Of a DNA stretch of 64,000 nucleotides, positions 1-64,000 are shown in pieces. Below the pieces are notes generated by a model. That model was given only the letters and a program-made list of their open reading frames with translations, did no database searches and had not been told where the DNA came from. Each line of letters begins with the position of its first letter. The stretch's first letter is position 1. Both the position numbers and the translations under genes were made by a program. Origin of the DNA: Coffea arabica (Eukaryota; Streptophyta; Magnoliopsida; Gentianales; Rubiaceae); NCBI RefSeq assembly GCF_036785885.1, contig NC_092312.1, forward strand, positions 20,974,001 to 21,038,000, written 5' to 3'.

Positions 1-217
1 ATATATTGAGGGCCACTACTCGTCCATGGAAGCATTTGATTCCTGTCCATGAACATAAAGAGTTCTGGTCAGAAGTGTTCCAAGTGTCAATGGCTGGATT
101 GGAGAACTCGAATCGTTCTTTGAGAGTGACTAAGGCATGAAAATCAGTAAGAAGAGAAGAAGAAGAAACAGCAGTGCCTACAATAGAGAAGAGTGTCAGG
201 TATAGGAATGGCACCAT
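1..217 (-). CDS. LRR receptor-like kinase, BAM3-like, N-terminal fragment (cut by window edge)
   Basis: Reading leftwards from an ATG at 217-215, the frame stays open to the window edge (72 codons). It starts with a hydrophobic signal peptide (MVPFLYLTLFSIVGTAVS). An LRR N-terminal cap follows, with the typical pattern ALVTLKERF, then IDTWN, then NSLCSWTGIKC and the start of the first repeat, RVVALNI. This cap order is that of the CLV1/BAM class of LRR-XI receptor kinases; NSLCSWTG is closest to what I recall of BAM3. Such proteins sit in the plasma membrane and perceive CLE peptides. The repeats, membrane segment and kinase lie outside the window, so the subfamily is an inference. The promoter and 5' UTR are to the right. 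Confidence 0.82.
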   Translation of the reverse strand, partial: MVPFLYLTLFSIVGTAVSSSSLLTDFHALVTLKERFEFSNPAIDTWNTSDQNSLCSWTGIKCFHGRVVALNI

Positions 218-2552
218 AGTTTTGCTGGATAAATTCTTTTCAAGGAAAGTAATGAGTTTGGAAGGACTTGGAGAAGAAACAAAGGATTTTAAGACTGAGG
301 ATTTTGGAAAAGTACAAATGGAAAGTTGAGGGAATCTGAGAAACCTCAAGTTTATACTGATTGAAAGAATCAAACATCTTGAGAGAAAGAGGCTTCAAAA
401 TCAAGGAAGAAGCTAAGCCCCCCCACCCCCCCTTTTCTCCTCCTCAGCTTTTGCTTTTCTCTTCCAGTGAAGCGATTAAGATGATCAAAATTGGCAATAA
501 ATAACAGTATATTTCTTGCAAGTTATGTAGCAAAGCCAAGAGGGGAAAGGAGAAGGAAGAGAAGGTTTTATTGTGAACTAAAGGAAGCGGCCGTTGGGCA
601 ACAGAAATTTAAAGTTCAGATTATGGGTAAAGTAAAGGTGATTCTCCCAGTGTATTTATATGACAAGAATACACTTTAGCTTTAATCAAAGGATAGTCTT
701 TATTTTGAGCAAGAGATGATGGAATTTCACTTTCAAAGTTCCAGTCATGGAGAATGATTAAGTTGGTCTCATACAAGTATTTTTCTGCTTTTCAAAGACC
801 AACAACAGCAGGCTTTGATATTTCATTTTTTGAAAATAAAACTGAAAACAAAAGTGCAAAAGTGGGCATCGTAATCAATGCGTCATGCCACTACTACAAA
901 GCTATTTTGTGTCATTTTGACACAAATGTACGACACAGAAGAGATGCGCAGGTGAGAGAGAGCAAGGTTGTTGGAATTTATGGGCAAATATGCATCCCCA
1001 ACCTGTAGCTTCAATTCTACTTCTGCATGCTTGCTTAGTACTTGTGTATCAGCAAAATTATACCATCTTGGCGTCATTTTGGTGTTTGCAGTTTGTTGCG
1101 GCTTTCCAATTTGCGTGTTTACTGAGTACGAAATGCTCTCATCAAATTTGTCATAATAACCAATTCAAGAATCGTCGAATTGATCTTGTACCTTGTTAAT
1201 AGTATATGCTGTTCCGGGAATAAATAGCATAAGGAATCTGGACGTACAAAGCCCCCTAATTATGCTGTTCCTGCATGCCATTGAAATTTGCCTCCCTTCA
1301 AATACTTCTTGTACCTGCAAAAAAATCATACCAAATGCTGGCCTTTCAAGACTGGCTGTACAGCTAGGGATACCAGGATACTTAATAGCTTTAAGTTTCT
1401 AATAAAGAGAATCAGTAAGGGTTTCGTCATGCAAAGATAGTTATTTCATATTTCATCAGGTGCACGATGATTTTGTATATATGTTCAAAAGTTCAGTCCT
1501 TCATCATCAACCACAATTAAAAGAAAGAAAGAAAGAAAAAATAATAATAACGGTAGTAGTATTGCGCACAACTAAGGGATGGCATTGGAGGATGAATCCC
1601 TAATGATCCTCCCCCTGTCTTTGTATCAAATTGTTCGCATGGCACATGTACGGCACTGGATAGGAGCACTCAAGATAAGACTAGATTTGAGGACACAGTT
1701 TTGTGTACTTTGATGTCCGTGTATCTGATCATGTACTATTACACTTACACATGCTTAATTTTCTATTACCGAATGTAATATTTTCTACTGCCTCGAGTAC
1801 AATCAGGAGACAAATGCCTGCAACATTAACAGTAGATGTAAGACGTAAAAGATGATGATAATTAATATATCATTACCATGTTTTTTTGAGGGAATGATCT
1901 GTAAATAATTACTGTGCAGAGAGTACTGTGGTCATGGGGTTGCATGGAAGAAGCAACCAGGAAAGCTTTTCTTCTTCTGCAGCCGCTGCTTTATTCCATT
2001 TTCTTTCTTTCTTGATCGCTTGCCCTACAGGTCTGGGACCAAGTCTCTATGTAATCTAATGTGTATTTGAGCTTTATTAGAAGATGGAATAGTCCTAAAG
2101 AGAGGGCTGAAAAGCAAAAGCAGAGAGAATACTTAATTTGCTTTTGATCATCTCCCCACTTGGAAAGAAAGAAAAAGAAAATCCATGATCCCTCACTTCA
2201 CATGGAAAGGAGTGCTGGCCTGCTGGGCTGGCTCTCTTGTTGCGGTATTAAGTTGAACAGTGAAGACTCATCAGAGCTGAGAGACAGGCATGAGACACCC
2301 TAGCCTCCTTCTCTCTTAGAAAACAGAAAACAAAAAGAAAAAAGAAAAAAGAAAATCCATGGCCCCAAATGCATGGAAAAGAGTGCTCTTGTTTATGTCT
2401 ACGTGAATTCAATTCAATTGTACATATCTTTCTCTTTCTTAGTTGTGGCTTTTTCATTTTTTTTCAGTATAGAAAGAATGTGGCTTGGCTCCACTTGTGT
2501 TTAAAACTCGTGTGGCAAGACTTGTGCACTACATGGGCAAGAGTAGTGACCG
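218..2552. other. Upstream region of the BAM3-like gene; no other gene seen
   Basis: The first few hundred bases should hold the 5' UTR and promoter of the minus-strand receptor kinase. A C-rich run lies near 418-432. The rest is AT-rich with short purine tracts. Short ORFs here have no recognisable domain and no coding-like composition. Confidence 0.5.
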
Positions 2553-2976
2553 CAAGGCTGCAAACGAGCCGGCGCGGGCGGCTCGAGTCGAGTTCAAGCT
2601 GGATCGAATCGAAATCGAGCTCGAACTCGAGTTCAACATATTAAACTCCGACTCGCGAGTTCGAGTATATATATTTTTTTATTTTTTTATTTTAAGTATA
2701 TATATTTTTAATTTTTTTATTTTAATAGTAAAATTACATATATATCATTAATATTTTATTATTTATTAAGAAAAAAATATTATTTTATAAAAAATAAAAT
2801 AAATATTTTTTATTTTTTTCGAACTCGAGCTCGGCTCGAATCAAGTCGAGCTCGAGCTCGAGTTTGAAATTGTCAGCTCGTCGAACTTGAGTTCAAGCTC
2901 GATTTCAATGAAATTATGTCGAGACTCGACTCAATTAGACCAAAATTCGACTCGATTCGACTCGTTTGCAACCCTA
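2553..2976. mobile_element. hAT-like non-autonomous element, CTCGAG-rich family, copy 1
   Basis: The ends are inverted: GGCTGCAAACGAG at the left and CTCGTTTGCAACCCTA at the right. Both arms are full of GAGCTCGA-type motifs and the centre is an AT-rich core. It is the same family as the elements at 3207, 6525 and 7544. The left terminus has lost the TAGG start, and no clean 8-bp target duplication remains, so the left boundary is approximate. Confidence 0.72.
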
Positions 2977-3206
2977 GGCAAGACGCAAGAAAGGCGCTTT
3001 TTTGAGGAGTCTCTGTCTATCCAACTGATACAGGAAGGTCTCTGAGGTCTCCCCTGTTTTGAAGGGTCATTTTCTTGTGGTCTTGCTGTAGCCAAAGCCC
3101 TCCCGTGGGCTGAAGTCCTTGTAATTTGTACGCAGCATGGGGAACTAGTTTTGGACTGATGTCTAAGAAGGTGCTGTACCTTAGCCTTAAATCAAATCAC
3201 TATCAC

Positions 3207-3555
3207 TAGGGTTGCAAACAATCGAGTCGAACTGTGATTTGATTGAGCCGAGTTTTGATTTAAGTTTATCAAACTCGAACTCGAGTTCGACGAGTTGACA
3301 ATTTAAAGTTCGAGCTCGAAAAAGTAAGAAATAATTATTTTATTTTTTAAAAAATAAATAATATAATATTTTTTTAATAAATAATAAAATATTAAAGATA
3401 TATATGAAATTTTATTATTAAAATAAATAAATATATTTATATGCTCGAGTTCGAGTTCAAGTTGGATTTGATTAGCTCAAGCTCAATATTGATCGAGTTC
3501 AAATCGAATTTTGATTCGAGTCGCTCGCGAGCAGTTCTTTTCATTTGCAGCCCTA
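3207..3555. mobile_element. hAT-like non-autonomous element, CTCGAG-rich family, copy 2
   Basis: Inverted ends TAGGGTTGCAAAC and ATTTGCAGCCCTA flank arms rich in TCGAG and an AT-rich core. The flanks ACTATCAC (3199-3206) and ATCATCAC (3556-3563) match at 6 of 8 positions, which fits an aged 8-bp target duplication. There is no coding capacity. Confidence 0.78.
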
Positions 3556-6524
3556 ATCATCACTGTGTGATGTGATGATTCCTTAGAAACCACTTAACTC
3601 AAGATTATGCAATTAACCGTGACCTTGTGCTGCCTGTTTCTGTCAAGGGCTCGGGGAGGGGTTGAATTCCCACTTCGGCGGAGCTCCTTGAATTAATCCA
3701 CACTTTTTTAAAAGGGGTGATTAGCTCATGGCTGATTTACAAGTTTTCACTATGCCAGCCTTTTAACTTGTCTTCTTAATCCCTTAAGGCTTTCTCATGA
3801 ACAGTATCAATCAGAACAGAAACTTTCTTGGTCAGAAAGCCCAGAGAAAATTGTCAGTCCTGTTCATGTGTGCATTTATTTTGAAGGATTATTAAGGGGC
3901 TGAAACATCAAAGGCAGGCAACTGCTGACACTTGAAGAGTTGGGATTATTTCCAATTCTTTTTTTTTTTTTTTTGAGTTTAATTAATTCGGATCATATTC
4001 GCAAAGTTGCAGATTTTTGCTTGGGTTCCATCAAGACAAGAATCTGTGGATACACGTCAGATACAGTCAACGGCCAAACTGATGATGACCAATTATTAGA
4101 TGCATCATTTCTTTGATCGGAAACAATAATTAATGACTCGGGAATGAACAGCATGGTTCTCGATTTGGCCTGCTGCTCAAAGATAGATATCCTCATTACT
4201 GTTGCAGAGCCCTTTCTTCAGCAAAGAGCAAACTAACATGTTTGTCCTCTCGTCTGTGATCAGATGAGGTACGGTCCTAAAGTCTGTCCTTTTGCCTTTG
4301 TTTATTTCTCTGGCAGATGGAGATGTCCTTTTTCACTTTGCTACCCACCCATTCAATTTCAAGGCGGAGTTAGTTATCAACTTTGAGAGACTGATGCTGG
4401 AACCTCACTTGCACCATACGAAAAATGATTGGCTCCCCGTCCCCGGTGACAGTCTACAGTTTTCTCTTTAATTCAAGTGGTCCCTCTCAACTCTCAAGTA
4501 TGAAACTCTCGAGTGGGCTGAGTCGTTTTCACTTCCAATCAACCAGCCACGGGCGAAGCAGCAATCCTCCTCTCCTCTGATTGTAGGTCGGGGGTGCACA
4601 TCTTGCATTTGCAATTAAATCAAACGATGTGTAGTGGCATACTCCTTTAATTTAGAGATGGGTTTTTGTTCTTTTAACGCTTCGTAGTTGATATTGGCTG
4701 GAGTCGGAGTAGTACGCAAATATTGGCCATTTACTTAACTAAAAACTATATACGTGCCAATTCTTTCTCAATTCAAGAACTAAATTCTTGTTTTTTTATA
4801 TGATTTCAAGGATGCAAGAGGTTTATGTGTATGACTCTCAATTGTTACGCATAATCCTAGAAAATCATAATGCTCAATTGAAAAAGAGAGGGGCTACTGT
4901 TGATTTGACCAAATAGAGCTCAACAGATGGATGAAAAAAGAAAGAAAGAAAAAGCTGAGGCATTCGCATTTTGCCTCAGATGGGGAACTTTAGGCCTTTG
5001 AGGGATGCTCTATGAAGCTTTATCTTGGAAGAAGATGATTTTTTTTTCCCTCTTTTTCTGAGGGATCAAAGAAGATCAACTAGTAAGTAGAAAGAAGAAA
5101 AAGAAAGGACAAAGCAAGCATCTTTAGAAGGTGGCCTGGCTTTCATTTCATTTAGAAGTTGGTCCGAAAACAAAACCAACACCCTCCCCTGCCTTCCAAC
5201 AGAGATCAAGAGGCCTTCAAATATTTTCAGTTTTTTTGGATGTTCGAAAATCCCTAGCACAGTACAAGAAAAAAAAATTTAATTCATATGTGATAATAAC
5301 AAACGAGTAAATCTTATATACACTGACAGTGTATACATTATCACCGTTTGATTCATGACATGTGTACAAAAGTTAAATTTCAAATTCAAATTTTGCATCG
5401 TTGTCATTCATCCAACGCTCAGAATGTATATACTGTTAGTATAGGAAAGATTAATCCACAGCAATAAGGTGTCACGGAATTTCACAGTCGTGCTAAAAAA
5501 AAATCTAGTGATGATTGATGTACGTACACATAAGGCTAATCTTTGAACCATTTACATCTAACTTATTTTGCAAGTCGCTTTCTTCTCCGCTCCAAAATAG
5601 CCACGCTCCCGTTTGCAGGTCCGCAGGTGCGATCCTTCTCTCTCGCACCCACTGGATTTATATGCCACTAGGGGCCAATCGGGGTCCCGGAAATCCTCCA
5701 ATGTCCAGCTTCTTTTCTGGGGCTGCCTCTGGTGTCCTGTCCTTTTTTTTTTTTTTTTTTTTGCGTTAACCTTTTTGTTAATTTCCCAGAAACCTAGAAA
5801 GAGTTGGTCTAGTAATTATCTTCTTCTTCTTCTTTAATTTTTTGTGAGAGTCATCAGATTTTGTCCTCAGTATACTTCTTGGTCTTCACCAATCTATACG
5901 ATTAAAGTTCGAGATGTGTAATCCTATAACAAAGATTTTGTATACATAATTTTAATGTGGTCAAAAGGAGAAGGGTTCGGTTTTTGAGCTTCATTTCATT
6001 TTTGGTGAAACACATCGAAATTTCGTTAATAAAATCTGCATTAATAGCAGAAATTACATGAGACATACAAAAAATATAATTTCATTTCCTCGAACACGCA
6101 TACTTGTGCTCCGAACTCCAATCCTTTCCAACTAAATCATTCGTCTGATTTTTATTTTTCTTTTAATTGTTGTGCTCGTCGTAGCTTATTCTTGACAAAT
6201 GAATCCATTTTTCTTCTTCATCTCTTGTGCACTTTAATTTAACACAATTTGTGACATAGAGCTGAATTCAAACAAAAAAATGTTACACCAAGATAATTGA
6301 ACTATAGGGTAAATGGTAGTAAACCACCTTATCGTTTGGTCCAAAATATAACAATTCAAAAATTGGTTGAAATTGAGCTAGTACTATAAGTTTTCTTTCC
6401 ATATTTAGCTAATTTAGAATTAGATCGACTTGAATGCTGGAGCTTAACTTCCTCTAGAGAGAGAGAAAAAAAGTTAAAAAAAAAAAAAAGAAAAAGCTAG
6501 CGTAACCATACAAGGGAATAAAAG
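3556..6524. other. Gene-free interval with AT-rich DNA
   Basis: No open frame here has recognisable domains or splice structure. A small MITE lies at 5308-5454. A T run at 5743-5762 and A-rich tracts near 6478 are the only simple sequence. Confidence 0.5.
5308..5454. mobile_element. Small MITE with TATACACTGACAGTGTATA-type ends
   Basis: The left end (TAAATCTTATATACACTGAC) is an imperfect inverse of the right end (TATACTGTTAGTATAGGAAA, then GATTA). The element is about 147 bp with no ORF. The termini are imperfect and a TA or TAA duplication is possible, so the superfamily is not assigned. Confidence 0.5.
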
Positions 6525-7010
6525 TAGGGCGGCAAACGAGCCGAGCCGAGTCGAGCTTTGAGCTAATCGAGCCGAGCCTCGACTAAATTTTACCAAGCTC
6601 GAGCTCGAGCTCGAGCTCGACGAGCTGGCAATTTTCGAGCTCGAGCTCGACTCGAATCAACTCGAGCCGAGCTCGAAAAAAATAAAAAAAAATTATTTTA
6701 TTTTTAAAAAAATAAAAAAATATAATATTTTTTTCTGAATAAATAATAAAATATTAAGGATATATACGTAATTTCACTATGAAAATAAAAAATTAAAATA
6801 TATTTATATATAATATACGTAATTTTATTATTAAATAAAAATAAAAAATATATATAAATATATATACTCAAGCTCGCGAGCCGGCTCGCGAGCTAACGAG
6901 CTTAATATTCTGAGCTCGAGTTCGAGCTCGAGTTTGACTCGAGCTGGCTCGAGCTCGACTCGAGCTTGACTCGAGCCGCTCGCGAGCGGCTCGATTCGTT
7001 TGCAGCCCTA
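6525..7010. mobile_element. hAT-like non-autonomous element, CTCGAG-rich family, copy 3 (best preserved)
   Basis: It begins TAGGGCGGCAAACGAG and ends TTCGTTTGCAGCCCTA. A perfect 8-bp target duplication, AATAAAAG, lies at 6517-6524 and 7011-7018. Long subterminal arms of alternating GAGCTCGAG motifs could pair, and the centre is nearly pure A/T. The 8-bp duplication together with TAGGG ends fits the hAT superfamily. No transposase is encoded, so mobility would need an autonomous partner. Confidence 0.88.
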
Positions 7011-7543
7011 AATAAAAGTACTGTAAAACTAGGATCAAAAGTTCAAGCATCATAATTTTGTTGACAGAATAAAGTGAATCCTTTAACTTAAATATACCAC
7101 AAGGAGTCCTCATATGTATGATTGACGTTGCCACTGGTAAGGATAGCGAATTTCAATGATAGCAATGAAGTCAAACAACGTATCGCTACTTGTAGTATTA
7201 ATTAATTAATCGGCATGATATATAATTATCATCACAAATCTCAAGTTTGCAACTTTAGTTGATTCATATTTAAGATAAATTAGAAGAATATTTGAGAAAA
7301 ATTAAGAAGCTATACTAAGATCTAATCCACTGGGATCGATCGCCTGAAGGATCCCATTCTCCCTTTTATTCACAACTTCTATGCTTTTCTTGGAAGTCCA
7401 CAATTTATCAAATGCAACTTGTGAGTATTTTTAGTTGACTTCAAGGGCGACTTTACAAAGTGGTGTTAATCTGAGTACATATGCAGTTGGAGTTTTCAAC
7501 CATAAATGCACCTCTTGCTACTAAAAATTACTTGTATAACCAA
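7011..7543. other. Spacer between two hAT-like copies
   Basis: AT-rich single-copy-looking DNA. I see no gene, RNA or repeat structure in it. Confidence 0.5.
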
Positions 7544-7936
7544 TAGAGCTACAAACGAATCAAGTTGCTCGCGACTGGCTCGAATCAGGTTTGAGTTGGC
7601 CAAATCGAACTCAAACTCGAGGTCAAGCTCCAAAATATTAAGCTCCGCTCGTGAGCTCGAGTGTGTGTGTATATACATATATATATAATTTATTTTTTAT
7701 TTTAATAGTAAATTATATTTATATTCCTAATATTTTATTATTTATTATGAAAAATTATTTTATTTATTTTTTAAAAAATAAAAATAATTATTTTTTTTTA
7801 TTTTTTCGAACTCGAACTTTATATTGGTAGCTCGTCAAGCTAGAGTTCTAACTCGAATTTGAGCTTAATAAAGCTAAGTCAAGACTCGACTTGATTAGAT
7901 CAAAACTCGACTCGACTCAACTTGTTTGCAGTCCTA
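7544..7936. mobile_element. hAT-like non-autonomous element, CTCGAG-rich family, copy 4
   Basis: Ends are TAGAGCTACAAACGA and TTTGCAGTCCTA. The flanking 8-mers ATAACCAA (7536-7543) and ATGACCAA (7937-7944) match at 7 of 8 positions. Arms with TCGAG motifs and an AT core match copies 1-3. It is more decayed than copy 3. Confidence 0.8.
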
Positions 7937-7995
7937 ATGACCAAAAGACAACCACCAATTTCTATAGCGTAATTTGGAGAAGTAAACGTTAACAA

Positions 7996-8156
7996 GTGTG
8001 TTTGGATAGGAGATTACTTTGGAATAAATTTTTTAAAAAGTACTGTAGCACTCTTTTGATGTAATGTATGTAAAATAAAAAATAATTGAAAAATCAGTTG
8101 ATGATGGAAGTAAATCAGTATGTAAATAAGATATAAATAAAGTGCAATCCAAACAG
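7996..8156. mobile_element. MITE, TTTGGAT-ended family
   Basis: The left end GTGTGTTTGGATAGGAG is inverted at the right as GCAATCCAAACAGA. The interior has the family hallmarks TACTGTAG and TGATGTAATGTATG. Relatives are at 11611, 20453, 21285, 23109 and 39375. It encodes nothing. Confidence 0.62.
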
Positions 8157-10210
8157 AGTTAAGTTGTTAGTATCATATTCTGCGGTGCTTGTCCAAGTTC
8201 TTCTAACTTGTTAGCTCTCAAACCACGCAAAATACAGAAAAGTTGCATTCTCCCGTAGCTACTAGGAGCCTTTAACATTCAAATGAGATGCTGAAATCAC
8301 AATCCGAATATTTTACTATTAAAAAGAGAAGAATTTTTATCAACTTTGCCATTGATCACACTGGCTCCTGCTTTTGATAAAAGGGCTTTGCATTCTTCAC
8401 CTAAGTTCTATTAATCTTGCTTTTAATTCAATAGTTATAAAGAAGTTTGTTTGTTTAACCTAGATTAATGAAATGTCTCATTGCCTCCGATTTCTTTTTC
8501 TCTACTTTGTTTTGCTCTTTGTATTTATCCCCAACCCCCCTCCCTCTTCCCAAAATATATATATATATATATATATAAGTAAAAGACATCATTCGTCCAG
8601 CCTGATACTGATCAATCAACATTACCAACTTGTGTTGACTCATTAATAAGAACGTATCATTTTCTCACAAAATCGTATGTTCGAATCTCGCTGTCGATGT
8701 CATGATTATATCGGTGAACGATCTATAAGAACTCCCATAAATAACTTATGATTTCGGGGATATACTTCTACTCGTAATGATGATCGAAATCGAACTCATC
8801 CAAAATTTTTTGTATATATAAAAAACAAAATTAGTGATCAGCATACAATGCAAAAGAAGGGCAAGATGGATTAATGAGAAAGCATATTGCATGTCCATGT
8901 CAAGGAACCTAGCTTGCTATGTACATTTAGGTCCGCGCCTATACATTGATTTGTATGTACAATTATTGTTTACACATCTCCAATTTGACAAATATTGTGG
9001 CATTGACCTTAAATCTGTGGGGTTGGTCACTCCTGGCATTGGTGGAAATCCAAGTCATGTTCAAATGGGCTTTGTCCACCCTCTCCATCTTTTTGAGCAT
9101 CATTGTCACTCATTGCTCCCACAAACATGCTTTCTAAATCAAGAATTCTCTCATTCAGTATTCATCCCCATTTCCCGACCTAGCCAAAGCATATATTCAC
9201 CCCCCCCCCCCCCCAAATTCTCGCCTGAGTTACTCTTTTTGTCCAAAGTTGTGAGCCATCCCCTTTCGTAGCTGTACGTAAAAGATAATGCTTAGATACT
9301 AGCTAGCAAGCTTTCATGATGTCCTCGAAGGTTTTTTATTTTTGGGGGGGGGGGGGGGGGGGATCTCTTTAAAGTACTATTTTGTTGTTTTTTCACAATG
9401 TGGAGAGAATGCAATCAGATCTAGCCAAAGCCATTTCTTTGGTTACATATGGTTATCTAGTGTTCAAAGTTGGATCAAACAAATCAAATCAGTGAAATTG
9501 GCAACTACGTACAATTAAGCGGACTAATTAAATTGATCACATATCACATTGCCATGACAAAAACTCATCAATATAATTTCCGTAATTGCTTTGATTACTA
9601 AGAAGAAAACAAGAAACACTTCATCTCTACGCCCATGCCCAGTCTAGTCTCTCACACAAATAAATTCGCATTTTCTTTCATTTTTAGCTGGATAGAGTTA
9701 AAGCAAAACCTAAAGCAGAAAGTAAGCTTCATGATGCTGAACCCTTATCCTATTTGGGCTCTTTATGCTTTCTTTCTTGTAACTTTACTGGAGGGTTTGA
9801 GTTGGCGTGTCAGAAGGACTCAAAACAGCTAAACTAGGAAGCAGCTGCATGAACTTTTATTTTATATACACGATGAGATCTAATTCTAAAAGACAGGACC
9901 ACTCAGGATGCTAGAATTATACATGGGTCATTTCATATTTTTAGATTGGGTTTGGGATTTCGATAGCCAGTATTTGGGAATGAGAAATTCAGTGCCGGGG
10001 TGATGATACTGAAAATGAGTGTCCACTTACTTAATTAAGTATTGGTACAGTCCCTCTATTTGATCCTCAGACTAAAATGACAGCGGAATAAGAATTAGTT
10101 AAACCAAACAAGAATGTAGGAATAAGATACATCGATTCCATTCTGGGATTTTGAATTTTGATTCCAGTTCCACTTCCCCAGTAGGAAATCAATTGACCTT
10201 GTTATTATTT
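8157..10210. other. Gene-free interval
   Basis: AT-rich, with an (AT)n tract near 8556-8576, a C run near 9200-9213 and a G run near 9345-9361. The longest open frame (8834-9271, 145 codons) has no domain, no splice context and crosses a poly-C run, so I do not call it a gene. Confidence 0.5.
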
Positions 10211-10370
10211 TCTGTTTCCTAAAAAAGGTTAGTTTTGCTGACGTTGTACGTAGGGAGGGCAACGGGACGGGGTTGGGGCGGAGGACCCCTTCTGTTTCCT
10301 AAAAAAGGTTAGTTTTGTTGACGTTGTACGTAGGAAGGGCAACGGGGCGGGGTTGGGGCGGGGGACCTCT
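10211..10370 (+). repeat. 80-bp tandem duplication spanning an insertion junction
   Basis: Two 80-bp units (10211-10290 and 10291-10370) are nearly identical. Each holds host flank, the target-site copy GTTGTACG and the first bases of the GC-ended hAT-like element (TAGGGAGGGCAACGGG or TAGGAAGGGCAACGGG). The duplication therefore arose after the transposon had inserted. Confidence 0.85.
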
Positions 10371-11091
10371 CCTCCATCCCTCGCCCCGCTGCTTACAAAC
10401 TCCCTCCGCCCCCGCCCCACCCCGCTTCTCCCGTGGATGCTCCCGCGGGACTAATAAAAATTTGTTATATAATTTTATTATGGTTAAAATTTAGCAAATA
10501 ATCAAGTACTAAAATATCAACACATCATCAAATTATTATTTATTGTAATTTTATAATTGAAACTTATAATAACAATCAAACAAAAATTATTTGAATACAA
10601 TCCAACATGATGAAATAAATATAACTAAAGTAGTCAAGTTTTCACTTTTGGCACAAATACAATCACTAATTCATTATTGTGCTTGTGCTTTTTTTAAGAA
10701 AAAAATGATATTGTATTAAGTGTAATTAGGAATTTAGTATAAATGTATTAATAAATTTAGTATAACTAATTAATAATTTGTATTAGTACACATATATAAT
10801 TATTAATATAATTAATAATATCAATTATATTATATATACTAATAGACATCATATAATACATATAACTAATAATATCATTATCATAAGTTTATAACTAATT
10901 AAATTATATATTATATATATAATTGTATACATATATATTTTATATATTTATTTTTTTAAAGCGGGTGGCGGGACGGGGGATGTAGCGGGGATACACCTTC
11001 CCGCCCCCGCCCCGTTTCTAAGTCAGGGGGAATTCCCCCGCCCCCGCCCCAACCCGCTCCCCATTAGCCCGCCGCGGGATTGCCATCCCTA
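10251..11091. mobile_element. hAT-like non-autonomous element with GC-rich inverted ends
   Basis: The left end TAGGGAGGGCAACGGG (10251, repeated at 10331) and the right end CGGGATTGCCATCCCTA (ending 11091) are inverted and GC-rich. The centre (10440-10950) is very AT-rich. The 8-mer GTTGTACG precedes both left-end copies and follows the right end at 11092-11099, a perfect 8-bp target duplication. There is no transposase. The original left boundary could be 10251 or 10331 because of the tandem duplication. Confidence 0.87.
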
Positions 11092-11242
11092 GTTGTACGC
11101 GCTTTTGGCTTTGCCACAATTGCAAGCATCTGCCATGTCGTTTCTGAAATTCATTGACCTCACGGTCGGCCATCATGTTTGCTTGCCTTAGAATTTTGGA
11201 CTCTCTTCCCGTACCCTAAATTTGGAATTTCAAGAACATTTT

Positions 11243-11537
11243 GGGTGCATTTGATAAAACTGAAATCTAAAAACTAAGTTTAAAATCTAAAATCTAAATA
11301 ATAAATTCATTAAGTTATTAAATTATTAAATATTAAATTTAATACATTTGAGTGTATATCATATTTATTGGTAAATGAATAGTTTATCACTTAATTTTAC
11401 GAGCAAGTTTTGCCTAAAAAATTCAACACCGATTAATTATTTCAGATGTTCAATTTTTGATATTATCAAACGGTCTAAATATATTAAGATCTGAATCCAT
11501 TAATTTTAAGTGTTGGATTGAGCTATCAAACATGACC
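11243..11537 (+). mobile_element. AT-rich MITE, TTTGATA-ended family, copy A
   Basis: It runs from GGGTGCATTTGATAAAACTG to AGCTATCAAACATGACC, with inverted ends. Internal hallmarks are CATTTGAGTGTATATCA and ATCAAACGGTCTAAATATAT. It shares these with an inverted copy at 12229-12497 and a shortened copy at 35149-35370. Confidence 0.65.
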
Positions 11538-11610
11538 TTTATGTCAACTTCTAAGATTATTTTAGGCAGTAACATAGCATGCAAATCAAATACAAGTTTG
11601 AAAGTCTTGA

Positions 11611-11832
11611 CCCTATTTGGATTACGGGGTTTAGCAGAAAAATTCTCTCGATACATTTTTCAATTACTTTTTATTTCACATACATCACGTTGCCACCGTA
11701 TATTTTTTTACAAAAATTCTAAAAACTTGCCGTCCAACAACGCCGGTCTCTCAAAAACCCGTTATGGGCCCTATAATGTATTGGGCTCGAAAAATCAAAA
11801 CCACTGTTGGCCTACAAGTTCAAACAGAGTCT
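11611..11832. mobile_element. MITE, TTTGGAT-ended family, long variant
   Basis: It starts CCCTATTTGGATTACGG and ends TTCAAACAGAGTC, with the internal family motifs TTTCACATACATCAC and CAAAAATTCT. It is about 220 bp, longer than its relatives. Boundaries are approximate. Confidence 0.5.
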
Positions 11833-12228
11833 TAGTGGCATTCAATTAAGAGTTTGAAACTCCAAACATGGAGCCCATTTGGTTAGCTGCCTTTAGTCTT
11901 TGCTTTTGCATACTTTTATTTGTAGCAGGCATTTCATGTTGCCCTTGCCATTGCAAACGCTTTGTGTATTGCTAACTTGCTGCGTTCGTGTAAGCAAAAT
12001 GTTCAATAAATACATCAGTGCATTTTGGCGTGGCATTTAACAAATAATAATTATGTGTGCATGCACGAGGATTAGGGTGCCACAAGAATCTACTTAATTT
12101 TTGTGTGCATACATTCCTCACCTGTTGTCTAAGGCCAATTTTTGGCATGGAAGTATCTTATCTAAGAGACAAATGTTACACCACAATCACCTGACTTGGC
12201 AACAACCAGGAAAGTAGTGAAGAAACAA

Positions 12229-12497
12229 AGGTTTTGTTTGATAATTCAATTCAGCACTTAAATTTAATAAATTCAAATCTTAACATGTTTGGACTCGTTT
12301 GATAACAAAAAATTAATATGACACTAAATTTTTTAGGCAAAATTTGCTCTCAAAAAATAAGTGATGCGCTATTCACTTATTATTTAATGTGATATACACT
12401 CAAATGCATCATATTTAGTACTTAAGAATTTAATAACTTAATAAGTTTAAATTTTAGATTTCGATTTTCAAACTTCAATTTTATCAAACTCACCCTA
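12229..12497 (-). mobile_element. AT-rich MITE, TTTGATA-ended family, copy B (inverted)
   Basis: This is the reverse orientation of copy A, less than 1 kb away. It reads GGTTTTGTTTGATAATTC at the left and TTATCAAACTCACCC at the right, with GATATACACTCAAATGCATC inside. The two copies could form a large hairpin in a read-through transcript. Confidence 0.65.
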
Positions 12498-12900
12498 AGA
12501 ATTGGTTTGAAAATTTTGCCCAAAAACACCTAAAGGGAGCTTATATGTGCATTGCATGAGCATATTGTCAGATTGGTAATCTTTACATGTTAAAATCCTA
12601 AAGTCTAGAAGGGAGTCAGGTTTTTCGTTGTACGAAACAAGTTAATACAAATCTCACGATGTGAAAAGTTAATATAAGTATGTGAGAAACGATTTCCATA
12701 AACATTTTAAAAAATACAGACCGTGCTTTGTTTTTGTTGTGGAAATTTGAAGCTTTATTCCTCAAAGGAAAGAGAAATTAATTTGTTAAAGGACTTAAAA
12801 GAGCAAGAATTATCAGAAAGGATACGGGTCCAAGGGCAAGGTATTCTCCAACAACTGGAAAAAGGGCCAGAACGAAAGAAAAAGGAAGAAAGGCATACGA

Positions 12901-13223
12901 CAACAGGCCTATGTTATTGGCCCATTATTATCAGTTAAGCAACTCCTAGAAACAGGCCCATTATAATGAGTTAAGCAACTCCTACAAACAGGCCCATTAG
13001 AGAATAAAACTATAACCACGCAAACCAAACCCTAAAACCTATCCAACGGCTAATATCAAGCATTTGCTGTTCTCATTTAATCACTGCCGTCAGATAATAT
13101 CTTAACTCTGGATAAATTCCCTTACAAATCAGCCTTGCGCTCGAGTCTAGGATTACTGCGGTCTGATAGTGTTCCCTCTGCGGGTTAGCTTATTTTTCTC
13201 TCATCCGCTTCTCTTCCGTCGAG
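12901..13223 (+). promoter_or_regulatory. RPL3 promoter and 5' leader with phased GGCCCA boxes and a telo-box
   Basis: GGCCCA (site II type) occurs at 12919, 12955 and 12991, exactly 36 bp apart, because a 36-bp unit containing TTAAGCAACTCCTA is tandemly duplicated. A telo-box AAACCCTAA follows at 13027-13035. Site II plus telo-box is the classic pairing in plant ribosomal-protein promoters. A pyrimidine-rich stretch (CTTATTTTTCTCTCATCCGC) precedes a donor at 13224, so a non-coding first exon probably ends at 13223. The transcription start is not resolved. Confidence 0.72.
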
Positions 13224-14110
13224 GTAATATCGTTCGATTTTATAGCAAAAAATTGGCATAATCTAAATCTTGTAAAATTCACCTGCCTTTGATCTGTTTG
13301 CTAGAAAACCGAAAAGCTAAAAGAATTAAAAAAAATTGGAGCACTTGCAGCATGCTAAATTTTGCTTTTATTTGAACTATTTTTCTTTAATTTTGCTGGA
13401 AAAACATAGAATTCTAGCTTCAGTTTATATTTGTTTTTGCATTTCTGCTAGTGTTATTAGTAGTGAATTCAGATCCTATGCTTACAAGGTTCTGATTTGT
13501 GTGGTCGTGATAATTAAGCTTTCATTATGTAGTAGCTAATCTCAATATTGCTATTTTTTTCTAATTTAATGATTTTTTTAAATCGATAACTTGTTTTTAT
13601 ATACTAATTTACTGCTATGTTGTTTAAGTTTAAAGTTTATGGTAGCTATAATGATTTTGAAAATTCTAATTAGAAAATGATTTTGAAAGAGTAAATACAA
13701 GTGCCTTGGGGGCGGTGAACATGTTTGGCATTGGCCTTTTCCAGGCATTGATTGGAATGTACTCCCTCTGGAATGAGTAATCAAGGCTGGAGTCTCAAAA
13801 AGGCTCTTTTGCCAATGCCCCAATAAAATTTGTTGGGGTTTTTGGGAAGAAATACCAATGAGCTTGAGAATTGGCATACCGAATCATGGTGCCATAGGCC
13901 TTTGGTGTGGGAGCATTTCTATTCATTTGCTGGAGATGATGATCATTGTCGCATGTTTGCTTTTGCTGCTTATAGCACTTTTGCTTACGTAATTTTTTTA
14001 ACCTCCCTAGAAATTGCTAGTTTGTTGCTACATGGAAAATTTACAACATAGAGTATCATACTAAACTAAGATTTACAACATTTTAAAAGTAGCAAGCTTG
14101 GTTTTACTAG

Positions 14111-16445
<2,335 letters not shown>

Positions 16446-16540
16446 GAAGAGAGGAGATCTATTTATCCCAAATTTGTTGAGTAGGAGTTTGCGGTCTCCA
16501 GTAGGAACTTTTGGTTATCACTTTTTTATCATTTCATCCC

Positions 16541-16590
16541 GTATTTGTTTCTCCTGTTCCGTATTTGTTTCTCCTGTTCCGTATTTGTTG
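16541..16590 (+). repeat. 20-bp tandem repeat in the RPL3 3' region
   Basis: A 20-bp unit beginning GTATTTGTTTCTCCTG occurs perfectly at 16541-16560 and 16561-16580, and half of a third copy follows. It lies about 100 bp after the RPL3 stop, probably in the 3' UTR. Confidence 0.8.
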
Positions 16591-18930
16591 GCCGACTTCT
16601 GCATTCGCATCCTTAATGACTGAATGGTTTATTGCGCCAATGAGCGGATACTCGACTCTTCAAATGCTGACTTAAATTTACAGGCTTTTGCATAAAGTGT
16701 GGGATTCTTCTGCTGACTAGTTGGACGGACGGACGGACAAATTTTTTTTAAAAAAACTTTGTCACGTGGTGTTTTGTGATTGAAGCATTTTGCTTTTATG
16801 GAGCCATATGTAATTTAGCGTACCAAATTTCCAGTTTGTAACACATTTTGAGATCAGACCTTGCAAAAGGTATTATTGTAGAGAAGGAGCTGGCTGTTGT
16901 TTCATGAACAGTCAATCAATTTTCGGAGTGCGTGTCACATGTGCAGTTGGCTTTTCACACATTTTGATGATAAAGAAGGAAGAGGAACTGCCTACTGAAT
17001 AAGAGATTATAATAATAATGTATCCTGAAGCCTAGCTTATGTATTGCTCAGTTCACAAACAGCGGCTGAGATATTGAAGAATGGACTGACTGGTCAAAAA
17101 CATATAGTATATAAATTTGCCGCTTCTCTTCTCAAGTTTCAAGAACATCCGGAGGAAGGATCTTAAAAAGAGGGGAAATCACACACGTGAACGTATGGAC
17201 CCACAAGGCTTATGTACGTAGTAGGTCTTGATAATAACTCCAATTCCATCATCATAAAACTCAAGACCAACTTACTAATAATAATTAAAAAACTTGAATC
17301 TGAACACTCATAATCATACACTCGGATTAATTTGATGATAATCTCTCTAGTTTCTCATCAATTAGTAGTTTTTTACCTATGTGAGTATATGATATTTTGA
17401 TAAGAGTAGTATCTATGCATGCATGTTTAATTAAGAACAAAAGCCCTGACTGACTCTTCAATCTAATTTCCAATTTTCGCTGTACAAACTTTTGTAGTGC
17501 ATAATTTCAACTATCTTCAATTATGTATTGTCTCCCCTGACTCTCTACAATTTTTTTGATGAGAAAAAAAAAAAACACGCCAAGAACTGAAGAACGTTAA
17601 TCTCTACTGTTGCTTGGCTGTTTGTGAACAAGTAAAAGAAACTTCGTCAAATGCGGCCCACATCTCACATGGGACAAAGAAAGTAAAAAAGAAAGATAAC
17701 GTGAAGAAAAAGAGGCGGAGTGCCTCTAGAGCCTAGACTCGAGTTGTCTGTCCGTCATCAAGCCAAATCTACCTCTACCTTGTATATAAAAAGAAAGCCA
17801 AGTTTATCTAGCTAACCATCTTTTTGACACATGTATTGTATATATTTTTGACAAGTGGACCTTTGATTATTTTACCTAAATTTTTCCTTCTCTTTTTTTA
17901 TTTAATTGGGGTAAAGGATTAAAATATTTTTTCTCCTTGAGAAAATCAACTCCATCGCTTCTTTTTCTCCATTAATTGTACCTCCGTTTTTCTCCATTTC
18001 TTTCTTTTTGCAATTACTTTATGGCCTATTAAATTTAATTGAAGGATCCAATAAGATTTTGTATATATTTAAACTAAAGTTAATTTTTGTTTTTTTTTAA
18101 TTACTCAAGTATTGTAGTATGAATTGGGTTGGTATACAAGGATTGCAGCCGGTGGTGGAAGTCACAATTGAGGCTTTCGGCCTAGAGTGTGACTTGACAA
18201 AAAATTGTTAGAAATTTCAATTTTGATTAAAAAGATGTTTTTGCAATAAAAAATAGTACAATTCTAATTTGTATATGTAGACCAGGAAACATGACAATTC
18301 ATATTTTTATCTAACTTTGCTATTTATATTCAGGAGCTGCAGGATAATGTTGTCACCTTTAAGCAGAATTTAAATAGATGAACTGGATTCTTCTATCAAA
18401 AGAAAGAAAAATATGAAAGTTTATAGTAAGCTATATTGATGTTGAAGATTGTGCCATGTTTTAGTAGCTTCCTAAACTTTTTCTCATTATTAAAGTACTA
18501 GAAGTATTACAACTGCTTTTGATTTAGTTTTAACTAAAACTATACTACTATTAATACACCAATGCACTTATAGTGTATTAAGTTTCTCTCCTTTTTGGGT
18601 ATCATCATAATAGTGGTTCAAAAATCTTTATTCAAATCACAATAAATAGAGAGGTTGATTTCATAGATGGAATTTCTCTTCATAACAAATTTTGAGAGAA
18701 ATTTTATTTATACTCCATATTGTGTTAATTGTGTTCCTACAATAAACAAAAACTATACGATAAAAATAATAACAAAAGCATGATTAACAAAAATGAGAGT
18801 TCAAATAATATTTGTCAAATTTAATTGCTTTAATGCTCAATTTTTCTCCTATTTTTCTATTCATTCATCATGTGTCAAAATAATTTGATGCTATGCATTT
18901 GACGGACAGTGGGCATTTTGGTCATTTTAC

Positions 18931-18993
18931 ACAGCGCGTAATTTTGATTGCACACGGCGTAACTTTGTTTGCACAACGTGTAACTTTAGTACA
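18931..18993 (+). repeat. Degenerate ~20-bp tandem repeat
   Basis: Three degenerate units read GCGTAATTTTGATTGCACA, CGGCGTAACTTTGTTTGCAC and ACGTGTAACTTTAGTAC. The sharing is clear but imperfect. Function is unknown. Confidence 0.5.
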
Positions 18994-20452
18994 AAAATTT
19001 ACGGGCCCCACACACGTTGTAAAAATTGATATACAACTTATAATCTGGATCACACATTTTTTTGGTCAAAATCTGGCCGTTGACTGTTCAGGTCCCTGCC
19101 CCTTGTCTGCATTCGACTAAATTTCTAGGGGGTCCAAATTGTGCTTTGCACAGTTCAAGTACCTCTAGTATTTATATATCAAAATAGAAGCCTACCTGAT
19201 GAATACTTGGCAAATTTATGTACATAGATAGCCAAGGATTCGAGCTAGCTATTTTTAGCGTTTTGTTTCCTGGGATTTTGCCATGTTCAAAAGTTTTTTT
19301 TTTTTTTTTTTTTTATATAAAAAAGGGAGGAGGGTCTATCTAATCTATTTCCAAAGACTTCTTCTTTTCTTTAGAAGAAGTATTGGTAAACAAACATACG
19401 TAAGTAAGGACATGCTAGGAAGGTGAAGCATGCTTCAGGTGGAGAGACTTAAAAAGAGGACTGTGATTAGCAAAGAAGATAGCAGAAGAAAGAAGATTGT
19501 GATTCAATCTCTCAACACAGTAGTAATATATTTTTTCCAACAATTTGCTTTATTGTTCTTTCTTTTCCAGGGACCCCCACTTCTCTTTTCAGAACTTGTC
19601 TTATACAACAACAATATATTTTATATTCTTTTCCTTGAGGTGACTCCATTACATAAAAAAGTAAAGTAGTTCTAAAATCGAATGTACATTCTCTGGCATG
19701 AAAACACATATAAGTCAACACCAAAATACATTTTCTGAAATGATGGACAAGTACCACCTCTATTAATTTTCTTTCCTCCCCTCCCCAACCCCCCCCCCCC
19801 CCCCCCCTTCCCCTTTTTCTTTTAAATTTAAATTTTGGCTTGTCTGTTACTACTAAAACTCAAAAGATGTTCATTCCTTTATTCTTTCCCCTTTTAACAG
19901 AAATTATATAGAACCTTTGAAGCTATAGATTAAATTCTAATAGAATTTAAAAAAAAGTTACATATTTAATCAAGCATGTAAAACCAGCATCCTTCACTTT
20001 TTCTTGGCTATATCTACATGTATATATATGTGTGTGTGTGTAGATTTTGATGCTATTTTATGATCAAGTACTATGATTGTTTTCTAGATCTTTTCCCTTT
20101 GAATTACACAGCAATAAGAGACCTATCTACATGCACATGGGTTGGTTATAATTGAAATCATAAAAATGGAATCACATTAGGAACAAGTTTAGATAGGCTT
20201 TCCTTCTCTTTCAAAGACATGGTGATTGGCTTGTTGAAAAAGAACCACCTCTAGTACAATTTGAGGGAATGAAAAGCTTCCTCCCTCCAACCACCCCCCC
20301 CCCCACCCTCCACGCTCTCTTTGCATGATCTTCTAGGTTCTTTACACACTAATCATATAGTATATAGCTTTATCCTTTCCCAAAGAAAATCTTTATAGTA
20401 TTAAGAGTCTCAAGGCTCAATGCCCATCAAAAGCTTTTTATGGTTCCCTTCG

Positions 20453-20571
20453 CATTTGGATTGCAATTTTTTGTGTGGACACATTTTTTAATCACCGTTC
20501 TATCTCATAAATATTAAATCGTTACAGTAATTTTTTAATAAAAAATTTAGAAAAATGCAATTCAAACAAAG
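20453..20571. mobile_element. Short MITE, TTTGGATTGCAA family
   Basis: Ends CATTTGGATTGCAATTTT and AAAATGCAATTCAAACAAA are inverted. The interior has TCTCATAAATATTAAATCG and TTACAGTAATTTTT. About 120 bp, no ORF. Confidence 0.6.
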
Positions 20572-21243
20572 CTCACTTGCCACTTCGGCCTTGGCATATT
20601 ATGTACCATTAGAGGTAAATTAATTGACTTTAGTGCTTCTCCTGCCAAAACAAAAGTTTCTTTTCTTTGGGAGCTACCTCTCCCCCCCCCCCCCCCCCCC
20701 CCTTTTTGTAGCAATAGTACTACTTACGGGGTTCAATTCTTTCTTCACATAAATCATGGTGGTTCTGATATTGCATAGCTGTAACATATCCTATCCAACA
20801 TTTATTCTCTTCCTTTTTTAGTTCTGCATTTGTTTTGTGTATGATTTGATTCCACACCTGCACGGTTTGATAGAGTGGTATCTTAGAAAACTAATCGCGT
20901 GTGGAAAAGCTAATTGCAGCAGCCTTTTATTTTCTTACGTTTTATTTGGCAGCCTTATTTAACTTTTGCACGTAGTGGGATTTTGTTGTGATATTTTGCC
21001 AACTTTCCATCATTGAAACCATCTGGTTTGGTTGCCCATGTTGAGGTCGGCACTTACAACAAATGGTTTGGTTAATTATTATGTGAGTTCTTGTTCTTCC
21101 CCTGCCACCCTACTTTGGCACATCCTGCCATCTTTGCTTGTATTTTGTGTAATAATAGGCTTGAAATTAAGCATGCAGATCATTATAGAAAAACATGAAT
21201 TTGAACCCCACTCGCCCCATTCTTTCTTGGCCAAGATAGTAAG

Positions 21244-22444
21244 GGTTATTATCATTTTACTTCCTTAACGTTGGATGTCGACACGTGTGTTTGGATTGTA
21301 AATTATTTGAGATATTTTTACTGTAGTATTTTTTATGATGTGATGTATATGAGATAAAAAAATAATTGGAAAGATAAAAAGATGTATTGAAAATTGTAAT
21401 AGTGATGTAAGCAAATATATTTGGGTAAATAATCTCCTGTCCAAACACACACAGTTACTATCTTTTAATTACTTTACCCCCAAAACTGACAGTCAAATTT
21501 AACGAAGTTTGTTAATTAAAGTGAAAAGACATGTTTAACTCTTAAAACTATTATCGCTTTACCTCTATAAACTATAGCCTCATTATTAATTTACTCCTAA
21601 AGTTATTTTTTAGACAATTTATCTTACCATTAAACCAACTTAGCAAATTAAAGGACTTTAGAAGAAAGCACCATCCTCTTTGCATAATAAAAATAATAAA
21701 AAATTTAGAGTAGGTTTTCTTCTTTTTAGTATCAAGAAAAAAAGTCAAAGTGTTAATCTTTTTCTTTTTGGCAATTTTATTAATATTGAAAAAAATAGAA
21801 AGACGGGGAGGGGGGAGAGACAGAGAGCTCAATTCTTTTTTTTTTTAAATACAAATAAGAAAGAATTAAATATTTTTATTATTTTAAAATTATTTTCCTT
21901 TTCTGTTTACCACCAAATTTCAATGCTAATCCCGACAACCTTAAAGTAATACGATAATATTAGACTCTTCTTTATTTTTTTATTTGTAAAATCTAATTTT
22001 CTGTCTCTTTCTTCCTTATCTCCTTTTCTTTTTCTAATATTAATAAGTGTGAACAAAGAAATTTGAGAAAACTCTTTTATTTTTATGTTTTTGGATCTTT
22101 TAAAGTGAAAAAAAAGGAAGAATAACTATTCCAACTTTTTTATTTTTAATTATATATAAAAAGGGTAAATATATTTAAAAAATTTTGACCATACTAGTTA
22201 GATTAACGATGAGATAAAATGACTAGAAAATAATGTTAGGAATTAAAGCGATTTATCACTATAATTTCAAGGGATAAAGTGATAATAACAATGTGATAAT
22301 GCTATAGAATAAAGGGGTATTTTTGTCCAAAATTTCTTAACATGCTGGGTTGAATTACTTATGAGGATGAAGTGACTAAAAGATAATGTTAGAGAGTAAA
22401 TTGATAGCAGTGATATAGTTTAAAAGGATAAAGTGACAATAACT
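21244..22444. mobile_element. Putative foldback element with long degenerate inverted arms, split by a MITE
   Basis: The left arm (about 21244-21284 and 21451-21660) reads TTATTATCATTTTACTTCC and later TTTACTCCTAAAGTTATTTT. The right arm (about 22190-22444) in reverse complement reads TTATTGTCACTTTATCC and TTTACTCTCTAACATTATCT. The arms are diverged and the interior (21660-22190) is AT-rich with no clear gene. No target duplication was resolved, so the class is uncertain; long arms suggest a MULE-type relic. Confidence 0.45.
21285..21450. mobile_element. MITE, TTTGGATTGTAA family, nested
   Basis: GTGTGTTTGGATTGTAAAT at the left is mirrored by AATCTCCTGTCCAAACACAC at the right. The inside holds TACTGTAGTATTTTTTATG and TGATGTATATGAGAT, the family core. 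It interrupts the left arm of the foldback element at 21244-22444, so it is the younger of the two. Confidence 0.72.
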
Positions 22445-23108
22445 CGTATAGTAATATAAAGAATTTCTTAATCCCATTTTAAGCTAATAATATTTTCTAA
22501 CTTTATTCAAAACCTCTTATGACTGATGTGGAATCATGCTCCACACATTTCATCTTTTCAAAAAAGAGTTGCGATTTGGCCAAAGTTGGATGTGACCTGC
22601 TTCTCATACTTGCATGGATTAGCATTCGAGATATGATGAAGCTATTCCCATATCACAATCAACAAGTTTTTGAGAAAGAGAGGGATTATGCTTTAAAATT
22701 TAAACACTCTCAAAATGCAGCCTGGAATCAATAATATGCTCAATTGCAAATTCATAAGCGTCGAAATGTTTGATTCCCACAGTACTATTGATTGAAAGCT
22801 GAGAAATGAGTACTTAAAACGGGCAAACTTTTTTGTACTTTTAAACGGTAAGGTAAATTATTCTTGACGAAACCAAATTTGACACTACTATTGTAAGATT
22901 CATATTTAATTAGTTGGATATATGATTTCATGTTTAATTAGTGGGATGTAAGATTTTGAAAATATCACCGTCACATCAAAATCAACTCAGGATTCCTATT
23001 CCATTCACTCAGCTTCACTGTACATTCCCCCTGCTAAGAGATTGCTGATACATATTAATAACATATACTTGCATTGAACTTTTTCTTGACTAGCAATGAA
23101 ATTATATA

Positions 23109-23260
23109 GGGGTTTGTCTGGAATGAGATAATTTCAAGTAAAATAATTTATTTTACAAATTTCAATCACCCTTTTATCTTCTTAATCACCTTTTCATCTC
23201 ATATACGTCACAACACAAAAAAAAAAAAAATTGCTGCAGTAATTATCTCAAATAAACTCC
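23109..23260. mobile_element. MITE, TTTGGAT-related family
   Basis: The left end GGGGTTTGTCTGGAATGAG is roughly mirrored by CTCAAATAAACTCC at the right. The interior has TCTCATATACGTCACAACAC and GCAGTAATTATCTC, like its relatives. Boundaries are approximate. Confidence 0.48.
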
Positions 23261-23682
23261 TATATATAGTATTAGGCAGATTGCCTCTTTGTTAGGGTCT
23301 GGAATGGTGAATTTTGATTTCCCTCCAGTGCCATTCCAACATTGATCAAATTGCTTTAGGATGCACCAGTAGAATAGAATAGAATAGACCACCCTGGTTT
23401 TGGCTCTGCACTCTTCAGACAGACAAAGGAGGCCCATACTTTTATATTTCTTTAAGTTTCATCCTGAGACACGGTATAGTATTCATTAAGTTAAGCATCA
23501 GGATCATGAACATCAAAACATGAAAAAGTGTACCAGCGAAAATTATCATATAACTTTGTCTTCACATTTTCCACCGAGTATAAAGCTAGTTAGCCTGAGA
23601 GCTAACATTCTCTACTAGTAGATAGCAATGCCTGGAATAATGTGACTGTCTTTTCTTTCCATGACAGGTAAACCAATTGAAC

Positions 23683-23684
<2 letters not shown>

Positions 23685-23747
<63 letters not shown>

Positions 23748-23748
23748 G
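23685..23748 (+). repeat. (AT)n microsatellite followed by a T run
   Basis: About 46 bp of alternating AT passes directly into about 18 T residues. A (TCC)n tract follows at 23781-23803. Confidence 0.9.
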
Positions 23749-25285
23749 AATGAGAAGGCTACTGAATTAATAATGCTTGTTCCTCCTCCTCCTCCTCCTC
23801 CTCAGGATAGAGGGCTAATGTCTTAACAATTTCACCGAAGACCATCTTGGTGTCTGCTGATTTTCAGTTTCAATCCATCATTTTAATTGGGTGCTGCCAG
23901 CCGAAAGAAAGAAGAAGTGCATCGATCCCACTGAAAGGCTTGCAGGTTCAACCTTCTGATAGCACTTGTTGGTGAGAAGTCATTAAATTTTCTGCTGCTG
24001 CTTCTTCTTCTAGTTTACATTACCCTCACCTTGCATCTGCTTTCAAGGAACGTATAGAATTTGAATTTCTGTTTCTCTATTAGCAATAGTCATGAAATCA
24101 TGATCTTGATTGTCCACTTCCTTGTTGACATACATTGTTGTGGAATAGTTCCAAGCTTCTGCAGTGGTTTGAATTAGCAGAACTTCCCACGCAATGTAAG
24201 CAAAATGGTGAGTTTTCACAAGTTCTTTGGGTAAAGAGAGGTCTCATTCATCCAGTCCACCAAAAGAACATTTACATCAGAAGAGGAAACTTTCCGTCCA
24301 ACTTTTCATCATTACCAACTGTCCCAGTAAAAGAGGAACTCATTCCAGTACTTTCTTTGCACTGCATAATATTATACTACTTCGTTTCTTTGTTGGAAAT
24401 AAACACAAAGCACAACATTCATCTCATGTCCATTTCTTGAAGGCCAAAGTACATTTCATCAATTTGACCTTCTCTTGCCCTTTTAATCGTTCTCCTCCAA
24501 ACAGGTTGATATACAGTTCTCTGTCAATCATGTCCCTGAGCTTCTAAGCATGCTTTAACCACAACTTCTTCAACAACTTTTTATATGTATTTTAACAGGA
24601 CAGGCCTCAGTAGAACGACCACTTGGTAGTAGGAAACTAGAAAAATATAAAGACCGGGGGGGCTGAAATTTGGCAAAAGCCAATAGAGCAATAGCATTGA
24701 AAATAGCATATATTGAGTTATGTGATGATAAAGGGAAGAAATGTTATTTATCAAACTGGGATTTGAAAAAGAGCCCCATTATTTATCAAACTGGAATTTG
24801 AAAAAAGTTCCATCATCACATGTAGGAAGTATTCTAAGAAATTTTGCTCTTCATCTTCCAAATAACAATTTAGTAGAATGTTCTCTTTGTGGATATCTTT
24901 GGAATCTAATGTCCTATTTGCGAAATGCTATCTCAAGCAATACGTACGGAGATTTGCTAAATGCTTTTGACAGATTTAGGGGCAAAGTTGAGGACCATTT
25001 TCCATGAAAGCACATCACGGGAAGCCCATCTAAGACTAGAGAAATTAACGTTTGGCCTTATAATTGTTGTTCTTTAGCCGTTACATTGAAAGGTCATCAG
25101 TTTCTTAGTCCTGAAAACAATGTTGATTGCTTTATCATTTTCCTTTCCACCAGGATTGCTGATCAGTGGCGAATAAGCATAAACATTTTGTGGATGAAAC
25201 ACCGATCATTAGTTGTAACTGTTAAGAATGAGATCCTAATGCTCTTCATGCAATCAGCTTGTTCTGGAAGTCCATGTAACTTAGA

Positions 25286-25791
25286 ATGAACAGGTTCAAT
25301 TCTGAAAGACCAGAAGATTGGAACATCTACTCCAGCTCAGATCCTAGTCCATCTCAAACAGAAGTTAATCAGGAAGGTCCATGGAAAAACTTTGGGACAT
25401 CAATGAATGCCCTTTCTTTTGGTTTTGTTGCCACGGCTATCTTAATTTCAATGTTTGTCATAATGGCCATCTTCGAGCATCTTTTCAAGCCAAGTGAGAC
25501 TTTTTCTTCACCTCAAGGTGGCAGCAGCAGGACCTTGCGATCTACGCAAATGCAGAAACTCCAAGATCCCCAAAGGGTATGTTCCTGCCAGCAATTCTTC
25601 CTTTTTAAAAACGTCGTATCTCTCATGGTTTGAATGTCTAATTTCTGTGGCTGCAGGTATCAACAATTTCGTATTCCTCGGACTTCTCCGTCTTAATGCC
25701 AGGGCAGCAGTATCCTACATTCATTGCCCAACCAGCTCCTCTTCCTTGTTCAAGGGAAGGGGTGTGCTGGCCCCCCCATGAACATATATAG
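25286..25791 (+). CDS. Small single-pass membrane protein of unknown function (plant-specific)
   Basis: Two exons, 25286-25576 and 25657-25791, join in phase 0 (AGG, then GTATGT donor and TGCAG acceptor) to encode 141 residues. The N-terminus is polar (MNRFNSERPEDWN). One hydrophobic segment, FGFVATAILISMFVIMAIFE, at about residues 46-65, is a membrane span and is followed by HLFKPSE. The C-terminal tail has YSSDFSVLMPGQQYPTFIAQ, then PAPLPCSREG and WPPH. I recall this tail as strongly conserved in an uncharacterised plant family. The unspliced frame would end in unrelated sequence, so splicing restores the conserved tail. Function and membrane are unknown. Confidence 0.85.
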
Positions 25792-26916
25792 TTAGTCTTT
25801 CCTCGGTGTGTCCACTGCTACGTGATAAACCACCAAGTAATCTTCGGTTTGGATGCCTCAACTTCGTGGATGAATGTATAAAACATATATGGTTTTGGAT
25901 GCTTAGGTAAAGAAACTCCCCCACAATGACGTTCTCGTTTGTTCTGTGTAATAGACCTTCAATCTTGCATCTTATATGACAATCCGCTGAAAACTTCCAC
26001 TTCCAGTAGGAGACTTGAATCAAAGCTGAAAACTGCTGCTTCCGCTGAAAAGCTTTGTGTCTCCTCTCTTCACAGTGTGCTTTTGACAAATGACAAATAA
26101 CGTTTCTCAGGAAAATTTTGGCCATGTTTCGGGAGGAAAACGAATTGAATTGTCTTCTTTCAGCCTGTACTACGTAGCTTAAAAGGGAAAAAACAAAACT
26201 CGTTAGTCATACATAACCTATAAACCTAACCTAGCCTAAGCTTATATTACCCAAAAAAGAAATTTTTTTTGTTGCTATTGGATAAGACTATGCATAAAAG
26301 CTCTTTCAGTGCAACCCAAGTACAAAGGGGCGCACAACTGTTCAAGACATCTTTTCAGTAGATAATTCCTCTGCTTGGGGGGTTGCTCAAGAGCAAATGC
26401 TGTCACTCGGCAGGATGACAAGGGCTCAAGAGCTAATGCTCTCACATAGTAGATAAAACTCAGAATGAGGAATACACCATAAATCGAATTTTCACATTTA
26501 AAGACATTTTCTCAGCCAGATGAGGCCTTGTTCTGTGGAAACTAACTGTATGGCACAAAACTAACAGGCTGAAATGCGCCAAGATTGCATGGGAAATTAT
26601 ATAGCACTAGCAAGATTGTGAGATTCGCATTCACAGGAGAAAAATGTGAACAGAAAAAAAGAGGTCAGTTCAATCCCGCGCCATTCAATCTCATACATAA
26701 AGATCAGTTCCTTTCCCCTACCACTTTTACAATTCTGTACAACAGCCATCCCAGCTTCAAATTGCTTACGCAGCAACAAGACGACTGGTTAGGGACCACC
26801 TCGCTCCTCCAAAGGTTGCTGCTTTAAAACGATTTGCCTCTCTCATCTTAGGTCTGAATTACAACCTCTATGCTGTTAACTCTCAAGAAAAGTTACAATG
26901 AAAATCTAACCTAAAT
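25792..26916. other. 3' ends of two convergent genes
   Basis: This stretch lies between the stop of the membrane-protein gene (plus) and the stop of the MACPF gene (minus), so it should hold both 3' UTRs. No coding exon is recognised. The small open frames on both strands have no domain. Confidence 0.5.
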
Positions 26917-29900
26917 TTATTCTGGAATATCTTCATCAGGTTGTATTACAGTCAGTAAGGCGTACTTTACCCTGAGTGAGATCCTACCCTTCTCAACCAT
27001 CAGTCTTGCACCTGAAACAACCCAATACCCAGGAGTTTCTTGTGGCCCTCTTGTCATCTCGGTTGTGTCAACAAATTTCAGCAGTTTAGGCGCCTGTACA
27101 GGAACAGGAGGGCCACCAGGGTAAACAGCAGAGTTTATGTTCACATCAGCTGGCTCTGGAGGTGGCTTTGAAACAGATGTAAAATGATGACTAATCAGAG
27201 TTGATATAAGTCCAGATTTACGTGCCAATCCCGGGGATCCATCCCATTCAGGATGTTTTACGACAGTGGCCCCCAGAACAGTTGAGAAACGAAGTCGTAA
27301 GAAAAGAATATTTTTGAACCCATAATCCCTGACTTGTAACTGTGCTCCAGTTACAATAGAGAGATCCTCATCAGATTCAACAGGAGCTGTACATACATGA
27401 GAGAAGTTCTTCCACTGAATCTTTTCAAAGTATTTACGATCACAAGACTCATGGAGGAAATTCCCATTTGGATCATCCACGAGTTGGAAAATTTTGGGTA
27501 GAGATGAGAGATGCTGCAAGTGTATGGCCAAGCGATTGCTCCTTTTACCCTCAAGAAACAGTCGAAGACCAGTCACAGGCCTTTTGCCTACGTCAACCTG
27601 AATGATTAATATCAAATTACCATTGGAAGAAAGCACAACATAATTCACCAAGAACAAAAGCAGTGATTACTGAAAAGATATGGATAAGTCACTTTCTTTT
27701 CCATTTCTTTACTACTTATTTTCCAGAAAACCATTCCAGCAGAAACATATGGTTTTTCTCAAATAGTTTCTGTACTATCAGCACAACAAACCAGGTCTCA
27801 TGCCATATCAACAAGGCTTTTGTAAGCAACAAATAAGAAATGAACTTGGGGAAAGAGATTTGCATCAGCAGATATTTTCATGTACAGACAATTGGTTGGC
27901 AAGAAGTTGAAAAATATTAGAGCAGTAATCCTTGTTGTTCACTGCCTGTGTTCCAGCACTGCACTATTACTGCCATTCTCTTCCTCCTCCCTCCATGCAT
28001 TAGAATTTATAATATGAAGCCATGTAAAAGAATACATAGACGTATGGTTAAAATTATGTTCAGGATGCTATCAAGTGCTTCTAAATGGTACACCTCTTGA
28101 AATAAGAGAAGATTCAGAACTGGTAAGCTTGATACATTTATCAAGAAATTGGACACCAAGTTTTCAGCCAAAATTGCAGACTAATAAATACCAAAGGCAG
28201 CAAAACACAAGGAAGTCTCTGTGAGAAGACACGGCATTCTTTTCTGTTTCTATTTCCATTTAGTTGTTCTTTCTTTTTTTTTTTTTGGGTGTGGTGGGGG
28301 GTTTGGGAGGGAAGAAAATAGTCACCCTTCTACATACTGCAACTTTATAATATAGTATGTACGGAAGGATTCAGCTCTTTTTGGTACTTGTTGAAGCTAC
28401 ACTAAGATACAAATTAAAGGACAGCTGGGAGGGGCATAAAATCAGGCAGTCTATAAGAAACCGAAGGAGAGTCAAACTAATAAGTAAAAACACTTTACCA
28501 GAGCAGTGTTTACGTAGAGCTTGGGACCCATTAAACTAAACTGCAGGGAAGCTGTGCTTTGCTGCCTCCTCTGTGGACCAAGAGGAAGGTCACTGAACAC
28601 AGGAGCCCACTGCCTAGGCAACTGGAATTCCAAAAATTGATGAAGTTCTTCAATAGGTGGTTTATCTGCAAACAGAAGCAGGAAAGAAGATGCATCAGAA
28701 TTCATATATGCTCAAGTAGGTCTAGGAAGAGATGTAGAAGACAATTATGTCCTGCCCAACCCTTTGGTGCTTCTATACTCCCCCAGTTGTTTTTTCGCCC
28801 TTTTCTTCAACAACTTAAGACTCTGTTGGATCAGTCACCAGCTTGCCACTCACAGGAGCTCAAAAGCAATCTGTCTTGAAGGAAACAACCCTCCCCTTTT
28901 ATAGTCTCATTGAAGAAAATGTTTGAATAATCAAATGACTGAAAAATATGAAATCACAGGGTACCCCTATAGGTGTTTAAAATAGCCTAAAGCAAAAGAT
29001 GCTAGATCTTACTTACATCTCAAATATAGATTAATGGCATGGATCAAAAATCCACTTCCACGGACTCCATTTAATAGGGATGTTACTGGAATGAATGACA
29101 TTGAAATCACATCAGGCTCCAATTGCACAGTTTGTAACCACTCATTATGACTGAAGTTTTTATTGTCATTTCCACCTCTCCTCTTGCAAATGCTAACAAT
29201 ATCCTGCAATTTTACATTCAATTAACAAGTCCCAAATTGCTTATATGCTAGAAGGCAGCAAGTAAACAGATTTCAAACTGGCATCTGGAAGACTTACGTC
29301 CTTATGTGAGTAAGAACTTGATGTCCCACTATTTGCAAATCTTAGTCGTTGTTCCCGGACTTCAAACTGCAAAAATGAACAATTCAACAAGGTTTCAATG
29401 AATTAAATATTCAGATTAATTGCCACCACCCCTTCCCCCCCCCCCCACCCCAAAAAAAAACAGAGAGAGAGAAAAAAATACAAGGGGTAACACAAATTCT
29501 TTATCTATCTTGATAAATAGGATGATATTACAAGTGGGCACATTAGTTATGACCCATGCATGCTAAACAAGGCAACCCCTGATGAGCTCCACTAAATTAC
29601 ATAGGAAAAGAAGTGTGTGAAAACTCTATGCAATCCGCTTATTCTTGGTTTATCTAGCACATGCCTGATTGCAACAAAAACCTTTTTTATGGTAATCGCC
29701 ATAAAAGAACTGGCATCAAATTGAATGGATTAACCCAATTCTTTGGTTCTCTCAACTGGTAATCAGTTCGTGAGGAAGCAAATTGCTAGGGTGGTTTGTT
29801 GGGTAGTTATCGTATTAGTTTGCTTGAACTCATGTGATTAGCATCCATCTTCAGTGGCCTCAAAGACCAATTTCAGTTAATTTAGCCAGATGAAAGAAAT

Positions 29901-31893
29901 AAATGCCCGTTTACACCAGAATTCTTCTGTATGGGAAGTTGCCAGAAGAGTAAAAGATCTTATTTCTAAACCTTCTCATTGTGGTATGCTTTTTCAGACT
30001 CTGTTCCATATTTTCCACTTGCATCTAAAAACCTTTTATCAGCCATAGCCTTCAATCTTTTCTGCACATCAGCAGGTTGAAGCGATGAAGAATGCTGCTG
30101 CTTCATGTATACTACATCCCTCCCACCCATCTTCACACCAACAATAACATGGGTGCCAAATTTTTCAATGAACCTGTTAAAGTAGATGAAAAATATATTT
30201 AGCATGAAAAGAGCTTCTAGCAAAGATTAGGACATGGAACATAAAACAAGATAACATGAAGAGGTCGATGCTCATAACCTACACATGACAAGTGAAGAGT
30301 TCTCTCCCTCCTCTTACCCCAGCTTTGATTAACAGATGTTGGAGTTTCCCCAAGGAAACCCTCAGCCATGTATCAAAGAGATTTGGCCCCATAGATGCAT
30401 CTCTTAAACAAAGAAGTGGAAATAGTTCACCTTCTTTTAGTTTGATAATACGTAACCCAATATAACCTTAACTGCTTTCATACTAATCAAAGGTTTAATC
30501 TATCTCACATGCAGATAGTAATGTTCCACAGTTTCACTCACACGTAGACTGGAAATAAACTATGGCCATGCAATTGGTAGTGAGGAAGTCGGAAAACAAG
30601 GCAATCATTGCACAGATTGTGTCACAGGTTAAAAGTAGTTTCATAAACTTGAGCACAAACACAAAGTTTGTGCAAGCTATATCTGAATATAAAGTTTGCA
30701 AAAATTGTTTTTTGTACCAGATGTAAACACAATAGGTGATGTTGACATCAAAACCCCCTTCCTGGAGGGGCATTTCATCTCACAACCTCCCCCCAACAAC
30801 CAACCAAAAGAGAAAAAAAGAAAAAAGAGAAATACTTCAGTGAATGAAAGGATCAAACCTACAATACCAGCCTGGATATATACAGAAACAGTAGGTCCAC
30901 ACATAACACACAAAGAAAAAAGGGAATGAAAGTGCTGCCTTGCAAGTTGTACCTAGCTAGTGCAGCAGGTTCCCATGATGACGGAACTTCTTTCTTCACA
31001 TGATCACACAGCACCAGCTGAGATTTTTCTAAAGCAACTGTATAAAGTGTGATGAATACTCCATCAAAAGCAAGAGTTTTTGTATAGGCCGCATCTTTCT
31101 GCCAGCAACTAGAAAACTCGAACATGGCATTGAAGAGTCCACAAGGGATTTTACCGGTCAATGACAACTCCTGGTTGAATTGTTCCGACATCTGATGATA
31201 AACATGAAGTGTGTAAATACAAAAGAGAAAATCTGTAAATTTTGATCAAAAAACATAAAAATAAAAGGAAAGTAAAATAACTTGTCCTGATGATGACACA
31301 ATAAAGTAAGTACAGAGAATCCAAATAAAACGAAAACACTAGTTTCAGTTCTGATTAAAAAAAAAAAAAATTTGTCCTCATATGAATTATAACTTCAACT
31401 AATGGCCAAATTTGGCTGAGTGTAGGAAGATCAGAAAGTTCACCCCAACTAATCTAACAAAAAAAATTGCATGGCAAATATAATGCACAATCAAATGTAA
31501 CATTCTTCAGCGCTGACACATCTAATTTAGCATGAACACAAACTGAACTCAAACACGAGAAAAAGTTACCGCATATATCAATAACAAATGGAAAACGTAG
31601 GAAGAACGGTGAAAGTATGCAAGTATTCAGAGAGATATTACTTGCTGAAAAGTAAGAACATCGGAGCGAAACCGGGTGCGTTCTCCTTTATCACATTTGA
31701 TCGATTTTGGCACATCAGATATCAAAATTCCGCCTGGGAGTACGACATCTTGACCTTGATCTTGATCAATTGCAATCAGCTGCGAATCCCCTTTGCAGTA
31801 TTTGAGCCTAAGATCTACAGATACATCATATCCACGCCCAATTGACTGAATCGCAACTTTTGCTGCTTCTGGAGCTGAGAGCTTAAGTGCCAT
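26917..31893 (-). CDS. MACPF domain-containing protein (CAD1/NSL1 family, At4g24290-like)
   Basis: Seven coding exons in transcript order, 31893-31642, 31191-30953, 30173-29972, 29366-29298, 29203-29017, 28665-28499 and 27597-26917, give 1797 nt and 598 residues with every phase consistent. The N-terminus is MALKLSAPEAAKVAIQSIGR, with YDVSVDLRLKYCKG next. The MACPF core includes FSSCWQKDAAYTKTLAFDGV and the family signature FIEKFGTHVIVGVKMGG. Later conserved blocks are CKRRGGND, NEWLQTVQLEPDVISMSFIP, PPIEELHQFLEFQLPRQWAP, TGLRLFLEGKRSNRLAIHLQ and GYWVVSGARLMVEKG. Plant members (CAD1, NSL1) restrain salicylic-acid-dependent cell death. This gene is closest to the less-studied At4g24290 branch. 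No signal peptide is seen. Confidence 0.95.
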
Positions 31894-32730
31894 TGCTTAA
31901 AACATCCTTCTCTTCAAGAACAGGAATCAAAGCCCAAGAATTACAGCGCAAATCCTTGCTCCTGTTCCCAGTTTAAGCCGAGTTCAACAATAAATCAAAA
32001 TGTCGAGAATGTAAAAACTCTGTTCGTATAAGTTTCTTCACTCAGATTTTCCTTGAATTGTTACCAATTGTTTTGCTATTGAACTCAGTAGTATGCTTAA
32101 ATTCGAGAGCCTTTGACCTAATACAGTTCCGGGACTCCCAATTTTCAAGCTCAGCCTTGTCAATATCTATTCTTGCACATACCACGGGAGAAATTCTAGA
32201 GCAAAATTGGAAATTTAGCTAAAATAAATGAAGGTATAAATTGAGCTAATTCTCAAAAAACACACCTGCATAAATTTATCCCCACCTATAATTTAGCAAC
32301 AGGCCAGAAAGAAAATATCAGAAAGAAAGCATGCTAGTATAGAAATGTTGGAGCTGGGTGGTTTCAATAATGGCAAGTGGTTGGAAAAACTTAAAAGCCC
32401 AATGAGAATTTTTTTGGAATTGGGAGCTGAAAGTGAAAACCCTAGACACTGCCCAACAAATTGAAGTCAGCTCAGATCTAGAGACACGAGAGTTGAGACT
32501 CAACAGTCAAGACTACTAATAAAGGGCAAATTTTTTTTTTTTTTTTTGACTGAGATTTTCCATTAGTTTTCATGTGTTAAAGTTTTTGGTCCTATATTTT
32601 TTGGGGCAAATATAAGAGATTAAAATCAGCGTTCGAACATTTCAGTGTTGGATGCAAATGAATCTAATCAATTCAAACATTTCAGTGTTCAAGCTTAGAA
32701 CTCTAGTACGAGTCCTAATTAATTAAATAA

Positions 32731-32886
32731 GAGTGTTCGAACCACCCGTCTTTAGATTGGTGGCCACCACCAATGCATTAAAGTATGATAGGGTGTTCAA
32801 ACTATTCTACAATGTATTTAAGAGTGTTCGAACCACCAGTTTTTGGGTTGGTGGCCACCACCAATGCATTAAAACATGGTAGGGTG
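32731..32886 (+). repeat. Two-copy ~65-bp repeat with a GGTGGCCACC palindrome
   Basis: Units at 32731-32795 and 32822-32886 both run from GAGTGTTCGAACCACC through GGTGGCCACCACCAATGCAT to TAGGGTG, with a few substitutions. A 26-bp spacer separates them. Confidence 0.75.
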
Positions 32887-33849
32887 GGAGGTAAGGATGC
32901 GTAGTGCACTCGTTTAGTTCGATGATGGTTTAGTCCCTTCCAAATTCTCTTCAAATCCTCCCCCTCCCCCTAATATAGGAATCTATTATATTGACTAAAA
33001 AATAAATGTTCGAACTTTGTATTCTTGTATTCAAACATAGTATAGTATTCAAATTTATTTGATTATTCTAATGAATTTGAAAATTTGTTCAACTTTTGAG
33101 TTATTTAGCATTGAGTTGATTTCACTAGTTAATAGATCAAATTCAATTGAGATCTTATTAAGTTCAGTACGATTGAAATATCTATTAGATTGATTCATCT
33201 TTCAGTCTCGTCCCTGTTCTATGGCTAACTATAATTCTATCTATTCCCTTTTTATACCTAACCAAAACTCTATCTATTTTCAGAAAGTGCACTGAAATTT
33301 TTTATTCTATATATTATGTGATGAAAATGGAATTGATGCATAAAAAAAAGATTTTGAGTAATAAAATATCTTTTTATCAAATTTTAATACTAAATCAATA
33401 ATAGTATATTGAAAAGGATTGGACTGAAGTTAGAAAGTCGAGGTAAAACTGGTAAACCAGAGACCAGGACAACGGCAGTAAACGTCAACTAGCAGCCTTG
33501 CATATATCCATTTGCGTGTTCAACGGGAAGTGGCTGACGGCGACGTGTAATGTAGAACTTATGGACCGGGTAATTTACCATGTTGTTTCTCTCTAATCGT
33601 GCATGCATTTGATTCAGCAAAGTCGCATGCAAGACCATTCAACGTATGGAATGTGTGGTCGTGTTGTGTGCGTGGGTTGGGGGGGCGGAGTTGGAGAAAT
33701 CGGGAGAGAATGTAGTGAAAGATTTTAAACTCAAACGATGGAGTGATTTGCCAAGAAAAAGTGCAAGTGAAAAAATTTATATTAATTTTTTTTATATACA
33801 TTTATTATTTTAAAAAAGTATAGCAGTCGACTATATTAGGTAGCCTAAA

Positions 33850-33993
33850 GGGATAATTTCAGAAACATCTCTTGAGAATTTCAAGAAATGTTATAAAATA
33901 ATTAATCTCAAAAGAGATTAGTGTAATTTTTGAAATTTGAAAGAAAGTCAATAAATAGCCAAAAATCTCAGGAGAGGTTTCTGAAATTATCCC
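33850..33993. mobile_element. MITE with GGGATAATTTCAGAAAC ends
   Basis: The left end GGGATAATTTCAGAAACATC is mirrored by GGTTTCTGAAATTATCCC at the right (one mismatch). The element is about 144 bp. TAAA flanks it on both sides (33846-33849 and 33994-33997), possibly a short target duplication. No ORF. Confidence 0.7.
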
Positions 33994-35148
33994 TAAAAAG
34001 AAATGTTAGAGAAGGTAAAGAAACAAGATTGCTATAGTGAATGGAAAATGACCGTAGAAATTGGAGTGAGTGAAATTTACAGGCGAGCGCAAAGGCACTG
34101 TGCGATTTGGTGACGATTCAGTCATCTCCAGATTCCCTATTGATCCATTTATGTCCACCCCTTTTCCTTAGTATAGAGTTGGAGTAGATTTAGAATATAA
34201 ATTATCACGTCCATAAAAAAAAAGGAAGAAAAACGAATGGAGTTAAAATGAACTAGTTTAGTTCAAAAGTTGTGAAAATTACGTAGTAAATGTACAATGA
34301 GACTTAACAACTAAATTTATTGCTAAAGGACTGCACGAATGCATGTGAGTAGGTTTGGATAAGAAACCCATGAAAATATCCACCTTAACATTGTTTTGTA
34401 AAGTAGGTTGGGCAGCTTAAACCATTTTCAAAATTTTGAATTGGCTACCATATTTTTGGATCATAGACTAGTTCGATTTTCTTGATTTCCCATTGTTTTT
34501 TTTTTCGATATTTTTTAAACAACCCTGGAATTCATTTGTTTTAGGTAACGTGGGAGGTAACTATTTATCTAATTTTGATAGCAATCAAGAACACGTGGCC
34601 TTGTAGTCTTTGCTTTAGAGTTGGCATAAGTCGACTATAGAAAGTGATTATAAAAAATAATGAATATCAGCAATAAACTTATCTTTGATAAATTATAGAT
34701 TTCAACTTCTTTTGACTATCAAGAAATTTATAATCCAAATACAAAAAATTTTAAAAATTAATTATCTAAAAATCAAAATCTATAAAATGAATTAAAATAA
34801 ATAATCGAGAACAAGTCCATAGCCTTAAAATCTGCCCACAGTCGAGTGGAGCAGCAGTGAGCCAAGACCAGTATCGTAACGGGTTGGGCCGCAATACTGT
34901 CTGATAAAATCAGTCCGTAGCCTTAAACGCACTTGTTGTATGGATGAATGGAAAAAGAAAAAGGTGCAGTACATTGCTGTCGCTTGGCTGATAGCCTGTA
35001 TCAATATATTTCTTGGTCTTTCAGGTATATTAGAGGCACACAGCTCCAAGTCTGGTCCATGGGCTTTATCCGGAATTTGAAAGGGGGACACGATATAATT
35101 TTTTTTTTTCTCAGTGACATAATTATCTGCTAAAGTGACATGAATTTT

Positions 35149-35370
35149 AGGGTAATTAAAATTTAAAAATTGAAGTCTGAAATCTAAATTCGTTAAATTA
35201 TGAAGTATTAAATCTACTGCATTTGAGTACATATCACATTCAATGATAAGTAAATAGATTATCATTTAATTAATTCAAATGTTTAATTTTTAGTTATCAA
35301 ACGGTCTGAATATATTAAGATCTGAATTCATTAAATTTAAATATTGAATTGGATAAGTAAACAGGGCCTT
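35149..35370 (+). mobile_element. AT-rich MITE, TTTGATA family, copy C (internally deleted)
   Basis: It shares with copy A (11243) the blocks AAATCTAAATTCGTTAAATT, GCATTTGAGTACATATCAC and ATCAAACGGTCTGAATATAT. The central part is missing. The sequence GCTAAAGTGAC occurs on both sides, which may reflect a flanking duplication. Confidence 0.6.
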
Positions 35371-35756
35371 AGTTGCTAAAGTGACGTAATTATCTCCTAA
35401 CGAACTTAAAAAGTATTCAATCTCATATTAATGTAGCTTTTCATAAGTAGGATTCCAAACCATCAAATCTAACTTAGGTGTTTGGTTTCGTAATTTGCTT
35501 TCCCTCTCTTCTTGTAATTACCTTTTAGACCAGTCCACTTAAACATGATCTCTGAACAGTATTGTTGGAATTAAAAAGGTTCACAAAATTTGATTAATCC
35601 ATTTATGAGGTTATACTTCTTTTGAGAAATCTCTGAATGTCTTTGTGATGCGACACAAAAACATTTGCGGTTTAACCCAACAAATCAAAGTTTAATGGCT
35701 AAGGAAAACGTTCACTATTTCAACAAACTTGGTGCACTAAGTAGCACTAGTAAAAC

Positions 35757-38700
35757 TGTGAGGCCCCAGTTCGTTCTACGTTGATATATTCATTAATTGG
35801 GCGGTAACGTTTGGTTTTGGGAGTATTTCGAAAACCCTAAGTAGGGATTAAGATTTAAACCCTAAGTTCCGGTTAAGATTGAAAACCCGTTTTCCTACAT
35901 TTTCTTTATTAGAAAATTCCCCAGATAATTTTTATTGAGTAAATAGAGTTTTTAGATGATTTTTCTAGTATTAGTTAGTTTTTGAGAAATTAAGAACGTA
36001 TATCGGACGTGGGACCCACTAGTGCGAAAAGTTCGGAAAAATTCGGCCAATTAGGTTAAATTCCGGATACTGTGTAAAATTTATCGGGTGTTAAGAGATA
36101 AGTAGAGTGTGTGAAATGAGTGATGTGAGAGAGAAAAGGAAGATAAGAATGCATTAATGAGTGTGACAAGTGTCACAATATGATTGGTTGGACTTTAAGA
36201 ATTACTATTCACAATTTTGACTTTTTTGACCAAAGGTTAAATATCTCAAAAATCATTCAAAATTCACCATTTTTCTCTCCTTGGTGGCTGGCTCTCTAAG
36301 CTCAAAGAAGGGAGAAAATTTTCCATCTCTCAAGCTTCCATAAGCTTCAATCTTCCATAAACAAAAGCTTAGACTAGATTTCACTCCATAAAATCTTATC
36401 TTCTAGTGCTAGTAAGGGTTGTGGTGAAGTTTGTTTGAAGGTCTAAGGTGCCCAACATCTTCCTCTCTCTTGGTTCTTGGTAAGTGAAGCTTGAAACACC
36501 CTACTACACCTAATGATGCTTATGTTGTGCTTATTAGTGATAAGAGTGCTGAAATTTCTGGTTTTAATCTTGGTTTGAAGTGATTTGGTGAAGTTTTCCA
36601 TTTTATGATGATTTTTCTGGTTTAATTGGATTATGATGGTGTGGTTGAATATGATGAATGGTAATAGCCTATAATGACTCTAGTGAGTGTGAAATGTGGA
36701 TAAATGCAACCAATTTTGGATTTGGTGTGAAAATTGAAAAGTTAGGGTTCCTAAATCCCCAATTCTGTCCGGTTTTGGATCATAGGGTTAGAGGCAGAAT
36801 TTGACTTTGCTCAAAACATGAAAGTTGTAGGTATTGATGTGTTTGAGGTGCCTACAAAATTTCAGGTTATTTGGATTAATGTAGAATGAGATATGACGAA
36901 ATTACTGTAACTGTTCTACTTTGGTCAGAATGCGAAAACTGCGTTGGTATTTGGCTATTTTGGCTAGAATTAGTTTGGATTTTGAAGTTGGTGTCTTCTG
37001 ATGCAATGTAGCTGGATGTCTTATCTAACATATGCCTTTGGAATTTCGGCATTTGGACTTGTATAGACTAAGTTATAGTCATTACAGTTTTATGTGATTT
37101 GCAAACCTGTTTTGGTAATTCTGGATTTGTATTTTGCATATTTGACCTAGTTGTGCTAGGATTTGGACTGAGTGGCCTTCTACATTGTTGTACCCCTGTT
37201 CCTTAGCTTCGAAACGGTGGGTCTTACACCCCCATCCGATAACCGTAGTGAATTTGGTGCCATTACCGCATATTGAGGTCAAATACGGTTTGTGATTCTA
37301 GTACGTTTTTGGAAAGTTTATGGCTGGAACTTTGGCTTCACATTTGACTGAGTTACAAGCTGTTTGGGCTTCTGACCAAAACACCAAACTTATAGCCCTA
37401 TATCAGAGCTTTCTAACGCCCTTGGAATTTCATGAATCGGATTTATAAAACCTGAGATATAGCCGAACAAACAAGGCCTGCCCGTGAAAATGACCAGAAA
37501 TCTGTTTTGGTCCTGATGACCAATTTCCGTTCCGAATTTGGATTTCCGACCTTCATGAAAGTTGTTCCATTTGGAATGAACTATCTAACTGCCAATTTTC
37601 AGCTCTTTTGACCATGTGTAGCATAGAAAACAGTTCGTACTCAAAACTGACCATTTGTGCATTGGCCAGATTTCGTAAGTGATTGTGTTTGGTTCATTTG
37701 GGACTAAAGCCTCCAGTTTCAGTTCTGGATGTCTTCATAACAGTTGTTGTTCATCCTTTAAGCTTCGATTTGGCATCTCATCCGCCTTAATCCGATATTC
37801 GTAGCTCAACTTATGGGTGAACTAGAAATGAGTATCAAATCTGCCGTTTGCCGTTTCCGCACGCGTGCGTGTGCCCTTTCCGTACTTGCGTGTGCCGATG
37901 TTGCTGTTTTATTTGTTTTGGGCACGTTAGTGGCCGTTTATGACATCATGTGATGCAATCTTCTATTTCAGATCGTGGTGAGTTAGGCGGAGCTGGTGGG
38001 CCCTACTAGCGAACACGCACGAAGTGATTTTCACGTTTGTACTACTTTTGTACTTTGTGTAAGTATTCAAGCCGGTTTGGTGTGTTTTCTTTGCTATGTG
38101 TTTGAGATATGTGAAAAGGGCACTTAGGCGAGAGTGTACTTTATCGCACTCGACCTAAACCCTAATTTGAATGTATAATTGTACTTGGCATATGTATATG
38201 AACCTTTTGGAACCAAAACCCTTGAGCTTGTGGCTCGGGGCGACTTTCGAATAAAGTTTGTGAAGTTTGCAAAGTTTGTGATTTTGAATAATTTTGTGAA
38301 GTTTGTGAGTTTGGGGCGAACTCTTGACCTGGTTGGACTATTCGAGCCGGTTAGGGTTTGGTCGAACGCAGTCCAACTTAGTCTGAGGTCACCAAGTTTG
38401 TAGGTTCATTTTATGAACCAATTTTGTGAATCCGGTTCACCGAGAAGGTGACCAAGTTTGTGACCCGAGCTTGTGATTCAAGCTCAAGTTTGTGATTTCG
38501 TTCGCCCGGGCAAGTTTGTGAGGTGACTGGCCAGTGAGGGTGATAAGGTGTCGGTGGGTGTACAAGTGAAGTTCTACGGACTATTATTTGCGGTCGACGG
38601 AGTGTCGGCAGGAGATCACGCATGGCACATGAGTTGGCTTTGGAGCCACCTGTATCCTTATTATGTGATGTTACTTTTCTACTTTTGCTTTACTCTTATT

Positions 38701-39043
38701 GTGTAACTGTTACGTGAAATTTATGCTTTCGCCCCTGTTTACTTACTAAGCATATAGCTTACCCCATTCCTTTTGTTTTCCTTAGCAGGGGCCGACGCGG
38801 GGACTTTTGGCTCGTATACTAGTATAGTAAGATTGGCTTGTAATAGTTGAACAGTTAGGATGTTTGTTTTTGTTTTGGTGGTTTGACTCGATACTTTTGG
38901 AGAATGTAATTATAACTCTTTTGAGATTGTATATATTGTATTTAGTGCTCTTTCGAACTTTAAGTTTTGAGTCCTGGCGCGAGTTAGGCAGGCGGCCCGC
39001 CGATACCCTTGGGTTCGCCCTTGGGAGAAGTGGGGTCGTCACA
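35757..39043 (+). mobile_element. Solo LTR (3287 bp), probably Ty3/Gypsy
   Basis: It starts TGTGAGGCCCC and ends GGGGTCGTCACA, that is, TG...CA ends forming a short inverted pair. A perfect 5-bp target duplication, AAAAC, lies at 35752-35756 and 39044-39048. There is no internal gag-pol, primer-binding site or second LTR in the window, so this is a solo LTR left by recombination between the two LTRs of a full element. LTRs this long occur in some plant Gypsy lineages (for example Tekay/Del or Ogre); the superfamily is an inference because no coding domain is present. Confidence 0.85.
38245..38525 (+). repeat. Dispersed AAGTTTGTG motif array within the solo LTR
   Basis: AAGTTTGTG or a close variant recurs about eight times in this stretch of LTR, first tightly spaced (38253-38312), then looser (about 38390, 38450, 38485 and 38511). 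GTGACC and GTGATT often follow. Confidence 0.65.
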
Positions 39044-39048
39044 AAAAC

Positions 39049-40472
39049 AACCACTAGCTCTTGGGCTGCTGGCCACCACCAGGCTCTTAAAGCTTTGGTG
39101 ACCAAAATGCCACTCTTGTGGCTTTGCTTCAAATCCAAATGGGTGCGCAGTGCACCAGTCTGGTTCGGTTATGGTTCTGTCTCCATCAGTCTCCGTAGGT
39201 TCACTTGGACCTCTCCCTAGTTAGAGTAGGAGTAAAAGTAGGGATGACAAGTGACAAAAAATAATAATAATAATACTAATAAAACTGTTTGATAATTTAA
39301 ATACTTTTAGAGCTTATTGAAATATTTGAGAAAATATGTGATAAGAATATTCCTATATGATAGATATGTAGTTAAGCTTTGTTTGGACAGCAATTTTTCT
39401 TCGCTATGTTTTCCGTAACACATTTCTCTATCACCTTTTTACTTCACATATATCAAATTGTTACAGTAATTTTTCTACAAAAAATATAGGAAATGCAATC
39501 TAAACAAGGCCTTAGTTTTCTGCATAGATAATTTATATTATTAATATATATATATATTCATAAAATTTCTGCTAGAACACGAGCCCGTTTAATTTTGAAT
39601 TGCTATTTTTAAGAATATTTTTAGAAAAATATATTTTAATAATTTAATATATATGAGATAAAAAGATATTTGATAGATGTGTTTATGTAAAAATGTAATA
39701 TTTTCTATTAATTTTTTTTTCCGAACCAAAAACTACGAGAACATGAGAGTGTTGGGTTTCCACGAGGTGAATAGTATTAGTGCATCCTTTTGTAATTGCC
39801 AAAATGTGCGGGGTTGAAATGTAATTTACTCAATGTAGTAAGAAAGAAGAAACCCCGTTTGATGCTTCGTTCTTGCTACTTCCCTTCCCCAAAACGAGAA
39901 GAGAAACATACCCCGGGGCTTTCATCACTGATCCAATCGCAACACTCACTCCGCTGAGAGAAATCATTTCCCTCTTTATAAGATCTCTCAAATACCTTTT
40001 GGTTTTCGTTTCCCTCTGCAGCAGCAGCGGCGGCAGCAACTTCTCTGGTAAGTTATCGACTTGTACCTAGTGTATAACATCTTCCTAATTAAGCCAATTC
40101 TATCTTTTTTCTTTTTAATTTAAAGCTGGATCTTGTTGAATTACTTTTTAGATCTGGGGTTTTTGATGCTCCGATCTGTTCATGATTCTTCAGTCGTTGC
40201 TACATCTTGCACCAAATTCGATTAATTTCACTCACTAGTTTCTACAACTCGTGTTAATTGGTCCTTGCATTCTTTGGAACAATGCCTTCTCAGTGCGTGA
40301 TATTGCATTGCAAGCTTTTCGTTGGTCGTCCGTTTATGTTCGTTAAATGATCTGGATTGATCTTTTGTTCGTTGTTTTCGCTGAGTTTTAGCTGGTTTGG
40401 TGTTTCAGAGGTGAAACAGGAACCATTTCCGAGAATTTGAACCTGTGGAGGGCGGAATTCGAGAGGACCAAA
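39049..40472 (+). promoter_or_regulatory. Upstream region and non-coding first exon of the delta-COP gene
   Basis: 39049-39830 is AT-rich with a MITE at 39375-39513. A non-coding first exon probably ends at 40047, with donor GTAAGT after CTTCTCTG and a GCAGCAGCGGCGGCAGC stretch before it. A second exon begins near 40409 after TTTCAG and ends with the start codon. The transcription start is not resolved. Confidence 0.55.
39375..39513. mobile_element. MITE, TTTGGATTGCAA-related family
   Basis: AAGCTTTGTTTGGACAGCAA at the left is mirrored by TGCAATCTAAACAAGGCCTT at the right, with the internal motifs TTCACATATATCAAATTG and TTACAGTAATTTTTC. About 140 bp. Confidence 0.65.
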
Positions 40473-46275
<5,803 letters not shown>

Positions 46276-47010
46276 TCAAATTGATTCCGTCCGTGATGGA
46301 CAAAAAACTCATCTGCCAATAGTTTCAGAAATTTTGTGTTCTGAATTCTGAAAGCAATTGTCTGTATGGTTTTCTTTGTTTTGTTTTCTCGTTCGGTCGA
46401 AATTTTTGTTACACTGCGAATAGCTTGATCCTTTAGCAGACCTTTTCTTTCGCTTATAAGAAATTTTTTTTTTTTGGGTTTTTCCAGAAGTAATTTACTT
46501 TTGCTAAGCCCACAAGCCCTGTTGTATTAGACATCCACCGTGATCACATTCTACTTCACTAACCGTCAAAGCCAACGAACATGTCTGTGCCGTGAGCTGA
46601 GGATAATTAGAAGAGACAATTCTTGGAAATAATAGACTCCTACATCAAACAAAAAATTTAACAGTTAAAACGTGTAGAAGGTTTCAAAAGTAAAATCCAC
46701 CCGTCATAAAATATGGGGATTAATCAGATGTTGGCCAACAATTCCCATTCTAGCAAAAGAAAACCTCGACGCAGAACTCAAATTCATCTCATTCGCTTCG
46801 CTCCTAAAATGATCCATCTAAAGGATGGTTTCACACCAACAATTTGCAGTTGCCTTTCTAGTACAGCATTTACCAGTATACATACACCCCTTAACTCTCT
46901 CCAGTGCAGTACTGTACTCCTCCTCCCACATATCAATATCATCTTCCCACCTCAAATTCCTTCATAATCATAAATTCATTACCCTTCTGGAAGAGAGCAA
47001 AAGAAAGAAA
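46276..47010. other. delta-COP 3' UTR and upstream region of the next gene
   Basis: The first part should be delta-COP 3' UTR, with a T run near 46467. The last 200-300 bases should be promoter and leader of the gene at 47011. No separate gene is seen. Confidence 0.5.
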
Positions 47011-47631
47011 ATGAATGGATATTCCAAGTTGATTCTTGTCAACAGCAAATCAAGATCCATTGATTTTTCAGATCTTAGTGCCATTGATTCAACTCTCTCT
47101 CGTCAAACCCAAAATGTCCACGAAAACATTCCTCCTAGTCCTACTAGTGAATCTGATGATCAAGATACCGACACCGTCGACCACCAAGACCACGATCAGT
47201 CGTCCCCTCCAATTCCAAAGCAGCAGCAGCAGCAGAAGCAGAAGCAGGATGAAGATGAACATCAAGCAGCCTGCAGTAGTGTCGGTGCAAAGTACTTGAG
47301 CAAGGACCGTTCAGTTTCCTCGGCTACTTCATCATCCCAGAGGTTCAAGTTGGAAAGGGAAAGAACCACAACAACAAAGAGAGGAATACAATCAGCACTG
47401 AGGAGAGCCTTCTCAACGAGAAGATCCTCAACGCCTTCAGTCTCTCATGAGAAGTATTGCAGGATCCACGACCAATGTGTTGCGATCCTACTTGATGATG
47501 ATGACGTCGATGAAGACGTTTTTGAAGCCATGGAAGACAATAATAATGTTACGGGTTCGAACTCAATAGGATCTCCGGAGAAGAAGAAATTTGGGATCTT
47601 GAAAGCCTGTAAGCGTATTCTTGGATTCTAG
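47011..47631 (+). CDS. Uncharacterised plant protein with SKSRSIDF and SVSHEKYCRIHDQ motifs
   Basis: A single-exon frame of 206 residues starts MNGYSKLILVNSKSRSIDFS. The same frame is open upstream to 46825, but MNGYSKL looks like the natural N-terminus and follows an A/G-rich leader (AAAAGAAAGAAAATG). The middle is acidic and Gln-rich (PKQQQQQKQKQ). A basic Ser/Thr-rich stretch, SALRRAFSTRRSS, leads to SVSHEKYCRIHDQ, an Asp run (LLDDDDVDED) and a C-terminal KFGILKACKRILGF. I recall SRSIDF plus YCRIHDQ-like blocks in small uncharacterised plant proteins, but no function is known to me. It is probably soluble or peripherally associated; no membrane span is seen. Confidence 0.78.
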   Translation: MNGYSKLILVNSKSRSIDFSDLSAIDSTLSRQTQNVHENIPPSPTSESDDQDTDTVDHQDHDQSSPPIPKQQQQQKQKQDEDEHQAACSSVGAKYLSKDRSVSSATSSSQRFKLERERTTTTKRGIQSALRRAFSTRRSSTPSVSHEKYCRIHDQCVAILLDDDDVDEDVFEAMEDNNNVTGSNSIGSPEKKKFGILKACKRILGF

Positions 47632-48400
47632 TACTACCAATAATAATTAAGCCATGAAATGTATGAGCTACAGATGAATCTGCTAATTCATCTTTCTTTT
47701 TCTGTCAGGATTTTGTTTAATTGCTTTGGTTTTACAAAGTCTGTTTAACTGCATGAGAGCAAATAAGATTAATCCACCTGGGCTAGTAACTATTCTTTGC
47801 ATCTTGCCTCCTCTAGTAGTAAACAATGGAGTAGGACCAAGATATGGAAAACCAAAGAGGAAGCTCCCATGGTTGGCTGCTGTTCATTATTCATCGTATG
47901 AAGAATAGTAAACTTGAGCTGCCATGAAACATTTTCCTTTTGACCTGGAGTAGTTCTTCTTACGATTCTCCATGTTGTTTTATGATAAGAATATAAATAA
48001 TTGTGCATGAATGCCACACCTGACATCTTTCACTATAAAATAACACTATGGCTCATAACATCAAATAGTTGAAAAATGTGACTATTATTAGCCTTCGGAA
48101 GCAGTGAGAGCATTCCTAAACAATATATATATATTTTTTTTACGTGCCTTGGAACTTATGCTTGACCTTAATTGTTGCAAGAATAGTCGGTGAGCATGCT
48201 TTTACCGTGCAATAGAAAACAGTAAAAAGAAACTGGTGGTGGGTAATTTGGGACTTCACAAGTTACTAGTTTCTATAATAATCCATATATGTACATGCAT
48301 GCTTTTTAGTACAAGGTCTAAATCTAGGACACTTTTTCAGTTAGCCACCAGGGAGTGCAGGGGTAAGAGTTTCGAAACCCTTTGCTTGCATTTTCCATTA
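47632..48400. other. 3' region of the 47011 gene and spacer
   Basis: Probable 3' UTR followed by AT-rich spacer. Small open frames on both strands lack any support. Confidence 0.5.
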
Positions 48401-48766
48401 GGAAAAGATCCATTTTTTGTCCCTAAATTTTGAGTTAAGGATACATTTCATTTCCAAATTTTTAGATGCATTATATTTAGTATATGAATTAATTATTTTT
48501 TGTCATATTTAGTCAAAAAATGGTAAATTGTTTAATTTGAATGAAGCAAGTCACGTGTTTTGCACGTGACCATTAAGTAAAAATAATTTTTCAATCAAAA
48601 TCAATGGCCATGTTAGCCTTTTCCGTCCAAATTGAATATTTAACCCTTTTTGGACTAAATGTTGCCCAAAATAATTAATTCATGTACAAAATGTAGTACG
48701 TCTAAAAGTTTGGAGACGAAATTTGTCCCTAACTTAAAGTTTAAGGACGAAAAATGGATTTTTCCC
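48401..48766. mobile_element. Foldback MITE of Mutator (MULE) type
   Basis: The two halves are inverted copies: GGAAAAGATCCATTTTTTGT at the left against AATGGATTTTTCCC at the right, pairing for about 150 bp. The centre holds a palindrome around GTCACGTGTTTTGCACGTGA. A perfect 10-bp duplication, TTTTCCATTA, lies at 48391-48400 and 48767-48776. Long arms with a 9-10 bp target duplication fit a MULE-derived MITE. No ORF. Confidence 0.85.
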
Positions 48767-49277
48767 TTTTCCATTAAGGATTTTCTAGAACATTTTTGGA
48801 GATAGTTTAATTTCTTTCTTTGAATTTTCAGTAGTTTAGCTCCTTATACATTCTTAGTAGTTTAATTGGATTCATTCCCATCCCCTTCCCCCCTCCTACC
48901 CCTACAGCTATAAGACCAATTATAAAAATGTGTACTAAAAATAGAAAATGGAACACTTCTTGATCTAGATTCCATATGATATGGCCTGCCTCACTCAAAG
49001 AAGAGTCTTAATGGTCCTACTTCACTCTTGAGATGATTGAATTATTCCAATGGGAGGATCACACCAATCGTCCCTCACATATTGCAAATGTGAAAATTTA
49101 ATCCTTCAGAACAAAAATGATCAGTTTTAGTACCTAACAAATAAAAATGGATCAATTTTAGTCTCTTTGCACTTTTCCAAGCAATTTTTGGCTGGAATGT
49201 GTCATGCACACATCACGTGTGCGCAAATTTTAAGGGGTAAAAATGGTGGACTACTTTAATGTTGATAAAAAAAAAAA

Positions 49278-49526
49278 GGGAGAACTGCACAAATAGTCCC
49301 TCACATATTGCAAATGTGAAAATTTCGTCCCTCAGATCGAAAATGATCAATTTTAGTCCTTATCAAATAAAAAAGGATCAATTTGAGTCCCTTTTCACTT
49401 TTCCGACTGATTTTTGCCCGGAATATCTCACGTGCACACCACGTGGCCAACTTTTCAAGGGTAAAAATGCCAAACCACTTATCTGTTGACCAAAACCAAA
49501 ATGTAAAGGACGAATACTGCCCAAAA
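49278..49526 (+). repeat. Inner MULE left terminal inverted repeat
   Basis: This 249-bp arm contains CCACGTGGCC-type G-box sequence (49439-49448) and probably the promoter of the GRF gene, whose ATG is 51 bp downstream. It is inversely repeated at 55113-55361. Confidence 0.92.
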
Positions 49527-49576
49527 TTCTTCTTCTTCTTCATTTCAACCAAACCCAAAAGCTGAGCCTCATCTCC

Positions 49577-49971
49577 ATGGCAGAACCACCAAATTGTAAT
49601 TGCGGTGTACCAGCTAGGGTGAAGACGTCGTGGACAGTTGAAAATCCAGGAAAGCGGTTCTACGGTTGCGCTTACTACGAAGTAAGTGTGCCTGATTTCT
49701 GTTTCTTTTTTCTTTTAGAAAATGTGAAATTTGAAGAGGTAATTTTGAACAGCATAATGGTGGTGGCGGCTGTGGCTATTTCAAGTGGTATGATACAAAC
49801 AGTTGCGAGAGGTGCGATAAATTAGTGAGACACACAAGAAGATTGGCGAAGAGATTAAGAGAGTTGGAGGCAAAGGTGGAAGAAACAAGACGCAAGGAGA
49901 AAATGATGAAATTGTTCCTGTTTGCGGCCTTTGTTGTATTCATAGTGCAGAATTTATTGAGCAAAGATTGA
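49577..49971 (+). CDS. GRF-type zinc finger, coiled-coil, transmembrane protein (MULE-borne)
   Basis: Two exons, 49577-49681 and 49753-49971, join in phase 0 to give 107 residues. The N-terminal GRF finger has CNCG (Cys7, Cys9), TSWTVENPGKRFYGC (Cys31) and GGGGCGYFKWYD (Cys42), the usual CxC...C...C ligands, with a second pair CERC just after. A charged helix, RLAKRLRELEAKVEETRRKE, is likely a coiled coil. A hydrophobic end, LFLFAAFVVFIVQNLL, is likely a tail-anchor membrane span. GRF fingers bind single-stranded nucleic acid in other proteins. It lies wholly inside the inner MULE, starts just inside the left terminus and faces the transposase gene. The role in transposition is an inference. 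Confidence 0.88.
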
Positions 49972-50824
49972 GTTGTGACTGGCATTTGTTGGTGCAGGTG
50001 GTGAACTGGGAACTGGGTGGTGAACTAGGAACTGGGTGGCTTTTATTTGTTGTACTTAGGTTGGGTTACGTTTAGTGGCCCTGTTGATTGTACAAATGGG
50101 AGTTGGAATGCAATTATGAAGCTTAAGTTCTTTCTAGTATATTGTGATTTTTTCTTGAATATGAGCTTACAGCACAAGATGGAATAAAAGTCTAACTTGA
50201 AAGATAATGCAGATGATAATGGCGATATTGCAGAGTTGGTAGGTAAAAGAATCTGTCAAAACTGCTGCTATACCGAAGCAGCAGCAGCAGGAGAGGGAAG
50301 AAAGCCGAAAGGGGAAGAAGGCATTAACACAAGATTTCATATTGCAGTCCACCATGTCTAGTCAGCCAAATATGAGACCAACAACATTAAAACCTGCCCT
50401 GCCAAAAACTTTTTAAGGATTAAGCCATATCAGAACTTGGCAAGGTTTCAACAACATTAACTAACTACTCAATATTTGTGTCAGTAAACAAAATTGGAGA
50501 CAACATAATTGTATATTCATTCTTCAGTCCTGCCAATGTCATCTGCTGAGGGTTCAACTAACCAATAATCAGTCCCTTCAAAAATAAGAAGAGCATGCAT
50601 TCCATTGCAATGAAAAAAAACAGTACATAACCGAGCCAAGTTCATTCATTACAATACGCCTGTTATAAAAAAAAATGCAATGAACTAAGAAGTCAATTCC
50701 ATTGCTCCAAAAAAAGGTCTGCTGAAGTTAAATACAAGACAAAAAGGCGAAAAATAATCCATTTGCAGCACTTTTTTGTAGATATCTTTGCAGTCATCCC
50801 TCTTTGCAATAACAGGCCAGTCAT
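49972..50824. other. Spacer between the two convergent MULE genes
   Basis: This holds both 3' ends. A short duplication of GGTGAACT(G/A)GGAACTGGGTGG sits near 49999-50038. I see no third gene. Confidence 0.5.
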
Positions 50825-53800
50825 CTAGGCCTTTTTAGCCCTCTTTGCAGCACTTTTAGAAGTAGATATATTTGCAGTATTCTTGGGCCTCTGATACAAA
50901 AAAAAACAATGAAGAAGTCATTACTTACAGTCAATAGCAATTTTTGCAGTCTTAAAAGTAGATATCTTTGCAGTCTCTTTAGATTATGCACGTAGTAGAC
51001 AATACTTACAGCCAATTCAGGTGGTTCCCATGGGTGTCTCTTATAGAGAGAGGCCAATGTTGAATCACAACTACTTCGAGTGTGTCCAAATCTCCGACAT
51101 ACACCACATCTGTACTTGACTTTCTTACCCTGACAATTGGCAACCAGAAATTCAAGTAAATAAATAATAGTATAGAAAGAAGTCAACATGCTATTATTAG
51201 TATGAACAAATAGAGAAACATGAACTGGAGATGTTGCATTCTTTGTTGTCAATGTTGAAGTAGGTGGTTGGCTGGTTGTAGGTTGATCTGGGATTTGACT
51301 GATGAGATCAAACAAGACTTGGTCATTTGTATCAGTCTCCAAGCCACTTGCACCAAAAACTGCTTTAGGTGTGAAATTGGACTGCTGAGGTTGGGACTGC
51401 TTGTTTGCACCAGGATTTATAGTGTTGGGAGTCTGCTGTTGTGATTGAGAGCCACTTGCACCAAAAACTGCTTCAGGTGTGAAATTGGACTGCTGAGGTT
51501 GGGACTGCTTGTTTGCACCAGGATTCATAGTGTTGGGAGTCTGCTGTTGTGATTGAGAGCCACTTGCACCAAAAACTGCTTCAGGTGTGAAATTGGACTG
51601 CTGAGGTTGGGACTGCTTGTTTGCACCAGGATTCATAGTGTTGGGAGTCTGCTGTTGTGATTGAGAGCTACTTGTAACCGCAGCAGCTTGTTGCTGGAGA
51701 TTCTCTTGATCATGACTGCTTGGACACTTCCTACTATTGTGGCCCTTCTGTTTACACTTTCTGCACTTATAATCCATTAGACCAACTCTAGACAGTCTCT
51801 TTGTTTGTCCTTGAAAAGTTGTTGTAGCTGGTGGCTCATCTGGCTCTTTTCTTCTTACCTTCTTTGGCCGGCCAGGAAGCTTGATGGTTTCAGGTGGTAG
51901 GACAGGCCCCTGTTTCAAATCCTTCCACAAATGCTCACCATTGAGAGGATATATTATAGGCCCATATGCCTTCATATAGGCCTCTTTTGAGTAGCATTCA
52001 TGAACAAAGTTCTCGGGAGACTCCTTTGTCAAAGCAATGGCACTTATTGCATGAGCACAAGGAATGCCATTTAGTTCCCACCTTCTACAACTACAAGTTC
52101 TGCTAGCCAAATTCACAGTGTACCTATCCCCATACATACATCTCACCTCATAATTCCAGTCCCCTGAAGGTGTAGCTATACATGCACTAGAAGCAGTTTT
52201 TACCTTTTCCAACTTTTTTAAAATTTTGGGACATACCTTTCCTGTATACTTCTGCATCCACTCCCTCTTATTCTCCATTCTAACCATTAAATAAAGTCGT
52301 ATTGTTTCCAACATACCTAGTATAGGCCTCTCCCTTGCTTCTAAAATGCTGGAGTTGAAACTCTCACAAAGATTGTTCAATAAAATGTCACATTTAGGGG
52401 AGGTTCTGAAGTAAGCTCTGGACCATTGCTGTGGTGTTGTGTTGTCAACCAACCATTGAAATGCACCCTCATCAACTGCTTTCAAAGCTTCCATCAAAGC
52501 CTTGAACAGATTTTTGTAAGGAGCTCTTGCAAGTGCCCAAATTCTCTCCTTTAATGCCAAACCACCATGCAGCTTTTTAAAGTTATTGTACATGTGTCTC
52601 ACACACATCCTATGCTCCACATCTGGAAGCAACTCTTGAATAGCTTGAATCAGTCCCTTCAACAAATAAAAAGGTGAAACCAGATCATTAAATTAAAACT
52701 AGCAAACTCAGTTTAAAAAAATCCCAGAAAAATACACTAACATACCTTTTGTTTATCAGTAATAATTGTCCAATGATTTTCATCTCTGATTTGGAGGTCA
52801 TTCAGCAATTCACCTACGAACCATTTCCAAGTCAGCTTGTTTTCTATTTCCACCACAGCATAGGCAATGGGGTACAACTGATCATTGGGGTCAATTCCTA
52901 CAGCTGTAAGCAACACACCCTTGTGGGGCCCTCTAAGATGGCAGCCATCTAACCCGACAACAGGCCTACAACCACTTAAAAAACCTGTCTTGCATGCATT
53001 GAGACAAATATACAACCTCTCAAACCTATCTTCTCCCTCATCATCTTCAACAGTGGTCATGAAAACATTTGAGCCAGGATTAGCCCTCTTTACTTCCCTA
53101 CAATAGTTTCTTAGTTTGTTGTATTGGGCTTCATGTTCACCATTAACTAAACTCTCTGCCTTTTTCTTAGTTCTATAAGCTTGCCACCTAGAGATGTTGA
53201 CATTAACATCAGTCTTCACTTTATCTGTGAGCGTACTCACTTTCATGTCGGCCATGGCAGCCAGCTCCTTTTTGTATCTATCAACCAAAAAAGTTGAATT
53301 TGCTAGTCCGTGGTCAAATGTCCTCCCACAACTGTGTTTACCTTGCATGCTCTTGATTTGAAAAGTCTTTTTGTCTAGCATAACAGCTGTAGAAACTTTC
53401 CAGCTACAGTCCTTGCAATAAGCCGTAACTCTTCTGCCATCATTTTTACTGAATTTTATCTTCCTTCCGTGAACCACTCCATGGCTCTTGCATGCCTTCA
53501 TGAACAACTGCTTACAAGTAAAAATCTGCCCAACCTCAAATTTGGGATCAATCATATCAGTTTCAGGGTTAAATTTTGGAAACTTAGCTCTTTTTCTTGG
53601 CTGATCTTCTTCTACTTCTGAGTCACACCAACTATCAAATTCATCTGAGTCAGTGGCATCTTCTTCCATCTCAGCATTCTCCACTTGACATGTTCTTTCC
53701 TTTGTACTCTTATTTGATTTGCAATTTTTGGCAATTTTCTCCCATTCAGCTTTTTTGTCTTTAACAGATTTTACTATGTCTTCTTCATCACTGAACTCAT

Positions 53801-54951
53801 AGTCACTATCAATGAACTTGTCACCATCAGCACATTCCTCATCTTCCTCAGCATGTGTCTCCTTCTTACTCTTCTTCTTTTTCTTAAATTTTTCAGCCTG
53901 CTCTTTATTTGTTGAGAATGTTTTCTTTAATGATTTCTCTTTTGGTGATTTGTTAGTAGAAGGTGCATTTTTTCCTGAATTCTGTACTTCTGAGTTTGTC
54001 CAATCTTGTTCTTTTCTAAAATTCTGATCAGGCCCTCCTATATTTGCTGCACTATCCCCTTTATCAGCAACTCTAATGTCAAATTCTGAAAGCATTTCAC
54101 CTAAGTTCTCTCCTATGGCTGCTTCCTCTATGTGTTTATTAGCTCCTGACTCACCAGCACCTATGCTATCCTTTTCACCCTCATTTTCTGATTGAGTTAC
54201 AGGAATATTAGTCAACATTATTTCTTCTACATCAGAAGGTTCTTCATGCACCTTACTACCCTGTTGATTTTCCTTAGGATCAGTCCCCTCTTTTGGTTTA
54301 CATGGTCCAGCTTCACATTCACTTATGGAGTAGGTTTTTAAGTGCACAAAGTATACATCAACCAAACCATATTTCACTCCATCCCTAGCCAAATCCTGAG
54401 CAACATCTTCACATAACACATACACTAACCCATCCTCCATGTTCTTCCCGGGTATCAAGTAATAGTATATTACAGTAAACTCAGGATAACCCAGTTTTTC
54501 TGCAACCCTATCAAGTGTACATATAGACCATCTGTCAGGATTGCAACAGTCAACAATTTTTACACTACCCCCGCGATATTCCTTGTTCGGCAACTCAGTG
54601 AATTCACCTCCATAGTGGACCCTAATGGAAAATCGATTCATACCATCTGCCAACCATTTAGGAGACAGTTAACAACAAAAAAATTGTTTTGGGACCGACA
54701 GCCCATCTATGTAAAGCGACAACACAGCACAATACAAGGGACCACATGTACTTACAACAATTTAATACATAAAATTGACCACCAGCAACCCTAATCAATA
54801 TAATAATGCTTCTTAACTGCACAAATCATGCTTATTTCAACTGTATTTAAACTATTCACATAGTATCTGACATCATTCCATAAATTTTACAGTTTAGGGT
54901 TTAGAAAAACATACCGTAATTTGGGATCCATTGAATGTCTTCTTCGTCCAT
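50825..54951 (-). CDS. MuDR-class MULE transposase
   Basis: Exons in transcript order: 54951-54915 (MDEEDIQWIPNY), 54646-52746, 52656-51010 and 50890-50825, all with GT/AG borders and matching phase; about 1216 residues. A further 96-nt intron near 51130-51225 is possible (about 1184 residues if removed). Domains: MuDR N-terminal fold (FSIRVHYGGEF to VDVYFVH, about 18-115); acidic/Lys-rich linker; MuDR DNA-binding-type domain (FEVGQIFTCKQLF to GKHSCG); DDE core with Asp579 (VVGLDGCHL), Asp643 (IITDKQKG) and a Glu near 744 (NLCESFNSS); SWIM finger Cys834, Cys836, Cys846, His848; zinc knuckle CRKCKQKGHNSRKC at about 944-957; Gln-rich triple repeat; second knuckle CGVCRRFGHTRSSC; basic tail KSAAKRAKKA. 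No frameshift or stop interrupts it. The start sits 160 bp inside the right terminus. Confidence 0.92.
51343..51666 (-). repeat. Three 108-bp tandem repeats in the transposase
   Basis: Each unit encodes 36 residues, beginning SQSQQQTPNT and ending EAVFGASG or KAVFGASG. The units differ at only a few bases, so the expansion is recent. Confidence 0.93.
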
Positions 54952-55112
54952 CACTCTGGTATGCCTGTTTCTTCTTCGCTTTAGTCACTAACACTCATTT
55001 CCATCAACATCAGTCCACTGCTGGGTAGTGGGTAGTGATAATTAAGTTTTTTTGTTTGGGTTGAGAGAAATCAGAGATGGAACGGTGAGTTAGTACCAAA
55101 ATGGAGATTTTT

Positions 55113-55361
55113 TTTTGGGCAGTATTCGTCCTTTACATTTTGGTTTTAGTCAACAGATAAGTGGTTTGGCATTTTTACCCTTGAAAAGTTGGCCACGTGG
55201 TGTGCACGTGAGATATTCCGGGCAAAAATCAGTCGGAAAAGTGAAAAGGGACTCAAATTGATCCTTTTTTATTTGATAAGGACTAAAATTGATCATTTTC
55301 GATCTGAGGGACGAAATTTTCACATTTACAATATGTGAGGGACTATTTGTGCAGTTCACCC
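55113..55361 (-). repeat. Inner MULE right terminal inverted repeat
   Basis: This is the inverse of 49278-49526 with about three mismatches. It probably carries the transposase promoter; the ATG is at 54951. Confidence 0.92.
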
Positions 55362-55371
55362 AAAAAAAAAA

Positions 55372-56500
55372 TGTGAGGGACCATTACTCCTCAACCTCCT
55401 TCAACTCTTCCAAACCCTAAATCTAAGCTTTATCACTAATGGCAGAAGTATGAAAAATTTGCTCGGTTAGTAGTTTGAAAGGAAGGAAAAAATGCTTGTG
55501 TAGTTTTGATCCTCCCACGTCTTCTGGTGTTAATTAATTAGAGTTAAATAGAGGGATTTCCTCTTCATACGTGGAAAGGAAGAATTTGGAGGAAAAGAAT
55601 TGCAACATCTAACTCTAAGATATAAAAACAAGAACCCAGAAACCAAGATGCAGAACTCTCAGACTCCAACCTTTTTTCTTCCAAAAAAACGGATAAAACA
55701 AAGAAAGGAGACCCCCAATTAACTCTTGCCGCTAGCATCCTCCTATAGCTTATCATCCAATATCCAACAATAGCTTCTGAAGATCTCCCAAAGGCCACCA
55801 AATATTCAACATCATTAAAAAAAAAAAAAAAAAAAAAACTTTCTCAATGTCTCTATAGTTTCGTATGCTTTTAACTCTTTCCCCACCCTTGGCAGAACAT
55901 CCAGTCCACCATTTCTATTATTATGCATTATTGGACAAGGTGAAAATCTATCCATGAAGAGCACTCAATTTTGAAATAGAAAATAACCATTAAAAAGTAG
56001 TACTTCTCACTCGAAGTCTTCAGCATAAATTGTACCAATGAAAGTGTCTTAATGCCCCCAATTTCAGATCTGGAGATAAGAATCATCCTTGACATAAGAC
56101 GAAATAGCAGGAAAAAATTAATTAAAAGAGTTAAAAGGAAAATCAAGATCTGGAGAGGGATGTTTCTTGGATTCACTTCATCCCACTTCAATCTCCTATC
56201 CTTCTATTCTCCTCGGGTTCAAACTCATGTTTTCTTCCCTCGACCCTCTCTTCATTCCTTCCTAGATCCGAATGGTCCAGAGACAAATACACAACTATTG
56301 CTTGAAAGTTTTTTGAGCGTGCATTTGATTTCTTTAGTCAAACTCCTTTTATTTTCATTTAATTAAGAGTCCAAGTTGATCTGAACTTTTGAAGACTTTT
56401 TGAATATTATTATGTGCAAAGTGTGATGCGCCTATTTTCTGTTTAAGGGATCTACAATTTAGGCGGTGGACCAAGTTCATGCAGGTATTTGCCTGTATTT
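55372..56500. other. Interior of the outer MULE, possibly captured host sequence
   Basis: This is the part of the outer element between the inner insertion and the outer right arm. An A run lies at 55819-55838. Open frames (55928-56191 minus, 56052-56366 plus) have no domain I recognise. Capture of host DNA (Pack-MULE) is possible but unproven. Confidence 0.5.
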
Positions 56501-56721
56501 TTTTGGCCAATATTGAAGTGGTTTGTCCATTTTTACCCTTTAAAAGTTAGGCACGTGATGTGCGCGTGACACATTCCGGCCAAAAATTGCTCGGAAAAGT
56601 GCAAAAGGACTAAAAATGGATCCTTTTTTATTTTGTTGGAGACCAAAATTGATCATTTTCATTCTAAGGGACTAAATTTTCACATTTGCAATACGTGAGG
56701 GACGGCTAATCCAATTCTCCC
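56500..56721 (-). repeat. Outer MULE right terminal inverted repeat
   Basis: This is an inverted match, with more divergence, to 49052-49265, sharing CAATACGTGAGGGACG-type and GTGACACATTCCGGCCAAAA blocks. The right target-site copy TATTCCAAT follows directly. Confidence 0.85.
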
Positions 56722-56730
56722 TATTCCAAT

Positions 56731-59341
56731 ATAAGACAACTGAAAATAGATACACACAGCCCAAATGGTACAAGTATGCAGTTCCCTTTTCATATTGGAG
56801 GCAAAAAAAAAATTTCATAAAATTCGGGGCCACCAATGTTGGAAGAATTATTTCTGGACCTTATGAAAACGAAATATAATGATGAGTGGTTTTTGTAGCA
56901 GTACTATTTTTCTGCTCTATTTGCCAAATAGGTTGGTGGGGTGAGGTCTCATCCTTCAATATCATTTCATGCCCTGCATTACTAGAATCAGAACAAAACA
57001 AAGCATTAGAGAGAGAGGGGGTCAATTATTCAGCAGTGATCTGATGAATGTAGAATTAATTATTCGATTTGCTGAGAATTAAATCTCTCGGTTAGAGGAC
57101 GTGGCATTATTATAATCCAGGAAAGAAAGACAGAGAGAATCACTTGGACTGGCTTCTATAAGCACGTGTAAATGGCAGTGAGTTATTGGATTTTATTTTT
57201 GCCCTTTTTGGAGAATTGACGACCTTTACATAAAAACAGCGTATAAGAAATTTACAATGTGACGGTCAACTTTTTCCTCTTATTTCATCTACAATTCTAA
57301 TTTCTAAGAAGATTGGGGCAAGTTTGACGAAAAAAAATAGAAACTTTATTTACCCTATCGAGAATCTAAGATGATTAGCCACATAATCAAGAGCTTGATT
57401 ACATTGGCAAAGGATAACATTTTTACGTTTCTGCAAATATATTTTTTAATCATTTTTTTTATTTCACATGTATCAATCTTTTACAGTATATCATTTTAAA
57501 AAAACTTTTTTTTTTTTTAAAAAAAAGCAATTCAAACGAGACCGATCAAAATACGCAACTACTAGAGCTTTCCGTGGACAACATCTTCTGCTCTCTCTCT
57601 GGGATGTCCACAGCAAGTTTTGAATCGGTGCAGACTTCAATTCAATGTCTACGTCATTCTGGAGTCCAGCAAAATCCAAGCCTTCTTTGATAGCTTTCGG
57701 GTGACGCGGGGGGTTAAGGATTCAAAAAAAAAGCTCTAATTTCGAATTAATAGTGGGTTTGTCGTTGGATCATATTTAGAGCAGACTGGAGCCCATCATC
57801 ACTCATCCAATGCTGCTGGGCCCAGATCGATTACTGCAAATCCAGTAATCTATTATTGTCTTGCTCCTTATCTTCTCTCTCTCTCTCTCTCTTTCTCCAA
57901 GCCAATGCTTCTTTGTCTTTTTTGATAAGCTCAGTTTTGTTGGCTTTTTTCTTTTTTTTTTTCGTTTTATAATTCTCTTTAATATTTCACCATCTCAAGC
58001 CCTACCCAATTAAAATAACAAAATCTAAAATATTGTGTGGCCAATGTGTATGTGCAATCGGGATTTTATACAGACTACATTTGTCCTTGTTTTGCTTCTT
58101 GTGTTCATGAGTCATGACAAAAAAATCGTACTCCTTAGTTGAAATCCTCATTTTAATACCAAAAAAAAAAAAAAAGGTTTTTGGCGTAAAATTCCGAATA
58201 AAGTATTTTTTTTTATCTGCAGTTCTATAATTGATACTACTTGTCTTTATCATATTTTTGTACTTTACGAAGACTTTGAGCAATCTTGGACTAAACCATT
58301 CTCACGCAATTCTATTATCTTTTTCTACCATGAAATGGAAAGTCAAACTTTTCGTTTCTTTTTTGTGATTGGACCCAAAATCCTAGTAAAAAAAAAAGTT
58401 ATTATGGGCACATTGTAACACTTTTCGTAATAGGAATAAACTCATTGATAGGAATTTTGTCTTAATCATTTTTCGCAAAGCTACACCTAACACTTGGTCG
58501 TAAAATAAATTACTAAACATTTTTCGTGCCCATAGCTTATGTGGTGGATTCATTTTTTTTTAAAAAAAATTTAAATGTGGCGGATTTAATTGAACAATTT
58601 GGAGCATCACATTACTTAAATGTTATTTATCATATATGGTTGGAGATATGAACGAGTCTAATCAAACAAAATATCTTCGAGTTTGATTATTTATTTTGAC
58701 AAACTTAAAATTATGTTTAAGTTCAACATATTTATTCATCGAATCTAATTCAAACAAAGTTTTTATCAAGTAGAATTCAAGTCAAATTTGAATAGTTTAA
58801 ATTTTACATAAAAATTTCAAAATCTCCTCTAATCAAGCCAAACTCCTTCTATCTATATCTAGTCAAAGTTTAAAACTTTACCACGCAAGGATGTTCGTTC
58901 ATGTTTGGGTTTGATCAGCAAGAATCCAAACTCTTATCAAGTCGAGCAAGAATTCAAACACAAAAGCACTCCTATCAAATCGAGCAAGAATCCAAACACG
59001 AAAGCACTCTTATCTTCTGAATAGCTTGGTTCGAATTTTGCCATCTAATATACAAGTGTCAATTTTGGTCCCTCTCAATAGGATGATATGAGTGTGAACC
59101 GAATTTCCCGTGTCATGAAAGAAAGGAAGGAAGGTAGGATTGGATACCCAATGACGGATGCATCGTACTTATCCTGCCTATAATTGTTTGTTTTTCCATG
59201 TCATCATCGTACTAATAAAATCAAGAATTAGAGAAATGATCCGATCTCGTGACACGTCGACTATGGAATCGGTGGGAATCACGGGCTGCCCGAGTTTCAT
59301 TTCACTTCACCATGAGACAAAGGGGCGAAATCTGTGGTGTC

Positions 59342-59372
<31 letters not shown>

Positions 59373-59658
59373 CAATGAGTATAATTTACAGCCCATTGGC
59401 ATCCTTTCAAAAAGAGGGAAAATTATAACACCCCACATTCCCATTTCCCTCGTCATCCCATGTTCTTGTCAATCACTACAATCTAAAAACTCATATCTTT
59501 TTTTTTTTTTTTTTGTACATATTGTACATATCATTCGTTATTACTGCGTAGGTGGTAAAGTTATAATATTCTGGGCGGCCTTTGTTTTTGTCGATATCAA
59601 AATTATTATTATATTCTGAGGGAATATCAAAAAAAAAAAAAAAATTAATTTCAAGAAA
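56731..59658. other. Gene-free interval and PB1-gene promoter
   Basis: AT-rich DNA. A decayed TTTGGAT-family MITE may lie near 57418-57545 (TTTCACATGTATCAATC and GCAATTCAAACGAG). A CT microsatellite is near 57876-57893 and a (TG)n tract at 59344-59372. The last 200-300 bp should be the promoter and leader of the PB1 gene, with a poly-A tract just before the ATG. No other gene is seen. Confidence 0.5.
59344..59372 (+). repeat. (TG)n microsatellite
   Basis: About 29 bp of uninterrupted TG, some 290 bp upstream of the PB1-protein start. Confidence 0.9.
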
Positions 59659-61170
59659 ATGTCAACAGAAGAAGGTGTGGTTATGGTGGTGGAGGATAGC
59701 ATTAGCTGTGGTTCAGCACCAGGGTCTGCCCCTGGTTCCCCAAAGAATAGGGTCAAGTTTCTGTGCAGCCATGGTGGCAAAATCCTTCCCAGGCCAGCAG
59801 ATGGTCACCTCAAATATGTTGGGGGTGAGACCCGCGTCATCTCTGTCTCTCGAGATATCAAATTCTCAGGTTGATAAAAAAACTTTTTTTTATTCATATC
59901 TTCCCACATTCGTTGTCTCATATGTCATGAGGATGAATTGACAGCCTTTAGCAGTATAATAAGCTTCACTAAATGAATGAAAATTTTCATTCTGCCTTTT
60001 GATTTTCTTTTCTTGATAAAAATTGACTCTTTCTGCTTGGGATGATATTTGGCGTTTCAAATACAGCAATTGAATTGTTTGGCAGTTGAACCATGCAAAA
60101 TATATTGGACTAAAATTCTCATCATCATTAATAAACGTCCCTCCCAGGGTTGAAACTAATAAATCCAAAAGATGAGATGTGAATCTTGGCCTCTCAAGTG
60201 CTCTGGAACCTATTATTGATGTATTTGCGTTTTTCCTTTCTTGTTTAATGTGATGCCGACCGACTGAATAGAACTTATGAAGAAGCTCACATACCTGATC
60301 GAAGAAGAGATGGTGCTCAAATATCAGTTGGTCCAGGAGGATCTTGATGCCCTGGTTTCGGTGAAGACTGATGAGGACCTGAAGCACATGTTCAGCGAAC
60401 ATGACCGGTATGAAAGTGCAGGGTCCCCGAGGCTTCGAGCCTTCCTCTTCCCGGCAAACCCTGTTGTGGTGGAGAATTACATGGACGCTATTGCGGTCGA
60501 GCAGCGATACATTGATGCGATCAATGGCATTGTTCGCGCCCCGCCCTCATCAGGCACTAAGCTGCATCACCCAACTCTCACTGTACATCCTGCCCCTGGG
60601 CCTTCCTTAGGCATATCTTCTGCCTGCTCTTCCCCAAGATCACCTGAGAGCTGCAACACCGATGGAAATGCCCATGAACCCATGCTCCAGAGCAGCTATC
60701 ACAGCACCCGAATGCACATGCACAGGGTCCAGAGCTCACCTACTGTCTGCAACCTTACTACTGGTCTTCAGCAGCAGAACAGTGCTTCCGGTCTTCAGCT
60801 GTATCCTCAGAATTACTACCAAACCATCAGGCAAGGCTTTCACCAGGGCTATCAATATCCTAGCAAACCACCTGCCGATGGCCATAAATGTGCGGGACCG
60901 GAAAGGCTGATCTCGGTTAGATCTGTTGGTCGGGCGGAAGGCACAAGATACCAGGTGGATCACGGTCCCCTCTACTACCAATCGGCCCCCAGGCACACCA
61001 GAGGCGGTGGGTGCTGCTCCAAATGCCTGCATTATGATGAGTATGGTGCTGCTTTGGAGAAAAGAATGGAAAGAGGAAGTAGTCTCTCTCCCAGCCCAAT
61101 TCCCCTCAGTCCTCGCCAGGGCCACATGTTCGTCAAACCATGGGATGCTGCAGTAGGGGGTGAGAGCTGA
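59659..61170 (+). CDS. PB1 (octicosapeptide/Phox/Bem1p) domain protein
   Basis: Two exons, 59659-59869 and 60272-61170, join in phase 1 (TCA G, then AA CTT ATG) to encode 369 residues. The PB1 domain covers about residues 31-115. Its basic first strand is [15 protein letters not shown], followed by [20 protein letters not shown]. An acidic OPCA-type motif, [19 protein letters not shown], and the last strand PRLRAFLFP complete it. The intron splits the domain. The rest is Ser/Pro/Gln/His-rich and low in complexity, with [23 protein letters not shown] and a final [22 protein letters not shown]1 domains mediate front-to-back protein pairing. No kinase or DNA-binding domain is fused, so it belongs to the short plant PB1 proteins of unknown partner. 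Confidence 0.92.
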
Positions 61171-62348
61171 TCAATTGACTCCACAGTGGACCTGGTATTA
61201 CCAGCTTTGGAGTTCAAGAAACTGCTAGTCTCCCACCCACTCTGCACTCACAATCTGGGTTTCAATCTCACCACTCTGCTGCAAAAACTCATCGCCAGTC
61301 GTACATTGATTTATTATTATTTTTAAAAAAAAAAAAAAAGAAAAAAAAGAAAACCCCCAATCTTGTATGTAACTAATTATACATCAGTCCTTTTATCTGG
61401 AACTTGTACACGGCTTTCTTCTCCGAATCAGAAGGCAAGTATCTCTGTTTACTCGAAGCAGCTGCACCGGCACATAGCTAAAGTAAACAGACAGCTTTGG
61501 TACGTAATCCCCCTGAAGTTTCTCATGTTAAGTGTAATTTTACAATGCCGCTCTTCATACGATGAGGGCTAAACGCCACCATATCAGCTTTGAATGAATC
61601 AAACAGAGAGCGGACAATGCAGGTGCAATTCCACTTGAACACAGGCCAGTCGTTGACATTTTTCTACAGGAGGACCATTGCCACTTGAAAGCCGTAAGCT
61701 CCGCCCAATCATAAGCAATTATATGTTATTCGTGAGAATGATATTTATCCCTGAGTTTAAAATTTAACTTTGACAGAGAGCCTTGGTTGGGAAATGGAGG
61801 AAGCCATGCTGCCATGAAAAATTCCAGACGCCCAAAGAAAAATCAATAGTAAATTTACCCACAATTAAAGGAAATGGTACGAGTGCAACACATATGCCAA
61901 TTATAGGCACTAGGTTTGTTTTCAAACACAAAAAGGCCATTTGAAGATACTATCAAAATTGTCAGCTTTCCTGCTACCTAAAATTCCCAACGTTTCACTA
62001 CATAGAAGTGGAGACATTCTCAACCTCAGCGTAACAGAAAAAAATTCGTTGCACAGCATTAAACCCTTTTAAGAACTGCGCACAAATACATTTAAACCAT
62101 CAGCGCCAACTTTTCTCTGTATTTCACTGTCAAAAATACCATTACTGAATACATTTGTTACCTCTATATTAAATCCTAATAAGATATCCTTCTCAAGCCC
62201 CCTGACACGAACAAGTTTCCGCAAACGCTAGGACCGTTTCCACAAATTCACGCCTTATACACATTCCAAGGCTTGTAAAGGTTGGAGAGAGGGGCTGGGA
62301 GACCATAAAGTGAAAATGAGCTCAGGATCAATGTTCCTTTTTTAAGGC
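61171..62348. other. 3' regions of two convergent genes
   Basis: This lies between the PB1-gene stop (plus) and the HSP70 stop (minus). It contains an A run at 61326-61338 and both likely 3' UTRs. No coding exon is seen. Confidence 0.5.
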
Positions 62349-64000
62349 TCACTTGCTGTCAGTAAAATCAGCATCAATGACGTCTCCATCATTACCCTTT
62401 CCTGAAGGCCCAGGTTCAGTGCCTGGTGCTGCACCAGCATCAGGTGACTCGCCAGGCTTGCCATAGACTGAACTACCAAGTTTCATTACTTCCTGGTTAA
62501 GTGCAGCCATAGCATCTTTGATGGCCTGGGTTGAGTCACCTGAGATTGCATCCTTGAGTTCCCCAACTTTCGCCTCAACCTGCTCTTTTACTGCTGCAGG
62601 AACCTTGTCACCAAATTCCTTCAGCTGCTTCTCAGTCTGGTATACAATAGAATCTGCCTGGTTCTTTGTGTCTATGGCATCCCTCTTCTCCTTGTCCTCC
62701 CTGGAAAACTTTTCAGCTTCTTTAACCATTCTCTCCACCTGTATTATGTTCACGCAGGACGTAACAAATTCTCAGCTTAAGGTGCAACAAGTAGATTAGA
62801 TTTTACAAAAAAGAAAAGGCTGCTTTTCTATTGCATGCCTCAGCTATCGAATACATGCAGATTTACAGTCTTAACAAATTCTCAGCTACATGAGATGACT
62901 TGTGCATTCAGGAGCCATACCTCATCACTGGGCAACGTGCTGGCACCTGTGATGGTGATATCTTGCTTCTTCCCACTGCCTTTATCAACTGCAGCGACAG
63001 AAAGAATTCCATTTGCATCAATGTCAAATTTAACTTCAATTTGAGGAACTCCTCGTGGGGCAGGTGGTATCCCATCCAGACGGAAGCTGCCTAATGATTT
63101 GTTGTCCCTTACAAACTCTCTTTCACCTTGAAGGACATTGATTTCAACACTAGTCTGGCCATCAGCAGCTGTTGAGAAAACCTCTGATTTTGATGTGGGA
63201 AGGGTTGTATTTCTTGGAATGATTTTTGTCATCACACCACCAAGAGTTTCTAACCCCAGAGACAAAGGCGTTACATCCAGAAGTACAATATCACTGACAT
63301 CTCCAGCCAAAACACCAGCCTAGTATAAACAAATTAAGTATGTCTCAGGCAAACGAGTGGCAAAGACAAATTAAAAAAGATAAACATAATTGAAATCAAG
63401 CTCTGGCTTTGACACAGAGTAAGTTTACTAGGTTGCGTCATATTTAGAAGGGCAAATTGAAGAGAAAAAGGAACTGTTACATCTCTAAGTAGCAGTAAAT
63501 CACACCTGCACAGCAGCTCCAAGAGCAACAACTTCATCAGGATTGACTGTCACGTTAGGATCCTTTCCAGTCAGTTTCTTGACAACCTCCTGAACAGCAG
63601 GAATACGTGTTGACCCACCAACAAGGATCACCTCATCTATATCACTAAAAGAAAGCTTTGCATCGCTCAGGGAATTCTGAACTGGTCGTTTTAGCCTGAT
63701 AAAGAGAGGAATAGGATAATTTCAGGTATGCCAGCTGTTAAGAAAAGCAGAAGGTGACTTGGTTATAGAATAATGATATATAGAAGAAGCCTCAACGACC
63801 TTTTCATACCTATCAAGCAAATCTGAGCAAAGCTCCTCAAATTTTGCACGAGCAAGAGTGGTTTCTATGTGTTTGGGACCATCTGCCGTGGCTGTAATGA
63901 AAGGCAAACTGCCACAAAAAAGAAATGTACTTGCTATGATATAATACCAAAATATTTAAGAGGATATAGAGGGCATCAGAAAATATTGGTACCTGATGTT
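62349..64000 (-). CDS. Stromal (chloroplast) HSP70, C-terminal part (cut by window edge)
   Basis: Exons in transcript order within the window: 64000-63993 (partial), 63908-63810, 63695-63506, 63319-62921 and 62738-62349, giving 361 codons plus stop in consistent phase. Conserved blocks: [20 protein letters not shown] and [14 protein letters not shown] in the ATPase domain; [20 protein letters not shown] and [20 protein letters not shown] near its end; then the substrate-binding domain with [47 protein letters not shown] and [20 protein letters not shown]; the lid follows. The end [12 protein letters not shown] is that of plastid stromal HSP70s rather than the EEVD end of cytosolic forms. The protein is an ATP-driven chaperone for import and folding in the stroma. 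The transit peptide and most of the ATPase domain are beyond the window. Confidence 0.95.

Follow-up and report, generated by a model that had tools for sequence, protein, structure and literature searches.

What does a small zinc-finger gene do inside a plant transposon, and did the element inherit it or pick it up by accident? The question is raised by a 64-kb stretch of Coffea arabica DNA (NC_092312.1; the window), in which positions 49278-55361 form a complete MULE with two termini and two convergent genes. Repeat comparison identified 249-bp terminal inverted repeats at 49278-49526 (plus strand, on the GRF gene's side) and 55113-55361 (minus strand, on the transposase side) that differ by 3 mismatches, in agreement with a sequence-only reading that had described a complete young element, and the element is recently active. 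Its own target duplication lies within flanking poly-A (11 A's at 49267-49277 and 10 A's at 55362-55371) and is uninformative by itself; duplications of about 9 bp, as usual for MULEs, were read by eye around six informative sister copies (9-10 bp), and a 9-bp duplication flanks a second MULE in the window, described below. The remaining hallmarks of the class, namely a MULE domain bearing the DDE residues, SWIM and DBD_Tnp_Mut domains and long terminal inverted repeats, are all present. The start codons lie 50 bp (GRF) and 161 bp (transposase) inside the termini, and the second gene is convergent and sits just inside the opposite terminus, so the MuDR-type plan that had been proposed holds. 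Since each gene begins just inside a nearly identical terminus, each is probably driven by a promoter in the terminus that adjoins it. A bacterial promoter scan gave no match, the model being bacterial and without meaning for this plant element.

The transposase (1184 aa, minus strand) is open throughout its five exons, which were placed by eye using the reading frames and likely splice sites. Exon 1 (54915-54951) is followed by exon 2 (52746-54646), which encodes an acidic region, DBD_Tnp_Mut and the MULE domain with D579 and D643; exon 3 (51226-52656) contributes E745, the SWIM finger, a CCHC motif and 108-bp repeats; exon 4 (51010-51129) carries a second CCHC-like motif; and exon 5 (50825-50890) ends with the stop codon. 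The donor of the intron preceding exon 4 (intron 3, GTTCAT) is uncertain and represents a guess. Pfam matches above cut-off were obtained for MULE (E = 7.8e-20), SWIM (4e-9) and DBD_Tnp_Mut (2.7e-6), and two zinc-knuckle models matched below their cut-offs, with such a match at the CCHC motif of exon 3. The catalytic triad was assigned by motif, and a CVRH sequence at 664 lies after the second D and before the E; DDE together with CxxH is a transposase signature. An intact enzyme with DDE residues and a SWIM finger had been predicted, and was found. The element is probably autonomous.

The gene facing the transposase (49577-49971, plus strand) has two exons and a product of 107 aa. Exon 1 (49577-49681) comprises 35 codons and encodes the first half of a zinc finger; exon 2 (49753-49971) encodes the second half, a charged, probable coiled coil and a hydrophobic C-terminal tail, followed by the stop codon. 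The intervening intron (49682-49752, GTAAGT...ACAG) is 71 bp long in all seven full copies described below. The product matched Pfam Zn_ribbon_GRF with 42.5 bits (E = 6.9e-11; cut-off 25.9), as did six further GRF proteins above the same cut-off, and this bears out the earlier naming of a 107-residue GRF protein. When compared with PDB chains by phmmer, GRF fingers of NEIL3 were the top two of 16 matches (E = 0.0018 and 0.005). Residues 6-87, covering the finger and the coiled-coil region, also resembled DUF730, an Arabidopsis family, at E = 1.6e-6, with a score of 28.6 that falls below the family's cut-off of 32; DUF730 matched the L059 GRF protein at E = 0.0024 and none of five other GRF proteins scanned at E <= 0.1. 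No relative was found in the phage and viral collections searched with the GRF protein.

The tail lies within the last 22 residues, and its best 19-mer (mean Kyte-Doolittle value 2.11) ends 3 residues from the C-terminus. By hydropathy only, each of the eight GRF proteins compared has a single hydrophobic segment at its extreme C-terminus, 0-8 residues from the end and with a 19-residue mean of 1.3-3.1. Tail anchors usually consist of a hydrophobic stretch of about 19 residues close to the C-terminus, and the tail is probably a membrane anchor here. The L069 GRF protein, which continues for 14 residues beyond its tail, counts against the explanation favored below. On a different reading, the tail would be a helix buried in oligomers and the finger would serve protein contacts, for example with PCNA or the transposase, making the product a soluble nuclear cofactor. 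Hydropathy by itself is no proof of membrane insertion, and the APE2 finger also contacts PCNA, as the accessible part of PMC6122073 describes; however, the recurrence of so long a hydrophobic stretch within 8 residues of the terminus in eight of eight proteins makes a soluble cofactor unlikely.

To place the gene among its relatives, the window's own genome (1.2 Gb) was surveyed. Seven near-identical full copies were found at different places, with transposases 96-100% alike, and every one of them has both termini and an open GRF gene facing the transposase. The GRF gene is under purifying selection: dN/dS between the window gene and the four most diverged copies compared was 0.12-0.34 (dS 0.34-2.0). 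Two young copies out of the seven are altered at the finger core, L014 by a C to Y change and L012 by a G to V change, which counts against the favored explanation. Among the young copies, pN/pS of the transposase was 0.63, indicating weak constraint on it there.

The association extends well beyond the young copies. Among 67 loci with related transposases (36-100% identity), a GRF gene lies within 20 kb at 59, always in convergent orientation and at 53 of them within 6 kb. Random placement in 200 runs gave a mean of 1.3 and a maximum of 6 loci with a GRF gene nearby, which rules out a chance neighborhood. By transposase identity, the gene accompanies 7/7 loci at 95-100%, 10/11 at 76-94%, 10/14 at 52-75%, 18/21 at 47-51% and 14/14 at 30-46%; an apparent lack of GRF in the 47-51% and 36-42% groups was overturned by searches that started from the GRF genes of those groups themselves. 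This genome-wide search for co-occurrence was the test named by the sequence-only reading, and its outcome favored the accessory slot proposed there, with a stable, inherited gene beside most related transposases. In two other transposase lists, at least 45/126 and at least 36/150 loci have a GRF gene at this distance (20 kb), with 6 non-convergent cases per list, which counts against the explanation favored below. All 30 nearest GRF loci fetched adjoin a recognizable copy of the inner MULE terminus, and no recent host copy was therefore seen among them. Hence neither of the findings that would have spoken against the proposal, consistent absence of GRF from related elements or a recently diverged host copy among the loci fetched, was obtained.

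Not every locus conforms. For eight of the 67 loci no GRF gene is listed within 20 kb, and in the four of these whose flanks were fetched none was found. Two of these four (L065 and L066), near-identical to each other, have the GRF slot filled by a broken copy of histone H3, and such a pair indicates that a MULE can spread at least slightly without the gene. Viewed from the GRF side, at least 131 of the 514 places listed have a convergent transposase within 20 kb and 15 have one in another orientation; 368 have no transposase among the matches listed within that distance, which counts against the favored explanation. Six places of this last kind were drawn at random, and the first two both adjoin a convergent MULE transposase. 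At two loci (L001 and L062) the GRF gene lies between inverted repeats and no transposase was seen, and at L067 it stands behind a FAR1-type transposase on the same strand. Three same-strand cases had the look of a transposase-GRF fusion; the one inspected, at C15:48.97M, proved to be two separate genes on one strand.

Other GRF classes bear on how often the gene was acquired. Five stretches from such classes (L059, L060, L061, L062 and L068) include three with a convergent transposase, that of L061 being broken. It is conceivable that separate MULE lineages repeatedly captured GRF genes from the host, the slot favoring short genes; the intronless classes (L061 and L062) and those of L067 and L068 align with the window protein over 25-36 residues only, as such a history would allow. 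This is improbable, however, as the tail is common to all eight proteins compared, the intron position (placed by eye) is shared by GRF families A, B and D, and GRF identity tracks transposase identity within the window's group (Spearman 0.91 over 25 pairs that are not independent, with the deep branches outside the comparison). GRF genes accompany several MULE lineages of the Coffea arabica genome. The gene's standing as a stable accessory gene was upheld; the sequence-only reading had considered one element family and so understated its spread.

The element is nested inside an older MULE (49052-56721), a feature absent from the sequence-only reading. The outer termini lie at 49052-49277 (plus strand) and 56500-56721 (minus strand), match at 174 of 213 aligned positions, and are flanked by a perfect 9-bp target duplication, TATTCCAAT, at 49043-49051 and 56722-56730. 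At 55396-55447 (plus strand) the outer element retains a GRF relic consisting of the leader and the first three codons (ATGGCAGAA), 75% alike to the inner element over 52 bp. Under three shuffling schemes, 0, 0 and 0 of 2000 shuffles reached the observed likeness of this leader to the inner GRF side. Homology to the inner transposase side was considered as well and rejected, as 1, 23 and 60 of 2000 shuffles reached the likeness vs. none for the GRF side.

Taken together, the seven of seven copies, the convergence at 59 of 67 loci, the presence in other classes, selection, parallel divergence and the shared tail argue for an inherited accessory gene and against a one-off capture. We consider it quite probable that the element is a two-gene convergent MULE whose GRF gene is a long-inherited, selected accessory gene of several MULE lineages in this genome, and the GRF partner looks like a standard but so far undescribed helper part. 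An unlikely alternative for its role is that of an anti-silencing factor, which would protect its own family from host methylation or small-RNA silencing and act outside cut-and-paste transposition. VANC offers a precedent among MULE accessory genes (PMC5735166, in the part available), and retention across lineages is compatible with any benefit that acts in trans. Yet VANC is a DUF1985/DUF287 protein that binds double-stranded DNA motifs, whereas the GRF product is a small protein with a hydrophobic tail; moreover, the inner terminus matched none of 18 loci from other GRF or transposase classes at E <= 1e-5, some of which may stop short of their own element's terminus. Host gene capture by MULEs is frequent and the histone H3 copy occupies the same slot, but a Pack-MULE passenger, captured once from a host GRF gene and carried without function, is very improbable and was rejected given the transposase within the element, the gene's presence in all seven young copies and its same orientation beside transposases down to 36% identity, purifying selection, the MULE terminus beside all 30 nearest GRF loci with no closer host copy among them, and the same gene start in the outer MULE.

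How an inherited accessory gene of this kind might act can be suggested by analogy. The GRF protein would be tail-anchored, with the finger facing the cytosol or nucleoplasm. The finger may bind single-stranded or gapped DNA at the cut ends, as the APE2 finger binds ssDNA (PMC6122073, in its accessible part), or a repair partner, and the coiled coil could join GRF copies to each other or to the transposase. The tail would keep the complex at the nuclear envelope or ER, and such tethering might help the excised element to survive and reinsert, the step reportedly requiring MURB in maize (new insertions; PMC9168764, in part). As a whole, this is the likeliest of the mechanisms considered, although we hold it only tentatively. 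Doubtful, and a shade less credible than any of the alternatives discussed except the passenger, is the wider proposal that the second gene of plant MULEs was ancestrally, and is generally, one for a tail-anchored GRF protein, with ORFR and perhaps the mudrB slot among its forms. The protein would then be a membrane-tethered cofactor of transposition that brings cut ends to the nuclear envelope, where they reinsert.

The role of the second gene of Mutator elements has been a standing question since mudrB, and a selected, two-part GRF partner provides a testable handle on it. In the open-access literature on GRF and DUF730, covered mostly by title and abstract and with subscription papers and Repbase outside its scope, no GRF gene is tied to MULEs. 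The term GRF is absent from the main text of PMC6446971, PMC3310237, PMC4486113 and PMC13317346; the ORFs tabulated in section 6 of PMC6446971, as far as available, are PMD, DUF, FAR1 and unknown ORFs. Because 131 of 514 GRF places are convergent with a transposase and both sampled unpaired places have one, our data suggest that the GRF genes of this genome, which number in the hundreds, are in many cases transposon genes. GRF zinc finger genes are mentioned in trait-mapping papers, in their accessible parts, so a transposon origin matters for annotation.

Among known systems, APE2 and NEIL3 share the GRF finger family; unlike here, where the finger makes up about half of a small, tail-ended protein, it is there an appendage of a repair enzyme. 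VANDAL elements likewise combine a MULE transposase with accessory genes (VANA, VANB and VANC, with one accessory gene acting in trans). In contrast to the GRF protein, VANC is a duplex binder, and a GRF finger is not named for VANDAL in the available part of the source (PMC5735166). Abermu elements of cereals also have a convergent second ORF facing a MULE transposase: ORFR runs opposite to the transposase and, in type II, lies between it and the 3′ terminus. According to the accessible part of PMC9168764, ORFR has Ka/Ks under 1, no domain is named for it, ORFRs of distant plants are without reported similarity, and the convergent ORF of barley Abermu is perhaps unimportant for transposition, the last point counting against our favored explanation. 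The maize element MuDR, with mudrA and mudrB, is similar in its two oppositely transcribed genes, long termini (~210 bp for Mu elements) and MULE transposase, and mudrB is described as confined, or apparently confined, to Zea (PMC3276141; PMC2725143, both in part). Unlike in MuDR, the second gene here encodes a GRF-tail protein, and the likeness is one of layout.

The inner element (49278-55361), a young MULE, carries a small finger-plus-tail gene that lies convergent to the transposase, is inherited with it and is under constraint. Its 249-bp termini differ at 3 positions (Jukes-Cantor distance 0.012), and between them the minus-strand transposase faces the plus-strand GRF gene (49577-49971), which bears out the convergent layout proposed in the sequence-only reading. 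The transposase has 1184 residues once a short exon 1 near the right terminus, absent from the ORF list, is counted, and the GRF gene has a single 71-bp intron within the zinc finger and a 107-residue product. Within transposase exon 3, a 132-nt stretch occurs three times at 108-bp spacing (51342-51689).

The window's own genome (1.198 Gb, 131 contigs) was searched with the GRF protein, transposase exon 2 and the terminus. Seven full copies were found, on contigs C3 (the window), C8 (two), C12, C15 (two) and C17. Their transposase identity is 96-100% and their scored GRF exon-2 identity 93-96%; the window's copy scores 96 against itself because the alignment begins in the intron. The GRF frame is open in all seven, one copy has three stops in the searched transposase exon (exon 2), and the distance between the two genes varies from 2592 to 2892 bp. 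Target duplications read from the flanks of six sister copies were AAAAATGAA, ATAAAAGTT, TTGTTTTTT, AAAAAGAAT, AAGTGGATT and the 10-bp TTTCTAATAA. Matching termini paired about 1.5-2.5 kb apart suggest, from coordinates only, shorter derivatives of the element. A second MULE family (L060; e.g., C7:4631464-4636874), with at least 22 GRF copies at 86-100% identity, may be as young as the window's.

Co-occurrence was assessed by comparing coordinates of listed transposase loci with 514 listed GRF places, with 200 random placements as control. The search for related MULEs called for by the sequence-only reading gave a clear answer: among 67 loci found with transposase exon 2, a listed GRF lay within 6 kb in 53 and within 20 kb in 59, and all 59 were convergent (random placement, any orientation, within 20 kb: mean 1.3, maximum 6). 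By transposase identity, a listed GRF occurred within 20 kb at 7/7 loci (95-100%), 10/11 (76-94%), 10/14 (52-75%), 18/21 (47-51%) and 14/14 (30-46%). A more remote transposase family had a listed GRF within 20 kb at no fewer than 45 of 126 loci (39 convergent, 4 same strand, 2 divergent; control mean 2.1, maximum 7), and the best 150 MULE-domain matches at no fewer than 36 (30 convergent, none of them within 6 kb of the transposase, 3 same strand, 3 divergent; control mean 2.6, maximum 7). Both counts are lower bounds, because each GRF search scored the best 150 of 748-1116 candidates. Seen from the 514 GRF places, a listed transposase was convergent within 20 kb at 131 and otherwise oriented at 15, with none listed at 368. 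Six of the 368 were drawn randomly and the first two (L069 and L070) inspected; both hold a convergent MULE transposase, and one of these pairs is bounded by inverted repeats of 290 bp that are 93% identical.

Eight of the 67 loci had no listed GRF within 20 kb. In four of them the GRF-side flank was inspected and gave no GRF match; two of these loci (L065 and L066) match at 95-98% across most of the stretch they share, and in each a broken histone H3 copy occupies the GRF slot facing the transposase (about 1823-3469 in L065 and 2026-3500 in L066). Three of the eight are tandem copies whose distance to a GRF is 22-34 kb, and another lies 25 kb from a GRF. GRF genes also occur between inverted repeats of 146 bp at 98% (L001) and 86 bp at 95% (L062), in stretches where no transposase match was found. 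At L067 (757-4348), a GRF-tail gene lies downstream of a FAR1-type MULE transposase (821 codons) in the same orientation, and the pairing may therefore extend to the FAR1 branch. Five equal-score GRF matches within 0.41 Mb (C9:8634100-9047553), among the matches listed, possibly form a local cluster.

The two genes also diverge together. GRF exon-2 and transposase identities, both to the window's genes, gave a Spearman correlation of 0.91 over 25 pairs, a set that omits exon-1-only GRF matches, pairs more than 20 kb apart, families B (L060) and D (L059) and the window copy. The intron place within the finger, placed by eye, is common to these two families and the window's family A, the L061 and L062 genes are intronless, and six of the further GRF proteins passed the Pfam GRF cut-off. 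In all eight proteins compared for the tail (window, L034, L059, L060, L061, L062, L067 and L068), 0-8 residues separate a hydrophobic 19-mer from the C-terminus; judged by eye, a stretch of this kind closes the L070 protein, and in L069 another 14 residues come after it.

Nei-Gojobori counts were made on 17 members of the window's group, each with 95 or more open codons, leaving out L029, L030 and copies with earlier stops; L020 ends at a stop after codon 99, and the exon 2 start of L016, L018, L034 and L038 was placed from the alignment instead of from an observed AG. Among the seven young copies (21 pairs pooled, not independent), GRF pN/pS was 0.35 (40 synonymous and 56 non-synonymous differences), and that of transposase exon 2 was 0.63 in the six with the exact start string searched. 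Against more diverged copies, dN/dS of the window GRF was 0.21 (L025), 0.34 (L031) and, at a dS close to 2, 0.13 (L034) and 0.12 (L038); against six intermediate copies it was 0.38-0.66. Some old-copy pairs reached about 1 or more (L016-L017 1.03, L016-L020 1.14, L020-L022 2.94, L034-L038 1.24), as expected because copies decay after insertion.

The inner element was inserted in the left terminus of an older, non-autonomous MULE (49052-56721), whose 9-bp target duplication, TATTCCAAT, is perfect and whose two termini agree at 174 of 213 aligned positions. Immediately inward of the older element's left terminus, 52 bp align at 75% to the inner element's GRF gene, at its leader and ATGGCAGAA start, a score reached by 0/2000 dinucleotide shuffles in each of three scoring schemes and by 0/816 other window stretches (both strands). 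The match stops at the third codon, the remainder of the gene was not found there, and the interior beyond (about 55450-56500) does not clearly resemble the inner element. An older relative thus carried the same GRF gene start at the same place. Between 2581 and 7803, several repeats of 65-116 bp, some inverted and some direct, suggest another nested group of elements.

As to function, the termini would serve as promoters of both genes, the hydrophobic tail would insert in the ER or nuclear envelope, and the finger may bind single-stranded or gapped DNA after the manner of the APE2 GRF finger, which is said to do so and also to contact PCNA (PMC6122073); the complex could then assist repair or reinsertion. 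We offer this specific mechanism, a membrane-tailed finger protein acting at DNA ends, tentatively. That the protein is a soluble cofactor seems to us improbable, and an anti-silencing role is equally doubtful.

The table of a Mutator review (PMC6446971) has no GRF entry, and the open-access literature on GRF or DUF730, mostly at the level of titles and abstracts, yielded no account of a GRF gene accompanying a MULE. The barley-type Abermu is reported to have a convergent ORF of unassigned function whose Ka/Ks is below 1 and which shows no similarity from one distant plant to another; the authors considered this ORF perhaps unimportant to transposition (PMC9168764). In maize, MURB is reported to be necessary for new insertions (PMC9168764), and mudrB/MURB is described as confined, or seemingly confined, to Zea (PMC3276141, PMC2725143).
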